Assembly: GCF_012979535.1 (NCBI RefSeq)
Contig: NZ_CP053015.1
Coordinates: 2,480,001-2,544,000 of the forward strand
Reading direction: 5' to 3'
From: Sphingomonas lacunae
Lineage (GTDB): Bacteria > Pseudomonadota > Alphaproteobacteria > Sphingomonadales > Sphingomonadaceae
Length of the DNA stretch: 64,000 nucleotides
Shown here: in pieces, positions 1 through 64,000 of the stretch
Position numbering within the stretch: the stretch's first letter is position 1
Layout: each line of letters opens with the position of its first letter
The notes under the pieces: model-generated
The model's database searches: none
Seen by the model: the letters and a program-made list of their open reading frames with translations, nothing else
What the model was told of the DNA's origin: nothing
Program-made: the position numbers and the translations under genes

Positions 1-2
1 CG

Positions 3-1193
3 GTGATTGTGCCGGCCTGGCTGTTCCATCGCATTCTTGATCGGCTGGACGCAGCCTTTGATCATGGTCGCATAGACGGCCGGTTGCCTGATGGGACCAT
101 CCGGGTAATTGGCGGACGGGGACCAGGGCCCCAAGCCAGTATCGATCTGCACAGCTGGGCCGCACTGATGCGCTTGCTTCTCAGCGGATCAGTGGGGTGG
201 TTCAAATCCTGGATGGCAGGGGAGTGGGAAAGCGACGATCCTGTAACGCTGTTAGCCGCCTTTTCTGCGAACCGGCATAAGCTAGCCTCAATAGGGCGCG
301 CGCGGGGACCGATGCGGTGGCTAAACCATCTCCATCATCTCTGGCGGCGCAATAGCCGCTCTGGTGCCGTGCGAAACATTCATGCCCATTATGATCTGGG
401 CAATGATTTTTATGCTGCATGGCTCGGAAAGACGATGGTGTATTCCAGCGCGCTCTTTGATGCTGATCATCCGGAAGAGGCACTGGACAAGGCGCAGTTG
501 CGCAAGATTGACGCGGCACTCGATCGGCTGGACTTGGTCGAGGGACAGCATCTGCTGGAAATCGGCTGTGGTTGGGGCGCGCTGGGTGTCCGGGCGATGG
601 AAAGGCATGGCGTTACCTATACGGGCCTGACGCTTAGCGAAGAGCAAGCCGCATGGGCAGCCCCGCTCGTCGGCCCCAATGGCAGAGTGGTGCTTCGCGA
701 TTATCGCGACGAGACAGGGCTGTATGACGCAATTGCCAGTATCGAAATGGTCGAGGCTGTCGGGCAATCCTATTGGCCGGACTATCTTGATGCCATTGCC
801 CGCCGGCTCAAACCCGGTGGGCGCGCGGTCATCCAATATATCTCGATCGATGACGCCCTGTTCGATAGCTATGCCGCCAATGCCGACTTTATTCAGACCT
901 ACATATTTCCTGGCGGTTGCCTCATTTCGGTGAGCCGATTCAAGGAATTGGCCGACAAGGCGGGCTTGCATTGGCAAGACCAGACCGATTTCCCGATCGA
1001 TTATGCCGAAACCCTCCAACGTTGGCGCCAGGCTTATGACGTGGCGGTAGCGGCGGGGCGGCTTTCCGCTTTCCCTGCTGATTTCCATCGCCTGTGGCGA
1101 TTTTATCTGATTTACTGCGAAGCCGGCTTCCGCGGCGGCGGCATCAGTGTGGCGCAGGCCACCTTGTGCAAACCGCGGGAGCAGGCGCAATGA
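3..1193 (+). CDS. CFA-synthase-family SAM-dependent lipid methyltransferase
   Basis: Member of the cyclopropane-fatty-acyl-phospholipid synthase family, expected to transfer a carbon unit from S-adenosylmethionine to unsaturated acyl chains of membrane lipids. The N-terminal lipid-binding part covers about residues 1-125. YDLGNDFY follows at residue 130 and SAM motif I (LEIGCGWG) near 185. EMVEAVG supplies the family Glu and FYLIYCEAGF the Tyr. The Cys of the E. coli YSCAYW motif is Ser here (YSSALF), and the bicarbonate-site His appears to be Gln (VIQYIS). It is therefore a divergent branch whose product I cannot name. The ORF opens with a GTG two bases inside the window, so the true start may lie outside. 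Confidence 0.85.
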   Translation: MIVPAWLFHRILDRLDAAFDHGRIDGRLPDGTIRVIGGRGPGPQASIDLHSWAALMRLLLSGSVGWFKSWMAGEWESDDPVTLLAAFSANRHKLASIGRARGPMRWLNHLHHLWRRNSRSGAVRNIHAHYDLGNDFYAAWLGKTMVYSSALFDADHPEEALDKAQLRKIDAALDRLDLVEGQHLLEIGCGWGALGVRAMERHGVTYTGLTLSEEQAAWAAPLVGPNGRVVLRDYRDETGLYDAIASIEMVEAVGQSYWPDYLDAIARRLKPGGRAVIQYISIDDALFDSYAANADFIQTYIFPGGCLISVSRFKELADKAGLHWQDQTDFPIDYAETLQRWRQAYDVAVAAGRLSAFPADFHRLWRFYLIYCEAGFRGGGISVAQATLCKPREQAQ

Positions 1194-1233
1194 TAACGGT
1201 CGGTGCCAAACCGGCGAAGAGAGGGGCCCAGCC

Positions 1234-2448
1234 ATGAAATTGATCCGCACTATCGCCATGACAGCCACTGCTCTGGTGGGCATCGGCGCACTGGCGGGAT
1301 GCACACCCGCACCGCCGCCGATGACGACCGCGGGTGGTCAGCCGATTGTCGAATTGCCGAGGGACATGAATGTCCTGTTCTGGACCCAGCCCCAGCGCGA
1401 CCTCGCTTTTCGTATGTTTGACACTGTCGCGCCGGCCCGAACCATCCGTGCGGGTGGGCAAGTGATGGCCTTGCCGCACGGTGCGCCACTCAATCCGGTT
1501 TGGGAAGCGGACGGTCGCAGTTGGACCGTGGACAGTCATATGGCGGACCAGCGCTTGGCTGGGCTGATCATCATCCAGGATGGGCGTATCCGGCTTGAGC
1601 GTTATGGCCTGGGTTTTTCGGGGGCAGGCCGATGGACAAGCTTTTCCGTCGCCAAATCCTTTACCTCGACCCTGGTCGGCGCAGCTGTTCAGGACGGCTA
1701 TATCACTTCGCTCGATGCACCGGTAACTCGCTATATCCCGGAACTGGCCGGCAGCGGCTATGATGGCGTGACGGTGGCCCAGCTATTGGCCATGCAGTCG
1801 GGTGTGCGCTGGAATGAGGATTATACCGACCCGAACAGCGACGTGGCCTTGTTCAACCTGCAACAACCTGCAGACGGGCTTGATCCGGTCACAGCCTATA
1901 TGCGACGGCTGCCCCGGGCTCATGCACCGGGCACACGCTGGAATTACAATACCGGTGAAACCAATCTTATCGGTGTTCTCGTTGAACGTGCGACCGGCAA
2001 GGCGCTTGCTGATTATCTCAGCGAGAAAGTCTGGCAACCTTTTGGGATGGAAGCCGATGCAGCCTGGGTGCTCAACAGCGGCGGGCGGGAGATCAGCGGC
2101 TGCTGCATGTCCATCTCTCTGCGCGATTACGGCCGCTTCGGCATGTTCGTATTGGGCGGCGGACGGGCAGGTGACCGGCAGATTGTGCCGCAAGGCTGGT
2201 TCGATGCAGCCGGTCGCAAGCAAGCGGAAATCGGCCGTCCCGGTGCCGGCTATGGCTACCAATGGTGGACATTCGACGACGGCAGCTTTTCTGCCCAAGG
2301 CATATTCGGGCAGGGGATATTCATTGACCCCTCGCGCAAACTGGTGATTGCCGGTGTTGGCAATTGGCCAACAGCAACCGATCCGGTCATGGCTCAACGG
2401 CGCCATGCCTTTTATCAGGCAGTTCGTGCTGCGGTGGACAGTCGCTGA
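1234..2448 (+). CDS. serine hydrolase lipoprotein, beta-lactamase class C-like
   Basis: Serine hydrolase of the beta-lactamase/penicillin-binding-protein-like family (COG1680 type). I chose the ATG at 1234 because it follows a GAGAGG ribosome site and opens a lipoprotein signal ending LAGC, with the lipidated Cys at residue 23. A longer in-frame opening from 1147 would overlap the preceding gene and hide the signal. The nucleophile is in SVAK (Ser138, Lys141). The second motif appears as WNYNTGETN, with Tyr in place of the usual YxN start. Length 404 aa is normal. Family members include esterases and D-aminopeptidases; the substrate cannot be told from sequence. It converges on the next gene with only 3 bases between. 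Confidence 0.85.
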   Translation: MKLIRTIAMTATALVGIGALAGCTPAPPPMTTAGGQPIVELPRDMNVLFWTQPQRDLAFRMFDTVAPARTIRAGGQVMALPHGAPLNPVWEADGRSWTVDSHMADQRLAGLIIIQDGRIRLERYGLGFSGAGRWTSFSVAKSFTSTLVGAAVQDGYITSLDAPVTRYIPELAGSGYDGVTVAQLLAMQSGVRWNEDYTDPNSDVALFNLQQPADGLDPVTAYMRRLPRAHAPGTRWNYNTGETNLIGVLVERATGKALADYLSEKVWQPFGMEADAAWVLNSGGREISGCCMSISLRDYGRFGMFVLGGGRAGDRQIVPQGWFDAAGRKQAEIGRPGAGYGYQWWTFDDGSFSAQGIFGQGIFIDPSRKLVIAGVGNWPTATDPVMAQRRHAFYQAVRAAVDSR

Positions 2449-2451
2449 GCG

Positions 2452-3159
2452 CTATTTCGGCACGGCCACAAAGGCGGTGGAAGCAAAGCTGTTGCTGACG
2501 AGATCGGCAACAGCCTGCCCGACCACCGCCGGATCCTTGAGCGATGCGGGGTCCTCCCCGGGATAGGCGCGCGCCCGCATCGTGGTTCGGGTCGCGCCGG
2601 GATCAACAATTGCTGTCCGTACATTGGAGATGTTCTTCATCTCCTCGCCAAAAGTGGTGACGATATTCTCGAGAGCGGCCTTTGACGCGGCGTAGCTGCC
2701 CCAATAAGCGCGCGGTGTCCGTGCGACGCTAGACGTCAGGGCAATCAGCTTTCCGGCAGCGGCACGCCGCAACAGTGGCTCGAACGCTGCAATCATCGCT
2801 TGCTGCGCAATCACATTGAGCGTGAAGAGCTTTGTCATCTCTTTGAGGTCGGTCGCCGCAACCGGGGCTAATGTCCCCAGCATCGCGGCATTGAGCACCA
2901 ATATGTCCAGATGCTGCCACCGTTGAGAAATAGCCGCAGCCAGCCGCGCGATATTGTCACCATCGGCCATGTCGAGTGGGGCGATGGTCGCATGGCCACC
3001 CGCAGCATGGATCCGATCCTCAACCAGCTCCAAAGCGGCTGCATCCCGTGCAACGAGGATGACATGCGCGCCTTCGGTGGCCAATGCTTCGGCAATCGCC
3101 GCGCCAATGCCCCGGCTTGCGCCTGTCACCAACGCCACCTGTCCATCGAGCCGGGCCAT
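2452..3159 (-). CDS. SDR-family NAD(P)-dependent oxidoreductase
   Basis: Classical short-chain dehydrogenase/reductase, 235 aa. The nucleotide-binding TGASRGIG motif is at residues 13-20, the NAA motif near residue 90 (VLNAAM) and the catalytic YAASK follows TSSVARTPRAYWGS. These are the complete active-site residues of a Rossmann-fold oxidoreductase. The substrate is not predictable. The ATG shares one base with the purF stop (TGATG), so it is translationally coupled and sits as the second gene of a purF operon on the minus strand. This pairing may reflect genomic convenience rather than a role in purine synthesis. Confidence 0.9.
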   Translation of the reverse strand: MARLDGQVALVTGASRGIGAAIAEALATEGAHVILVARDAAALELVEDRIHAAGGHATIAPLDMADGDNIARLAAAISQRWQHLDILVLNAAMLGTLAPVAATDLKEMTKLFTLNVIAQQAMIAAFEPLLRRAAAGKLIALTSSVARTPRAYWGSYAASKAALENIVTTFGEEMKNISNVRTAIVDPGATRTTMRARAYPGEDPASLKDPAVVGQAVADLVSNSFASTAFVAVPK

Positions 3160-4616
3160 CAGTTCACCCGCTCGGCAAGCAGCGAGAATTGGTTTTCGAG
3201 GCCGAACTCGTCCTGATCAGTCAATGGTGTCGGATAATCGCCGGTGAAGCAGGCATCGCAATATTGCGGCTGCGCCATGTTCCGCTGTCCCTCCCCAACT
3301 GCGCGGTACAATCCGTCAATCGACACAAAGGCAAGGCTGTCAGCCTGGATGAACGTGTTCATTTCCTGAATGTCATGCTTCGCTGCAAGCAGCTTGGATC
3401 GTTCCGGCGTATCAACCCCGTAAAAACAGCTGTGGCGCGTTGGCGGGCTGGCGATACGCATGTGCACCTCTGCCGCGCCGGCATCACGCATCATTTGGAC
3501 GATCTTGAGGCTGGTTGTTCCGCGCACGATGCTATCATCGATCAGGACGATCCGGCGTCCTTCAACAAGGGCACGGTTGGCATTGTGCTTGAGCTTGACG
3601 CCAAGGTGGCGAACCTGATCCCCAGGGGAGATGAACGTGCGTCCGACATAGTGCGAACGAATGATACCGAGTTCGAATGGAATTCCTGACGTCTGGGCAA
3701 ATCCAATGGCAGCCGGCGTCCCTGAATCGGGTACGGGGATGACATAATCCGCATCCACAGGGCTTTCGAGGGCAAGTTGCTCACCGATCGCCTTGCGCAC
3801 CGAATAGACTGAAGTTCCATCGACGATCGAGTCCGGCCGCGAAAAATAGACATGTTCAAAGATACAGGGGCGCTGGTGCTGCTGTTCAAATGGCCGAATG
3901 GAGCGGACCTCACCTTTTTGCACGATGACCAGTTCGCCCGGATCAACCGCTCGGACAAACTCGGCGCCGACCACATCAAAGGCAACCGTTTCCGAAGCAA
4001 AGAGCCAGGCCTCTCCGAGCTTGCCCATCACCAGCGGACGAACGCCCAGCGGGTCGCGGCAGGCGATCATGCCTTCACTGGTCAAGCAGATGAGCGAGTA
4101 GGCGCCTTCCACCTGCTTGAGCGCATCGATGAACCGGTCGAGCAGCGAGCGGTAACTTGAGGTCGCCAGCAAATGGATGATGACTTCCGTATCGCTGGTC
4201 GACTGAAAGATCGATCCGCGGCGGACCAGCGCCTTGCGGAGGGTTCCGGCATTGGAAATATTGCCATTGTGGGCGATGGCAAAGCCGCCGGATGAAAGGT
4301 CGGCAAACAGCGGCTGCACATTGCGCAGGGCTGATGCGCCTGTGGTGGAATAGCGGACATGGCCGACCGCATTGGAGCCGCCAAGCGTGTCAATCACGTC
4401 TTCGCTGTCGAAATTGCCGGCAACATGCCCCATGGCCCGCCGAGCGTGAAATTCCTCACCATCAAAGCTGACAATCCCGGCGGCTTCCTGGCCACGATGC
4501 TGAAGAGCATGAAGGCCAAGCGCGGTAACAGCTGCCGCCGAATCACTGCCGGCAATGCCAAAGATGCCGCACTCTTCGTGCAGCTTGTCGTCGTCAAACG
4601 GATTGGTGGTCAGCAT
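3159..4616 (-). CDS. purF: amidophosphoribosyltransferase PurF
   Basis: Catalyses the first committed step of de novo purine synthesis, PRPP plus glutamine to 5-phosphoribosylamine. I start at ATG 4616 (MLTTNPFDDDK). This gives a 15-residue propeptide that must be cleaved to expose the Ntn-type nucleophile Cys16 in EECGIFG. The PRPP loop VVLIDDSIVRGTTS is intact. Cysteines in RPCIFEHVYF, HSCFYGVD and YCDACFTGD match the pattern of the Bacillus-type enzyme, which carries a 4Fe-4S cluster. Length 485 aa is usual. The reading frame extends 16 codons upstream but without a credible start. It leads into the SDR gene and diverges from hisI. Confidence 0.96.
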   Translation of the reverse strand: MLTTNPFDDDKLHEECGIFGIAGSDSAAAVTALGLHALQHRGQEAAGIVSFDGEEFHARRAMGHVAGNFDSEDVIDTLGGSNAVGHVRYSTTGASALRNVQPLFADLSSGGFAIAHNGNISNAGTLRKALVRRGSIFQSTSDTEVIIHLLATSSYRSLLDRFIDALKQVEGAYSLICLTSEGMIACRDPLGVRPLVMGKLGEAWLFASETVAFDVVGAEFVRAVDPGELVIVQKGEVRSIRPFEQQHQRPCIFEHVYFSRPDSIVDGTSVYSVRKAIGEQLALESPVDADYVIPVPDSGTPAAIGFAQTSGIPFELGIIRSHYVGRTFISPGDQVRHLGVKLKHNANRALVEGRRIVLIDDSIVRGTTSLKIVQMMRDAGAAEVHMRIASPPTRHSCFYGVDTPERSKLLAAKHDIQEMNTFIQADSLAFVSIDGLYRAVGEGQRNMAQPQYCDACFTGDYPTPLTDQDEFGLENQFSLLAERVN

Positions 4617-4724
4617 GGGCACCCGGCGAATAATTCCGCGAAGGAAGAGGCAGTTGCCGCGCATATAGGCAGGACATTCGCATTTGTCGCCCCTCGATTG
4701 CAGCTTTCTGCATCGTCGAATGGC

Positions 4725-4761
4725 TTGACAGTTGGACTGGCTGGCGACTTACGATGGCGTT
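4725..4761 (+). promoter_or_regulatory. putative hisI promoter (leaderless)
   Basis: A consensus TTGACA lies at 4725-4730 and TACGAT at 4750-4755, separated by 19 bases. With the usual distance from the -10 element, transcription would begin at about 4762, the A of the hisI ATG. No ribosome-binding site precedes that ATG. The message would thus be leaderless. The long spacer is the weak point. Confidence 0.35.
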
Positions 4762-5127
4762 ATGACCAACGATGTCGAAACCGGACTGTTCCTTCGCCCC
4801 AAATTCGGTCCGGACGGATTATTGACTGCTGTCGCCACTGACCGCGAAACCGGCACCTTGCTGATGGTGGCGCATATGAATCAGCAAGCGCTTGAAGCCA
4901 CTTTGGCAACCGGCGAAGCTCACTTTTGGTCGCGCAGTCGCCAGACCCAGTGGAAGAAGGGTGAAAGCAGTGGCCATGTGCTGCGCGTTGTCGACATGCG
5001 TATCGACTGCGATCAGGATGCTGTCTGGCTGATTGTCGAGCCGGCGGGGCCGACCTGTCATACGGGAGCAGTCAGTTGCTTTTATCGCAGGGTTCGCACT
5101 GACAGCACGCTGGAGAGAATCGATTGA
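4762..5127 (+). CDS. hisI: phosphoribosyl-AMP cyclohydrolase HisI
   Basis: Third step of histidine biosynthesis, hydrolytic opening of phosphoribosyl-AMP. The 121-aa protein carries the metal-binding DCDQDA motif and the C-terminal [12 protein letters not shown] motif with its conserved Cys residues, which bind zinc. [12 protein letters not shown] is the family signature. Start at ATG 4762 (MTNDVETGL); a TTG ten codons upstream is less likely. No HisE domain is fused. It is apart from any other his gene here. The stop overlaps the TTG start of the next gene, so the two are probably co-translated. Confidence 0.95.
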
Positions 5128-5654
5128 AGCAGACGGCGCTTTTGGGGCTGTCAGCCTTGCTGCTTCTTTCCTGTCGCGAACAGGAGGCGGAAAGGCCGTC
5201 TATAGATGCCGCCAATCCTATAGAACGGGCGGCTCGGGAAGCCAATCTGGTCGAAGATCCCGATAGCAGCCCGCCCACTGGCCTGTATGAACGGCGCCAT
5301 ATCTCGGGTCGCGATGCCTTGTGCATCGTTCCCCAGGGTCTTGGCGGCTATCGCTTTGGCATGATCGCCAGCTTCGGCACCGAACTCATGTGTCAGGGCC
5401 AGGGAACTGCGACGCAGAACGGAACGCGTCTGAAACTCGTCTTTTCAGATATCCAATGTGAAATTGAAGCGGTGTATGATGGTCGATCGGTGCGGATGCC
5501 GGGTACTGTTCCTGCCGGTTGTGCAGAGATTTGCGGCCCACGGGCCTCCCTGTCCGGAGTTGCAGTGTCGCGGGTAGGCTGGAGCGAGGACGAGGCGATG
5601 ACATTACAGTCGCGCCGTGAAGCGGATCGCGGTCAACCGCTCTGCCAACGATAA
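5124..5654 (+). CDS. small lipoprotein of unknown function
   Basis: Predicted lipoprotein of 176 aa starting at a TTG (5124) that overlaps the hisI stop. A GGAGAG ribosome site at 5112-5117 supports this start. The signal ends in LLLLSC, with the lipidated Cys at residue 17. The mature part has an acidic, proline-containing linker and then a domain with six or so cysteines, including CxxxC in GCAEICGP. This suggests disulfide bonds in the periplasm. I do not recognise the family. Coupling to hisI is probably positional rather than functional. Confidence 0.7.
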
Positions 5655-5704
5655 TTTAGCAAAATTGTGCAAAGGCCCATCACGCTTCGCCGAACTTTGC
5701 AAAG
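5653..5704. promoter_or_regulatory. cluster of GCAAA boxes upstream of the MerR gene
   Basis: Three related boxes occur in 50 bases: TTTAGCAAAA near 5655-5664, TTGTGCAAAG near 5665-5674 and the perfect palindrome CTTTGCAAAG at 5695-5704. They resemble the TTTGCAA boxes in front of the ScfR-like regulator gene at 50.3 kb. They also match the general TTTGCAAA operator known for the actinobacterial RamB/PrpR relatives. A binding role is inferred. Confidence 0.4.
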
Positions 5705-5708
5705 CAGA

Positions 5709-5737
5709 TTGACGTTCACGTTAACGTCAAATAGATT
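5709..5737 (+). promoter_or_regulatory. promoter with MerR-type operator in its spacer
   Basis: Perfect 8-base inverted arms TTGACGTT (5709-5716) and AACGTCAA (5723-5730) enclose six bases. The left arm contains the -35 TTGACG, and TAGATT at 5732-5737 is a good -10 after 17 bases. An operator lying between -35 and -10 is the usual arrangement for MerR-family regulators, so autoregulation is likely. The predicted transcription start coincides with the ATG at 5744. Confidence 0.55.
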
Positions 5738-5743
5738 TGACCT

Positions 5744-6166
5744 ATGCAAAGCGAATATGGTCAGTCCCACATCGACACCGTGGATGAAGCGGGCAGGGAA
5801 AGCTACTCGATCACCGATCTGTCGACCGAATTCGGTGTGACGGCGCGCGCATTGCGCTTTTACGAGGATGAAGGGCTGATCGCGCCCTCACGTCGCGGGA
5901 TAGCGCGCATTTATTCAAAGCGGGACCGGGCGCGTCTCGCATGGATACTGCGCGCCAAGCGTGTCGGTTTCAGCCTGTCGGAAATCCGGGAGATGATTGA
6001 CCTTTACGACATTGGCGACAACCGGCGGACCCAGCGCGAAGTCACCATTGAAATGTGTCGTGAACGGATCAACTTCCTTAAGCGGCAACGCGATGACATC
6101 GACAGCTCGATGGAAGAACTCGAACAGTTCATTCGGGTGGTCGAAGAGGCCAATACAAAAGGCTGA
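5744..6166 (+). CDS. MerR-family regulator, LiuR-like, of acyl-CoA catabolism
   Basis: DNA-binding regulator of 140 aa. The N-terminal winged helix-turn-helix (about residues 20-70) contains YSITDLSTEFGVT and the MerR hallmark RALRFYEDEGL. The C-terminal half is a charged helix that would form the antiparallel dimer coiled coil. There is no cysteine-rich metal site and only one Cys. It therefore groups with the acyl-CoA-responsive LiuR-like branch rather than with metal sensors. It sits directly upstream of an acyl-CoA dehydrogenase, and the operator in its own promoter recurs before the ETF-ubiquinone oxidoreductase gene at 17.8 kb. No ribosome site precedes the ATG. The exact inducer is not deducible. 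Confidence 0.85.
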   Translation: MQSEYGQSHIDTVDEAGRESYSITDLSTEFGVTARALRFYEDEGLIAPSRRGIARIYSKRDRARLAWILRAKRVGFSLSEIREMIDLYDIGDNRRTQREVTIEMCRERINFLKRQRDDIDSSMEELEQFIRVVEEANTKG

Positions 6167-6268
6167 TCGCTTCGCCTTGTCTTGCGGTCCATCGTGGCCG
6201 AATCTGAGTTCCCCCCGGTACCGGCGCCTCCTGGTGACGGTTGACCGTCTGATTGAGAGGACCAAGCC

Positions 6269-8071
6269 ATGCCTACATACAAGGCTCCTGTCACTGACAC
6301 CTTGTTCATTCTGAATGACGTTCTGTCCATCGACCGCTATGCCAATCTGCCCGGCTTCGCCAACGCCAGCGCCGATATGGTAGAAGCCGTGTTGGAAGAA
6401 GGTGGCCGCTTTTGCAGCGAAGTGCTGGCCCCGCTCAATGCGATTGGTGACAAGGAAGGTTGTACCCGTCACGCCGACGGCAGCGTGACGACACCGACCG
6501 GGTTCAAGGATGCCTTTGCCCAATATGTCGAGGCAGGATGGCCTTTGCTCGGCATTCCTGAAGAATTTGGCGGGCAGGGTATGCCCCACGTCATCACCTG
6601 TGTGATGGAGGAATATACCAACGCAGCCAACCAGGCATTTGCCATGTATCCGGGACTGACCCAGGGCGCGATTGCCGCGATTCTGGCCAAGGGCTCGGAC
6701 GAGCAGAAGGCCAAATATGTGCCGAACATGGCATCGTGCAAATGGGGCGGTACCATGAACCTGACCGAGCCCCATTGCGGCACCGACCTTGGCCTGATCC
6801 GTACCCGCGCGGTCCCCAATGGCGACGGCAGCTATGCGATTAGCGGGACCAAGATTTTCATTTCATCCGGCGAGCATGACCTGACCGAGAACATCATCCA
6901 CCTGGTGCTGGCCAAGACGCCTGACGCGCCCGACAGTGTGAAGGGCATCAGCCTCTTCATCGTGCCGAAGTTCCTGGTGAACGACGATGGCTCCCTCGGT
7001 GCGCGCAACAGCCTGTCGTGCGGCAGTATCGAGCACAAGATGGGTATCCACGGCAACGCCACCTGCGTCATGAATTATGACGGCGCGACCGGCTATATGG
7101 TCGGTGAGGAGAACAAGGGCCTCGCCGCGATGTTCATCATGATGAACGCGGCGCGGCTTGGAGTCGGCATCCAGGGTAATGCGCTGGCCGATGTCGCGTT
7201 CCAGAATGCGGTCGCCTATGCGCAGGATCGCCGTCAGGGCCGCGCGCTGACCGGACCGGCGGAACCTGAGCAAAAGGCCGACACCCTTTTTGTCCATCCA
7301 GACGTTCGCCGGATGCTTATGGAGGCAAAGGCGATCACGGAAGGTATGCGCGCCCTGTGCCTGTGGGGCGGCCTTCAGGTTGATCTCAGCCATGTCGCCG
7401 AAACCGAGGAAGAGCGGCAGACCGCAGACGATCTGATCAGTCTGCTAACCCCGGTGATCAAGGGCTATGGCACCGACAAGGGCTATGAAATCGCCACCAA
7501 TGCGCAACAGGTCTATGGCGGCCATGGCTATATCGAGGAATGGGGCATGGAACAGTTTGTTCGCGATGCCCGCATCACCATGATCTATGAAGGTGCCAAT
7601 GGCGTACAGGCAATGGACCTTGTCGGTCGCAAGCTGGCGCAAAATGGCGGTCGCGCGGTGCAGGCCTTTTTCGCCATCGTCGACAAAGAATGTGCAGCCG
7701 CCAAGGGCGATGCCGTCCTGACGGACTTTGCTTCACGGCTCGAAAAGGCCAATGGCGAGCTCAAGGCCGCCACCATGTGGTTCATGCAGCATGGCATGAC
7801 CAATCCGAACAATGTCGGTGCGGGTGCTCACAGCTATATGCACATCATGGGCATCGTCTCGCTGGGCCTGATGTGGCTGCGCATGGCCTCTGCCGCACAG
7901 GTCAAATTGGCAGCGGGAGGGGGGAATACTTCGTTCCTCGAAGCCAAATTGGCAACGGCTCGCTTCTTTGCAGAGCGTGTCATGCCAGAAGCCGGATCAC
8001 TGCGTCGCAAGATTGAGGGAGGTTGCGACAGCCTGATGGCATTGCGGCCTGATCAGTTCATCGCAGCCTGA
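6269..8071 (+). CDS. acyl-CoA dehydrogenase, large DmdC-type
   Basis: Flavoprotein of 600 aa that oxidises an acyl-CoA to the 2-enoyl-CoA and passes electrons to ETF. Its length and added C-terminal domain match the family that includes 3-methylmercaptopropionyl-CoA dehydrogenase (DmdC) and fatty-acyl-CoA dehydrogenases. MNLTEPHCGTDLG is the FAD/substrate signature, and QVYGGHGYIEEWGMEQFVRDARI followed by IYEGANGVQAMDL contains the catalytic Glu of the family. Start ATG 6269 follows GAGAGGACC. The gene lies 102 bases behind the MerR regulator, which probably controls it. The substrate could be a medium- or long-chain acyl-CoA; DmdC activity should not be assumed. Confidence 0.92.
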   Translation: MPTYKAPVTDTLFILNDVLSIDRYANLPGFANASADMVEAVLEEGGRFCSEVLAPLNAIGDKEGCTRHADGSVTTPTGFKDAFAQYVEAGWPLLGIPEEFGGQGMPHVITCVMEEYTNAANQAFAMYPGLTQGAIAAILAKGSDEQKAKYVPNMASCKWGGTMNLTEPHCGTDLGLIRTRAVPNGDGSYAISGTKIFISSGEHDLTENIIHLVLAKTPDAPDSVKGISLFIVPKFLVNDDGSLGARNSLSCGSIEHKMGIHGNATCVMNYDGATGYMVGEENKGLAAMFIMMNAARLGVGIQGNALADVAFQNAVAYAQDRRQGRALTGPAEPEQKADTLFVHPDVRRMLMEAKAITEGMRALCLWGGLQVDLSHVAETEEERQTADDLISLLTPVIKGYGTDKGYEIATNAQQVYGGHGYIEEWGMEQFVRDARITMIYEGANGVQAMDLVGRKLAQNGGRAVQAFFAIVDKECAAAKGDAVLTDFASRLEKANGELKAATMWFMQHGMTNPNNVGAGAHSYMHIMGIVSLGLMWLRMASAAQVKLAAGGGNTSFLEAKLATARFFAERVMPEAGSLRRKIEGGCDSLMALRPDQFIAA

Positions 8072-8173
8072 TCGGCAATCCCGCGCTTTTGGTTCCCCAG
8101 TCATCGGCCCTGGTGTCACGAACTTGGGGGACCAGTGGCGTCTCTCGCGGATTGGTGGGTGACTAATCGCTCT

Positions 8174-9310
8174 TTATCGGCGCATGCATTGCCCGGGCGC
8201 CTCGCGCGCGAACTGCTGGCAATTCCATAATGCCCGTTCCAGACCTCGGGCCTCGTCGCGCAGGTAACTGAAGCTCATGGCCGCGCGTGTTGTGTCGTTC
8301 ATCACTTCGCCCGACGGGACGAGTGCCGGATCGGTCCAGCCCATCACTTTGCAATAGCTGCGCGTTCCACACGCCGCCTGGGCCAGAACGGGAAAACTCG
8401 CTGCCGGCTGTGACCGGTCCAGCGTCAGGATGATCGTGTCGCCCAATTGAACATTCCGGCGGGGCAGGATCGTGCTGACAACAGAGTTGACACTGGTTCG
8501 GGGGCCATCCTCCTGGCTGGGGACGATCAAGCCGGCAGCTGTTGCTCCTGCCGCATGGACGGCGGAAAGGGATGCCAACTTGCCAATGACCGGTTCTTGC
8601 CCATTGATCTGGCCGTCATAGGCCCTTGGCGCGCCCCAGCCGCCAGGCCAGCGGAAAAAGAGGTGCGTGCCGACCTGCGCCAGCTTGTCGAGACTGGGGC
8701 TCCAATAGGGGCGGACCCAGTCGGTGTGATAATGGGTGGCGAGGCCGACTTGCGGGAAGGTCGCGCCATTGAGCATGTCGATGGCGATTCCGCGCGCCCG
8801 CTCCCATGCCGCTTCCGACCAACGCCGGTTGAGCGCGCCATCGCAGGTGAAGGTGAACTGGCAACCGGTGGTCCGCTCACTACCTTGAAACACGACGCCG
8901 CAGATACTCTTGGGAAAGGCCGGATGGCGGGCTCGGTTGATAACCACCTGCGCCACAGCCCTCTGGCCATCAGCGTCATCTCCCGCCTCGTAGAGCACTG
9001 CGGCAGCCAGGCAATCGACAGCGCGCGCCGCATTCAGCGTGTCGCCAGTAAAACGAAAGGGCGTCGCTGCGGGAAAACCACCGCTGACGAAAGGCTGCAG
9101 TGCATTGGCAGCCCGGGCATCCTGTGCAGCCAGGTCCATCAGTGCGACTGGCGCAACAATCGGTGGCGGTGCACCGGGTGGCGGGGCATGGCCGAAGCGG
9201 GAGGCGGACGAGCCACTGCCTGCCACCAGACCGATCACCAACCCGATGACCAGGAGCAGGATCAGGATGACGGAAACGGCCCGCCCTTGTCTGCGCCTGC
9301 GAGCGACCAT
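8174..9310 (-). CDS. cell-wall hydrolase, SleB domain
   Basis: Membrane-anchored peptidoglycan hydrolase, 378 aa. A basic N-terminus is followed by one transmembrane helix (about residues 13-31) and a Pro-rich linker. The SleB/Hydrolase_2 domain runs from about residue 92 to 215. Motifs are AVLYEAG (catalytic Glu108), QRAVAQVVINRARHP, and the FTCDG and THYHT segments usual for the family. The catalytic part would face the periplasm. The last about 150 residues are unassigned. The start lies 9 bases past the cysK stop, so the two genes form one minus-strand unit. It may cut wall during growth or division. Confidence 0.87.
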   Translation of the reverse strand: MVARRRRQGRAVSVILILLLVIGLVIGLVAGSGSSASRFGHAPPPGAPPPIVAPVALMDLAAQDARAANALQPFVSGGFPAATPFRFTGDTLNAARAVDCLAAAVLYEAGDDADGQRAVAQVVINRARHPAFPKSICGVVFQGSERTTGCQFTFTCDGALNRRWSEAAWERARGIAIDMLNGATFPQVGLATHYHTDWVRPYWSPSLDKLAQVGTHLFFRWPGGWGAPRAYDGQINGQEPVIGKLASLSAVHAAGATAAGLIVPSQEDGPRTSVNSVVSTILPRRNVQLGDTIILTLDRSQPAASFPVLAQAACGTRSYCKVMGWTDPALVPSGEVMNDTTRAAMSFSYLRDEARGLERALWNCQQFAREAPGQCMRR

Positions 9311-9319
9311 GACCGACCG

Positions 9320-10240
9320 TCAGAGTTCCGGCAAAAAGTCCGGTACCGACAAATAGCGTTCGCCTGTGTCATAATTGAAGCCCAGGAAGCGGGTGCCAGA
9401 GGGAAAGTCATCCAACTTCTGGCTTATGGCAGACAGGGTCGCGCCCGAGGAAATGCCAACCAGAACGCCTTCCTCGCGGGCACTGCGGCGGGCAAATTCC
9501 TTGGCGTCATTGGGGTCAACTTGCACGACACCGTCAAGCAGGGCGGTGTGCAGATTGGCCGGGATGAAGCCCGCACCAATGCCCTGAATGGCATGGGGAC
9601 CGGGCGCACCGCCAGAGATAACGGGAGACAATGTCGGCTCCACGGCAAACACCTTGAGCGCAGGCCAGTGCTTTTTCAGTTCTTGCGCCGTGCCGGTGAT
9701 ATGACCACCGGTGCCGACTCCGGTGACCAGCACGTCAATCGGCGCATCGGCAAAGTCGGCGAGGATTTCCTGTGCGGTCGTGCGGACATGGACGTCAATG
9801 TTGGCCGGATTTTCGAACTGTTGCGGCATCCAGGAACCCGGCGTGGTGGAAACCAGTTCCAAAGCGCGCTCGATGGCACCCTTCATGCCCTTTTCACGCG
9901 GCGTCAGGTCAAAGCTCGCGCCGTAGGCCAGCATCAGGCGCCGCCGTTCAAGCGACATGGATTCGGGCATGACAAGGATCAGCTTGTAGCCCTTGACCGC
10001 CGCAACCATCGCTAGGCCGATACCGGTGTTTCCGCTGGTCGGTTCGATGATTGTCCCGCCCGGCTTGAGGTGGCCGTCGCGTTCAGCCGCCTCTATCATC
10101 GCCAGGGCAATTCTGTCCTTGATCGATCCACCAGGGTTCGACCGCTCCGACTTGATCCATACTTCGGCGGAACCGAACAGCCGCTGCATACGGATATGCG
10201 CGCTGTTGCCGATGGTATCGAGGATGGTGTTGGCTTTCAC
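9320..10240 (-). CDS. cysK: cysteine synthase A
   Basis: O-acetylserine sulfhydrylase, PLP enzyme making cysteine from O-acetylserine and sulfide. Lys41 in NPGGSIKDR binds PLP, TSGNTG at 68-73 binds the substrate carboxylate, and [11 protein letters not shown] binds the cofactor phosphate. The 306-aa length is standard for CysK/CysM. The start is GTG at 10240; the upstream ATG frame closes immediately. The downstream SleB hydrolase is co-transcribed. A site with some likeness to an iron-type operator lies in the upstream gap at 10291-10308. Confidence 0.94.
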
Positions 10241-10374
10241 GATGATGTTCCCATGGTCTGTGGCCCTTCTTTGGGCTCTGAGGGGGTAGATGCTAATCGC
10301 AATGATACTACTTTGGTCTTCGCTTCGGATTTGGCAAGCGGAACGCTGGTTTGATCTGAAAAAGCAGCCTTTGG

Positions 10375-11631
10375 TCAGACGAGCTTATTAGGCGGGTCAA
10401 ATGTTCGGGCCTGCCGCAGTTCAGGGAACAGGCCGGCCCAGATCAGGGTGATGGCGATCGCCCCGGCGCCGCCGACCACAACAGCACCAACAGGGCCGAT
10501 CAAAGCGGCAAGCAATCCACTTTCGGCCTCTCCCAACTCGTTGGAGGCTGAAATGGTCAATTGCGACACGGCGCTTACCCGGCCACGCATCTCATCGGGC
10601 GTGTGAAGCTGGATCAGCGACTGACGGACATAGACGGATATCATGTCCGCAGCGCCAGCGACGGTCAGAGCCCCTACACTGAGCCAAAAATTGGTGGACA
10701 GGCCAAATGTCACAACGGCCAGGCCGAAAATAACCACTGCCGCCAGCATTTTGAGGCCGACTTCCTGCTTCATCGGCCGGAAGGAGAGGAAAATCGCGAC
10801 TGCCGCCGCGCCTATGCCCATGCTGGCGGCAAGCAGGCCTAGGCCGTCTGCGCCAACCTGCAATATATCACGGGCAAAAACCGGGAGGAGGGCGGTCGAT
10901 CCAGCGAGCAGTACGGCAAACAGATCCAGCGTGATGGTCGACAACACCAGGCGGTTTTGTCGTACGTAGCGGAATCCCTCGGCGATTCTGTGCAATGGTC
11001 GCTGGTCCGTTTGGACCGGCGGTTGTGGCACGGTACCGATCATCCCGATCGCCGCGAGCGCGATAAGGAACAGTCCACAGCTGAATCCATAAGCCAGATC
11101 GGGATGAATGGCATAAAGCACCCCGGCAAGACTGGGCCCGCCGATGCTACCCACCTGCCAGGCACTGGAACTCAAGGCAATCGCGGTGGGAAGGCTTTCG
11201 CGCGGGACAAGGTTCGGTGCGAGCGCCGAATAGGCTGGTCCTGAAAATGCCCGCGAAACACCGATCAGCACAGCCGCGACAAACAGCGCCGGCAGACTCA
11301 ACTGCTCGAACCAGGTCAGTCCCCCCAAATAAAGGGTGGTGAACAAAAGCAATGCGGTTGTCGCTTGGGCTATCCGGCGCCGGTCAATCGTGTCGGCGAC
11401 CAAACCGACCAAAGGTGTCAGCAGGAAAAGAGGGACAAATTGGGCCAGTCCGATCATGCCCAGCAGAAATGCGGATGTGCTCACATCCATCGTTTCCCGG
11501 GCAAGATTATAGACCTGCCAGCCGAGGATCAGCGTCATCCCGGTCTGGGCAATGGTATTGCACAGTCGGGCGATGAAATAAGCACGAAAAGCGGGGATGA
11601 GCAGGGGGTGCGAAACTGTCTGGCCTGTCAT
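10375..11631 (-). CDS. MFS exporter, EntS/MFS_3-like
   Basis: Major-facilitator transporter, 418 aa, about twelve membrane segments. The N-terminus ([19 protein letters not shown]...) and the loop [10 protein letters not shown] between helices 2 and 3 fit the MFS_3 branch that includes the enterobactin exporter EntS and uncharacterised drug exporters. The ATG overlaps the stop of the upstream aspartyl beta-hydroxylase-like gene (ATGA), so the two are translated together. The pair might modify and export a compound, but neither substrate is known. No siderophore synthesis gene is in the window. Confidence 0.87.
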
Positions 11632-12800
11632 TCCTGTTCCTTGCCGCGTTCCGGATCAATCTGGTCTATCGCAGCAAACAATGTGGCGAGTTGGTGCCGG
11701 TCATCCTCTGGAATCTCCGGTCGCCATATCTCAAACAGCAGGATCGTCCGGTCGCTGCTGCCCCGATTCCAAGCTTCATGTTCGACGCTGTCGTCAAATA
11801 TCAGCATCTTGCCGAAATGCCATGACCGAGTTTCATGGCCACAGCGCAAGGCACACCCTTCCGGCGCAATGAGAGGCAGATGGCATATGAGGCGGGTATT
11901 GAGCAGGCCGTGGTGGGCGGTGATATGTGTGCCCGGCTTCAACCGGGAATAGAGAGCCATCGGCGACCGGCCCTCGACATGGGGCAGGGGAGCATCCGCG
12001 AGCGCCGCCATCGTTTGCGGGCAGTGACGCGACAATTCGGTGGGTTGCCCGCCCTGCCACAAATAAGCAGCACCCCAGTTTTCATTCTCCAGCAACGCGC
12101 TGCTGGACGCCGGGCGGTCGGCACCGCGGCGGATATAAGGTGCGAATGGTTGGTCACTGCGCTCCAGCAACGCCAAAAATTCGTCACGCAATGCCTCGGC
12201 TTGCGCCTCCAGACCGGCAACCCAATCAAATTCTTGCCGTTCGTAGAAGCAGCGCTGGGGCAGGCCGGGGTAGTAAAACATGCTGGGCTGCTGGAGAAAA
12301 ATCTCCGACCGGCCATACAAAAGGTCAATCGCGTGCCGAAGCGCAGGACTGCCGCCGACACCCACGCCGGTGCCATCAAGCGCAGCGGCAAACTCCTCGG
12401 CAAGCCGCCTCTGAGACTGTTCGCAAAAACTCTGGGCGTGGGCCAGCCCGGCATGCAGCGCCTGCGGCACCTGGCTGTTGCTCGCCTGATTGAGCGCCGC
12501 GCGGTACCAGCTGGCGGCTGAGCGCACATCACCTGTTGCCGCCTTCAACTGGCCCATGGCCAACATGGCGGGGATGTCCCGCCGGTCGCGCTCCAATATG
12601 CGAAGCAGAGCCGACTGTTCACGTGGGCGATCTGCGACCATGGATGCCGCCCTTGCCTCGACCCAGTCAGCCTGCGGTGGCAAAGACACGTCGCGATGGC
12701 GCATTTCGTCGATAAGGCTCAGGCTTCCCGACGGATTACCGGATTGGAGCAGGGCAACAATCTGCTGCAACTGCGGGGAGGATGGGGTGCCACTTGCCAT
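11628..12800 (-). CDS. aspartyl/asparaginyl beta-hydroxylase-domain protein with TPR-like N-terminus
   Basis: Two-part protein of 390 aa. Residues 1-130 are helical repeats of TPR character (SWYRAALNQASN). The C-terminal part (about 180-365) is an Fe(II)/2-oxoglutarate dioxygenase of the Asp/Asn beta-hydroxylase family. HITAHHGLLNTRLICHLPL carries the first metal His and the oxoglutarate Arg, and FDDSVEHEAWN the second metal His. Such enzymes hydroxylate Asp or Asn side chains; bacterial targets are mostly unknown, and lipid substrates occur in the LpxO branch. Overlap with the MFS gene suggests a joint task. The ATG at 12800 is the first in frame. Confidence 0.87.
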   Translation of the reverse strand: MASGTPSSPQLQQIVALLQSGNPSGSLSLIDEMRHRDVSLPPQADWVEARAASMVADRPREQSALLRILERDRRDIPAMLAMGQLKAATGDVRSAASWYRAALNQASNSQVPQALHAGLAHAQSFCEQSQRRLAEEFAAALDGTGVGVGGSPALRHAIDLLYGRSEIFLQQPSMFYYPGLPQRCFYERQEFDWVAGLEAQAEALRDEFLALLERSDQPFAPYIRRGADRPASSSALLENENWGAAYLWQGGQPTELSRHCPQTMAALADAPLPHVEGRSPMALYSRLKPGTHITAHHGLLNTRLICHLPLIAPEGCALRCGHETRSWHFGKMLIFDDSVEHEAWNRGSSDRTILLFEIWRPEIPEDDRHQLATLFAAIDQIDPERGKEQE

Positions 12801-12871
12801 GGCCCTCGGTTAGACCGGTGGCGGAACGACCGCAACCTTTGTGACGTTGGTTCAACAGGCTGATCCGCCGC

Positions 12872-15154
<2,283 letters not shown>

Positions 15155-15227
15155 GCGCGAACAGTTAGAGAACGCTCCACCTTGGTGCAATGGCTATTCT
15201 GCGGTCAGTGGTAAACAGCAGGACCAG

Positions 15228-16967
15228 TCAGTTGCCGCCTGATGCCCGGTGATTACTGGCGAGCGTGGTACCACCAGGGCCGGGAACAGTTGGCCAGCGG
15301 CCTTGCGCGATCATGGCGCGGCTGTTCGAAACCGAACCCAGCTGCCGCTCATAGATCCACAGATTGCGCAGGACAGTGCCAACATAGGCCCGTGTTTCCC
15401 AGTAGGGGATGGATTCGATGAACAGCAGCGGGTCTCCGTTGTCCCGCACCTCGCTGTTCCACCGGCTGACCGGCGTGGGTCCAGCGTTGTATGCCGCGAT
15501 CACCTTGGGGAGCAGGCCGCCCGTGACCGGATTGTCGCGCAGATGCTCGATATAGGACTGACCAAGCGCCATGTTCACCGACGGGTTCGTAAGGTCACCG
15601 CCCATGGAGCGCAGACCCATCTGGTTCGCAGTCCCCGGCATCACCTGCATCAGGCCAACCGCACCGGCGGGGCTGACAACACGGGCACGAAACTGGGATT
15701 CCTGAAGGGTGTGAGCGAAAACCAGCGCAGGGTTAACCCGCCAACCGCTCGCCGGGGTCCAGTTGGGTGCAGGGAAACGCGCCATGCCACCCGGCCGCAC
15801 ACCGCTGGGTGCATTATGCGCCAGGAACAACTGGGTCTCAGGCAAATTGACCTGTCCGGCGATGGCAACAAGCGCTGCATGGTCTTGTGGCTGACCAATT
15901 CGCGCCTGATATCGCAATGTCTCATCTGCAAGCCGGGTTTCACCAGCTGTCGCAAGGGCAATGGCCGTTCGCACATTGGGCAGTGCGGCAACGCGACGCC
16001 GGGCAGCTTCATCGGCTTCAGTGCCCGCGAGTGACTCTCTCACGCCCAGACTTTCGGCCGCCAGCTGACCATAAAATGTCTCCGGCAGCGAAGCGGCGCG
16101 ACGCAGAGCCGGCTGTGCTTCTTGTGGCAGACCAGCTGCGGTCGCAGAGCGCGCAAACCAGAAATGGCCTGCGGCTTCCAGCTCATCTTCCGTTGCACGG
16201 GTTGCCACATTGCGAAAGGCGATCATGGCAGCGCGATAATCCGCCTCACGCCAGGCGGCGAGACCCTGCGTCCAGTCAGCCTGTGCCACCCATTCGCCAG
16301 CACCATTCTGGGCCAGAGCGGCAACCCGGCGAGCATTGGTGACGTCATTCTCGATGTAATAGGACCAGGCGATCCTCTGCCGCCATTCAGTCAGCGTTGC
16401 CGGGGCAAGTCTGGTTTCTGCCGCAAGCAGCAGCGATTCGGCTCCGGCGGGATCATCAGCGGTGATCCGTGCCTGAATTTGGCGGCCAAGATTGCCGAGC
16501 ATCGGATCGGCCACCGAGCGCGGATTACCCCGTCGAGGCGAGGAACCAGCCCAGCCGAGGCGTTGCAGACCCGGCAGGGATGGCAAATCGGTGATGCCTC
16601 GCCGCTGCGCCAGGCTGGCCAGGCGGCTGGCTTGGGGCAAGGTAGGCGCTTCGTTGAGCAAGGCACGCAATTCGGACGGCTCAGCACGGGGGCTGGATGG
16701 TGCCAACAGATATTCGGCACGGGCAAATGCCGCCAACTGGCGGTCGCGCATGGCCTCAATCTGGGCCCGGGCAAGGTCCCACCGACCTGTGCGAATGGAA
16801 GACAAGGCATCGGCCAGGCTCACTGTCCCATTGACCGTGACGCCCGGAGACTGGGGCCCGGTTACCGCTGTCACCGCATCATCACCATTGGCAAAGGCCG
16901 GGACCGGCGCAAACAGCAAGGCACCGGAAAGCAACAGCGAGGGAAGGGCAAACTTGGCAATCATCAT
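15228..16967 (-). CDS. soluble lytic murein transglycosylase (SLT)
   Basis: Periplasmic enzyme cleaving the glycan strands of peptidoglycan to 1,6-anhydro ends. A Sec signal occupies residues 1-26 (cut after APVPAFA). A long helical superhelix precedes the catalytic SLT domain (about 408-545). The catalytic Glu423 is in TLQESQF, followed by SPAGAVGLMQVMPGTA and AAYNAGP, the full set of family motifs. Length 579 aa fits Slt70-like enzymes. The ATG overlaps the stop of the preceding glycosylase-like gene (two adjacent ATG codons at 16967 and 16964), so the two are coupled. Confidence 0.93.
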   Translation of the reverse strand: MMIAKFALPSLLLSGALLFAPVPAFANGDDAVTAVTGPQSPGVTVNGTVSLADALSSIRTGRWDLARAQIEAMRDRQLAAFARAEYLLAPSSPRAEPSELRALLNEAPTLPQASRLASLAQRRGITDLPSLPGLQRLGWAGSSPRRGNPRSVADPMLGNLGRQIQARITADDPAGAESLLLAAETRLAPATLTEWRQRIAWSYYIENDVTNARRVAALAQNGAGEWVAQADWTQGLAAWREADYRAAMIAFRNVATRATEDELEAAGHFWFARSATAAGLPQEAQPALRRAASLPETFYGQLAAESLGVRESLAGTEADEAARRRVAALPNVRTAIALATAGETRLADETLRYQARIGQPQDHAALVAIAGQVNLPETQLFLAHNAPSGVRPGGMARFPAPNWTPASGWRVNPALVFAHTLQESQFRARVVSPAGAVGLMQVMPGTANQMGLRSMGGDLTNPSVNMALGQSYIEHLRDNPVTGGLLPKVIAAYNAGPTPVSRWNSEVRDNGDPLLFIESIPYWETRAYVGTVLRNLWIYERQLGSVSNSRAMIAQGRWPTVPGPGGTTLASNHRASGGN

Positions 16968-17767
16968 GTCAGCGTCGGCTCCTTCAGGGGCTTCAAGGCT
17001 GTCCAGGCTGGCCGTTTCAGCAGGGGCTGCTTCAACAGAAGGCGTGGATGGTGGATGGCAATGGCCGCCCTCATGCCGCCCGAAAGGTTAATTTGTCGTT
17101 GACCAAGGCCATCCGGCGGCACCACGTCCCCGGTCAAAAGACTACAACTCTGTTGCCCGAACAGCAGCAGATGACGAGGCCGCGCGATAGCGATGTGGTG
17201 CCGCGCGATCGAAAGCAGTTCGTCTGCCTCGGGCCCGGCAAGACGACCGGCGGGAGGGCGCGTAAAAGCGATGCTGGCGATTCGCACCAGATTGCGATCC
17301 AGTCCAATCGCGGAGAGCATCGCATCGACAAGCCGCCCCTGGACGCCTGAAAACAATCGGCCCTGCTCAAGGTCCAACTCATCTGGCGTGTCTGAAAGGA
17401 TCATTAGCGGCGCATCCACCGGTCCATGCGGCAGGACAGGAGGACCGGACCACAAGGCACCGGGCAGCGGAGACCCGGAGGCGAGCCAATGATCAAAAGC
17501 CTCAAGGTCACCGGGCATGGCCAATGGAGGCGATGCCTCCCTGGCTGTTGGTGCGTCAGCCATCACCGCATTGCTGTTGGCCCGGACACGCTGTCCGGCG
17601 TCGTTCAGCGCAGCGGCAGGCCGCTGTTGTCCAGGTCCGGCATCGGCACCAGCGCGTGGGGCGGGGGATAGCCAGTCCGTGGCTCTATCGCTCACAGCAT
17701 CCAGCACGCCGGCCTTTGTCCACCAGTCCAGATAGCTCGAAATTGCGGAAGATTGTTCCCCGATCAT
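16964..17767 (-). CDS. uracil-DNA-glycosylase-superfamily protein, degenerate
   Basis: 267-aa protein whose C-terminal two thirds resembles the family 4/5 uracil-DNA-glycosylase fold. A motif corresponding to GEAPG appears as LSDTPDELD. RLFSGVQGRLVDAMLSAIGL matches the next conserved segment, RPRHLLLFGQQS a beta strand, and the end is HHPRLLLKQPLLKRPAW, like the usual HP-x-x-L motif. The iron-sulfur cysteines of family 4 are absent and motif 1 is altered. It may be inactive or act on another base or substrate. The N-terminal 80 residues are low-complexity Ala/Pro. It is coupled to the lytic transglycosylase gene. Confidence 0.68.
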   Translation of the reverse strand: MIGEQSSAISSYLDWWTKAGVLDAVSDRATDWLSPAPRAGADAGPGQQRPAAALNDAGQRVRANSNAVMADAPTAREASPPLAMPGDLEAFDHWLASGSPLPGALWSGPPVLPHGPVDAPLMILSDTPDELDLEQGRLFSGVQGRLVDAMLSAIGLDRNLVRIASIAFTRPPAGRLAGPEADELLSIARHHIAIARPRHLLLFGQQSCSLLTGDVVPPDGLGQRQINLSGGMRAAIAIHHPRLLLKQPLLKRPAWTALKPLKEPTLT

Positions 17768-17788
17768 GGGTTAAACGCAAACAGCCAG

Positions 17789-17804
17789 TTGACGTTCAGG
17801 TCAA
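17789..17804. promoter_or_regulatory. putative MerR/LiuR-type site upstream of ETF-QO
   Basis: TTGACGTTCAGGTCAA has inverted ends TTGAC and GTCAA and shares TTGACGTTCA with the operator in the MerR promoter at 5709. It lies between divergent genes, 95 bases before the ETF-ubiquinone oxidoreductase ATG and 22 bases before the glycosylase-like gene. Shared control by the 5.7-kb regulator is inferred. Confidence 0.4.
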
Positions 17805-17898
17805 TTGGCGGGCATCGGCATTTCCGACAGGATGAGTTTGACACGCGCTGACATGAGTCATGACCGCGTCACACAGCGAACGAGGGTAGGAGTCCGCC

Positions 17899-19560
17899 AT
17901 GAGCGAACGTGAATCAATGCCTTATGACGTGGTCATCGTCGGTGCTGGGCCGGCTGGCCTATCAGCAGCTATCCGCTTGAAACAAAAGGCGGGCGAAGCT
18001 GGCAAGGACGTCAGCGTCTGCGTGATTGAAAAAGGCTCGGAAGTTGGCGCGCATATTTTGTCGGGTGCTGTCATCGATCCCAAGGCGCTCGACGAACTCC
18101 TGCCTGAATGGAGGGATTCGGGCTGTCCGCTGGCGGCGACTCCGGTAACCGAGAATCACCACTGGATTCTCACCGAAAAGAAGAAGATCGACTTCCCGCA
18201 TTTCCTGCTGCCGTCGTTCATGAACAACCATGGCACCTACACCGGCAGCCTTGGCAGCCTGTGTCGCTGGCTGGCGGAGCAGGCCGAGGGACTAGGGGTC
18301 GAGATTTTCCCCGGTTTTGCGGCTGCCGAAGTCCTCTATGATGAAGCTGGCGCCGTGCGCGGTGTTGCTACCGGCGACATGGGCGTGACGCGGGATGGTG
18401 AGCAAGGGCCCGATTATCAGCCCGGTATGGAGCTTCATGCACGCTATACCTTGTTTGCAGAAGGTGCGCGGGGGCATCTGACCAAGCAGGTCAAGGCCAC
18501 CTATGATCTTGAGGCCGATTGTGACCCACAGGTTTATGGTATCGGTATCAAGGAGTTGTGGGACATTCCTGCCGACAAGCATGAGCCGGGGCGGGTGATC
18601 CACACACAGGGCTGGCCGCTCAATGTTGACAGCCACGCCAACGGTGGTGGTTTCCTTTATCATCAGGCCAACGGTCAGGTCGCCTTGGGCTTCGTCACCT
18701 GGCTCAGCTACAAGAATCCGCACCTCTCGCCCTTCCAGGAAATGCAGCGCTGGAAAACCCATCCAGCGATCAGGGCGATCCTCGAAGGCGGCAAGCGCGT
18801 ATCCTATGGCGCCCGCGCCATTACCGATGGCGGTTTCCAATCAGTGCCCAGGCTGGTCTTCCCCGGCGGCGCGCTGATCGGTTGCTGTGCCGGTTTCCTC
18901 AACGTGCCGCGCATCAAGGGCACGCATACTGCGATGAAATCGGGCATGATGGCGGCCGAAGCTGCGTTTGACGCGGTCATGGCGGATCGTGGCCAGGATG
19001 TTCTCACCACCTATCCGGAAGCCTATGAGGCGAGCTGGGTCTATGAGGAACTGCGCCTGGTTCGCAACACGGTGCCCCTCGTAAAGAAATTTGGCGAAAC
19101 GGCCGGGACCATCCTCGCTGGAACGACCATGTGGGCCGAACATCTCGGCATCAAAATGCCCTTCACCATGAAGCATAAGCCTGACCATGTCGGTATGCTT
19201 CGCGCAGACATCGCACCCAAGATTGACTATCCCAAGCCAGACGGTGTCATCAGCTTTGATCGCCTTTCTTCGGTGTTCCTTTCGAACACCAATCATGGCG
19301 AAGATCAGCCCTGTCACCTCAAACTCGGAGATCCTGATCGCCCGGTCGCCTACAACCTGCCGCTCTATGACGAACCGGCGCAGCGGTATTGCCCGGCTGG
19401 CGTTTATGAGGTCGTCGGCGAGGAGGAGGGCAACCCCCGCTTCCAGATCAACGCGCAGAACTGCGTCCACTGCAAGACCTGCGACATCAAGGACATGACC
19501 CAGAATATAACCTGGGTTTCCCCTGAAGGCGGTGGTGGCCCCAACTATCCGAACATGTGA
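17899..19560 (+). CDS. electron-transfer flavoprotein-ubiquinone oxidoreductase
   Basis: Inner-membrane-associated enzyme that passes electrons from reduced ETF to ubiquinone, linking acyl-CoA dehydrogenases to respiration. Residues 9-30 hold the FAD dinucleotide site (VVIVGAGPAGLSAAIRLK). The central part includes the family segments GAHILSGAVIDP and PRIKGTHTAMKSG. The C-terminal ferredoxin-like part binds one 4Fe-4S cluster through CPAGVYEV and NCVHCKTCDIK. Length 553 aa is usual. ATG 17899 follows GGTAGGAG. A possible LiuR-like site lies upstream. This fits joint use with the acyl-CoA dehydrogenase at 6.3 kb. Confidence 0.96.
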   Translation: MSERESMPYDVVIVGAGPAGLSAAIRLKQKAGEAGKDVSVCVIEKGSEVGAHILSGAVIDPKALDELLPEWRDSGCPLAATPVTENHHWILTEKKKIDFPHFLLPSFMNNHGTYTGSLGSLCRWLAEQAEGLGVEIFPGFAAAEVLYDEAGAVRGVATGDMGVTRDGEQGPDYQPGMELHARYTLFAEGARGHLTKQVKATYDLEADCDPQVYGIGIKELWDIPADKHEPGRVIHTQGWPLNVDSHANGGGFLYHQANGQVALGFVTWLSYKNPHLSPFQEMQRWKTHPAIRAILEGGKRVSYGARAITDGGFQSVPRLVFPGGALIGCCAGFLNVPRIKGTHTAMKSGMMAAEAAFDAVMADRGQDVLTTYPEAYEASWVYEELRLVRNTVPLVKKFGETAGTILAGTTMWAEHLGIKMPFTMKHKPDHVGMLRADIAPKIDYPKPDGVISFDRLSSVFLSNTNHGEDQPCHLKLGDPDRPVAYNLPLYDEPAQRYCPAGVYEVVGEEEGNPRFQINAQNCVHCKTCDIKDMTQNITWVSPEGGGGPNYPNM

Positions 19561-19567
19561 GTCCGAG

Positions 19568-19619
19568 TCCTCCCCGGTAACGGGGAGGGGGACCACCGCA
19601 GGTGGTGGAGGGGCGCGCG
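19568..19619 (+). repeat. left inverted repeat of DUF559 unit
   Basis: Double-hairpin repeat, inner end GGAGGGGCGCGCG directly abutting the nuclease ATG at 19620. The GGAGGGG provides that gene's ribosome-binding site. It begins eight bases after the ETF-QO stop. Confidence 0.8.
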
Positions 19620-20054
19620 ATGCTTAGCGGTACAAAAGGTTCAGTGAAACTGGCGCGCAAATTGCGGAGCGAGATGACTGTTCCTGAAGTGAAACTTTGG
19701 CAAGAGCTCCGCAAACGCCCGGATGGTCTGAAGTTTCGCCGCCAGCACCCCGCCGGTCCCTATATCATCGACTTTTATTGCGCAGCGGCGCGACTGGCGA
19801 TCGAGATTGATGGCGCTGCCCATGACAATGCGGCGAGGATTCAATCCGATGAACGGCGCTCGGTCTTTCTTCGTGAACAGCATATCGCCACAATGCGTGT
19901 ACCCGCCGAGGCGGTCATGGAAAATTTCGACGGAGCGGTGTTGAGAATATTGAGTGTCTGTCGTGAACGTTCCGATCGGATAGCATCGGAGGGCCGCGCG
20001 CCCCTCCACCATCCTCTGGATGGTCCCCCTCCCCGTTCCGGGGAGGATCAATGA
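19620..20054 (+). CDS. DUF559 (Vsr-like) endonuclease-domain protein
   Basis: 144-aa protein of the DUF559 family, which has the fold of very-short-patch-repair endonucleases (PD-(D/E)XK type). The N-terminal helix TVPEVKLWQELRKRP is followed by LKFRRQHPAGPYIIDFYC and LAIEIDGAAHD, which give the acidic residues of the active site. The frame continues through the right flanking repeat, so the last about 20 residues (from GRAPLHHPLDG) are encoded by repeat sequence. The stop overlaps the ispE ATG (ATGA). An upstream GTG at 19602 lies within the repeat and is less likely. The molecular role is unknown. Confidence 0.8.
   Translation: MLSGTKGSVKLARKLRSEMTVPEVKLWQELRKRPDGLKFRRQHPAGPYIIDFYCAAARLAIEIDGAAHDNAARIQSDERRSVFLREQHIATMRVPAEAVMENFDGAVLRILSVCRERSDRIASEGRAPLHHPLDGPPPRSGEDQ
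19995..20047 (-). repeat. right inverted repeat of DUF559 unit
   Basis: Inverted partner of the repeat at 19568. It overlaps the 3' end of the nuclease gene, and its outer end GGGGAGGA lies four bases before the ispE ATG and is the evident ribosome-binding site of ispE. Confidence 0.8.
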
Positions 20055-20893
20055 TCGAAACCGGCTACGCCAAGATCAACCTCGCGCTGCATGTCCGCAA
20101 GCGGCGTGATGATGGCTATCATGAACTGGAAACGCTGTTCGCCTTTGTCGATGATGGCGACCGGCTCTCTGTCGAGCCCGCTGAGCGCGACAGCCTGACG
20201 ATAAGCGGGGAGTTCGCAGCGGGCCTGACCTCCGGTCCCGACAATCTCGTCCTGCAGGCGCTCGAAGCCATGCGCGCGATGGTCCGTCCCGGCCAGCCAA
20301 CCATTCCCCCGCTCGCCATCAATCTCGACAAACGCTTGCCGGTGGCGGCAGGCATCGGCGGCGGATCGGCAGACGCCGCCGCGATGATCCGCCTGCTTGA
20401 CCGTCATTTCGTCCACAATGGCGACATGAAGGAGCTGGTCCTCGCCACCTCTCGCCTTGGCGCCGACGTCGGTGCCTGTATTGTCAGCCAGACCCGGCTC
20501 GGCCGCGGCACTGGCAACGACCTGCATATGCCGGGTGAGGATGATGCGAAGGACCTGGCCGTCCTCCTCGTCAACCCGCGACTGCCGCTGGCGACCGGCC
20601 CGGTATTCAAGGCGTGGGACGGTGTAGACCGTGGGCCGCTGGGCGAGGGCGCCGTCCTCGCGGCGGCACGGGCAGGGCGCAACGATCTGGAGGGGCCAGC
20701 CACCACCCTTTGTCCGGAGATTGACGAGGTGCTCACGCTGCTCCGTGCACAACTCCCCATCATGGCACGCATGTCGGGCTCCGGTGCAACCTGCTTCGCG
20801 TTGTTCCACTCGCTCGGCACCATGCAATCCGCTGCCATTCGCATCGCCGACGATCACCCTGACTGGTGGGTGATGGGCGGTCAATTGCGATGA
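20051..20893 (+). CDS. ispE: 4-diphosphocytidyl-2-C-methyl-D-erythritol kinase IspE
   Basis: GHMP kinase of the non-mevalonate isoprenoid pathway, phosphorylating the 2-hydroxyl of CDP-methylerythritol. AKINLALHVRKRRDDGYHELETLFA at the N-terminus carries the substrate motif, PVAAGIGGGSADAAA (near residue 100) the ATP-binding glycine loop, and ARMSGSGATCFALF the third GHMP motif. Length 280 aa is standard. The ATG overlaps the end of the DUF559 gene, and its ribosome site is made by the repeat of that element. Translation of this essential enzyme therefore depends on the inserted unit. The next gene overlaps by ATGA. Confidence 0.96.
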   Translation: MIETGYAKINLALHVRKRRDDGYHELETLFAFVDDGDRLSVEPAERDSLTISGEFAAGLTSGPDNLVLQALEAMRAMVRPGQPTIPPLAINLDKRLPVAAGIGGGSADAAAMIRLLDRHFVHNGDMKELVLATSRLGADVGACIVSQTRLGRGTGNDLHMPGEDDAKDLAVLLVNPRLPLATGPVFKAWDGVDRGPLGEGAVLAAARAGRNDLEGPATTLCPEIDEVLTLLRAQLPIMARMSGSGATCFALFHSLGTMQSAAIRIADDHPDWWVMGGQLR

Positions 20894-21627
20894 GTGGCAT
20901 CCGTCAGCCTTGGAATTTGCTGGGCGAGCCGCGTTGTGGTGGAATTCTGCTGATCGGAGATCATGCCTCGAACCATGTCCCGGAGGACATCGATCTGGGC
21001 ATCGACCGGCATTTGCTGGATGAGCATATCGCCATCGATATCGGCGTGGCAGACGTTGCGCGGCACATGGTCAACAGCACGGCGGTCGATGCGGCCTGGC
21101 TTGCGGCCCAGTCCCGTCTCGTCGTTGACCTTAACCGCGACGAGCACGCGCCAGGCCTGATCCCCATCGCCAGTGACGGCCACGCCATTCCGGGCAATGC
21201 CCTCAGCCATGATCAGCATGTCGCGCGGCTTGACCGTTTCTACCGCCCCTATCATCGGGGGTTGGCTGATCTGCTCTCCCAAGCGCGTCCCGCGTTGATC
21301 CTTTCGCTGCACAGCTTCACCCCGGCACTGGCCACGTCGGATGAGGCCCGGCCCTGGCAGGTCGGCGTGCTTTACAATCAGGACGATCGCGCCGCCCGCA
21401 TCGCCATCCCGCTGCTCGAGGCCGAAGGGCTCTGCGTCGGTGACCAACTCCCTTATTCCGGTAAGCTCCTGAACTATACAATGAATGTCCATGCCGAGGG
21501 CAATGGCATTCCCTATCTGGGCATTGAAATGCGGCAGGACACCGCAACCGGATCTGGTGCCCAGGCCCTGTGGGCAGAACGATTGGGTCGAATCTGCAAC
21601 ACTGTGACGTTGAAGCTGGCAATCTAG
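20890..21627 (+). CDS. N-formylglutamate amidohydrolase-family protein
   Basis: Zinc-dependent hydrolase of 245 aa of the HutG/N-formylglutamate amidohydrolase family. Motifs are GILLIGDHASNHVP (metal site), WLAAQSRLVVDLNRD, LILSLHSFTP and PYLGIEMRQD. The family typically hydrolyses N-formyl-L-glutamate to formate and glutamate in histidine breakdown. No hut genes are here, so its substrate is uncertain. The start at ATG 20890 overlaps the ispE stop; a longer opening at 20866 would lie inside ispE. It lies 59 bases ahead of ilvD. Confidence 0.88.
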   Translation: MSGIRQPWNLLGEPRCGGILLIGDHASNHVPEDIDLGIDRHLLDEHIAIDIGVADVARHMVNSTAVDAAWLAAQSRLVVDLNRDEHAPGLIPIASDGHAIPGNALSHDQHVARLDRFYRPYHRGLADLLSQARPALILSLHSFTPALATSDEARPWQVGVLYNQDDRAARIAIPLLEAEGLCVGDQLPYSGKLLNYTMNVHAEGNGIPYLGIEMRQDTATGSGAQALWAERLGRICNTVTLKLAI

Positions 21628-21686
21628 CCGTGTAGGGCTTCGCAAAGCCGCACTCCGGCGCAATTTTCTGTCTCAGGAGCCCGACC

Positions 21687-23564
21687 ATGCCTGCCTATCG
21701 TTCGCGTACCACTACCCACGGCCGCAACATGGCCGGCGCGCGCGGGCTGTGGCGGGCCACCGGCATGAAGGACAGCGACTTTGGCAAGCCCATCATCGCC
21801 GTCGTCAACAGCTTTACCCAATTCGTGCCCGGCCACGTCCACCTCAAGGACCTGGGCCAGATGGTCGCGCGGGAGATTGAAGCCGCCGGTGGTGTGGCCA
21901 AGGAGTTCAATACCATCGCAGTCGATGATGGTATAGCGATGGGCCATGACGGCATGCTCTACAGCCTGCCGAGCCGTGACCTCATCGCCGACAGCGTCGA
22001 ATATATGGTCAACGCCCACTGCGCTGATGCCATGGTCTGCATCTCCAACTGCGACAAGATCACGCCGGGCATGCTGATGGCTGCCCTGCGCATCAACATC
22101 CCGGTCGTGTTCGTCTCTGGCGGACCGATGGAGGCCGGCAAGGTGATCCTCAAGGGCAAGGAACATGCGCTCGATCTTGTGGACGCCATGGTTGCCGCTG
22201 CCGACGACAGCTATACCGACGAGGAAGTTACAGAGATCGAGCGCTCGGCCTGCCCGACCTGCGGCTCCTGCTCGGGAATGTTCACCGCCAATTCGATGAA
22301 CTGCCTGACCGAGGCATTGGGTCTGTCGCTGCCGGGCAATGGCTCCACCCTCGCCACACATGCGGACCGCAAGGCGCTGTTCCTGCGCGCCGGGCACCTG
22401 ATCGTTGATCTCGCCAAACGCTATTATGAAGGCGACGACACCAGCGTCCTGCCCCGCAGCATTGCCAGCTTCAAGGCGTTCGAAAATGCCATGACCCTGG
22501 ACATCGCGATGGGTGGATCGACCAACACCGTGCTCCACCTGCTCGCTGCCGCATATGAGGCTGGCGTCGATTTCACCATGGCCGATATCGACCGCCTCTC
22601 CCGCCGTGTCCCCTGCCTCAGTAAAGTCGCCCCGGCCAAGTCAGATGTGCATATGGAGGATGTCCACCGCGCAGGCGGCATCTTCGCCATCCTTGGTGAA
22701 CTGGAGCGAGGCGGCCTGTTGCACACCGATGTTCCGACCGTGCATGCGCCCACCCTGGGGCACGCAATCAACGCCTGGGATATCGGTCGCACCAACGATC
22801 CTCAGGTTCAGCATTTCTTCCTCGCCGCGCCCGGGGGTGTCCCAACCCAAACCGCCTTCAGCCAGGACCGGCGATGGGACGCACTGGACCTTGACCGGGA
22901 AAAGGGCGTCATCCGATCGGTTGACCATGCCTTTTCAAAGGATGGCGGCATCGCCGTGCTCACCGGCAATATCGCGCTCGATGGCTGCATTGTCAAAACC
23001 GCAGGGGTCGATGAATCGATCCTGATTTTCTCCGGCCCTGCCAAGGTCTTTGAGAGTCAGGATGACGCTGTGACAGCGATCCTTACCGATCAGGTGCAGG
23101 CTGGCGACGTCGTTGTCATTCGCTACGAAGGTCCGAAAGGCGGGCCCGGCATGCAGGAAATGCTTTATCCGACCAGCTATCTCAAATCAAAGGGGTTGGG
23201 CGCGGCGTGCGCGCTGGTGACCGACGGCCGCTTTTCGGGCGGGACTTCAGGCCTGTCGATAGGCCATGTCTCCCCGGAAGCTGCGGAAGGTGGGGCCATC
23301 GCGCTGGTGCGGGATGGGGACCGGATTGACATCAACATTCCCGAACGCAGCATCAACCTGATGATTTCAGATGTGGAACTGGCCGAAAGGCGCGCAGCAA
23401 TGGACGCCAAGGGCGCCAATGCCTGGCAGCCCGCGACGCACCGTCCACGTTCGATTTCGGTGGCTTTGCGTGCTTATGCGGCCATGACGACGAGTGCCGC
23501 ACGTGGCGCTATTCGGGACATCTCGCAATTGGCCCCCTTGTCTCGCGGGTCAAAGCAGGCATAA
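21687..23564 (+). CDS. ilvD: dihydroxy-acid dehydratase IlvD
   Basis: Iron-sulfur dehydratase of branched-chain amino-acid synthesis, converting 2,3-dihydroxy-isovalerate and -methylvalerate to the 2-keto acids. [11 protein letters not shown] and [19 protein letters not shown] contain the cluster-ligating cysteines, and [16 protein letters not shown] is the C-terminal signature. Length 625 aa is that of the long IlvD type. ATG 21687 follows CAGGAG. It is probably the last biosynthetic gene of the ispE-amidohydrolase-ilvD run; the small lipoprotein gene follows after 10 bases. Confidence 0.97.
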
Positions 23565-23574
23565 GAACAGGCCT

Positions 23575-23976
23575 ATGGGGAAAAGGCGGTTACATTCGTT
23601 CAGGGCAGGATTCATTGGTGCGGGCTTGGCTCTTTCAGCTTGCTCGACCGAACCTGACAATCAGAAGCTCGCAGAGGTTGAGGCTCAGCATGTGCGGGAT
23701 GCCGCCGATGCCGGGCGCATATTTTGCGCGCTCAACGGTGAACAGCATTTCCAGTTGAACTGCACGCTTGACCGCATCGCCAGTGCCGATGGCCAGTTGC
23801 TTATGCTCGGCCGCGCTGATGCTGGCTATCGCCGGTTCCGGATCACCAGCGACGGGCGAGGGGTCGTAACGGCAGATGGCGCTGATGAGGCGCGAGTATC
23901 GTTGATGGACAATGGCTTGATCGAGGTTGCGGTCGCACAGGATCGCTATCGCCTCCCCGCAACTGTCCGGCGTTGA
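23575..23976 (+). CDS. small lipoprotein of unknown function
   Basis: 133-aa predicted lipoprotein. ATG 23575 opens MGKRRLHSFRAGFIGAGLA and the signal ends in ALSAC. The mature domain (about residues 30-130) looks like a compact beta-rich fold with two Cys (IFCALNG, LNCTLDR) and ends DRYRLPATVRR. I recognise no family. The frame is open further upstream inside ilvD, but no credible start is there. Position between ilvD and the NAD(P)HX repair gene does not suggest a role. Confidence 0.7.
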   Translation: MGKRRLHSFRAGFIGAGLALSACSTEPDNQKLAEVEAQHVRDAADAGRIFCALNGEQHFQLNCTLDRIASADGQLLMLGRADAGYRRFRITSDGRGVVTADGADEARVSLMDNGLIEVAVAQDRYRLPATVRR

Positions 23977-24026
23977 TCCCGGGCCACCGGCTTGCCCTTC
24001 GCGTCCGCCGGGCCTAGCAGGACGCG

Positions 24027-25388
24027 GTGAACCGGCCCCATCCCATATTGACCGCCGCCGCCATGCGCGAAGCCGAACAGGCTGCTGCCCTCGCTGGCAC
24101 GCCGCTTGACAGGTTGATGGATCGTGCCGGCCATGCGCTGGCCCGGCTCGCTTTCCGCATGGCCGCCGGTCGCCCGGTGCACATCCTTGCCGGACCCGGC
24201 AACAATGGTGGTGATGGTTATGTCGCCGCTCATTATCTGGCGGCAATGGGCGCCACGGTCACCGTCAGCGGGCACGCCGCGCCGGTCACCGATCTTGCAA
24301 GACAGGCGGCGGCACGCTGGGGCAGGGGAACCGACAGCCTCGATCGCGCGCCTGTCGCCACCGCTGTTCTTGTCGATTGCCTGTTCGGCACTGGTCTCAA
24401 CCGACCGCTTGATCAGTATCTGTCCGGTGCCCTGTCTCGTCATGCCGCCAGCGCAGCGCGTATTATCGCCGCTGATGTGCCGAGCGGCCTCGCCACCGAC
24501 AGCGGGGCAGACCTTGGCTGCCCGATCCATGCCGATGTCACGCTCGCATTTGGCGCTCTAAAGCCCGCGCACCTGCTGTTTCCGGGTGCGTCGCGCATGG
24601 GCAGGGTCATGCTTGATGATCTCGGCCTGACGATCACGAGCCACCAGACCACAGCCGTCATGCCCTTCCTTCCAGAGCCCGGTTTTGCCTCGCACAAATA
24701 TGCGCGCGGCCTCGTAGCGGTGGTCGCCGGAAAAATGGCGGGAGCCGCCGAACTCGCCGCACGGGCCGCCTTGCGCTCTGGCGCTGGCTATGTCCGGCTG
24801 ATCGGTTCCGCCCTGCCACCATCGCCTCCGCTGGCCATTGTCCGCCAGGGTTGGCGGGACGGCGCGGCTATCCTTGATGATCGGATCGGTGCCATCCTTG
24901 TCGGCTGTGGTCTGGGGCAGGGTGAGGATGCACATGCCCGCCTCGATGCGGCCCGCGCCACCGGCAAGCCGCTCGTCGTGGATGCCGATGCGCTGGGCCT
25001 GCTCGGCGAAACCCGCTTCGACCAACCGGCTATCCTGACTCCCCATGCCGGCGAATTTGCCCGGATGGGCGGGGCAGTGGTTCCGGACAAAATCAGCGCC
25101 ACAGTTCAGCTGGCGGACCGCTACAATGCCGTCCTTGTCCACAAGGGGCCGGATACTGTGATCGCCACGCCTGATGGCCGGGTGGCCATCGCCTCGCCGG
25201 GCAACAGCTGGTTGTCCACCGCCGGCACGGGTGATGTACTCGCTGGCATTGCAGCTGCCATGCTCGCTCGCGGCCTCCCCGCCTTTGAAGCGGCCCAGGC
25301 GGCGGTCATGTTGCAACAGCGCGCCGCTGAACGATCTGAAAAAGGATTTGTTGCTGATGATCTTGTCAAAGGATCGCTCTGGCCATGA
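24027..25388 (+). CDS. nnr: bifunctional NAD(P)H-hydrate epimerase / dehydratase
   Basis: Two-domain repair enzyme (453 aa) that restores damaged NADHX and NADPHX. The N-terminal epimerase (YjeF_N, about 1-210) contains ILAGPGNNGGDGYVAA and VDCLFGTGLNR. The C-terminal ADP/ATP-dependent dehydratase (carbohydrate-kinase-like, about 220-450) has LRSGAGYVRL, LTPHAGEFARM, VLVHKGPDTV and the catalytic STAGTGDVLAGI. Start GTG 24027 (MNRPHPILTAA) matches the family N-terminus. The stop overlaps the ATG of the RNA methyltransferase gene. Confidence 0.94.
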   Translation: MNRPHPILTAAAMREAEQAAALAGTPLDRLMDRAGHALARLAFRMAAGRPVHILAGPGNNGGDGYVAAHYLAAMGATVTVSGHAAPVTDLARQAAARWGRGTDSLDRAPVATAVLVDCLFGTGLNRPLDQYLSGALSRHAASAARIIAADVPSGLATDSGADLGCPIHADVTLAFGALKPAHLLFPGASRMGRVMLDDLGLTITSHQTTAVMPFLPEPGFASHKYARGLVAVVAGKMAGAAELAARAALRSGAGYVRLIGSALPPSPPLAIVRQGWRDGAAILDDRIGAILVGCGLGQGEDAHARLDAARATGKPLVVDADALGLLGETRFDQPAILTPHAGEFARMGGAVVPDKISATVQLADRYNAVLVHKGPDTVIATPDGRVAIASPGNSWLSTAGTGDVLAGIAAAMLARGLPAFEAAQAAVMLQQRAAERSEKGFVADDLVKGSLWP

Positions 25389-26587
25389 CGGTTGATCCCA
25401 GCCTGATCCTGCGCCTCGCGGGCCGCGGGGATGGCGTAACGGCTGATGGGCGTCACGTGCCGCTCGCCGCTCCGGGGGACAGTATAGGCGCTGATGGCAC
25501 CATCTTCGCCGGCCCCCACCATCAGACGCCTCCCTGTCGCCACTATCCCCGCTGCGGCGGGTGCCAATTACAGCATGTCGATGACGACAGCTATGCCAAG
25601 TTCCTGCGGGACCGCGTCGCTGCTGCTCTGACCGCTCAAAAGCTGCCTGTGCCCGACATTCTCGAACCGCATCTCTCTCCGCCAAACAGTCGCCGCCGAG
25701 CAACCTTGAAGGCCATGCGGCTCGGCGGGTCGGTTCTGGTCGGGTTCAACGAAGGGCGCAGCCACAAGCTTGTGGACGTCCGTCAATGTACGATTCTCCA
25801 CCCGGCGCTGTTTGCCCTGGTCGCTCCGCTCCGCAAACTGATGGGCCAGTTGCTTGGCCGCCGCAGCCTCGCAACCATTCAGCTGACATTGGCCGATCAA
25901 GGTGCCGATGTCCTGATCAGTGGCGTTGAGGCTGACGGGCTGGAAGCCCATGATGCCCTGCATGAGTTTGCAGCGACGAACAGGATAGCCCGCCTTACGC
26001 TTGACGAAGGCCATGGTCCGGAAGACCGCTGGGCACCGGAGCCTGTGACAATCACATTGGGGGGAGTGCCGGTGCCTTTGCCGCACGCCTCCTTTTTACA
26101 GGCAACAAAGGAGGGCGAGGACGCACTGGTGCAGTCTGTCCAGCAGATATTGGAGGGTGCCTCCGATGTGGCTGACCTGTTCGCAGGACTGGGGACATTT
26201 GCCCTCGCACTCGCACCGGGCAGTCATGTTCTGGCGGTAGAGGCTGCTCGCGACCCCATTCTCGCCTTGCGCCGCGCTGCCAATCTCAGGCAACTGCCAT
26301 TGATCTGTGACCACCGCGACCTCTATCGCAGACCGCTGACGGTCCAGGATCTCAAACCCTTTGCCGGGGTGGTCATAGACCCGCCCCGGGCCGGCGCGGA
26401 AGAACAGGCCAAGACCCTGGCTCAGTCAGATGTGTCTGTGATCGCTTATGTGAGCTGCAACCCGCAAAGCTTCGCCCGAGACATGCAGATACTCGGCTCT
26501 GGCGGTTATCATCTGCAATGGGTCAGGCCGGTTGGCCAGTTCCGCTGGTCCACCCATACGGAACTGGTTGCCCGGATCAGTCGGTGA
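25385..26587 (+). CDS. RNA (uracil-5-)-methyltransferase, RlmD/RumA family
   Basis: SAM-dependent enzyme placing a 5-methyl group on a uracil of rRNA or tRNA. The iron-sulfur motif is CRHYPRCGGCQ (three Cys in Cx5CxxC spacing) with a fourth Cys at VRQCTI. SAM motif DLFAGLGTFALAL, DPPRAG and the catalytic VSCNPQSFARD are intact; the Cys in SCNP attacks C6 of uracil. At 400 aa it is shorter than E. coli RlmD because the N-terminal TRAM domain is reduced, as often seen in alphaproteobacteria. It overlaps the nnr stop by ATGA. Whether it acts on 23S rRNA or tRNA is not decided by sequence. Confidence 0.93.
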   Translation: MTVDPSLILRLAGRGDGVTADGRHVPLAAPGDSIGADGTIFAGPHHQTPPCRHYPRCGGCQLQHVDDDSYAKFLRDRVAAALTAQKLPVPDILEPHLSPPNSRRRATLKAMRLGGSVLVGFNEGRSHKLVDVRQCTILHPALFALVAPLRKLMGQLLGRRSLATIQLTLADQGADVLISGVEADGLEAHDALHEFAATNRIARLTLDEGHGPEDRWAPEPVTITLGGVPVPLPHASFLQATKEGEDALVQSVQQILEGASDVADLFAGLGTFALALAPGSHVLAVEAARDPILALRRAANLRQLPLICDHRDLYRRPLTVQDLKPFAGVVIDPPRAGAEEQAKTLAQSDVSVIAYVSCNPQSFARDMQILGSGGYHLQWVRPVGQFRWSTHTELVARISR

Positions 26588-26588
26588 T

Positions 26589-27035
26589 TCAGCGGCCGAA
26601 CACGCTCATCGCAGCATGAATGATCAGCATCATGAGCGCGATGCTCGACAGGGCGAACAGGCCAAAGCGTACCGGCACCTTGTTGATCGTTGCCTGATAG
26701 ACCGAATGGACGATCCGCAAGCCGACATAGACCCAGGCAATAGTCGCGTTGAGATTGTCGCCCTCACCGATCATCGCCAGCGTCAGCGCCACCGCGTAGA
26801 ACACTGTCGGTGCCTCATGCAGATGGTTGTAATTATGCGCCTTCCACTGGATCTCGCGGGGCAACAGACCCTCCAGCATGGCGCCGGTCCATCCTTGATC
26901 GGCATTGGGCTCGCCTGATTTCGGCAGCTTGCCGATCGCCGGAATACGGGTTGCGTACATCCAAAGCCACATGATCATGGTCCAGCCCGCAAGGGCGACG
27001 ACGGGGCCAAGAATGGCAGGAATATGGTCAGTCAT
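26589..27035 (-). CDS. MAPEG-family membrane protein (second copy)
   Basis: 148-aa integral membrane protein with about four helices, of the MAPEG family (membrane-associated proteins in eicosanoid and glutathione metabolism). The signature WKAHNYNHLHEAPTVFYAVALTLA holds the Asn/His residues of the glutathione site, and AWVYVGLRIVHSVYQ the family helix. Bacterial members are often glutathione-dependent detoxification enzymes. It is a paralogue of the adjacent gene at 27049, 13 bases away on the same strand, and the two could form a mixed trimer. Confidence 0.87.
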   Translation of the reverse strand: MTDHIPAILGPVVALAGWTMIMWLWMYATRIPAIGKLPKSGEPNADQGWTGAMLEGLLPREIQWKAHNYNHLHEAPTVFYAVALTLAMIGEGDNLNATIAWVYVGLRIVHSVYQATINKVPVRFGLFALSSIALMMLIIHAAMSVFGR

Positions 27036-27048
27036 TTCTCTCTCTCCC

Positions 27049-27486
27049 TCAAGTCAGGGTCAGGACAACGGCGTTGATCGACAATCCGATCAGACAGGCC
27101 GTGGACAGGGCAAACAGGGTGAAACGCACCGGGATGGTATTGATGAGCGCCTGCCACAAGGAATGAAGAATACGCAGACCAACATAGGCCCAGGCAAGGG
27201 TGAGGTTGATCTGGCTTTCTCCACCGGCCACGGCAAGGATGATCACCGCGGGATAAAAGATTGTCGGCTGTTCGACGAGATGGCTGTAATTGTGGGATTT
27301 CCAGTTGGTTTGCGGAGGCAGAACCCCCTCAAGATCCTGCCCGCGACCGCCCGGCGCTGCACCCTTCAAACTGACGCCTGCTTGGGAAAAGGCGCTGAAA
27401 CGTGAAACGGCCGTCCACCCGACCATGATCAATGTCCACAGCACAAGAACTGCGGCAGGCGCCAACATGGCTTTGCTCATATCCAT
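27049..27486 (-). CDS. MAPEG-family membrane protein (first copy)
   Basis: 145-aa paralogue of the next gene, with matching motifs WKSHNYSHLVEQPTIFYPAVI and AWAYVGLRILHSLWQ, and four predicted helices. ATG 27486 follows GGGGGAAATTCC. The two copies lie head to tail, which suggests a tandem duplication followed by divergence. They are transcribed away from the polyamine genes, separated from them by a hairpin terminator at 27591. Confidence 0.87.
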   Translation of the reverse strand: MDMSKAMLAPAAVLVLWTLIMVGWTAVSRFSAFSQAGVSLKGAAPGGRGQDLEGVLPPQTNWKSHNYSHLVEQPTIFYPAVIILAVAGGESQINLTLAWAYVGLRILHSLWQALINTIPVRFTLFALSTACLIGLSINAVVLTLT

Positions 27487-27590
27487 GGAATTTCCCCCGA
27501 AATCTGGGCCCTCTCCCTGGAGCCCTGTGCCGAAGGCTACTCCTTTTCAATAGCATTGCAACCAGTTGGAACCAGCGTGGCACCACATGG

Positions 27591-27626
27591 AATAACCCGG
27601 ACCAGCATGGGCTGATCCGGGTTATT
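27591..27626 (-). terminator. strong hairpin after the ornithine/lysine decarboxylase gene
   Basis: Arms AATAACCCGGACCAGC and GCTGATCCGGGTTATT pair with a single mismatch around a four-base loop. On the minus strand it lies 35 bases past the decarboxylase stop. The T-tract is better on the plus strand (TTATTTTG), so it may work in both directions. Confidence 0.75.
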
Positions 27627-27660
27627 TTGTCCATCGTTGTCTGGCTGATCACCTATGGGA

Positions 27661-28863
27661 TCAGAACAGTTTGGTTATGGTCGCACTGCGCCGTTCTGTG
27701 TCGGCCAGCGCTCCGACATACAGGCTCTCCATCGGCTCATCCGAAACCACGGCGACATGCTCTGCGCCAAAGCCGTTGAACTTGGTCCGCATGGCGCAGC
27801 CATAGGCACCCAGCATCCCGATTTCGATGTAATCGCCAGCCTGAATATCATCAGGCAGCATGAACGGGCCGGTCATGTGATCGAGATCGTCACAGGTCGG
27901 ACCGTAAAAGCTGAACGCTTCCATCGTCACCGACACTTCGGCATTCGGCTCGCGCAACAGGGTCACCGGGAACCGCCAGCCGACATGCGCCGCATCGAAC
28001 AGAGCTCCATAGGCACCGTCGTTGATGTAGAGTTCGTCGCCACGGCGCTTTTCAACGCGGACGATCAGCGAGCTGTACTCGGCCGAAAGCGCCCGGCCAG
28101 GCTCGCACCACAGTTCAGCCGAATAGCTGATCGGCAGGCTTTCGAAGCCGCGGCTGATCACGTCGAAATAGGCCTTGAGCGGCGGCGGCTCCATGCCTGG
28201 ATACCAGCTCGGGAAGCCTCCGCCGACATCGACAATGTCGACCGTCACCGACGCAGCAACAATCGCTGCACGAACGCGCTCGAGCGCAACCGCATAGGCA
28301 TGCGGGCTCATCGCCTGGCTTCCGACATGGAAGCAGATGCCCAGCGCATCAGCAGCCTGACGCGCAGCCATCAGCAGTTCGGCCACATCCTCGGGCTCGG
28401 CGCCGAACTTGGCGGCGAGGCTCAGCTTGCTATGGTCGGACGAAACGCGAAGGCGAACCAGCAAGTTGAGGTCGGCCGCGCCTTCGGTGGCCCGGACGAT
28501 CTTTTCCAGCTCGTCCATCGTGTCGAGCGAGAAGGTGCGCACACCATGCGTCCAATAGGCTTCGGAAATCGCTTCCTCGGCCTTGACCGGATGCATGAAG
28601 CAGAGCGTCGCTTCGGGCAGGGTGCGGGCGACGAGGCGAACCTCAGCGATCGACGCGACGTCATAATGCGTCACGCCGCTATCCCAAAGGACGCGCAGCA
28701 GGTCAGGCGACGGATTCGCCTTTACCGCATACAGCGTTTTTCCCGGAAAGTGGTCTGCGAAGAAGCGGGCGGCGCGGCGCGCTGCGTGCGGACGCACCAG
28801 CGTGACCGGCTCCACCGGCTTGAGGTCGCGAACTAGACCCAGTGCGCTATGGTGATTGTGCAA
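27661..28863 (-). CDS. ornithine/lysine/diaminopimelate-type PLP decarboxylase (fold III)
   Basis: Alanine-racemase-fold PLP decarboxylase, about 400 aa, most like ornithine/lysine decarboxylases. Lys in LYAVKANPSPDLL binds PLP, GICFHVGSQ and VDVGGGFPSWYPG the phosphate, and EPGRAL and YGPTCDDLD carry the substrate residues, the Cys being the one at the dimer interface. It probably makes putrescine (or cadaverine) for the two downstream-acting enzymes encoded just upstream. The start is unclear: TTG 28863 (HNHHSALGLV) fits homologues as I remember them, and the open frame reaches TTG 28899. A G/C-tract leader precedes it. Confidence 0.85.
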   Translation of the reverse strand: MHNHHSALGLVRDLKPVEPVTLVRPHAARRAARFFADHFPGKTLYAVKANPSPDLLRVLWDSGVTHYDVASIAEVRLVARTLPEATLCFMHPVKAEEAISEAYWTHGVRTFSLDTMDELEKIVRATEGAADLNLLVRLRVSSDHSKLSLAAKFGAEPEDVAELLMAARQAADALGICFHVGSQAMSPHAYAVALERVRAAIVAASVTVDIVDVGGGFPSWYPGMEPPPLKAYFDVISRGFESLPISYSAELWCEPGRALSAEYSSLIVRVEKRRGDELYINDGAYGALFDAAHVGWRFPVTLLREPNAEVSVTMEAFSFYGPTCDDLDHMTGPFMLPDDIQAGDYIEIGMLGAYGCAMRTKFNGFGAEHVAVVSDEPMESLYVGALADTERRSATITKLF

Positions 28864-29109
28864 CTCAAGGGACCCCCAAAACGGTAGACGGAACAACAAG
28901 GCTGCCTTGCGGTTATTGGAAGTCCCCCTGGGGCAGCGGGGGGTGCATATATGGGTGGGGGTCCCCCCTGTAAAGCCCTTTTGCCAATTTACAGAAAACG
29001 ATGGGTTTTCAAATGCTTGGTGGGATAGCAGAGGGCGTTTTCCCGCTCTATCTGGTCCTCTACTTTAACCATTGCCCTGACAGCGGAGCATACCCCGCGA
29101 TTCACCGAC
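28864..29109 (-). promoter_or_regulatory. structured leader before the decarboxylase gene
   Basis: A 246-base gap with runs of G and C that can pair in several ways: C5 at 28872 and 28924, G4 at 28930, G6 at 28938, G5 at 28957, C6 at 28963, plus the hairpin CAAGG-CTG-CCTTG at 28897-28909 on the plus strand. Alphaproteobacterial ornithine decarboxylase genes are known to carry the speF leader element, and this gap could hold a relative. No clear promoter is visible. Confidence 0.3.
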
Positions 29110-30306
29110 TCACCCCAACCTGGTCTCGAAATCCGCATAGCCGAATTCGCGAACCAGCCTGAGCTCGTCGCTGGCACTGTCCCACAGCCAGATCGACGGC
29201 AAAGGGACCCCATTGAACGTGTTGGTCTTGACCATCGAATAATGCGCCTGGTCAAGGAAAGCGAAGCGCTGTCCCACCGACGCGCCACCCGGCAAGCGGT
29301 AGTCGCCGATCACATCTCCTGCGAGACAGGACGGCCCACCAAGCCGCGTCGCAGGCACGGTGCTGTCCTCGCCTTCCTCTCCCAGCATGGCGGGTCGGTA
29401 CGGCGCCTCGATGACGTCGGGCATATGGCAGGTCGCGCTGATGTCGGTGATGCCGATTGGCATGCCATTGTCGAACATGTCGAGGATTTCACCGACAAGG
29501 ATGCCGGCATCAAGCGCAATCGCCTCACCCGGTTCGATCATAACTTCGCACCCGGTCTCGGCAATCACGCCTTTCAGGAAGGCAACCAGATCATCAACCT
29601 GATAATCGGCACGAGTGACATGGTGACCGCCGCCAAAGTTGATCCACTTTAGCTGATCAAAATGCGGAGCGAGACCGGGTTTGACCGCTTCCCATGTCCG
29701 CCCAAGAGGCGGAAAGTCCTGCTCGCACAAAGTGTGCATGTGAATGCCATCAACGCCGTCGAGGTGCTCAGCCTGCAACTGGCTGACCGGAAAGCCGAGA
29801 CGGCTGCAGGGCGCGGCGGGGTCATATTTCGGCACTTCCCCTTCGCTGTGCTGGGGGTTGAGGCGCAGGCCAATATCGAACGTCTCACCCTTGGCCCGCA
29901 ATTCGTCGAGCAGTGGGCGGAACCGCGCGATCTGGAACGGCGAGTTGAAGATGAGATGGTCAGAAAGAGCGGCAATCTCTGGCAGGTCTTCTGCCTTATA
30001 GGCGGCGCAATAGGTGGCAACTTCGCTGTGCTTGCCCGGCACGGCATAGTGCCGCCGACCAAGACGGGCTTCATAAAGCCCGGAAGCGCAAACGCCGTCG
30101 AGTGCCTCCGCCACGGTCGGGCCGAGCGCGAACATGGAAAACGCCTTGAGCGCCGCCAATACCCGTGCCCCCGACCGCTCCTTGATGTCGGCGAGCACGG
30201 CCAAATTGGCGCGTACCTTTGCCGCATCGACGACAAAGGCGGGCGAGGGCACACGGCTCAGCTGAAATCGGGCAAAAGCCCCGGGATCGCCGGCTTTGGT
30301 TTCCAT
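29110..30306 (-). CDS. nspC: carboxy(nor)spermidine decarboxylase
   Basis: PLP enzyme of fold III, 398 aa, removing the carboxyl of carboxynorspermidine or carboxyspermidine to yield the triamine. Lys in LAALKAFSM is the PLP lysine; GVDGIHMHTLCEQDF, INFGGGHHVTR and MIEPGEAIALDAG are family motifs, and GPSCLAGDVIGDY holds the reactive Cys. The ATG shares a base with the stop of the synthase gene (TGATG), so both are translated together. Substrate preference between norspermidine and spermidine precursors cannot be read from the sequence; with an ornithine decarboxylase nearby, spermidine is more likely. Confidence 0.94.
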   Translation of the reverse strand: METKAGDPGAFARFQLSRVPSPAFVVDAAKVRANLAVLADIKERSGARVLAALKAFSMFALGPTVAEALDGVCASGLYEARLGRRHYAVPGKHSEVATYCAAYKAEDLPEIAALSDHLIFNSPFQIARFRPLLDELRAKGETFDIGLRLNPQHSEGEVPKYDPAAPCSRLGFPVSQLQAEHLDGVDGIHMHTLCEQDFPPLGRTWEAVKPGLAPHFDQLKWINFGGGHHVTRADYQVDDLVAFLKGVIAETGCEVMIEPGEAIALDAGILVGEILDMFDNGMPIGITDISATCHMPDVIEAPYRPAMLGEEGEDSTVPATRLGGPSCLAGDVIGDYRLPGGASVGQRFAFLDQAHYSMVKTNTFNGVPLPSIWLWDSASDELRLVREFGYADFETRLG

Positions 30307-31514
30307 CAGAACCCTACCGGCCCATCAAGTTCCTTCAACTGCCATGGCAGGCCATGCTGCATCAGCATGTCCATAAAGGGATCGGGGTCGAGCTGTTCGA
30401 TGTTCCATACGCCCGCGCCGGCCCAAGTGCCGGTCACCATCATCGCCGCGCCGATCATCGCGGGCACGCCGGTGGTGTAGCTAACCGCCTGATTGCCGGT
30501 TTCGGCATAGGCGTCCTCATGATCGCAGATGTTGTAGAGGTAGAGTGTCTTTTCCTTGCCGTCCTTGCCAAGGCCGGTGGCGATGACACCGATGTTGGTC
30601 TTGCCCTTGGTTGTCGCGCCAAGGCTGGCGGGTTCGGGCAGCACGGCCTTGAGGAACTGCAGGGGGACGATCTCAACGCCATTGTAGATCACCGGGTCGA
30701 TCCGCGTCATTCCGACATTCTGCAGCACAGTGAGGTGCTTGATATATTCGTCGCCGAACGTCATCCAGAAGCGGATGCGCTTGATCTCCGGCAAGTGCGT
30801 GGCGAGGCTTTCGAGCTCCTCATGATACATGAGGTACATGTTCTTGGGGCCGACGCCCTCAAAGTCGAAGGCGACCTTGGTCGACATGGCAGGGGTCTCG
30901 ATCCACTCGCCATTCTCCCAGTGGCGCGCCGGGGCGGTCACTTCACGGATGTTGATTTCAGGGTTGAAGTTGGTTGCAAAAGCCTGACCATGATCGCCGC
31001 CATTGCAATCGAGAATGTCGAGCGTATCGATGCGGTCGAAATGATGTTTGCGCAGCCAGGTGGTGAAGACGCTGGTGACGCCTGGGTCGAACCCCGAACC
31101 GAGCAGCGCCATGCGGCCGGCTTCAACGAAGCGGTCCTGATAGGCCCACTGCCAGCTATATTCGAACTTGGCGACGTCAATCGGCTCATAATTGGCCGTG
31201 TCCATATAGTCGGCTCCGGCGGCGAGGCATGCCTCCATGATCGTCAGGTCCTGATAGGGCAGGGCAAGGTTGACGACGAGTTTGGGCTGCACCCGCTTGA
31301 TCAGCGCCCTGGTTGCGGCGACATCATCGGCATCGATTGCATCGGTGGCGATGATCACGCCAGTACGCGCCTTCACCGATTCCGCGATGGCATCGCACTT
31401 GGACTTGGTCCGACTGGCGAGCGTGATGTCGCTGAAAATATCGGGGTTCATTGCCATCTTGTGGACGGCCACCGAACCGACGCCGCCTGCGCCGATCACC
31501 AACACCTTGGACAT
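30306..31514 (-). CDS. carboxy(nor)spermidine synthase, saccharopine-dehydrogenase family
   Basis: NADPH-dependent enzyme joining aspartate semialdehyde with putrescine or diaminopropane by reductive condensation. VLVIGAGGVGSVAVHKMA at the N-terminus is the nucleotide site; YMDTANYEP, LLGSGFDPGVTSVF and YTTGVPAMIGA are typical of this branch of the saccharopine-dehydrogenase-like family. I start at ATG 31514, which has AGGAGA eight bases upstream (402 aa); the frame runs 29 codons further without support. It heads the operon with the decarboxylase and diverges from the threonine dehydratase gene. Confidence 0.92.
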   Translation of the reverse strand: MSKVLVIGAGGVGSVAVHKMAMNPDIFSDITLASRTKSKCDAIAESVKARTGVIIATDAIDADDVAATRALIKRVQPKLVVNLALPYQDLTIMEACLAAGADYMDTANYEPIDVAKFEYSWQWAYQDRFVEAGRMALLGSGFDPGVTSVFTTWLRKHHFDRIDTLDILDCNGGDHGQAFATNFNPEINIREVTAPARHWENGEWIETPAMSTKVAFDFEGVGPKNMYLMYHEELESLATHLPEIKRIRFWMTFGDEYIKHLTVLQNVGMTRIDPVIYNGVEIVPLQFLKAVLPEPASLGATTKGKTNIGVIATGLGKDGKEKTLYLYNICDHEDAYAETGNQAVSYTTGVPAMIGAAMMVTGTWAGAGVWNIEQLDPDPFMDMLMQHGLPWQLKELDGPVGF

Positions 31515-31576
31515 GAAATTCTCCTGCGTGCCGCGTTGCGGCTTGTCTTGCGTGGCACGCCCTATAGGACAGGGGC

Positions 31577-32572
31577 ATGACAGAGCAAAGACCCGATCCA
31601 CTCACCGATCCCGAGCGCTCACCGAGCCGCGAGGGTGTCTTGCGCGCAGCGGCCAAGGTTGCCGCCATCCTGCCGCCGACACCACTCTTGCCTCTCGATC
31701 TCGATGGCGTCACCATCTGGTGCAAGGCAGAGATGCTGCAACCCATCGGCGCCTTCAAGATCAGGGGTGCCTGGCACCGTTTGAGTGATCTTGATGAGGC
31801 GCAGCGCCGCACCGGGGTAGTCGGCGTGTCGAGCGGCAACCATGCCCAAGGGGTCGCTTGGGCGGCGCGGCGGTTGGGTATCCCGGCAACGATTGTGATG
31901 CCGAACGATGCTCCTCGGGCCAAATTGGCTGCGACGAGGGCATTGGGCGCCGAGGTTCTGCTTTACGACCGCCCCGGGGGCGAAGACCGCGATGCGATTG
32001 CACACAAGCTGATGCGCTCGACCGGTCGGACCTTGGTTCACCCCTTTGGAGATGTGTGGGTGATAGAAGGGCAGGGCTCACTCGGCATTGAGGCGAATGC
32101 ACAGCTCAAGACTATGGTCGGCACTACATTTGACACGGTCGTGGCCTGTTGCGGCGGTGGCGGTCTGACTGCCGGCCTTGCGCTGGCATTACCTGATACT
32201 CGGCTGTTTGCGGTTGAACCGGAGGGTTGGGATGACGTGGGTCGTTCGCTGGCTACCGGTTCCATTCAGCATGTCGCTGATCCGACCCCTACAGCATGCG
32301 ACGCCCTACAAACGCCATCAACCTACCCTATCAATTTCGCCGTTCTGCAAAGGCGCAACGTAACCGCGCTGACGGTTAGCGAGGCTCAAATCCGTAAGGC
32401 AATGCGCTTGGTGTTTGATCGGCTGCATTTAGTCGTCGAACCGGGCGGAGCGGCGGCGCTGGCTGCGGTCCTCGCAGGCAAGGTGGAGGTCGGCAAACAC
32501 ACGCTGGTCACTTTGTCTGGCGGTAATGTCGACGCAAACCACTTCGCGGCAATGCTGAAAGGGTCAGAATGA
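31577..32572 (+). CDS. threonine/serine dehydratase, PLP type
   Basis: Fold II PLP enzyme deaminating threonine to 2-oxobutyrate (or serine to pyruvate). The PLP lysine is in IGAFKIRGA, SSGNHAQGVAWA binds the substrate carboxylate and CCGGGGLTAGLAL the phosphate. The 331-aa protein lacks the ACT regulatory domain, so it is like the catabolic or serine racemase-like branch rather than IlvA. ATG 31577 follows CAGGGGC. It overlaps the acetyltransferase gene by ATGA. Confidence 0.91.
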   Translation: MTEQRPDPLTDPERSPSREGVLRAAAKVAAILPPTPLLPLDLDGVTIWCKAEMLQPIGAFKIRGAWHRLSDLDEAQRRTGVVGVSSGNHAQGVAWAARRLGIPATIVMPNDAPRAKLAATRALGAEVLLYDRPGGEDRDAIAHKLMRSTGRTLVHPFGDVWVIEGQGSLGIEANAQLKTMVGTTFDTVVACCGGGGLTAGLALALPDTRLFAVEPEGWDDVGRSLATGSIQHVADPTPTACDALQTPSTYPINFAVLQRRNVTALTVSEAQIRKAMRLVFDRLHLVVEPGGAAALAAVLAGKVEVGKHTLVTLSGGNVDANHFAAMLKGSE

Positions 32573-33165
32573 GCAGCGACATTTTGTTAGCTGGTGAGCA
32601 TGATCATCAGGAAGTTATCGAGACACTTGCGTTGGCCTTTCAGGACGATCCAGCGCTCAGTTGGATCGTGCGCGACACAGAACGGCGAAAGGTGGCCCTG
32701 CGTGGCTTGTTCCGATCAGTGGTGCCAGCCGATGCAAAGGTCGGCAAGGTTGTGCGCTCAACAGGCGGCGAGGCTGCGGCCCTTTGGCGAGCACCTAGCC
32801 AAGCCGATTCGTCCTATACCGAGTTTGTTATTTCGATGCTGCCGATGCTCGCCGCATTCCGCACTGCGCTCCCGCGCGCGATGACTGTCTCCGACGGCAT
32901 TACTGCTCATCGCCCCAAAGGCTCCTTTTGGTACCTGCACTATATTGGGGTTCGACCCGAACATCAGGGCAAAGGCTATGGCGGCCGCGTACTTCGCGAA
33001 CGCATTGCAGCAGCGGATGCAGCCGGCGTGCCATGTTGGCTGGAAACCGCGACACCGGCCAATGTGGGATTGTATCAGCGTTTTGGCTTTACCATCGTCA
33101 ACGAATGGGACGTCCCTAAGGGCGGGCCACATTTCTGGGGAATGATGCGTGAGGTTACCAACTAA
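32569..33165 (+). CDS. GNAT-family N-acetyltransferase
   Basis: 198-aa acetyl-CoA-dependent acyltransferase. The N-terminus (HDHQEVIETLALAFQDDPAL) and the acetyl-CoA loop HYIGVRPEHQGKGYGGRVLR (about residues 124-143), then TPANVGLYQRFGF, mark a GNAT. The substrate is unknown. Overlap with threonine dehydratase suggests coupling. Base composition over this gene and the next lipoprotein gene looks a little less GC-rich than surroundings. Confidence 0.9.
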   Translation: MSSDILLAGEHDHQEVIETLALAFQDDPALSWIVRDTERRKVALRGLFRSVVPADAKVGKVVRSTGGEAAALWRAPSQADSSYTEFVISMLPMLAAFRTALPRAMTVSDGITAHRPKGSFWYLHYIGVRPEHQGKGYGGRVLRERIAAADAAGVPCWLETATPANVGLYQRFGFTIVNEWDVPKGGPHFWGMMREVTN

Positions 33166-33223
33166 GTGGGGCTGGGTGATGACTCCCGATCAAGCGAAGG
33201 CATTTTTGCGGAGAGATTAGGCC

Positions 33224-34513
33224 ATGCTGCGGATAATTGCTCTTGTTTGGGTATATGCTGCGTGCTTGTTTCTGCCCGCTTGCAACCAGGCAAACACCGG
33301 CTCAGAATCGACTGAGCGGCACACCGTTGCAATCGAAGAGCCTGAGTTGCCTGCGCGCGAGGCATTACCGACGACGCGCCATCGCTTTGCCAATTGGCAA
33401 GGCGAATGGCTGGGGCCGGAAGGAATGTTTGTCATTATCACGCCGGTCGAGCCGGGATTGTACCAGCTGCAAATGCAGTCGGGATTGGATATGCTTGGGA
33501 CCTATATTGGGGAAGATGACGTCCAAGGGATACGCTTTACCCGCAGCGGCGAGCAATTCATCCTGCGCGCAGCTTCTGGCCCAGAAACCGGCATGAAGTG
33601 GCTGGAACAGTCAAAGTCATGCCTGATGGTCCGGCAAGGTGAGGGGTACTGCCGGGATCGAGCCCGGCAATCAGCCGTATCAGGCGGCAGCCGCCTGCTG
33701 CATTTCCAACCGCTGCCAAATTTCGACCAGAGCAGCCGTCAGCTCTGTCATCATCTCTTCGGTATGACTGGGTCCAGGCGTAAAGCGAAGGCGTTCGGTC
33801 CCGCGTGGTACAGTCGGGAAATTGATCGGTTGTACATAGACGCCGTATTCAGCAAGCAATATGTCGCTGATCTTCTTGGCCTTGACCGGGTCGCCAACCA
33901 TCAGTGGAACGATGTGCGTTACCGAGTCCATTACCGGCAGACCTGCCTCCCGGAATTTGGCTTTGAGCATGGCTGCGGCCGCCTGCTGGCCCTCGCGCTC
34001 AACGCTCGACGCCTTCAGATGGCGGACGCTCGCCAAAGCACCTGCAACCAGCACCGGCGAGAGCGACGTCGTAAAGATGAAGCCCGGAGCATAGCTGCGG
34101 ATCACATCAACAATGACCTGATCGGCCGCGATATAGCCGCCCATGACACCAATGGCCTTGGCGAGAGTACCCTCGATAATGGTCACCCGATCTGCGACTT
34201 CATCACGATCCGTAATGCCTCCGCCACGGGATCCGTACATTCCCACAGCATGGACTTCGTCGCAATAAGTGAGGGCATTATACTTGTCCGCCAAATCACA
34301 GATTGCGGCTATGGGAGCAACGTCTCCATCCATGGAGTAGACGCTCTCAAACGCGATCAGCTTGGGCGCATCCGGGTCAGCAGCCTCAAGCAGCTCTTCC
34401 AGGTGGGCCAGATCATTATGGCGCCAGACCTGCTTCTCGCAGCCCGAATTCCGGATCCCGGCAATCATAGAAGCATGGTTGAGCTCGTCGGAAAAAATCA
34501 CGCAGCCGGGTAG
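33224..34513 (+). CDS. lipoprotein whose frame has lost its stop and runs antisense to hemA
   Basis: A lipoprotein signal ([20 protein letters not shown], Cys20) is followed by a 125-residue domain ([21 protein letters not shown] ... [14 protein letters not shown]) that ends near 33658. From there the frame remains open for 285 codons opposite hemA, ending at 34513. That part (rich in Arg, His, Ser) reads as antisense shadow. Similar short lipoproteins, as I remember them, end at the CRD motif, so a stop was probably lost by mutation or the sequence has an error. I report the full frame; only 33224-33658 looks like real protein. Function unknown. Confidence 0.55.
33651..33668. terminator. weak hairpin between lipoprotein gene and hemA
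   Basis: GCCGGG and CCCGGC pair around ATCGAG, just beyond the hemA stop on the minus strand and at the presumed natural end of the lipoprotein gene on the plus strand. No T-tract follows on either strand, so function is doubtful. Confidence 0.3.
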
Positions 34514-34900
34514 TATCTTGCCCAACGTAGCCAGAGTGGCTTCATTAGAGATATAGCCTGACGTGAAAAGAAGAGCCGTTTCCTTGCCATGCAGATCAGC
34601 GAGTTCAGCTTCCAACTCAACATGATAATGGGTATTGCCGCCGATGTTCCGCGTACCGCCTGAACCGGCGCCCACATTGTGAAGCGCTTCCTCCATAGCG
34701 GCCAAAACATCGGGATGTTGGCCCATGGCGAGATAGTCGTTGGAGCACCAGACCGTGATAGGCTTCGGTCCATTGTGACCAGCAAAGCAGCGAGCATTGG
34801 GAAATGCGCCCTTGTTCCGCAGAATGTCGATAAACACCCTGTAGCGACCTTCTTCGTGTAACCGGTCGATCGCCTTTTCGAAAACGCTCTTATAGTCCAT
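33680..34900 (-). CDS. hemA: 5-aminolevulinate synthase
   Basis: PLP enzyme that condenses glycine and succinyl-CoA to 5-aminolevulinate, the first step of tetrapyrrole synthesis in alphaproteobacteria. Length 406 aa. [29 protein letters not shown] and the PLP lysine in [14 protein letters not shown] are hallmarks; [12 protein letters not shown] is also intact. It ends EMQQAAAA. It uses succinyl-CoA, the product of the methylmalonyl pathway genes 20 kb away. It lies 135 bases after murI, and no clear shared promoter is seen. Confidence 0.97.
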
Positions 34901-35035
34901 GGCCCTGCCTGCCTGTTAACGCCTTTGCTGCAACGCGAGGCGATTACCGATAGTTGACCTTCAAAGCCAGTGAGAACGGCTATCAACAATGATCTCGATC
35001 AAAATTCGAATTCGGAGCTGGGATGGTGGCTAGCG

Positions 35036-35866
35036 TCAAACTGCCTGAAGCTCGGTAAAGCCCATCGCGGCGAAGGGTGCCCATACTGGCTTAATGGCAA
35101 GTGGGCCGCCATTGTTTATGACCAATCGGCGTGGTGATGATGCCGGCCATGGCTGCCCAAGCGTCAACTGCAAAATGCGCCGCGCTATACCGTCACCGCC
35201 ATTGATGGTCTGAATATCGTTGGGAAACCCGACTTGCTTAACAGCTGCTTCGACAAGCTCGTCACGAACAAGAGGGAAGTGAGTGCAGCCCAAGACGATC
35301 CGATCAATCCAGAAACCCTTATCGTGCGCGTTCTCTAAACCCCGTATCGCATTGACATAGACCTGTGGGTCTACATACTGGCCGCGCATCTTTGCTTCGG
35401 CAGCAGCCACCAACTCGGGCGCGGCATAGCGAACGAGCAACTTCCCTTCGCAAAACTCTTGTTCCAGCCGATCGACATAAGGCTGTCGAATAGTCGCTTC
35501 TGTCCCCAGCAGACCAATCACCCCGGTTTCAGTTGATAGCGCTGCCGGCTTAATGGCAGGTACCGTGCCAACAAAGGGTGTATCAAGGGCAGCCCGGACA
35601 TGTGCAAGCGCGATGGTTGACGCAGTATTACAGGCAATAACAGCAACGCGGGGGCGGAAGCGTTCTATCAACCGCCCGAGAAGCGCCGAAACCCGAGTCC
35701 CAATTTCGGCCTCGCTCTTTTCGCCATATGGCAATCCGAGATAGTCGGTAGCATAGACAATGGGTGCTTGCGGAAGCAGGGCAAGCGTTGGCCGCAACAC
35801 AGAAACACCGCCAATACCGCTGTCGAAGAACAGGATGGGTGATTCAGGGGCGACAGGTTGCTGCAC
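35036..35866 (-). CDS. murI: glutamate racemase MurI
   Basis: Cofactor-independent racemase producing D-glutamate for peptidoglycan. The N-terminal FFDSGIGGVSVL, the first catalytic cysteine in ACNTAST and the second in LGCTHFPLV are intact. Length 276 aa fits. It diverges from plsY across 102 bases. It precedes hemA on the same strand. Confidence 0.96.
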   Translation of the reverse strand: MQQPVAPESPILFFDSGIGGVSVLRPTLALLPQAPIVYATDYLGLPYGEKSEAEIGTRVSALLGRLIERFRPRVAVIACNTASTIALAHVRAALDTPFVGTVPAIKPAALSTETGVIGLLGTEATIRQPYVDRLEQEFCEGKLLVRYAAPELVAAAEAKMRGQYVDPQVYVNAIRGLENAHDKGFWIDRIVLGCTHFPLVRDELVEAAVKQVGFPNDIQTINGGDGIARRILQLTLGQPWPASSPRRLVINNGGPLAIKPVWAPFAAMGFTELQAV

Positions 35867-35968
35867 AGCGTCGACCTAGCCTAGCGGCAACCGGACAGCA
35901 ATGCCGCTTGCCGCTCGCCATCCGCAGCGGCTAGACAAGGGCGAAGGTGAAAGAGGGGGTAGGAAGAG

Positions 35969-36586
35969 ATGCTCGAGCAATGGCAAATGCCAATGATGAT
36001 GCTGGCCGTTGGCTATCTCTTCGGGTCCATCCCCTTTGGGGTTATTTTGACGCGTCTGGGCGGCGCAGGGGATGTCAGAGCGATCGGATCGGGCAACATT
36101 GGCGCCACCAATGTCTTGCGGACGGGGCGTAAGGGTTTGGCCGCCGGCACCCTGATTCTCGATATGGCGAAAGGCTTGGCCGCAGTCTGGATTGCCCAAT
36201 CAATCTCTCCTGACGACGCAATTATTGCCGGTGCCGGAGCCATTCTTGGCCATTTGTATCCGATCTGGCTCAAGTTCCACGGAGGCAAGGGTGTCGCCAC
36301 GTACATGGGCGTCGCGCTGGCACTGGATTGGCGGATAGGGGCGATCTACGCGCTGCTGTGGATCGGTGTCATAGTGATAGGCCGGATCAGTTCGCTTGGT
36401 GGATTGGTTGCCGCTGTCAGCGTTCCGGTTGCAGCATGGGCGTTGGGGCATCCGTACTGGTTGCCTTTGCTTTCCGCGCTGACTTTGCTCGTACTTTGGA
36501 GACACAAGGAGAATATCGGGCGACTGCTCAGTGGTCGGGAACCCCGCATAGGCAAGGGCAGCGACGCGGCGGACAACGCTGGCTGA
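35969..36586 (+). CDS. plsY: glycerol-3-phosphate acyltransferase PlsY
   Basis: Membrane enzyme transferring acyl groups from acyl-phosphate to glycerol-3-phosphate, first step of phospholipid synthesis. Five to six helices; motif 1 GSGNIGATNVLR, motif 2 KFHGGKGVATYMG, and the N-terminal GYLFGSIPFGVIL. ATG 35969 follows GGTAGGAAG. The 205-aa length is usual. dprA starts 20 bases after the stop; plsY-dprA adjacency is common in alphaproteobacteria. Confidence 0.96.
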   Translation: MLEQWQMPMMMLAVGYLFGSIPFGVILTRLGGAGDVRAIGSGNIGATNVLRTGRKGLAAGTLILDMAKGLAAVWIAQSISPDDAIIAGAGAILGHLYPIWLKFHGGKGVATYMGVALALDWRIGAIYALLWIGVIVIGRISSLGGLVAAVSVPVAAWALGHPYWLPLLSALTLLVLWRHKENIGRLLSGREPRIGKGSDAADNAG

Positions 36587-36606
36587 GCCCGGAGGGGGGA
36601 GGGACT

Positions 36607-37707
36607 GTGAGCAGCCTGCCAGCGGATGCGATTGACCGCCTGAGACTGGCACGTACGCATCGTGTCGGGCCGGTCAGTTATCGTCAGTTGGTTGCGCGAT
36701 TCGGCAGCGCGACAGCGGCGATTGCGGCATTGCCTGATCTGGTGAGGCGGAGCGGAGGCCGTGCGGCGAAGGTTGCCGATCCAGTTGATATAGAGGCCGA
36801 GGTAGAGCGGGTACAGCGCCTTGGCGGAGAATATTTATTCGTTGATTCAGATAGTTACCCTCATCAGCTTGGCGAGTTGCAGAATGCGCCCATCGCCCTG
36901 ATTGTCCGGGGAGACACCAAGCTGCTGAAAAAGCCGGCGATTGCCATGGTTGGTGCACGCAACAGTAGCGCCGCTTCCTGTCGCTTTGCTCGCCAGATTG
37001 CTGCCGAACTGGGTCAAAGCGGGCATGTCATCGTATCAGGCCTGGCCCGTGGAATTGATACGGCGGCCCACGAGGGTGCCATGGAACACGGGACCATCGG
37101 CGTCATAGCCAGTGGCCTCGACATAGCCTTTCCGCCCGAGAACAAGGCATTGCAGGACGAGATGGGTGAACGCCACCTCGTTGTCACAGAATATCCGCCG
37201 GGTACAGAGCCGCTCGCGAGACAGTTCCCGCACCGCAACCGCATCATCGCTGGCATGGCCCTGGGTACGGTGGTGGTCGAAGCGGCTCCTCGATCGGGCT
37301 CCTTGCTGACGGCACGCATGGCAACAGAGTCGGGCAGGGAAGTGATGGCCGTGCCGGGTCATCCCCTCGACCCGCGGGCGCAGGGCTGCAACCAGCTGAT
37401 CCGCGAGGGCGCCACATTGGTACAGTCGGCCAGCGACATCATCGAGGCAGTCAGCCATATTGACCCGCGTGCCGCCAACCGCTTCAACGCCCCGCCGGCA
37501 GAACTCTTCGAGACCGGCGGCGCAGACCCGGACGATAGTGCGAGGAGCCTCCTGGTTGGCCTGTTGGGACCGGTAGCGGTCAGTGTCGACGAACTGGTCA
37601 GGCAGGCAGAGCTGCCTGCGCCCGTCGTGCAGATGGTCCTGCTTGAACTCGAACTGGCCGAGCGGCTTCAGCGACACGCCGCCGGGCGGGTTTCGCTGAT
37701 CAGTTGA
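36607..37707 (+). CDS. dprA: DNA-processing protein DprA
   Basis: Loads RecA on incoming single-stranded DNA in natural transformation; widespread even in species not known to be competent. I start at GTG 36607, preceded by GGAGGGGGGAGGGA, giving 366 aa; the longer open frame covers part of plsY. The N-terminal SAM/HhH region (RLARTHRVGPVSYRQL), the Rossmann domain (AMVGARNSSAASC, VIVSGLARGIDTAAHEG, FPHRNRIIAGM, RSGSLLTARMA) and a C-terminal winged helix are present. topA lies two genes downstream; the dprA-topA order is common, here separated by the VWA gene. Confidence 0.95.
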   Translation: MSSLPADAIDRLRLARTHRVGPVSYRQLVARFGSATAAIAALPDLVRRSGGRAAKVADPVDIEAEVERVQRLGGEYLFVDSDSYPHQLGELQNAPIALIVRGDTKLLKKPAIAMVGARNSSAASCRFARQIAAELGQSGHVIVSGLARGIDTAAHEGAMEHGTIGVIASGLDIAFPPENKALQDEMGERHLVVTEYPPGTEPLARQFPHRNRIIAGMALGTVVVEAAPRSGSLLTARMATESGREVMAVPGHPLDPRAQGCNQLIREGATLVQSASDIIEAVSHIDPRAANRFNAPPAELFETGGADPDDSARSLLVGLLGPVAVSVDELVRQAELPAPVVQMVLLELELAERLQRHAAGRVSLIS

Positions 37708-37802
37708 AGTCCTTCGCAGCCTGAACGAAGGCGAAAGGGAGAGTTCACAACCAGTTCATTGCGCCGGGTTGATCATGATCTCGCATCAACAGGGGATGTG
37801 CC

Positions 37803-39377
37803 ATGCACCGCTGCCAAGCCGTTTCACTCGCCGTCATTGCCGCCATGCTGTCGGGCAGCATCGCCGGCCCCGTCGGCGCCACGCCACATATCCAGCACGT
37901 CGATGAGGGCCAAGGATATTGCCGGACACCGGCGGCCCTGCCGTCGCTCGGCGCCGAAGTGCAACAGCAGCAGCCGCGCACCAACCGCCGTGGCGGCTAT
38001 ATCGATCGGCGTGGCGTCGAAGGACCAGTGCCGATGGCAGTGCCTGCCCCGCCGCCACCGCCGCCGCCTCCCCCACCACCGATGGCATCACCCGCTCGCG
38101 GAGATACAGCAGAGTCCGCCAGCGCCGACATTGTGATGACCGGAACAACCGTGCGGGCAGCCCCTGTTCCCGGCGCGGCAGAACCGCCTGCGGCTGCGAG
38201 CGGGCGAGTGGCATCACCTACTTCGATCATTCCGCCGCGTCCCCGGCCCCAGCTCCAACCGCAGGCCGGCTTGCTGACCGCAGGCGAGCATGACGATCTG
38301 CTCAATCCACAGCTTTACGCGCGCTATGTCGAGCAATCCAATCTGGGCCAGCGCATCCGCGATCTGCCGCGGGTCGACACTGACCGGGTCCTCACCGTTC
38401 GGGTCACGGACAATCGCGGACGGCCAGTGCCCTTTGCGGATATCCGCGTCACCTGTTCCGACGGCAACGCCATCACCCTCAAAACACAGGCTGATGGCAA
38501 TGTCGCCCTGTTCCCCGACCTCGACCGGTTGAGCCCGATGGTGCGGATCGGTGCGAGCCTGAACGGCCGTTCGATGGGGCGTGCCCTGTCTGTTGAGGTG
38601 CAGAACCGGGCAGGTGGCCAGCAGGTCAATTTCCAATCGCCGACAGCGGCCATCACGGCACAACGGCTCGACCTTGCGCTGGTGATCGACACCACCGGCA
38701 GCATGGGTGACGAAATCACCTATTTGCAGAGAGAACTGGCCAGCATTGTCAATGCCATCCGTCGCAGCCACCCCGGTTTGGACCTGAAGGTCGGCTTCGT
38801 CTTCTACCGCGATATCGGCGATGACTATGTCACGCGCACGGTGAACTTTGACGGTAATATCAGCCGGGTTCAGGCATCTTTGGCGCAGGAGCGCGCTTTT
38901 GGCGGCGGGGACTATCCCGAAGCCATGGATCAGGCGTTGATCCGGGCTGCCGGGCTCGGCTGGCGCCCCGATGCGGTCAAATCGCTGCTGCTGGTGGCTG
39001 ACGCCCCGCCGCACGACGACCTTTATGGCCGGACCTGGAATGCCGCCGAGCATTTGCGCGCGCAGCGCGTCCACATCACACCGGTGGCAGCGTCTGGCGT
39101 GGCCGATGAGGCGGAATATGCGATGCGGGCGATGGCAGCACTGACCCAGTCGCGCTATCTGTTCCTCACCGACGATAGCGGCATCGGCAATCCGCACGCA
39201 CCGCCTGCTATCGACTGCTATTATGTCTCCCGCCTTGACGCCCTGTTGCGCCGCGTGATCGACAGCCAGTTGAGTGGCCGGAGGATCGCTCCCGCTGACA
39301 ATGAGGTCATCCGTGAGGTCGGGCGGCAGGACAATGGCCGCTGCATCCTCCCTCCCGATTGGCAGCAGCCGAAATGA
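37803..39377 (+). CDS. secreted VWA-domain protein with polyproline segment
   Basis: 524-aa protein with a signal peptide (cut after about residue 26, VGATP), a low-complexity region with eleven consecutive prolines (about 83-93), a linker and a carboxypeptidase-regulatory-like beta domain (LTVRVTDNRGRPVPFADIRV, about 200-270). A von Willebrand A domain (about 296-480) follows, with MIDAS motif DTTGSMGDE in place of DxSxS. It probably binds a protein ligand through a metal ion in the periplasm or outside. A possible 32-codon gene overlaps its stop. The family is unnamed to me. Confidence 0.82.
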   Translation: MHRCQAVSLAVIAAMLSGSIAGPVGATPHIQHVDEGQGYCRTPAALPSLGAEVQQQQPRTNRRGGYIDRRGVEGPVPMAVPAPPPPPPPPPPPMASPARGDTAESASADIVMTGTTVRAAPVPGAAEPPAAASGRVASPTSIIPPRPRPQLQPQAGLLTAGEHDDLLNPQLYARYVEQSNLGQRIRDLPRVDTDRVLTVRVTDNRGRPVPFADIRVTCSDGNAITLKTQADGNVALFPDLDRLSPMVRIGASLNGRSMGRALSVEVQNRAGGQQVNFQSPTAAITAQRLDLALVIDTTGSMGDEITYLQRELASIVNAIRRSHPGLDLKVGFVFYRDIGDDYVTRTVNFDGNISRVQASLAQERAFGGGDYPEAMDQALIRAAGLGWRPDAVKSLLLVADAPPHDDLYGRTWNAAEHLRAQRVHITPVAASGVADEAEYAMRAMAALTQSRYLFLTDDSGIGNPHAPPAIDCYYVSRLDALLRRVIDSQLSGRRIAPADNEVIREVGRQDNGRCILPPDWQQPK

Positions 39378-39472
39378 CAGTCTGGCAGCGCCGCCTGTAC
39401 CTGGGGCGGACCGCCTTTGTCGGCGAAGCCTGGAACGACCGGATCAGCAGCTATATATCCGCCTGCAGCTGA
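39374..39472 (+). CDS. possible small protein coupled to the VWA gene
   Basis: An ATG overlapping the VWA stop (ATGA) opens 32 codons beginning MTVWQRRLYLGRTAFVGEAW and ending in ISACS. Almost all third codon positions are G or C, as in the neighbouring genes, and the overlap is the same as at many real gene joints here. It has no recognised domain, contains a hydrophobic-aromatic patch and two Trp residues. It could equally be a remnant. Too short to judge by sequence alone. Confidence 0.35.
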   Translation: MTVWQRRLYLGRTAFVGEAWNDRISSYISACS

Positions 39473-39569
39473 GGCTGCCAAAGTGGCTCCACGGCCCGCT
39501 TGACAGGGGCGCTTTTCCCCCGCCACCCTCGCGCGTACGTGTAAGGGTCATCAGGAAGCGCTGTTTTTC

Positions 39570-42119
39570 ATGCAATTGGTTGTCGTCGAATCACCCGCCA
39601 AGGCCAAAACCATCGAGGGGTATCTGGGTCGCGATTTTCGCGTTCTCGCCTCTTATGGTCACATCCGTGACCTGCCACCCAAGGATGGATCGGTTGATCC
39701 CGAAGCGGGCTTTGCCATGTCTTGGGAGACTTATCCCGACAAGGCCAAGCGGCTGAAGGAGATTGCCGACCTTGCCAAGACGGCCGACCGCCTGATCCTC
39801 GCCACTGACCCTGATCGCGAGGGGGAGGCAATCAGCTGGCACGTTCAGGAGGTGCTGCGCGCCAAAAAGGCCCTGCCGTCCAAGGTCGACCGGGTGACCT
39901 TCAATGCCATAACCAAGGCGGCGGTGACTGAGGCGATGGCACATCCCCGCGCACTCGATGATGACCTGATTGACGCCTATCGCGCGCGGCGTGCGCTCGA
40001 CTATCTCGTTGGCTTCACCCTCTCTCCCGTGCTCTGGCGCAAGCTGCCGGGGGCCAAGTCGGCGGGGCGGGTGCAATCGGTGGCACTGCGGCTGATCGTT
40101 GACCGCGAGCGCGAGATCGAGGCGTTCAAACCGCAGGAATATTGGTCGGTCATTGCCCGCATGGAGCAAGGCGGCACGCCATTTGTCGCTCGCCTCGTTC
40201 GCTTCGAGGGCAGCAAGATCGACCGGCTGACAATTGGCGACGGGGCCACCGCTGATCGCGCGAAAGCGGCTGTCGAAGCCGGGCATTTCACCGTGCAGTC
40301 GGTCGAGGTCAAACCGGCGATGCGCAACCCGCCGCCGCCCTTCACCACATCAAGCCTGCAACAGGAGGCGGCGCGCAAGCTGGGCTTTTCGGCCAGCCAC
40401 ACGATGCGCGTGGCGCAGGGACTCTATGAGGACGGCCTGATCACCTATATGCGGACCGACGGCGTGCAGATGGACGGCAGTGCCATTGCTGCAGCCCGCG
40501 CGGCCATCGCGCGGCGCTTTGACGGGGGCTATGTTCCGGACAAGCCGCGCCATTACCAGACCAAGGCGAAGAATGCGCAGGAAGCGCATGAGGCGATCCG
40601 TCCGACAGATTTCGGGCGTGAACGCGCCGGGTCCGGTGACCATGCGCGCCTATATGAGCTGATCTTCAAACGGGCACTGGCCAGCCAGATGGCGAGCGCG
40701 CAGCTGGAACGCACCGCGGTTGAACTGGTCGAGGCCACGGGTCGGCACGCCCTGCGCGCGACGGGGCAGGTGATCCGCTTTCCCGGCTTCCTCGCCCTCT
40801 ATGAGGAAGGGCGCGACGATGTGTCAGGCGAGGATGAGGACAGCCGTCTGTTGCCGCCTCTGCGTCAGGGCGATGTGCCGGCCAAGCATGGCGTAGATGC
40901 CGAACAGCATTTCACCCAGCCGCCGCCGCGCTTTTCCGAGGCGAGCCTCGTCAAGCGGCTTGAGGAACTGGGCATCGGTCGTCCGTCAACCTATGCCTCG
41001 ATCCTGCAGGTGCTCAAGGACCGGGCCTATGTGCGGCTCGACAAGAACCGTTTCCATCCCGAGGAAAGCGGGCGGTTGCTCACCGCGTTCCTCGAACGCT
41101 TCTTTGAGCGCTATGTCAGCTATGACTTCACCGCCGGGCTTGAGGATGAGCTAGACGATGTCTCGGGCGGACGGGCCGACTGGCAGGCGGTGCTCGAAGC
41201 CTTTTGGCGGGATTTCAAGCCGCGTACCGCTGAGGTGATGGAGCAGAAGCCATCGGATGTGACGGCGGCGCTCGACGAATTTCTCGCCCCTTGGCTGTTC
41301 CCTGATCTGGGCGATGGCAGCGACCCGCGCGCATGCCCGAAGTGCGAAGCCGGACGGCTGGCGTTGCGTGGCGGCAGGTTCGGCAGCTTCGTCGCCTGTT
41401 CCAACTATCCAGAGTGCAAGTTCACACGGCCCTTTGCGCAGGGTGGTAGCGACGCTGCCGAGGGTGGCGACGAAGCGCTGGGTACCGATCCCGACAGTGG
41501 ACTGGAGGTAACGCGCAAGGCGGGGCGGTTCGGCCCCTATGTGCAGCTGGGCGATGGCAAGGAAGCAAAACGCAGTTCGATACCTGCCGATGTCGCGAAC
41601 TCGCTTGATCTCGAACTGGCGCTGCGCCTGTTGGCGCTGCCGCGCGAGGTCGGCACGCATCCCGAAAGCGGCAAGGTGATTGCCGCCGGGCTGGGGCGCT
41701 ATGGCCCCTATCTGCTGCACGATGGCAAATATACCAAGCTCTCCTCGACCGAGGATGTGCTTGAAATCGGCATGAATGCGGCGGTGACACGGATCGCCGA
41801 GGGCAATGCGCGGGGTGGCCGACCGGCCAAGGCGGCAGGCAAGGAGTTGGGCGCGCATCCCGACAGCGGCGTGACAATCAAGCTGCTCGACGGGCGCTTT
41901 GGTCCCTATGTCAGCGATGGCACAACCCATGCGACACTGCCCAAGAGCGCCGACAAGGATGCGGTGACGCTTGAGGAAGCGGTTGAGCTTATCAACGCCA
42001 AGATCGCCAAGGGCGGTGGCAAGCCAAAGAAAAAAGTTGCTGCTAAGAAGGCTCCAGCAAAGAAGGCTACGGCAAAGAAGCCGGCAGCTAAGAAGGCGGC
42101 GGCGAAAAAGGACGGCTGA
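39570..42119 (+). CDS. topA: DNA topoisomerase I
   Basis: Type IA topoisomerase relaxing negative supercoils, 849 aa. The Toprim domain starts at residue 1 (MQLVVVESPAKAKTIEGYLG; DPDREGEAISWH). The catalytic Tyr is in GLITYMRTDGVQ near residue 297. A single four-Cys zinc ribbon (CPKCEAGRL, VACSNYPECKF) follows near residue 590. About three to four C-terminal topoisomerase repeats (GRFGPYVQLGDG and similar) follow, then a Lys/Ala-rich tail typical of alphaproteobacteria. It converges on era with a 9-base gap. Confidence 0.97.
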   Translation: MQLVVVESPAKAKTIEGYLGRDFRVLASYGHIRDLPPKDGSVDPEAGFAMSWETYPDKAKRLKEIADLAKTADRLILATDPDREGEAISWHVQEVLRAKKALPSKVDRVTFNAITKAAVTEAMAHPRALDDDLIDAYRARRALDYLVGFTLSPVLWRKLPGAKSAGRVQSVALRLIVDREREIEAFKPQEYWSVIARMEQGGTPFVARLVRFEGSKIDRLTIGDGATADRAKAAVEAGHFTVQSVEVKPAMRNPPPPFTTSSLQQEAARKLGFSASHTMRVAQGLYEDGLITYMRTDGVQMDGSAIAAARAAIARRFDGGYVPDKPRHYQTKAKNAQEAHEAIRPTDFGRERAGSGDHARLYELIFKRALASQMASAQLERTAVELVEATGRHALRATGQVIRFPGFLALYEEGRDDVSGEDEDSRLLPPLRQGDVPAKHGVDAEQHFTQPPPRFSEASLVKRLEELGIGRPSTYASILQVLKDRAYVRLDKNRFHPEESGRLLTAFLERFFERYVSYDFTAGLEDELDDVSGGRADWQAVLEAFWRDFKPRTAEVMEQKPSDVTAALDEFLAPWLFPDLGDGSDPRACPKCEAGRLALRGGRFGSFVACSNYPECKFTRPFAQGGSDAAEGGDEALGTDPDSGLEVTRKAGRFGPYVQLGDGKEAKRSSIPADVANSLDLELALRLLALPREVGTHPESGKVIAAGLGRYGPYLLHDGKYTKLSSTEDVLEIGMNAAVTRIAEGNARGGRPAKAAGKELGAHPDSGVTIKLLDGRFGPYVSDGTTHATLPKSADKDAVTLEEAVELINAKIAKGGGKPKKKVAAKKAPAKKATAKKPAAKKAAAKKDG

Positions 42120-42128
42120 ACGCCGTCC

Positions 42129-43022
42129 TCAATCGACCCAGTCGAGGCCCATGTCGCGGTAGACGCTGCGGTCTTCGTCCCAGTCGGCCTTGACCTTGAC
42201 GTGTAGGAACAGGTGGCATTTGCGCCCCAGCTGCTTGCCGATTTCCTCGCGGGCCGCACTGCCGATGGCGCGGATGCGGGCACCGCCCTTGCCCAGTACT
42301 ATGGCGCGCTGGGTATCGCGCGCGACGAGGATCTGCTGGTGAATCTCGACCGAGCCGTCGCGGCGGCTGGTGAACTTCTCGGTCTCGACGGTGCTGTCAT
42401 AGGGCAGCTCGGCGTGGAGCTGGCGGTAGATCTGTTCGCGGGTGATTTCGGCTGAGAGGAGGCGTTCTGAAACGTCGCTGACCTCATCCTCCGGATAGTG
42501 CCAGTCGCCTTCGGGAAGCATTGCGGCAAGGGCGCTCTTGAGCTCGGGCACGCCATCGCCTGTTTCGGCGGATATGAAGTGGATCTCGCGGAAGGGCGCG
42601 CGTTCGTTGATCTGCTGGGCGAGGACGAGCAGTGGTTCCTTTTTGCTGATGTCGACCTTGTTGAGGGCCAACAACAACGGCTCCTTGCGATCCTTGAGCG
42701 CATCAAGAATAGTCGAAACCTTGGCGTCGATGCCCTTTTTGGCGTCGACGGTGAGCAGGATGGCATCGGCATCCTCGGCTCCGCTCCAGGCCGCGGCGAC
42801 CATGGCGCGGTCGAGGCGGCGGGCCGGGGTGAAGATGCCGGGCGTGTCAATGAGGACGATCTGCGCCTCACCCTCGATGGCAATACCCATCAGGCGGGTG
42901 CGGGTGGTCTGCGCTTTGGCGCTGGTAATCGCCACTTTTTGCCCGACGAGCGCATTGACCAGCGTCGACTTGCCCGCATTGGGAGCCCCGACAACGGCGA
43001 TGAAACCACATTTGCGCGTCAT
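42129..43022 (-). CDS. era: GTPase Era
   Basis: Ras-like GTPase needed for 16S rRNA maturation and 30S assembly. G1 VGAPNAGKSTLVN, G3 DTPGIF, G4 LNKVD, and the KH domain at the C-terminus (VLGKGGARIRAIGSAAREEI). The 297-aa length is usual. The ATG overlaps the rnc stop. It completes the lepB-rnc-era minus-strand operon. Confidence 0.97.
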   Translation of the reverse strand: MTRKCGFIAVVGAPNAGKSTLVNALVGQKVAITSAKAQTTRTRLMGIAIEGEAQIVLIDTPGIFTPARRLDRAMVAAAWSGAEDADAILLTVDAKKGIDAKVSTILDALKDRKEPLLLALNKVDISKKEPLLVLAQQINERAPFREIHFISAETGDGVPELKSALAAMLPEGDWHYPEDEVSDVSERLLSAEITREQIYRQLHAELPYDSTVETEKFTSRRDGSVEIHQQILVARDTQRAIVLGKGGARIRAIGSAAREEIGKQLGRKCHLFLHVKVKADWDEDRSVYRDMGLDWVD

Positions 43023-43738
43023 ACGCCATTCTCCAATTTGGTGAGCAGGGCAGCGGCGGCGGCCCGCTCGGCTTCCTGCTTGCTTGTGCCTTCGGCACTG
43101 GCCGATCCGATCAGATCAATGCTGGCCTCAACCGTATAGCGCGGCGCATGATCCGGCCCGTCGCGCCAGACAACGCGATATTCCGGGGGCTTGCGCTTGT
43201 TGGCGGCCGCCCATTCCATCAGCGCCGACTTGGGATGCTTGGGCGCGACCTGCACAGCGCCGATACGGTCACCCCAGCATCGGATAACAAACGCCACGGC
43301 AACATCGATGCCGGCGTCAATATACAAGGCACCAATCAGCGCCTCGAGCACATCGCCGAGGATATTGTCGCTATCCCGCCCGCCATCGTCGCGCGCTTGC
43401 TTCCCGAGCCGGACCAGCGGAGGCAAGCCGAGCTCGCGTGCGATTTCGGCACAGAGCGACCCTGTGACCAGCGCGTTCAATCGCGATGACAAGGCACCCT
43501 CGCTTTCACGCGGGAAACGGCGGTAGAGTTCGGTGGCGATGGCGAGGCCGAGCACCCGGTCACCCAAAAACTCAAGCCGCTGATAATCTTTGCCCGCCAG
43601 GCTGCCGCCGCCCTTGTTCACCCCCTTGCTGCCACCCTTGGCACCGTGGCTCCCATGGGTCAGCGCCTCGATGAACAGCGCCTCGTCGCGCGGCTGGTGA
43701 CCGGTAATGGCGGCAAGGACGGCAATTTCTTCCTGCAT
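43019..43738 (-). CDS. rnc: ribonuclease III
   Basis: Double-strand-specific endoribonuclease for rRNA processing. I take ATG 43738 (MQEEIAVLAAITG), 239 aa, two bases after lepB ends. The catalytic signature LEFLGDRVLGLAIA is present; a Gly/Lys-rich insertion (GAKGGSKGVNKGGGSLAGKD) sits just before it. A C-terminal double-stranded-RNA-binding domain ends the protein. The ATGA overlap with era suggests translational coupling. Confidence 0.96.
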   Translation of the reverse strand: MQEEIAVLAAITGHQPRDEALFIEALTHGSHGAKGGSKGVNKGGGSLAGKDYQRLEFLGDRVLGLAIATELYRRFPRESEGALSSRLNALVTGSLCAEIARELGLPPLVRLGKQARDDGGRDSDNILGDVLEALIGALYIDAGIDVAVAFVIRCWGDRIGAVQVAPKHPKSALMEWAAANKRKPPEYRVVWRDGPDHAPRYTVEASIDLIGSASAEGTSKQEAERAAAAALLTKLENGV

Positions 43739-43740
43739 TT

Positions 43741-44661
43741 TCAGAACCCTTCGCCGATCCGGTCCCAACGCGCCGCGGTGAACCAGCTGACAGGGTTATA
43801 CCATGCCGCCGAACCATCGGTCGAAAAGACGGTGACCAGCGCCGCTCCAACCAGCCGATCTTCCGGCACAATACCGATGCCGGCACCGGCCACGGCGGGA
43901 AAGCGGCTATCGTAACTGCGGTCGCGATTATCCCCCATCAGGAACAGATGGCCGTCGGGTACCTGATAAACGCCGGTGGTGTCGGCATCACCCAGGATCA
44001 GGTCGAGCACCGCATAGCGACGGCCATTGGGCAAGGTTTCAACAAAGCGCGGATATCGGCACATCAATTGCCCATCGGCCCGCATCACTTCAAACGCCGG
44101 TCGGAAACAAGGGTTGCCATAGCTGGCCTCAACCATGTTCGGCGTAGCCGGAATAAGCAGATCGGCCACCCGGACCCGCGGAACCGGCACATCGTTGATC
44201 CTGACCAAACCGTCGATCACCTGCACCCGATCGCCCGGCAGGCCGATAACCCGCTTGATATAGTCGGTTTCATCCAGCGGATGCTTGAACACCACCACAT
44301 CGCCACGATTAGGCGTTGAGCCCATGATGCGTCCCGGAATGAGCGGGAGGCTGAACGGCAGACTGTGCCGCGTCCAGCCATAGGCCGCCTTGTTGACGAA
44401 CAGATAGTCGCCAATGAGCAGGCGCGGCTGCATCGATTCCGAAGGGATATTGAAGGAAGAGAGGAAAAAGCTGCGGATCAGCAACACAGCAAAGGCGAAA
44501 AGCAAAAGAAATCGTCCGAATTCGAATAATTCAGTCCGCAAATCAACCAACGGTTGATGCTGGGGCGCGTCCGTGCCGGAGGCAGAGACCGGCTGCGCCT
44601 GACCTTCGAGAGCCTGTTTTTCGGCGGTTTCGCAAGATTGATTGATCGGTGGTTGAGACAT
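43741..44661 (-). CDS. lepB: signal peptidase I
   Basis: Inner-membrane serine/lysine protease that cleaves Sec signal peptides. After a variable cytoplasmic start, one membrane helix (LLLFAFAVLLIRSFFL) leads to the catalytic Ser in FNIPSESMQPRL and the Lys in TDYIKRVIGLPGD; MGDNRDRSYDSR is the C-terminal signature. ATG 44661 gives 306 aa; the frame is open 21 codons further upstream. First gene of lepB-rnc-era and divergent from pgi. Confidence 0.96.
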   Translation of the reverse strand: MSQPPINQSCETAEKQALEGQAQPVSASGTDAPQHQPLVDLRTELFEFGRFLLLFAFAVLLIRSFFLSSFNIPSESMQPRLLIGDYLFVNKAAYGWTRHSLPFSLPLIPGRIMGSTPNRGDVVVFKHPLDETDYIKRVIGLPGDRVQVIDGLVRINDVPVPRVRVADLLIPATPNMVEASYGNPCFRPAFEVMRADGQLMCRYPRFVETLPNGRRYAVLDLILGDADTTGVYQVPDGHLFLMGDNRDRSYDSRFPAVAGAGIGIVPEDRLVGAALVTVFSTDGSAAWYNPVSWFTAARWDRIGEGF

Positions 44662-44806
44662 TAACCGCGCTTTGAGGCTATTGGTTCCAACCGTCAAGGC
44701 GAGCATCGGGCCGGCTTTGGTCAATCTGGTGCTTCACCTGCGGCAGCGCTAGAGCAACCGCGGCTTTGAACCCAGATTATCCGTTCCTATTGAAAGGCCC
44801 AGCCTC

Positions 44807-46330
44807 ATGAGCAGCACAGAATCGACCTGGTCCAGTCTTGCCGCCTGGCAACCCCGCGCAATTCAGGCCCTGTTGGATGAGGAGGGGCAGGGGAGACTTG
44901 ACCGACTGGTTCACCGGCTGGCCGGTATCCGCTTTGACTGGTCCAAGACTCACCTCGACGACTCTGCCTTGAGCAACTTTGCCGCATTGGCCGAGTCTGC
45001 CTCACTTGATTCCGCCCGACGGGCGTTATTCGCAGGAGAGATTGTCAATGTCACCGAAGGCCGCGCCGCCGAACACACTGCACAGCGCGGCGAGGGTAAT
45101 GCGGAGAGCGTCCATCTCGCAAAGGCCTTTCACGAGCGGATGCGCGCACTGATAGAGGCGATCGACGCCGGGGCCTTTGGTGAGGTGAAGCATATCTTGC
45201 ATATCGGCATCGGGGGTTCGGCACTGGGTCCGGACCTGTTGATGGATGCGCTGGGCCGCGAGACAGGTCGCTATGATGTTGCCATTGTTTCCAACGTTGA
45301 CGGCGCCGCCCTGGCTGAGGCGGTAAAGCATTTCGACCCGGCGGCGACGCTGGTGGCGATTGCATCGAAGACGTTCACCACGACTGAAACTTTGCTCAAT
45401 GCCAAAAGCGCGCTCGAGTGGATGGCAGAGGGTGGCGTCGAAGACCCGCTGGGTCAGGTCATCGCGCTGACCGCCAACCCCGACAAGGCGCTGGATTGGG
45501 GCGTGGACGAGACGCGAATCCTGCCGTTTCAGGAGAGTGTCGGCGGGCGCTATTCGCTGTGGTCCTCAATCGGCTTTCCGGCAGCTATCGGACTTGGTTG
45601 GCCTGCCTTTGAAGAACTGCTCGAAGGCGCTGCCGAAATGGATCGGCATTTCCGCCTGTCGCCGTGGATAGAGAATATCCCGGTGATCGCCGCCTTCGTC
45701 GACCTGCTCTATGCCCAACTGCGCGGCTGCCAGACCCGCGCCCTTTTTGCCTATGACGAAAGGCTGCGGCTGTTGCCCTCCTATCTCCAGCAGCTGGAAA
45801 TGGAATCGAATGGCAAGAGCGTGAAGGCCGATGGTTCTCCGCTGGGCCGTCCCTCAGCCCCGGTGACATGGGGCGGCGTTGGAACGGACGCACAGCATGC
45901 CGTTTTTCAGCTGTTGCATCAGGGTACCCACCTGATCCCGGTCGAATTTGTTGCGGCTATCGAACCTGGTCATGATTTTGATGAAGCCCACCACACGACA
46001 TTGATCGGCAATTGCATAGCGCAGGGTGCGGCGCTGATGACCGGGCGGACAAATGCGGACGATCCGGCTCGCACCTATCCCGGCGACCGCCCGTCGACCA
46101 CCTTGCTGCTCGACCGGATCGATCCGCGAACGCTGGGCGCACTGATCGCCTTTTACGAGCATCGCACCTTTGCCAATGCCGTCCTGCTGGGCATAAACCC
46201 ATTTGACCAGTTTGGTGTCGAACTGGGCAAGGAGATGGCCAAGGCGATTGATGGCGAAGGCGACATCAGCTTTGACATCGCCACAAGGGCCCTGCTGGGG
46301 GCAGCCTTTGGTTCCACGGGGGAGGCTTGA
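44807..46330 (+). CDS. pgi: glucose-6-phosphate isomerase
   Basis: Interconverts glucose-6-phosphate and fructose-6-phosphate. Motifs are HIGIGGSALGPDLLMDAL, SKTFTTTETL, VGGRYSLWSSIGF and ESNGKSVKADG; the active-site residues are in place. 507 aa matches the alphaproteobacterial form. ATG 44807 follows GAAAGG. The gap before gor (46331-46420) holds a weak hairpin (GGCAAA with TTTGCC) without a T-tract. Confidence 0.96.
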   Translation: MSSTESTWSSLAAWQPRAIQALLDEEGQGRLDRLVHRLAGIRFDWSKTHLDDSALSNFAALAESASLDSARRALFAGEIVNVTEGRAAEHTAQRGEGNAESVHLAKAFHERMRALIEAIDAGAFGEVKHILHIGIGGSALGPDLLMDALGRETGRYDVAIVSNVDGAALAEAVKHFDPAATLVAIASKTFTTTETLLNAKSALEWMAEGGVEDPLGQVIALTANPDKALDWGVDETRILPFQESVGGRYSLWSSIGFPAAIGLGWPAFEELLEGAAEMDRHFRLSPWIENIPVIAAFVDLLYAQLRGCQTRALFAYDERLRLLPSYLQQLEMESNGKSVKADGSPLGRPSAPVTWGGVGTDAQHAVFQLLHQGTHLIPVEFVAAIEPGHDFDEAHHTTLIGNCIAQGAALMTGRTNADDPARTYPGDRPSTTLLLDRIDPRTLGALIAFYEHRTFANAVLLGINPFDQFGVELGKEMAKAIDGEGDISFDIATRALLGAAFGSTGEA

Positions 46331-46420
46331 CGGCAAAAGCTGTTTGCCAAAGCAACCGGACAACCCCATGTGCGGGCAGTCGTGGCAATCCGCCATGGCG
46401 GCATATAAGCGGAGCCTTTC

Positions 46421-47776
46421 ATGACCGATCCAGCCAGTTACGATTATGACCTGTTCGTCATCGGCGCGGGCTCGGGCGGCGTGCGGGCGGCGCGCATCGC
46501 TTCGGGCCATGGCGCGCGGGTTGCGATAGCCGAAGAGCATCGCGTTGGCGGCACTTGTGTCATCCGCGGCTGCGTGCCCAAGAAGCTGCTCGTCTATGGC
46601 TCGCATTTCGCCGAGGATCTGAAGGATGCCCAGGCCTTTGGCTGGACAGTGGGTGAGACCAGTTTCAGCTGGCCCGCGCTGCGTGACAGCGTCCTCAACG
46701 AGGTCACCCGCCTTGAGGGGATTTATGGCCAGACGCTGGCCAACAACAATGTCACCGTCTTCAAGTCACTGGCCAAACTTGTCGGCCCACATGAGATAGA
46801 ACTGGCCGACGGGCAACGGATCACTGCCGGCCATATCCTGATTGCCACGGGTGGTTGGCCGGTTCGGCCCGACGTGCCCGGTGCCGAACATGGCATCACC
46901 TCCAACGAGGTCTTCCACCTTGAGACATTCCCCAAGCGGGTGGTGATTGCCGGCGGTGGCTACATCGCCAATGAATTCGCCGGTATTTTCAACGAATTTG
47001 GCGCTCAAGTCACAGTGGTCAACCGGTCCGATGCCATCCTGCGGGGCTATGATGAACAGATCCGGGACCGGCTCCTGCAAATCTCCATGGCCAAGGGGAT
47101 CCAGTTCCGTTTCAACTGCCCCTTCGAGCACATTGAAAAGCAGGCGGACGGCTCGCTGTCGATCAGGCTGGCCGGCGCCGATCCTATTGAAGCCGACCTG
47201 TTGCTGTTTGCTACCGGGCGCGCGCCGCGTTCTCAGGGGCTCGGCCTCGAAGCGGTGGGCGTTGAACTGGCAGCCAATGGCGCAGTCAAGGTCGATGACT
47301 ACAGCCAGACCAGCGTGGAGCACATCTATGCCGTCGGCGATGTGACCGACCGGGTTCAGCTGACCCCCGTCGCCATCCGCGAGGGCCATGCCTTTGCCGA
47401 TACCGTTTTTGGCGGACGCCCGGTCAAGGTCGATCACAGCACCATCCCGATGGCGGTATTCTCCCACCCGCCGATTGCCGGTGTCGGCCTGACCGAAGCG
47501 CAGGCCCGCAACCAGCTGGGTTCGGTCAAGATATTCACGTCTGATTTCCGCCCGATGAAGAATGTGCTGGCAGACCGCAATGAGCGGGCGCTCTACAAGA
47601 TGGTTGTCAACGCAGCCAACGATCAGGTTGTGGGCCTGCACATGATCGGCCCGGACAGCGCCGAAATATTGCAGGCCGCGGCCATCGCGGTGAAAGCCGG
47701 CCTGACCAAGGCGCAATTTGACGAAACCATCGCGCTGCATCCGACGATGGCCGAGGAACTGGTTCTGCTGAAATAG
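46421..47776 (+). CDS. gor: glutathione-disulfide reductase
   Basis: NADPH-dependent flavoenzyme keeping glutathione reduced. FAD site FVIGAGSGGVRAARIA, redox pair in GGTCVIRGCVPKKLL, NADPH motif IAGGGYIANEFAGIF and the C-terminal LHPTMAEELV with its catalytic His-Glu pair. The 451-aa length is standard. The two MAPEG proteins elsewhere in the window would use its product. Confidence 0.94.
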   Translation: MTDPASYDYDLFVIGAGSGGVRAARIASGHGARVAIAEEHRVGGTCVIRGCVPKKLLVYGSHFAEDLKDAQAFGWTVGETSFSWPALRDSVLNEVTRLEGIYGQTLANNNVTVFKSLAKLVGPHEIELADGQRITAGHILIATGGWPVRPDVPGAEHGITSNEVFHLETFPKRVVIAGGGYIANEFAGIFNEFGAQVTVVNRSDAILRGYDEQIRDRLLQISMAKGIQFRFNCPFEHIEKQADGSLSIRLAGADPIEADLLLFATGRAPRSQGLGLEAVGVELAANGAVKVDDYSQTSVEHIYAVGDVTDRVQLTPVAIREGHAFADTVFGGRPVKVDHSTIPMAVFSHPPIAGVGLTEAQARNQLGSVKIFTSDFRPMKNVLADRNERALYKMVVNAANDQVVGLHMIGPDSAEILQAAAIAVKAGLTKAQFDETIALHPTMAEELVLLK

Positions 47777-47857
47777 ACCGTTGCTTTACGCAACTGACCC
47801 AGTAGCATCCTCTATCTGCTGGTCGCCGCTGGTCGATACAGCCGACTTTCGGAGAGA

Positions 47858-48874
47858 ATGATGGCAGGCAAGGTCTTCGTTTCGGGTGGCTCGGGATACA
47901 TCGCCGGCTTCCTCATCCGCCAGTTGATTGCCGAGGGGTGGGAGATCAACACCACCATCCGCAATCTCGCGCGCGAAGCCGAGGTTCGCGGCTGGCTGGG
48001 CGTAGACAACAGCAAGCTGCATTTTTTTGCAGCCGACCTGGTCAGTGACAGCGGCTGGGCCCAGGCGATGGCCGGGTGCAGCCATGTCGCGCACGTCGCA
48101 TCGCCGTTGCCAGCCGATAAGCCTCTCCATGAGGATGAATTGATCGTCCCGGCGCGCGAAGGGGCCCTGCGGGCGTTGCGCTTTGCCAAGGCCGCGGGCG
48201 TGAAGCGTTTTGTCATGACCAGTTCGGTTGCCGCCATTTCCTATGGCCACAAGGGACAGACGGTCTTTACCGAAGCCGACTGGACCGACATCAACAGCCC
48301 CGACGCCTATGCCTATGTGAAGTCAAAAACGATTGCCGAGCGCGCCGCCCGCGACTGGGTGGCGGCAGAGGGCGAGGGGATGGAGTTTTGCACTGTCAAT
48401 CCGTCACTGGTGGTCGGGCCGCTGATGGCCCCTGATTTCTCGACATCGCTGGAATCGGTCAAGAAACTGCTGGAGGGTTCGATCCCCGGCTTGCCGCGGC
48501 TGGGCTTTGGCCTGGTCGATGTGCGCGATGTTGCGGATCTCCATGTCAAATGCCTCACCGCGCCCGGCATGGCGGGTGAGCGTTTCATCGCTTCGGGTCC
48601 GTTCCTGTGGATGGAGGACATGGCCGCCATCCTGCGCAATGGCCTGGGCGCACAGGGGCGTAAGGTTCCGAAACGCCGGCTGCCCAGCTGGCTGATGCGC
48701 ATTCTCGCCAATTTCGACCCGCTGGTGAAGCAGGTGGTCAGCGAACTCGACAATGTCCGTGACAATGACGCCAGCCATGCCAAGGCGGTGCTCGGTTGGG
48801 AAACACGGACCGCCGAAGAGAGCATCCTGGATGCGGCGCGCGACATGTTGCGGCTGGGCGTCGTGAAGCTTTAG
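47858..48874 (+). CDS. extended-SDR NAD(P)-dependent epimerase/reductase
   Basis: 338-aa protein of the NAD-dependent epimerase/dehydratase (dihydroflavonol reductase-like) group. VFVSGGSGYIAGFLIRQL is the nucleotide site, TSSVAAISYGHK the Ser position, and YAYVKSKTIAE the catalytic Tyr-Lys pair. Such proteins reduce aldehydes or ketones, and the substrate is unknown. Two ATG codons open it (47858 and 47861), following GGAGAG. It converges on the ScfR-like regulator gene. Confidence 0.88.
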   Translation: MMAGKVFVSGGSGYIAGFLIRQLIAEGWEINTTIRNLAREAEVRGWLGVDNSKLHFFAADLVSDSGWAQAMAGCSHVAHVASPLPADKPLHEDELIVPAREGALRALRFAKAAGVKRFVMTSSVAAISYGHKGQTVFTEADWTDINSPDAYAYVKSKTIAERAARDWVAAEGEGMEFCTVNPSLVVGPLMAPDFSTSLESVKKLLEGSIPGLPRLGFGLVDVRDVADLHVKCLTAPGMAGERFIASGPFLWMEDMAAILRNGLGAQGRKVPKRRLPSWLMRILANFDPLVKQVVSELDNVRDNDASHAKAVLGWETRTAEESILDAARDMLRLGVVKL

Positions 48875-48880
48875 TCGCGC

Positions 48881-50293
48881 TCAGACAATCGAGTAAGGCA
48901 CCACGCTGCGCCGGTCAGGGTCAACGAGGATACCCCGGTCGGAGGGCGGAAAGGCGCGCTGTTCGCAATCGGGGCGGGGGCACAGGCGGCATGACACGCC
49001 AATCCGCGTGGCAGCTTGCGGTGAGGTGAGGTCGAGCCCGTCAGCATAGACAAATTCGCGCGCATGATCGGTCTCGCAACCCAGCGCCACGGCATAGCGG
49101 CGCGGGGCGCGGGTATAGCTTCCCGAGGGTTTGACCAGCCCCTTGGCCATCGAGACATAGCGCACGCCATCAGGCGTTTCGGCGAGCTGGACGAGGATGC
49201 GGTCGGGGATCGCCACCGCTTCATGCACGATCCACAGCGGGCAGGCGCCGCCGAAGCGGGCGAATTGAAGCCGCGTGGCCGAATGGCGCTTAGTGATGTT
49301 ACCAGCCATGTCGACCCGGCAGAAGAAGAAGGGAATACCGCGCTCACCGGGGCGTTGCAGGGTCGAGAGGCGGTGGCAGGCCTGTTCGAAGCTGACGCCG
49401 AATTCCTGCCGCAGCCGATCAATGTCGTGCCGCATCTCGCGCGCCCGCTCGCGGAAACGGGCATAGGGCATGAGCAGCGCGCCGGCGGCATAGTTGGCGA
49501 GACCGACGAGCAGCAATTGCCGGGCGGCGGGCGTGCGCAACTCGCTGGTTTCGATCACCCGCTGGATGACGCTATCGAGCGCCAGCGCGGTGAGCTGGTG
49601 GGCGAGCTGGAAACGGCGGCTCTCGGCGGGCTGGCCCTGATCGACCACCAGATGCCCCATCGTCGGGTCATAGTCGCGCAGGCCCTGGCTGTTCTGATAA
49701 ACCAGTGACACCGACAGGCCGTCACGCAAATGCCGTTCAAGCGCCGCGACATCGGGTGAGGCGCTCTTGCCGGCCAGCCGCTCGGCCAGTTCCTCGGCGG
49801 CGCGGTCGATGCTGTCAATATAATTGCCGGCATGGTGGAACCAGTCGCGCACCTCTTCCCACGGCAGGCGGCCACCGCTGCTGCCATCGCTGGCCATGGC
49901 GTCATCAACGATCTGGAGCCGCTCACCGGCATGGCGATAGGCAGCGTGGAGCGCGATGAAGCGGTCGGCGAGGGCGGGTTGCTGCTCTGCGATGCGGGTC
50001 AGTTGGTCGACTGGCAGGGCGTCGCCATCGAACAGTGGGTCGGCGACGGCCTCGCGCAGCGCGGCAAAACGGCGGGTGGCATTATCCTCCTCGACCGCCG
50101 CCCATTCGAGCGGGAAGGCATCGGCCAGCGCCGCCTGCACCGCCGGGGTCAGCGGGCGGTCGTCATGCTCCAACTGGCTGAGATAGGGGACGGAAATGCC
50201 GAGCCGTTCGGCCATTTCCGATTGGCGCATGCCGCGCTCGACACGCAGCGCGCGCAGCCTCGCTCCGGCGAACAGGCGGTATTTCTTGCTCAT
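48881..50293 (-). CDS. ScfR-type short-chain fatty acyl transcriptional regulator
   Basis: 470-aa regulator. Residues 8-62 form an XRE helix-turn-helix (RLRALRVERGMRQSEMAERLGISVPYLSQLEHDDRP). An IrrE-like middle domain (about 180-310) follows, then a C-terminal domain with CRLCPRPDCEQRA (C-x2-C-x4-C). The actinobacterial relatives RamB and PrpR, the latter an Fe-S protein, control propionate and acetate metabolism. It diverges from pccB, and TTTGCAA boxes lie in the shared gap, so it very likely controls the propionyl-CoA genes in response to a short-chain acyl-CoA. The ligand is inferred. Confidence 0.92.
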   Translation of the reverse strand: MSKKYRLFAGARLRALRVERGMRQSEMAERLGISVPYLSQLEHDDRPLTPAVQAALADAFPLEWAAVEEDNATRRFAALREAVADPLFDGDALPVDQLTRIAEQQPALADRFIALHAAYRHAGERLQIVDDAMASDGSSGGRLPWEEVRDWFHHAGNYIDSIDRAAEELAERLAGKSASPDVAALERHLRDGLSVSLVYQNSQGLRDYDPTMGHLVVDQGQPAESRRFQLAHQLTALALDSVIQRVIETSELRTPAARQLLLVGLANYAAGALLMPYARFRERAREMRHDIDRLRQEFGVSFEQACHRLSTLQRPGERGIPFFFCRVDMAGNITKRHSATRLQFARFGGACPLWIVHEAVAIPDRILVQLAETPDGVRYVSMAKGLVKPSGSYTRAPRRYAVALGCETDHAREFVYADGLDLTSPQAATRIGVSCRLCPRPDCEQRAFPPSDRGILVDPDRRSVVPYSIV

Positions 50294-50302
50294 TCCATCC
50301 CC

Positions 50303-50348
50303 GTTTGCAAAACGTCCCTTTGCAACTTAGCAAGTTAACATTTGCAAT
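50303..50348. promoter_or_regulatory. TTTGCAA operator boxes between regulator and pccB
   Basis: TTTGCAA occurs at 50304-50310, 50319-50325 and 50341-50347, with an opposed TTAGCAAG at 50327-50334. The spacings and sequence recall the RamB/PrpR operator. They lie within the divergent gap, adjacent to the ScfR-like gene start and about 60-100 bases before pccB, well placed for control of both. Confidence 0.65.
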
Positions 50349-50403
50349 TGCGCCTGTCGCGCTAAAAAGAGGAGGCTGAACATTGCCTCCTGAGGGGACT
50401 TTC

Positions 50404-51930
50404 ATGTCGTCGAACATCGCCGAACTCGAACGCCGCCGCGCCGCCGCCCGCATGGGTGGCGGGGAAAAGCGGATCGCTGCGCAGCACGCCAAGGGCAAGC
50501 TGACCGCGCGGGAGCGGCTCGACATCTTGCTCGACGAAGGATCGTTCGAGGAACTTGATATGTATGTCGAGCATAACTGCGTCGACTTCGGCATGCCCGA
50601 ACAGGTGGTGCCGGGTGACGGTGTTGTGACCGGATCGGGCACGATCAACGGCCGCCTCGTCTATGTCTACAGCCAGGACTTCACCGTCTTTGGCGGATCG
50701 CTGTCCGAACGCCATGCGCAGAAGATCTGCAAGGTGATGGACACGGCAATGAAGGTCGGCGCGCCGGTCATCGGCCTGAATGACTCGGGCGGCGCCCGCA
50801 TTCAGGAAGGCGTCGCCAGCCTCGGTGGCTATGCCGAAGTGTTCCAGCGCAATGTGCTCGCCAGCGGTGTGGTGCCGCAGCTCAGCCTGATCATGGGGCC
50901 CTGCGCCGGCGGTGCGGTCTATTCGCCGGCCATGACCGACTTCATCTTCATGGTGAAGGATTCGAGCTACATGTTCGTCACCGGTCCAGACGTTGTGAAA
51001 ACGGTGACCAATGAGGTGGTGACGCAGGAGGAATTGGGTGGGGCGATCACCCACACGACCAAGACCTCGGTCGCTGATCTGGCGTACGAAAATGATATCG
51101 AAGCGCTGCTTGCCGCGCGCGATTTCATCGACTTCCTGCCCGAGAACAACCGCAGCGGCGTGCCCGAGCGGCCTACCGATGACCCGTGGGACCGCATCGA
51201 GGACAGCCTCGACACGCTGATCCCGCCGAGTGCCAACCAGCCTTACGACATGCATGAGCTGATCCGCAAAGTGGTCGATGAAGCCGACTTCTTCGAGGTG
51301 CAGCCCGCCCATGCCGCCAACATCATCTGCGGGTTCGGCCGCATTGAGGGCCGCACGGTCGGCATCGTCGCCAATCAGCCGATGGTGCTCGCCGGGGTGC
51401 TCGACATCAACGCATCCAAGAAGGCGGCGCGCTTCGTCCGCTTCTGCGACGCGTTCGAAATCCCGATCCTCACCTTTGTCGATGTCCCCGGCTTCCTGCC
51501 CGGCACGGCGCAGGAGCATAATGGCATCATCAAGCATGGCGCCAAGCTGCTGTTCGCCTATGCCGAAGCCACCGTGCCCAAGATCACCGTCATCACCCGC
51601 AAGGCCTATGGCGGCGCCTATGACGTCATGGCCTCCAAGCATCTGCGCGGGGACCTCAACTATGCCTGGCCGACCGCCGAAATCGCGGTGATGGGCGCCA
51701 AGGGCGCGGTCGAGATCATCTTCCGCTCCAAAGACCCCGAAGAAATCGCCGCCCGCACCAAGGAATATGAAGACCGCTTTGCCAACCCCTTCGTCGCGGC
51801 AAGCAAGGGCTTTGTTGACGAGGTGATCATGCCGCATTCAACCCGGCGGCGGATTGCGCTGGGGCTCAGGAAGCTGCGGAACAAGACGCTCGAGAACCCT
51901 TGGAAGAAGCATGACAATATTCCGTTGTAG
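50404..51930 (+). CDS. pccB: propionyl-CoA carboxylase beta subunit
   Basis: Carboxyltransferase subunit that moves carbon dioxide from biotin to propionyl-CoA, giving methylmalonyl-CoA. 508 aa from ATG 50404, preceded by [32 protein letters not shown] and [19 protein letters not shown] are the two acyl-CoA/biotin oxyanion regions, and [13 protein letters not shown] completes the site. The alpha subunit is encoded eight kilobases further along the same strand, at the end of the operon. Confidence 0.96.
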
Positions 51931-51941
51931 GGGGTGGGGAA

Positions 51942-52412
51942 ATGATTCGTACCGCGTTTTTATGCTTAATTGCGCTAGCAATGCCATCGTTCGCACTGAC
52001 TGCTAGTCCTTATACCATCGAAGGCGAATGGAGATTTTTCTATCTCGCTTCAAGCGATGAATGGAAGCTAATGTTTGCGGAAGAAGGCTCTTCTCACTCG
52101 CAAATGTACTTTTATTGTATTCCTAATAGTAACGAAATCACAGCGATTTACAGTGTTCCGGACGTTGACATACGAAACTATGTCCCAGAAATTCGCAGTG
52201 AAAGCGGCGTATACAACGATGATGCAAAAATTGAATTCAACGATGTGGACAGTTATTATTACGTCGCACAGACATTCCGTCCCGACTCTCCTTTTTTGAG
52301 AGAATTGGCCAATGGCGAAGATATTTCAGCGGGCGAGTCAATTTTTCCACTTTCCGCGCCTTATGACGGACGCATTTTTCGTGAATTCGCAAGGGCGTGT
52401 TCTTCTGCTTAG
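51942..52412 (+). CDS. AT-rich secreted protein of unknown function
   Basis: 156-aa protein with a signal peptide (MIRTAFLCLIALAMPSFALT). The mature part contains many aromatic residues (EWRFFYLASS, MYFYCIPNS, DSYYYVAQTF) and two cysteines, one near the C-terminus. Base composition is visibly lower in GC than its neighbours, with many codons ending in A or T. It stands directly between pccB and a hairpin repeat pair, which suggests late acquisition within the operon. I recognise no family. Confidence 0.65.
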   Translation: MIRTAFLCLIALAMPSFALTASPYTIEGEWRFFYLASSDEWKLMFAEEGSSHSQMYFYCIPNSNEITAIYSVPDVDIRNYVPEIRSESGVYNDDAKIEFNDVDSYYYVAQTFRPDSPFLRELANGEDISAGESIFPLSAPYDGRIFREFARACSSA

Positions 52413-52542
52413 CCCCTCCCCTTTAGGGGAGGGGTTGAGGTGGTGAGCACCGGTGATGCGCTTGGCCGAACCCGCCCCACCCCGCTGCGACTAAGCGGCA
52501 AGCCGCTAAGTCTAGCTGCCCCTCCCCTAAAGAGGAGGGGCG
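52413..52542. repeat. inverted pair of C-rich hairpin repeats
   Basis: The left unit has CCCCTCCCC-TTTA-GGGGAGGGG (52413-52434). The right, opposed unit has GCCCCTCC with GGAGGGGC (52519-52542) and an inner stem GACTAAGCGGC with GCCGCTAAGTC (one mismatch, 52489-52513). It resembles the paired hairpins flanking the DUF559 gene but has no gene inside. It could stop transcription or stabilise mRNA within the operon. Confidence 0.75.
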
Positions 52543-52565
52543 ATAAAGAACGAAGGTTTTAAATT

Positions 52566-53003
52566 ATGAAACTAGGCCGTCTCAACCACATCGGCGTCGC
52601 CACACCCGATCTTGCTGCCTCCATCGCGTTTTACCGCGACATCATGGGCGCTTCGGACATCACCGAAGCCTTTGACCTGCCCGAACAGGGGGTGAAGGTG
52701 TGCTTCGTCAATACGCCCGGCGAAAATGGCACAGCGGGCACGCAAATCGAGTTGCTGCAACCGCTATCGCCCGACACTGCGGTCGGAAAATGGATAGAAA
52801 AGAACCCTTTGGGCGGGCAACATCACATTTGTTATGAAGTGCCCGACATTCACGCGGCCAAGGCCTGGTTCGAATCCAAGGGCAAAAAAGTGCTGGGCGA
52901 GCCGCGCATCGGCGCGCACGGGACGCTGATTTTCTTCGTCCACCCGCGCGATATGGGTGGTGTGCTGACCGAAATCATGGAGACGCCGAAGGGCGAACAC
53001 TGA
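52566..53003 (+). CDS. mce: methylmalonyl-CoA epimerase
   Basis: Vicinal-oxygen-chelate fold epimerase (145 aa) converting (S)- to (R)-methylmalonyl-CoA. GRLNHIGVATPDLAASIAFY at the start, QIELLQPLSP in the middle and GGQHHICYEVPDI and HPRDMGGVLTEIME at the end give the metal-binding His and Glu residues. It lies between the carboxylase and mutase, the exact place of its reaction in the pathway. Repeats border it on both sides. Confidence 0.95.
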   Translation: MKLGRLNHIGVATPDLAASIAFYRDIMGASDITEAFDLPEQGVKVCFVNTPGENGTAGTQIELLQPLSPDTAVGKWIEKNPLGGQHHICYEVPDIHAAKAWFESKGKKVLGEPRIGAHGTLIFFVHPRDMGGVLTEIMETPKGEH

Positions 53004-53011
53004 ACCCAACA

Positions 53012-53104
53012 CCGTTCACCCTGAGCTTGGCGAAGGGCCGCTCTTGCTTGGGAACGGAAGACTGAAAACAAAGGACGGGGCTTCGACAAGCTCAGCCCGA
53101 ACGG
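53012..53104. repeat. long inverted repeat, copy 1
   Basis: The left arm CCGTTCACCCTGAGCTTGGC continues GAAGGGC and the right arm GGGGCTTCGACAAGCTCAGC continues CCGAACGG; they pair over about 25 bases around a 38-base middle. It belongs to a palindromic intergenic repeat type common in proteobacterial genomes. It lies between mce and the enoyl-CoA hydratase-like gene. Confidence 0.85.
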
Positions 53105-53120
53105 AGAGAGAGGCAACAGA

Positions 53121-53906
53121 ATGACCTACGAAACCATCACCGTCGATGTGACTGACAAGATCGCCACCATCACGCTCAACCGTCCCGAGCGGATGAACGC
53201 CTGCTCGCTCGACATGGCGGGGGAAATCAATGACGCTTTGTCGGCGGATCTGGGCGATGCCCGCTGCCTGATCATCACCGGCGCGGGTCGCGGTTTCTGC
53301 TCGGGCGCCGATCTGTCGGCCCGTGGCGAGCGCTCGATCTCAGGCGGGGAGGGCAGCTATGTGGCACTCACCCGCCACTACAACCCGCTGATGATGAACC
53401 TTGCCCGGCTCAACATGCCGGTGATCACCGCCGTCAATGGCGCCGCTGCCGGCGTCGGCTGCTCGATCGGCCTTGCGGGGGACTTCGTCATCGCCGGCAA
53501 GAGCGGTTATTTCCTTCAGGCCTTTGTCAACATTGGCCTGGTGCCTGATGGTGGCGCCAGCTGGATGCTGCCGCGCATGATCGGCAAGGCGCGCGCCACC
53601 GAAATGATGATGCTGGGCGAGAAGATCAGCGCCGACAAGGCGCTCGACTGGGGCATGATCTACAAGGTTGTCGAGGACGCTGACCTTCAGGCCGAAGCCC
53701 GTGCGCTCGCCACCCGCCTCGCCGCCGGCCCGACCATTGCCTATGCCACCATGCGCAAGAACATCCTTGTCGCGATGGAAAACAGCTATTCCGAACAGCT
53801 GCTCGCTGAAGCCGAAGGGCAGCGCATCGCCGGTTCGACTGCTGACGCGATGGAGGGCGGCATGGCCTTCCTCGAAAAGCGCAAGCCGAACTTCAAGGGG
53901 GCGTAA
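53121..53906 (+). CDS. enoyl-CoA hydratase/isomerase-family protein, PaaG-like
   Basis: Crotonase-fold enzyme, 261 aa. The oxyanion segment is GAGRGFCSGADLS and the second NGAAAGVGCSIGLAGD. The hydratase Glu of the PEI-GxxPGAGG type is absent; the site reads VNIGLVPDGGASW, with Asp as single acid as in PaaG and enoyl-CoA isomerases. It is more likely an isomerase or a related activity than a plain hydratase. The gene is bracketed by two copies of a long inverted repeat, a sign of separate insertion into the operon. Confidence 0.87.
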   Translation: MTYETITVDVTDKIATITLNRPERMNACSLDMAGEINDALSADLGDARCLIITGAGRGFCSGADLSARGERSISGGEGSYVALTRHYNPLMMNLARLNMPVITAVNGAAAGVGCSIGLAGDFVIAGKSGYFLQAFVNIGLVPDGGASWMLPRMIGKARATEMMMLGEKISADKALDWGMIYKVVEDADLQAEARALATRLAAGPTIAYATMRKNILVAMENSYSEQLLAEAEGQRIAGSTADAMEGGMAFLEKRKPNFKGA

Positions 53907-53915
53907 GTCCCTACA

Positions 53916-54010
53916 TCCGTTCGCCCTGAGCTTGTCGAAGGGCCGTCCTTGAACTTGGGGCGAACGGATCAATCAGAAGGGCGGGGCTTCGACAGGCTCA
54001 ACCCGAACGG
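53916..54010. repeat. long inverted repeat, copy 2
   Basis: Second copy, with arms CCGTTCGCCCTGAGCTTGTC-GAAGGGC and GGGGCTTCGACAGGCTCAAC-CCGAACGG. The two copies share their arms and differ in the middle. It ends 17 bases before the mutase start. Confidence 0.85.
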
Positions 54011-54027
54011 TTTATTTGGACAGGTTG

Positions 54028-56147
<2,120 letters not shown>

Positions 56148-56154
<7 letters not shown>

Positions 56155-57161
56155 ACGACGTCCGCACCGACTGGACCCGCGAGGAAATCGCCGCGCTCTT
56201 CGATCTGCCGTTCGATGAGCTGATGTTCCGTGCCCAGACCGTCCACCGCGCGCATCATGCGGTGGGGGAGATACAGCTGTGCACATTGCTCAGCATCAAG
56301 ACTGGCGGTTGCCCGGAGGATTGCGGCTATTGCTCGCAGAGCACGTCGGCGGATTCGGGCGTCAAGGCGACCAAGCTGATGGACGTGCGCGCCGTGCTGC
56401 AAAAGGCGGCGGAGGCCAAGGATGCGGGATCGCACCGTTTCTGCATGGGCGCGGCCTGGCGCAACCCCAAGGACCGCGACATGCCGGCGATCATCCAGAT
56501 CGTGGAAGGTGTGCGGGCGATGGGCATGGAAACCTGCATGACGCTGGGGATGCTGACGCCGAAGCAGGCGGAGATGCTCGCTGGGGCAGGTCTCGACTAT
56601 TACAACCATAATATCGACACCAGCCCTGAGCGCTACAACGCAATCATCACCACCCGCACGATGGAGGACCGGCTCGAAACGCTCGACCATGTGCGCAAGG
56701 CGGGGATCAATGTGTGCAGCGGCGGCATCGTTGGCATGGGAGAGACGCGGGCTGACCGCGTCGGCTTCCTCCACACGCTCGCCACCCTGCCGCAGCATCC
56801 CGAAAGCGTGCCGGTCAACGCGCTGGTCCCGGTCAAGGGCACGGTGCTCGGTGACATGCTGGCCGACACGCCTCTCGCCAAGATTGACGACATCGAATTC
56901 GTCCGCACCATCTCGGTCGCACGCATTACCATGCCGATGAGCATGGTCCGCCTGTCTGCTGGCCGCGAAAGCATGAGCGAGGCGACGCAGGCGCTGTGCT
57001 TCATGGCGGGGGCCAACAGCATCTTCACCGGCGACAAGCTCCTCACCGCCGCCAACGCTGGCGACGACAAGGACGCGGCGTTGCTCCACAAGCTCGGCCT
57101 GCGCGCGATGACGGCGGAAGAGCCGCTGCGCGCGTGCAAGGCATTGGAGGCGGCGGAGTGA
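56148..57161 (+). CDS. bioB: biotin synthase
   Basis: Radical-SAM enzyme inserting sulfur into dethiobiotin. The cluster cysteines are in [13 protein letters not shown] (CxxxCxxC); [15 protein letters not shown] and [11 protein letters not shown] are family signatures, and the auxiliary-cluster cysteines are at positions such as [10 protein letters not shown]. 337 aa. The ATG lies in the mutase end (overlap of seven bases), and the stop overlaps the next gene. Its place in an operon with a biotin-dependent carboxylase suggests co-production of cofactor and enzyme. Confidence 0.96.
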
Positions 57162-57601
57162 AGGCGGGGTTCGCCCTCACTTGCCTCGTGGCGACGATGG
57201 CGACCGCCCTTCCGGCGGCTCCGGCATTCGCGTGCAGCATGGACTGGAGCCCGATCCGCCAGCGAGTCTATGAAATCCGTCGCGACCCCGAACTGATCCG
57301 GGTCCGCGGCACCTTTGTGCTGGAAGAAGTGAGGGGAGAGCCGCTCAGACCCGGCTGGCTGAGGGATGCCCATCTCATCGGCCATATTGTGACGCGCACG
57401 GGGCGGATTTACCCGACGGTCCACCCGGCACGCAATGTCCTGCTCGAAGAGGAAATCACCTGCTTCATCGGCACCTACATGCTGCCGCAAGCTGACGGCC
57501 CCGGCATCTTCTACCTCCGCCGCGACCAGCAGGATGGCCGCCACGAAATTTTGCACATGGACGCGGTCCGCCGCGCTGATCGTTTCAGGACGAGGGGCTG
57601 A
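57158..57601 (+). CDS. secreted protein of unknown function in the propionate operon
   Basis: 147-aa protein starting at GTG 57158 that overlaps the bioB stop (GTGA). Signal peptide: [20 protein letters not shown], cut near APAFA. The mature part contains [20 protein letters not shown] and [17 protein letters not shown], two or three Cys and many charged residues. I recognise no domain. Translation through the overlap makes expression with bioB likely. Confidence 0.65.
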
Positions 57602-57602
57602 G

Positions 57603-57854
57603 ATGGCGTGGTCCGTGAAGCCACTTTTGAGACATCGGCTTGCCCGCATCGCGCTGGCGTCCGTCCTGCTCCTGCCGTCCTCCTGTGCAGCAGGCCAACT
57701 TGCCGCCCTCATGTGGGGCCAGCGCATGGAGCACGATGTGTCTGGCTCCACCTCACTTTGGGCCGAAAATCTATTGTGGCTGGCAGCCATCGCCATCGTG
57801 CTGTGGTGGGGCTGGCTGGTTGATCGTTTCTGGAAATCCGGGGAAACCGAATAA
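57603..57854 (+). CDS. small membrane protein of unknown function
   Basis: 83-aa protein from ATG 57603, one base after the preceding stop. Two hydrophobic stretches (IALASVLLLPSSCAAGQLAAL and NLLWLAAIAIVLWWGWLV) suggest two membrane helices or a lipoprotein-like start. Its stop overlaps the pccA ATG (TAATG). The tight packing indicates a real gene, although the role is unknown. Confidence 0.6.
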   Translation: MAWSVKPLLRHRLARIALASVLLLPSSCAAGQLAALMWGQRMEHDVSGSTSLWAENLLWLAAIAIVLWWGWLVDRFWKSGETE

Positions 57855-59875
57855 TGTTCAAAAAAATCCTCATCGCCAACCGTGGCGAAATCGCTTGCCG
57901 GGTGATCAAGACCGCGCGCCGCATGGGCATTGCAACCGTTGCCGTCTATTCGGATGCCGATGCCCGTGCGCCCTTCGTCCGCATGGCGGATGAGGCGGTG
58001 CACATCGGCCCGTCACCCGCCGCGCAATCCTACCTGATCGCCGACAAGATCATCGAGGCGTGCAAGGCCACCGGTGCCGAAGCGGTCCACCCCGGCTATG
58101 GCTTCCTGTCCGAACGCACCAGCTTTGCCGAAGCGCTCGCCAAGGAAGGCATCGCCTTCATCGGCCCGCCGGTGAACGCGATTGCCGCGATGGGCGACAA
58201 GATCGAGTCCAAGAAGCTTGCGAAGGAAGCCGGCGTCAATGTCGTTCCCGGCTTCGTCGGGGAGATTGAGGACACGGAACATGCCGTCCGCATCTCGGCC
58301 GAGATCGGCTATCCGGTGATGATGAAAGCCTCGGCGGGCGGCGGCGGCAAGGGAATGCGCCTTGCTTATGACGAGAAGGACGTCCGCGAAGGCTTTGAGG
58401 CGGTCAAGCGCGAAGGCCTCAACAGCTTTGGTGATGACCGGGTCTTCATCGAGAAGTTCATCCTCAACCCGCGCCACATCGAGATCCAGATCCTCGGCGA
58501 CCAGCACGGCAACATCCTTTACCTCAACGAGCGCGAATGCAGCATCCAGCGCCGCCACCAAAAGGTGGTCGAGGAAGCGCCGTCACCCTTTGTCACGCCC
58601 AAGATGCGCAAGGCGATGGGCGAGCAGTGCGTCGCGCTGGCCAAGGCAGTGGGCTATTACAGCGCCGGCACGGTCGAACTGATCGTCTCGGGCGCGGACC
58701 CGAGCGGCGAGAGCTTCTACTTCCTCGAAATGAACACCCGGCTTCAGGTCGAGCATCCGGTCACCGAATGCATCACCGGCATCGACCTCGTCGAACAGAT
58801 GATCCGCGTTGCCGCTGGCGAGAAGCTGGCGATGACGCAGGACGAGATCGGCATCGACGGCTGGGCGATCGAAAACCGCGTCTATGCCGAGGATCCCTAT
58901 CGCGGTTTCCTGCCCTCGACCGGGCGCCTCGTCCGCTACAGTCCGCCGATCCCCGGCTGGACCGAGGATGAGGATGCCAATGGCCGCCGCGGTGTTGACG
59001 GCGTTCGGGTTGACGACGGTGTCTATGAGGGCGGCGAAGTCTCGATGTTCTATGACCCGATGATCGCCAAGCTGATCACCTGGGGCAAGACGCGCGACGA
59101 GGCCGCCGACAAGCAGATCGCCGCGCTCGACGCGTTCGAGATTGAGGGCCTCGGCCACAATATCGATTTCGTCTCGGCGATCATGCAGCATCCGCGCTTC
59201 CGTTCGGGCGAGCTGACCACCGGCTTCATCGCCGAGGAATATCCCGAAGGCTTCCATGGTGCTCCGGCAGACGAGGTGCTGCTGCGCAACCTCGCCGCCA
59301 TCGCCGGTTTCGCCGCGACGGCGGAAGCCGACCGTGCCCGCCGCGTTGACGGGCAACTCGGTGGCCGCCTCGCTCCGCCATCAAAATGGCAGGTGACGGT
59401 CGATGGCGTCGCCCACAAGGTGAAGGTCAAGGAAAAGAAGCTCAAGGTCGATGGCGAAGCACTCGACATCGGTCTTGCCTATACGCCCGGTGACCGGCTG
59501 ATCGAGGCGGAGATTGATGGCGAGGTATTGATCGTCAAGATCGCCCGCACCCGTTCAGGCTTCACCCTGACGACCCGCGGCGCCAGCCACAATGTCCGCT
59601 GCCTGCCCTGGCGGGTTGCCGCCTATGCCGAGCATATGATCGAAAAGATCCCGCCGGATCTGTCGAAATTCCTCATCTGCCCGATGCCCGGCCTGCTCGT
59701 CGCGCTGCATGTCGGTGCCGGTGACAAGGTCGAGGCCGGGCAGCCGCTTGCGGTGGTCGAGGCGATGAAGATGGAAAACATCCTCCGCGCCGAAAAGGCT
59801 GGCGTGGTGAAATCGGTCAACGCCGCGCAGGGCGACAGCCTTGCGGTCGATGCGATCATTTTGGAAATGGAGTGA
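57854..59875 (+). CDS. pccA: acetyl/propionyl-CoA carboxylase alpha subunit
   Basis: Biotin carboxylase and biotin carrier on one chain of 673 aa. The N-terminal KKILIANRGEIACRVIKTA and ATP-grasp loop KASAGGGGKGMRLAY, with FLEMNTRLQVEHPVTE, form the carboxylase (about 1-450). A middle beta-barrel domain and the C-terminal carrier with VVEAMKMENIL (biotinylated Lys) follow. With pccB it forms propionyl-CoA carboxylase. The distance from pccB and insertion of five genes between them is notable. A hairpin repeat follows the stop. Confidence 0.96.
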   Translation: MFKKILIANRGEIACRVIKTARRMGIATVAVYSDADARAPFVRMADEAVHIGPSPAAQSYLIADKIIEACKATGAEAVHPGYGFLSERTSFAEALAKEGIAFIGPPVNAIAAMGDKIESKKLAKEAGVNVVPGFVGEIEDTEHAVRISAEIGYPVMMKASAGGGGKGMRLAYDEKDVREGFEAVKREGLNSFGDDRVFIEKFILNPRHIEIQILGDQHGNILYLNERECSIQRRHQKVVEEAPSPFVTPKMRKAMGEQCVALAKAVGYYSAGTVELIVSGADPSGESFYFLEMNTRLQVEHPVTECITGIDLVEQMIRVAAGEKLAMTQDEIGIDGWAIENRVYAEDPYRGFLPSTGRLVRYSPPIPGWTEDEDANGRRGVDGVRVDDGVYEGGEVSMFYDPMIAKLITWGKTRDEAADKQIAALDAFEIEGLGHNIDFVSAIMQHPRFRSGELTTGFIAEEYPEGFHGAPADEVLLRNLAAIAGFAATAEADRARRVDGQLGGRLAPPSKWQVTVDGVAHKVKVKEKKLKVDGEALDIGLAYTPGDRLIEAEIDGEVLIVKIARTRSGFTLTTRGASHNVRCLPWRVAAYAEHMIEKIPPDLSKFLICPMPGLLVALHVGAGDKVEAGQPLAVVEAMKMENILRAEKAGVVKSVNAAQGDSLAVDAIILEME

Positions 59876-59884
59876 CGCCCCGGA

Positions 59885-59938
59885 CCCTCTCCCGTTTACG
59901 GGAGAGGGAGGGAGCCGCAAAGCGGCGGAAGGGTGAGG
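59885..59938. repeat. single double-hairpin repeat
   Basis: CCCTCTCCCG-TTTA-CGGGAGAGGG (59885-59908), a purine spacer, then GCCGC-AAA-GCGGC (59914-59926) and GGAAGGGTGAGG. It has the architecture of the repeats flanking the DUF559 gene though the sequence differs. It lies between converging genes and could act as a terminator for pccA. Confidence 0.75.
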
Positions 59939-59966
59939 ATGCAGGTGAGGAGATTGGCACGCGGCC

Positions 59967-60737
59967 TCAGCCGACAATCGCCACAGCCCTGATCCACCCG
60001 GCGCTCGCCCGTTCGATCTTCACCGGGAAGCAGCAAAAGGTGAAGCCGGTTGCCGGCACTTCGTCGAGGTTGGCCAGCTTTTCGATTTGGTAATAGGGGC
60101 GGATGCGCCCGGCTTTGTGGCCTTCCCAGATGATCGACGGGTCGCGCGTTTCGGCCCAGCGCTTCGCCGTGTGGCTGAACGGTGCGTCCCAGCTCCAGGC
60201 ATCGGTGCCAACCACCTTCACGCCGCGTTCGGTCAGATAGAGCGTCGCCTCGGCACCCATGCCGCAGCCCTGATCGGTGAAATTCTCGGTGCCATAGATG
60301 GCGCCCGACTTGACCAGCACAATGTCGAGCGGTTGCAGATCATGGCCGATGCGCGCCAGTTCGGCTTCGACCTCTGCCGCGCTGACGAGCGAGCCGTGCG
60401 GCTTGTGGCTGAAATCCAGCTTCACGCCGGGCCGCATGAACAGGTCGAGCGGCGCTTCGTCGATGCTGGGGGCAGGGGATGCGCCAGCATCAGTCGTCGA
60501 ATGATAATGCCATGGCGCGTCCATATGCGTGCCATTGTGGGTGGAAAGCGACAGCATCTCGACCGCCCAGCCTTCCCCATCGGGCAAGTCCTTTTGCTCC
60601 AGCCCGGGAAAGAACATGGCTATCTGCTCCCATGTGCTTTCATGCGTCGCATAAGTGATCTGCGGCCGCATCACCGGCGGGTCTGAAATCACATCGTTGC
60701 AGATGGGGATGGAGAGATCGATGAAGCGCTGGGTCAT
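59967..60737 (-). CDS. cyclase-family (kynurenine-formamidase-like) metal hydrolase
   Basis: 256-aa protein of the cyclase family (Pfam Cyclase), which includes kynurenine formamidases and other amidohydrolases. The metal motif is STHNGTHMDAPWHY, the SGAIYGTENFTDQG and VGTDAWSWDAPF segments are typical, and SLSTHN starts the site. I begin at ATG 60737 (MTQRFIDLSIPICND); the 26 codons before are unsupported. It diverges from the MHS-type transporter gene, and the pair may handle one substrate. Confidence 0.87.
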   Translation of the reverse strand: MTQRFIDLSIPICNDVISDPPVMRPQITYATHESTWEQIAMFFPGLEQKDLPDGEGWAVEMLSLSTHNGTHMDAPWHYHSTTDAGASPAPSIDEAPLDLFMRPGVKLDFSHKPHGSLVSAAEVEAELARIGHDLQPLDIVLVKSGAIYGTENFTDQGCGMGAEATLYLTERGVKVVGTDAWSWDAPFSHTAKRWAETRDPSIIWEGHKAGRIRPYYQIEKLANLDEVPATGFTFCCFPVKIERASAGWIRAVAIVG

Positions 60738-60860
60738 GACGGCATGCTGCCATGATTGCCGCCATTCGACCAATACCTTTTTTGACCGCTTGCAGCTTGC
60801 CCGCGCCCGCGCCAATAGTGACGCAAAGCCAATAAAGACCGATCATCGGGGAGACCATCA

Positions 60861-62486
60861 ATGAGCGAGACAGTGGCAGACGCCGGAGCGCCTGCGGGCA
60901 CGGTGCCGCATCGCGAGCCGACCGCCGCCGAACTGCGCCTTGTCATCGGCGCGTCGTCGGCTGGGACCGTGTTCGAATGGTATGATTTCTTCATCTACGG
61001 CACGCTCGCCGCGATCATCGGTAGCACCTTTTTCCCGGCTGACAATGCGACGCTGCAAACGCTGCTGGTCTGGGCCGGTTTTGCCGTCGGCTTCGGTTTC
61101 CGCCCACTGGGTGCTGTGCTGTTCGGTTTCCTTGGTGACCGGCTGGGCCGCAAATATACCTTCCTGGTCACGGTCACGCTGATGGGCGTCGCGACGGCCG
61201 GTGTGGGTCTGATTCCATCAGCCGAAAGCATCGGGATTGCCGCACCCATTCTCGTCATCTTCCTGCGCATCCTGCAAGGGCTGGCGCTCGGCGGCGAATA
61301 TGGCGGTGCGGCCGTCTATGTCGCCGAACATGCGCCAGCCAAAAAGCGGGGCTTCTACACCAGCTTCATCCAGGCCAGCGTTGTCGGCGGCTTCGTCCTC
61401 AGCCTCGTGGTCGTGCTCGGCTGCAAGGCGGCCTTCCCCGAGGATGTATGGAATGACTGGGGCTGGCGCGTGCCCTTCCTGCTCAGCCTGATCCTGCTCG
61501 GCATCTCGCTGTGGATGCGTATCAAGCTGTCCGAAAGCCCGGTGTTCCAGGCCATGAAGGAGGAAGGCAACATTGCCTCCAACCCGATCAAGGAGGCCTT
61601 CACCTACCCCGGCAACAAGCTGCGCATCTTTGTCGCCCTGTTCGGCATTGCCGCCGGCCTCACGGTGATCTGGTACACCGCCATGTTCACCGGCCTCGGC
61701 TTCCTCACCGGGCCGATGCGGGTCGAAACGACAGCAGCGGAAATCATCGTCGGCGTGTCCGCCGCATGCGGCATGGGCTTTTTCCTGTGGGCCGGGCATG
61801 TCTCGGACAAGGTCGGGCGCAAAAAGCCCATCGTCATCGGCTATGCCGCGACATTGGTGCTGCTCTTCCCCCTGTTCTGGCTGATGGGCCATGCCGCCAA
61901 CCCCGCTTCCTCGGCCGCGGCCGAAACCTCTCCTGTCTCCGTCACGGCATCGGGCTGCACCTTTGATCCGTTCGCCAAGGCGCAGGCCACGCCATGTGGT
62001 CAGGTGCTGGGCGAGCTGACCAAGCTGGGCGTGGTCTATACGGTGGAGCCGTCATCGGCCCCCGTCAGCGCGGCGCCAGTCGTCAACATCGGCGCGACCA
62101 GCCTGACCGTCACCGACAAGGCGCAGTTGCAACCGGCGTTGGAAGCCGCCGGCTATGATTTTGCCAAGCATGTGCCGAGTTGGGGCAATATTCTCATCAT
62201 CTTTGCCGCGCTGATGGGCCTGTCCGCGCTCTCGGGCTTTACCTATGGCCCGGTGGCGGCACTGCTGGCGGAAATGTTCCCGCCCCGCATACGCTACAGC
62301 TCCATGTCGATCCCCTATCATATCGGCACCGGCTATTTCGGCGGCTTCCTGCCGCTGATCTCAGCCTATATCGTGGCGGTATCGGGGGATCCCTATGCCG
62401 GACTTTGGTACACATGGGTGATCGTCGCGATTGCCTTCCTCGTCAGCCTGTTCCTCCTGAAGGAAACGCATACCGAGCGTGGCTGA
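60861..62486 (+). CDS. MHS-type MFS transporter with large insertion
   Basis: 541-aa transporter of the metabolite:proton symporter branch (ShiA/ProP/KgtP-like). SAGTVFEWYDFFIYG opens helix 1; GDRLGRKYTFLVTV is the loop motif; GGEYGGAAVYVAEHAP follows helix 4. Between about residues 345 and 438 there is an added segment of nearly 95 residues with two Cys (SGCTFDPFAKAQATPCGQ), probably outside the membrane and possibly closed by a disulfide. Similar insertions may occur in sphingomonads, but I cannot check this. Substrate unknown. ATG 60861 follows GGGGAGACC. Confidence 0.9.
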   Translation: MSETVADAGAPAGTVPHREPTAAELRLVIGASSAGTVFEWYDFFIYGTLAAIIGSTFFPADNATLQTLLVWAGFAVGFGFRPLGAVLFGFLGDRLGRKYTFLVTVTLMGVATAGVGLIPSAESIGIAAPILVIFLRILQGLALGGEYGGAAVYVAEHAPAKKRGFYTSFIQASVVGGFVLSLVVVLGCKAAFPEDVWNDWGWRVPFLLSLILLGISLWMRIKLSESPVFQAMKEEGNIASNPIKEAFTYPGNKLRIFVALFGIAAGLTVIWYTAMFTGLGFLTGPMRVETTAAEIIVGVSAACGMGFFLWAGHVSDKVGRKKPIVIGYAATLVLLFPLFWLMGHAANPASSAAAETSPVSVTASGCTFDPFAKAQATPCGQVLGELTKLGVVYTVEPSSAPVSAAPVVNIGATSLTVTDKAQLQPALEAAGYDFAKHVPSWGNILIIFAALMGLSALSGFTYGPVAALLAEMFPPRIRYSSMSIPYHIGTGYFGGFLPLISAYIVAVSGDPYAGLWYTWVIVAIAFLVSLFLLKETHTERG

Positions 62487-62523
62487 TCTTCACAGCACCG
62501 GCCTTGGCGGCTAGGGGGCAGGG

Positions 62524-63573
62524 GTGACCACACTCGTCCCGCCCCCTTCGCCACTGCGGCTGCGCCTGTCTGCCGATGCTCTCGTCCACAACTGGCGCTG
62601 GCTCGCCGGGCAGGGGAGCGCTGCCTGTGGCGCTGCGGTGAAAGCCAATGGTTATGGCACCGGGGCTACCGACGTGGTCAGGCTGCTTGGCGCTGCGGGC
62701 TGCCGCGATTTCTTCACCGCCACCTGGGCCGAAGCGCTGGCAATCCACGACGTCGCAGCTGGTGCGTCGATCAGCGTCCTCCACGGCATGCGTGACGAGG
62801 ATATGCCGCTGGCACTTGCCGGGTTCGCCCGCCCGGTGCTCAACACCCCCGATCAGGTCCGCCGCTGGCGTGATGCCGGGGGCGGCGCCTGTGATGTGAT
62901 GATCGACACCGGGATGAACCGTCTGGGTCTGGCGCTGGATGATGCCACGAGCGGCCTGCTGGTCGGGCTCACTATCCATACGCTGACCAGCCACCTTGCC
63001 ACCGCCGACGAGGATGTGCCGCAAAATGGCGAGCAGTTGGCCGCTTTCCGCGCCGCTGTCGCCGCCATTCCGCACCAGCGCGCCAGCCTTGCCAACAGCG
63101 CAGGGATTTGTCTGGGTTCCGACTATCATTTCGATCTCACCCGGCCCGGCCTCGCCCTGTATGGCGGCATTCCCCGGCCAGAGGCCGCACCGCATATTCG
63201 CGCGGTCGTTCATCCGGAGTCCCAAATCCTGCAACTGCGCACCGTCAGTGCCGGACAGCCCGTGGGCTATAACGCGACTTGGCGCGCGGATCACGACACC
63301 CGCGTTGCGATCATAAACCTTGGCTATGCCGATGGCTATCTGCGTTCCTTCTCCGGCAAAGGCTCGGCAAGCTTTGGCGGGCATCATCTGCCGGTAATCG
63401 GCCGCGTGTCCATGGACCTCGTCGCCCTCGCATTGCCGGATGCGCTGGATGTGCGCGAAGGCGACTGGGTGGCTATCGACTATGACCTATCAGAGGCATC
63501 ACGCCTATCGGGCCTGTCGCCCTACGAATTGCTGACGGGGCTCGGGAGTCGCTACGATCGGCTCTGGGCCTGA
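62524..63573 (+). CDS. alr: alanine racemase
   Basis: PLP enzyme making D-alanine for peptidoglycan. PLP Lys in AAVKANGYGTG, HTLTSHLATADE region, RPGLALYG, and the second catalytic Tyr in VGYNATWRAD; GRVSMDL is the C-terminal motif. 349 aa. It starts at GTG 62524 after GGGGCAGGG. Its 3' end overlaps that of the alpha/beta hydrolase gene on the other strand by 22 bases. Confidence 0.95.
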   Translation: MTTLVPPPSPLRLRLSADALVHNWRWLAGQGSAACGAAVKANGYGTGATDVVRLLGAAGCRDFFTATWAEALAIHDVAAGASISVLHGMRDEDMPLALAGFARPVLNTPDQVRRWRDAGGGACDVMIDTGMNRLGLALDDATSGLLVGLTIHTLTSHLATADEDVPQNGEQLAAFRAAVAAIPHQRASLANSAGICLGSDYHFDLTRPGLALYGGIPRPEAAPHIRAVVHPESQILQLRTVSAGQPVGYNATWRADHDTRVAIINLGYADGYLRSFSGKGSASFGGHHLPVIGRVSMDLVALALPDALDVREGDWVAIDYDLSEASRLSGLSPYELLTGLGSRYDRLWA

Positions 63574-64000
63574 TCGACCGAGCGCAGCCACTCGGCGAGC
63601 GGTTCCCAGCACCCCAGCTGCGCCCGACTCCCGGTGATCATGCCGACGTGACCCGAAGGGCAGGGCACCGCATCGATCCCGTCCGGCGCCGTCTCTGCCG
63701 GAGCTATACGGTCATTGTGCGCAACAAAATGGCGTACTGGTACAGCAATGTCTTCAGGCCGGATCGCCTTGCCAGCGACCAACCATTGCCCTGCACCCGT
63801 CTGGTCATCGTGCATCAACCGGCAAAAGAGATCTTCGCCCGCCGCAGCCGTCAGCGGCGCGCCGTCATTGGCCCAATCCTCCAGCGCCGCAAAACCAGTC
63901 ACCACCGGATCATCAATGCTGCGCCCGGCGAGTGCAGCAAATTTGCTGACAGTCCTGTCCGGGTCCAGTCCCCAGAAAGCGGTCTGCAACATTTCCATGG
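63552..64000 (-). CDS. alpha/beta hydrolase, C-terminal part (runs off the window)
   Basis: At least 148 residues of the C-terminal end of an alpha/beta-fold hydrolase, of the kind related to PhaC-like poly-hydroxyalkanoate enzymes (QTAFWGLDPDRTV, FAALEDWANDGAPLT). The acid is in FVAHNDRIAPAE and the catalytic His in CPSGHVGMITG. The nucleophile part is outside the window. The position next to alr is common in sphingomonads, as I remember. Confidence 0.7.
   Translation of the reverse strand, partial: MEMLQTAFWGLDPDRTVSKFAALAGRSIDDPVVTGFAALEDWANDGAPLTAAAGEDLFCRLMHDDQTGAGQWLVAGKAIRPEDIAVPVRHFVAHNDRIAPAETAPDGIDAVPCPSGHVGMITGSRAQLGCWEPLAEWLRSVDQAQSRS

Follow-up and report, generated by a model that had tools for sequence, protein, structure and literature searches.

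The described systems closest to the locus reported here are the REP-RAYT units (REPtrons) and REPINs, in which an enzyme gene is framed by two inverted repeats (PMC2817692, PMC3116915, PMC3733652). As set out in the accessible parts of these papers, the repeats are dispersed as singlets and inverted doublets, the repeat type follows the enzyme type, and the enzyme is site-locked, as is stated for RAYTs (PMC3116915), and not found in multiple near-identical copies. REP families lacking a dedicated transposase are named there as an open question (PMC3733652). The DUF559 units described below resemble REPtrons in framing, dispersal, type coupling and site-locking, but unlike them they encode a PD-(D/E)XK nuclease and no HUH/Y1 domain.

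A second repeat class, the triplex motifs (TM), was described in 2015, E. coli included, and in the portion of the paper available to us no gene is tied to it (PMC4666352). These motifs combine a hairpin with a mirror purine tract, the loop being limited to 1–6 nt, and occur as dispersed intergenic copies and inverted pairs, as do the repeats studied here. E. coli K-12 carries 23 copies of TMECO, an intrastrand triplex motif earlier called PIT. According to the same text, single-stranded TMECO DNA adopted a triplex in vitro whereas the duplex did not, and the authors' data did not support a stable triplex in vivo. They further state that transposase or integrase remnants were never found at the sites, and they associate intrastrand-triplex repeats with genome instability (PMC4666352).

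The DUF559 domain is widespread and still carries the Pfam name 'protein of unknown function'. It is present in Caulobacter VsrA, which the available text ties to a methylation-dependent DNA-damage response (PMC12907096); VsrA and the Vsr mismatch endonuclease share the superfamily fold with the nuclease of the present locus. Fold and active-site pattern are likewise shared with I-Bth0305I (3R3P), whose family is treated in PMC3943268. In Thiomargarita, the authors of the hupL MITE link this inverted-repeat miniature element to a PD-(D/E)XK gene, but the nuclease is of the PD-(D/E)XK_2 (YhgA-type) family and the repeats are different (PMC4853749). In the open-access literature, to which our search was confined, no published link between DUF559 genes and triplex or inverted repeats came up among the matches listed, judged mostly by title; the subscription literature may hold an earlier description. 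The arrangement reported here recurs in many bacteria and may supply the enzyme that a long-known class of repeats has lacked.

Results

A DUF559 nuclease gene between two inverted repeats in Sphingomonas lacunae

The genome of S. lacunae consists of a single contig of 2.98 Mb, of which positions 2480001–2544000, i.e. 64,000 nucleotides, were analysed as a whole (the window; coordinates refer to it unless a genome is named). A segment of 480 bp (19568–20047) lies between the gene for electron-transfer flavoprotein-ubiquinone oxidoreductase (ETF-QO; 17899–19560, plus strand), a conserved neighbour in relatives, and an ORF with GHMP-kinase domains (20051–20893, plus strand), which we take to be ispE, the name given to it in the earlier note. 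The segment is made up of a left terminal inverted repeat (19568–19619, plus strand), a DUF559 nuclease gene (19620–20054, plus strand) and a right terminal inverted repeat (19995–20047, minus strand), which encodes the C-terminus of the nuclease (...PLHHPLDGPPPRSGEDQ). Counted from the ATG at 19620 the gene has 144 codons, while the ORF extends from an alternative GTG start at 19602 to 20054. Its product matches Pfam DUF559 with an E-value of 1.1e-26 and has a predicted Vsr/EDxHD-like PD-(D/E)XK fold. Both outer boundaries (query positions 1–480) were exact in 7 of the 11 related loci read.

The earlier note had described two inverted repeats of 52–53 bases around the gene, which differ in hairpin 2 by coordinated changes of the stem. 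This description holds: the 52/53-nt repeats align end to end with a local score of 77, as compared to a maximum of 25 in 100 shuffles, and the two copies of hairpin 2, ACCACC-GCA-GGTGGT in the left repeat (19592–19606, plus strand) and ACCATCC-AGA-GGATGGT in the right one, differ by matched changes in both halves of the stem. As single-stranded DNA, each repeat folds into two hairpins with minimum energies of -14.6 to -15.9 kcal/mol, and equally good folds were obtained in 0 to 5 of 200 shuffles. In the left repeat, hairpin 1 (19569–19588, plus strand) is composed of the 5' arm CCTCCCCG, the loop GTAA and the 3' arm CGGGGAGG. Hairpin 2 is followed by the distal purine tract GGAGGGGC (19607–19614, plus strand), which repeats the 3' arm of hairpin 1 in mirror order, 7 of 8 positions being compatible with base triads in the window repeats. 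Hairpin 2 is the linker between hairpin 1 and the mirror tract and, as such, exceeds the loop limit of the described triplex motifs. The repeat starts with TCCTCCCC, and by reading neither the window repeats nor the family representatives carry a GTAG tag. Lacking this tag and having a mirror third strand, the repeats differ from those of REPtrons and are not ordinary REPs.

The positions assigned in the earlier note to ribosome-binding sites were borne out as well. The motif GGAGGGG (19607–19613) sits 6 nt ahead of the nuclease ATG at 19620, the outer end of the right repeat, GGGGAGGA (20040–20047), lies 3 nt ahead of the ispE ATG at 20051, and the nuclease stop and the ispE start overlap (ATGA). 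On reading, the repeats thus appear to hold ribosome-site-like sequences for both genes, and this layout is consistent with the suggestion that the unit is tolerated since translation of ispE is preserved.

Across 25 diverse members of the nuclease family, 11 residues never vary, among them E23, D51, E62, D64, H68 and D77, and the median dN/dS ratio is 0.08–0.12 in four families. Judged by these sequence comparisons, the nuclease is under purifying selection and has an invariant predicted active site. Several relatives of the window type (subsequently designated W-type, for the repeat and nuclease type of the window unit) contain in-frame stops, and therefore copies also decay. A library of defence genes returned two weak matches, and PHROGs one weak match to a family of unknown function.

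Flanking inverted repeats recur at DUF559 loci

Each locus was scored by the best inverted match between the 220 nt upstream and the 220 nt downstream of the DUF559 domain. The genus set comprised 80 genomes, S. lacunae among them, that probably represent Sphingopyxis, and 70 of these contain DUF559; 131 loci were taken from the better-scoring matches listed, and 129 remained after removal of two cut by contig ends. Flanking inverted repeats were present at 116/129 loci at a score of at least 38 and at 119/129 at a score of at least 30. The earlier note had proposed to check whether homologues lie mostly without flanking hairpins; most of those examined have them. When 11 further loci chosen by DNA similarity were included, 127/140 scored at least 38, whereas displaced control intervals reached this score once in 273 cases and shuffles in none of 140. 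Eleven of the 13 loci below 38 retain short matching hairpins, leaving L030 and L191 without them. The median length of the units is 458 nt.

Flanking repeats were not confined to the genus. A class-wide draw from the Alphaproteobacteria gave DUF559 matches in 93 of 289 genomes, from which 69 loci outside the genus were taken and, one of them being cut, 68 tested: 43 scored at least 38 and 45 at least 34, as compared to 0/131 controls at either level, and the loci scoring at least 34 spread over 31 of 42 families. A draw from the phylum (Proteobacteria) gave matches in 108 of 299 genomes, and 18 of the 35 loci tested outside the class scored at least 38 and 21 at least 34 (controls 0/68). The flanking pair was absent at the level of 34 in 23/68 loci outside the genus and in 14/35 outside the class. 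These rates apply to stronger DUF559 matches, from which the tested loci mostly came. Of 12 records fetched from a plasmid collection 11 were tested, and 6 scored at least 30 (4/4 from Deinococcus, 2/5 cyanobacterial, 0/1 from Azospirillum, 0/1 from Neisseria), the maximum among 22 displaced controls being 23. For the W-type, the best 80 of at least 532 relatives were evaluated; 74 scored at least 38 and 77 at least 30, and these 80 loci fall into 20 site clusters.

S. lacunae possesses a second DUF559 gene of another type (genome positions 1576577–1576882), which is also framed by inverted hairpins, with a flank score of 38 compared to a shuffle maximum of 27.

The distal purine tract mirrors the hairpin arm

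Across families the repeats follow one order, i.e. pyrimidine arm, loop, purine arm, linker and second purine tract. Depending on the family, the linker is a few nucleotides or an entire hairpin. The purine arm recurs in mirror order as the second tract, in which either A or T faces an A of the arm. Among the 107 repeats parsed, 89 have asymmetric arms; here the mirror outperformed the direct copy in 54 cases and the direct copy the mirror in 3, with 32 ties, and the direct-repeat reading of the distal tract was rejected. Because the two ends of each unit are counted apart in these numbers, the count by distinct arms (n = 34), in which mirror prevails over direct by 25 to 1, is the safer figure. 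A perfect mirror was present in 76 of 107 repeats paired with their own tract, as compared to 112 of 1014 pairings with the tract of another unit. In a second register test the alignment was chosen by G alone: all G residues of the arm were matched in 84/107 repeats in mirror but in 43/107 in direct order. Opposite interior A residues of the arm, this register placed A 87 times, T 65 times, G once and C never. As the tracts hold few C residues, the register is a stronger argument than the base counts. Outside the class the trend towards the mirror is weaker (16 versus 7, 12 ties, p = 0.09), a clear case being AAAGGGGGA with AGGGGGATT, and in some lineages, e.g. Deinococcus, tract and hairpin follow each other in the opposite order, as judged by eye.

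Mirror pairing is the code of an antiparallel purine-motif triplex. By sequence, then, the repeats are intrastrand-triplex motifs, and the mirror order favours a triplex over a G-quadruplex as their predicted fold. The linker hairpin 2 varies freely in sequence among relatives, while self-complementarity is largely kept: 138 W-type repeats contain 62 distinct inner sequences, and the mean number of contiguous pairs in hairpin 2 is 3.17, compared to 0.42 after shuffling. Wobble pairs in the W-type hairpin 2, as read on the G-rich strand, comprise 16 G.T versus 2 A.C, a bias that suggests the G-rich strand as the putative folding strand. Rfam returned no match.

Repeat type and copy number follow the type of nuclease gene

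Similarity of the repeats correlates with similarity of the nucleases. For 30 units, some of which share a slot, r was 0.449 (0/5000 permutations); with one unit per site it was 0.386 (17 units, 0/5000 permutations), and a looser site rule gave 0.437 (1/5000 permutations). Dispersed copies obey the same coupling. The W-type pattern matched 496 copies in 46/80 genus genomes and the pattern of a second type, the A-type, 326 copies in 60/80, while both patterns read backwards gave 0 copies each; with at most 52 exact-pattern copies per genome, the DUF559 repeats are less numerous than typical REPs. Genomes with a W-type protein (E-value of at most 1e-25; n = 41) contain on average 10.5 W copies versus 1.7 in those without (n = 39; p = 1.5e-8, kinship ignored), and genomes with an A-type unit, counted as the 22 fetched members only, contain 8.0 A copies, against an average of 2.6 in the 58 remaining genomes (p = 7.6e-8, kinship ignored). 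The cross pairs of gene and repeat type gave no significant difference (p = 0.55 and 0.12). Subtraction of the units' own repeats left p-values of 1.1e-4 for W and 4.4e-5 for A, kinship again ignored. Three genomes carry many W repeats despite having no W-type protein at an E-value of at most 1e-25 (17 in G033, 21 each in G064 and G038).

At least 14 tight repeat pairs were present among the rows listed, all of them head to head with 17–29 nt between the repeats, and S. lacunae has such a head-to-head pair at genome positions 1,349,255–1,349,373. Within the window, positions 52403–52550 comprise a broadly similar inverted pair (CCCCTCCCCTTTAGGGGAGGGG...) that encloses no gene; its arms are 84 nt apart, and its linker hairpin resembles those of other families. 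Another dispersed repeat, similar to GCTTCGACAAGCTCAGCCCGAAC, occurs in both orientations at 35247–35269, 53071–53105, 53916–53950 and 53977–54010.

Units are locked to sites, and slots occur both filled and empty

Units were grouped into families at a nucleotide identity of at least 78%. An initial criterion of 80 nt of common flank over-merged sites since dispersed repeats link flanks, and the analysis was redone at 200–400 nt. Of 20 families, all occupy a single site at 200 nt of shared flank and 19 at 300 and 400 nt; the halves of the twentieth share 256 nt of flank, and the pair is 79% identical. The 139 compared units occupy 18 sites, and therefore different families share slots too. Near-identical copies at two sites, as expected from recent transposition, were not seen: L094 and L179, whose proteins are 96% identical, looked like a two-site pair and proved to occupy one site. 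The nuclease gene is thus site-locked. Since families are confined to single sites and the closest units without a common flank are only about 76% identical, movement is old or rare. The earlier note had called the unit a REP-like mobile element with a nuclease replacing the Y1 transposase; the replacement agrees with the scarcity of Y1 genes documented below, but 'mobile' in the present tense is not supported by these sites. Terminal inverted repeats are a trait in common with insertion sequences and MITEs, from which the unit differs by the lack of near-identical copies at multiple sites.

No unit was present at ispE in any of 9 relatives read, 3 of which have a gap of 18–19 nt and 6 other sequence of 1.66–1.76 kb; the element is hence not a fixture of this position, which the earlier note had suggested to check. 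The genomes with the short gap are among the weaker matches to the window stretch. In L090, the only case checked, the slot contains a gene for a 554-aa TPR-repeat protein, for which a search of the S. lacunae genome, run without a positive control, gave no match.

Another slot, in front of a gene whose start sequence marks it as biotin carboxylase, is used by related units that share the outer boundaries of the window unit. Among 30 loci read there (L374–L403), a W-type unit is present in 15, the slot is empty with 5 nt in 6, and other sequence fills it in 9; by coordinates, the slot is empty in 15 genomes, S. lacunae included. Near the carboxylase start, the nuclease lies upstream on the same strand in 7 loci and upstream on the opposite strand in 4, and at L330 the motif is located upstream of the nuclease. 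One slot thus holds the unit in both orientations across lineages. By eye, no target-site duplication was evident at this slot. Filled slots have extra unaligned bases beside the repeats, which, together with the other sequence found there, weakens the slot as proof of precise insertion.

A proposed mechanism and competing explanations

We propose that the unit belongs to a system organised like RAYT-REPIN but built from non-homologous parts, namely a homing-endonuclease-like enzyme acting on triplex-forming ends, and we rate this reading as an even call. The 480-bp segment would be a compact unit of nuclease gene plus ends. The G-rich strand of the repeat would fold into a hairpin with a mirror purine third strand, the second hairpin serving as linker. 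Once this strand becomes accessible, which would probably happen at replication forks or in supercoiled DNA, the nuclease would recognise its own repeat type and nick or cut there, and host repair would copy or move the DNA bounded by the repeats. Single repeats and gene-less inverted pairs would spread in trans in this way, relocation of the whole unit would be rare, and the gene would stay at one slot for long periods, kept by selection. That the triplex forms in the cell, that the nuclease recognises and cleaves its repeat, and that repair drives spread and mobilisation are all steps that we infer. The reading builds on what was observed: the unit and its recurrence, the mirror order, the coupling of gene and repeat types, selection on the protein, its fold relatives, the empty and oppositely oriented slots and the scarcity of Y1 matches. 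Several observations count against it, namely the site-locked families without near-identical copies at two sites, the absence by eye of a target duplication and the extra bases in filled slots, the loci outside the genus and the class that have no flanking pair, the genomes rich in W repeats despite having no W-type protein, the number of W repeats in Y1-matching genomes, the DNA-damage response tied to VsrA, the results on TMECO in duplex and in vivo, and the weaker mirror trend outside the class. We speak of a variant of RAYT-REPIN because the two are organised alike, while both parts are non-homologous. If DUF559 and the triplex repeats are parts of one system, this would be a second, independent REP-like system beside RAYT-REPIN with another enzyme fold and repeat structure, and triplex DNA would gain a candidate natural recognition role in bacteria. 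If mobilisation by the nuclease were proven, the system would stand as a separate category.

By profile and by structure, the nuclease is most similar to 3HRL, a gonococcal 'endonuclease-like' protein with no function stated, followed by the homing endonuclease I-Bth0305I (3R3P; E-value 3.8e-5 by profile, 4.2e-4 by Foldseek), and its sequence and predicted model display the EDxHD fold and the acidic/His pattern of such enzymes. The gene might accordingly be that of a free-standing homing endonuclease, which would cut alleles of its slot that lack the unit and enter them through copying by homologous repair; its ends would serve in recognition, protection or regulation, and their dispersal would be a by-product. 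The uneven filling of conserved slots, some alleles of which are empty, the site-locked families (139 units at 18 sites) and the purifying selection all suit this idea, and 3R3P is the best solved relative after 3HRL. It does not readily explain why repeat copies follow the cognate gene type, and allelic copying alone does not give opposite orientations at one slot across lineages. Unlike I-Bth0305I, the window nuclease is framed by inverted repeats and has no separate DNA-binding domain in its 144 residues. To our knowledge, homing genes have no paired inverted hairpin ends, nor are genomes filled with their ends. We regard homing as unlikely.

The reading of a homing-endonuclease-like enzyme acting on triplex ends also has to be weighed against a role in host repair or resolution. 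DUF559 proteins might process triplex, hairpin or mismatch lesions, as VsrA may; the genes would persist next to the repeats because these are their substrate or regulator, and the repeats would have spread otherwise. The structural similarity to Vsr (1VSR, Foldseek E-value 0.025), weaker than that to I-Bth0305I, speaks for this, and the phenotype of Caulobacter VsrA (PMC12907096) and the tie of intrastrand-triplex repeats to genome instability (PMC4666352), as far as the available texts go, point in the same direction. A repair function would leave unexplained why the repeats stand inverted on either side of the gene with outer boundaries that recur, as well as the co-divergence of gene and repeat and the type-specific copy numbers, and it appears quite improbable to us.

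Alternatively, an unrelated transposase or recombination could move the repeats, and DUF559 genes would be cargo caught between two copies. Slots do collect DNA, given that the other sequence in 9/30 biotin-carboxylase slots amounts to 280–645 nt and apparently represents small unrelated genes. However, among 91 other genes (ORFs) in the same genus loci none was framed at a score of at least 38 and one at a score of at least 34, and the type-specific coupling of gene and repeat speaks against a passenger. Y1 (PF01797), the sole transposase family searched, gave no match in 65/80 genomes, including S. lacunae and the repeat-rich G063 and G073, while control genomes gave matches. In the 15 Y1-matching genomes W repeats are no fewer (mean 8.0 versus 5.8), and there a contribution of Y1 to the repeats may exist. 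We consider the passenger scenario very unlikely. Coincidental pairing of GC-rich intergenic hairpins, which are common and dispersed in the genomes of the genus, can practically be dismissed in view of the displaced intervals (1/273, 0/131, 0/68), the other genes (0/91) and the shuffles (0/140), all at scores of at least 38.

E. coli ycjD, TMECO motifs and plasmid-borne loci

The DUF559 gene of E. coli K-12, ycjD (b1289), is separated by 167 nt from the TMECO listed as no. 9 in the published table. An intact triplex motif overlaps the 3' end of ycjD in strain KE47, and the K-12 version of this motif is partly deleted; in the ycjD 5' sequence read, no such repeat was seen. This is one gene, which proves little alone. 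Two ycjD-less strains were considered as a clean empty site and discarded, as they carry an efflux gene cluster beside fabI.

More tentatively, intrastrand-triplex repeats may have their dedicated partners in DUF559 nucleases throughout the bacteria (here sampled as Proteobacteria, Deinococcus and some cyanobacteria), with ycjD and the TMECOs as decayed representatives. Together they would constitute a transposase-free, mobile or self-spreading class of DNA, in which a homing-type nuclease cuts at its own three-stranded ends and host repair does the copying. We hold this wider reading to be possible, though doubtful. If there is such a single system, the origin of triplex repeats becomes directly testable.

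Three Deinococcus plasmids (L529, L531 and L532) carry the DUF559 gene within the hpa cluster, each in another gap, and the order of the tracts in their repeats is reversed relative to the window.
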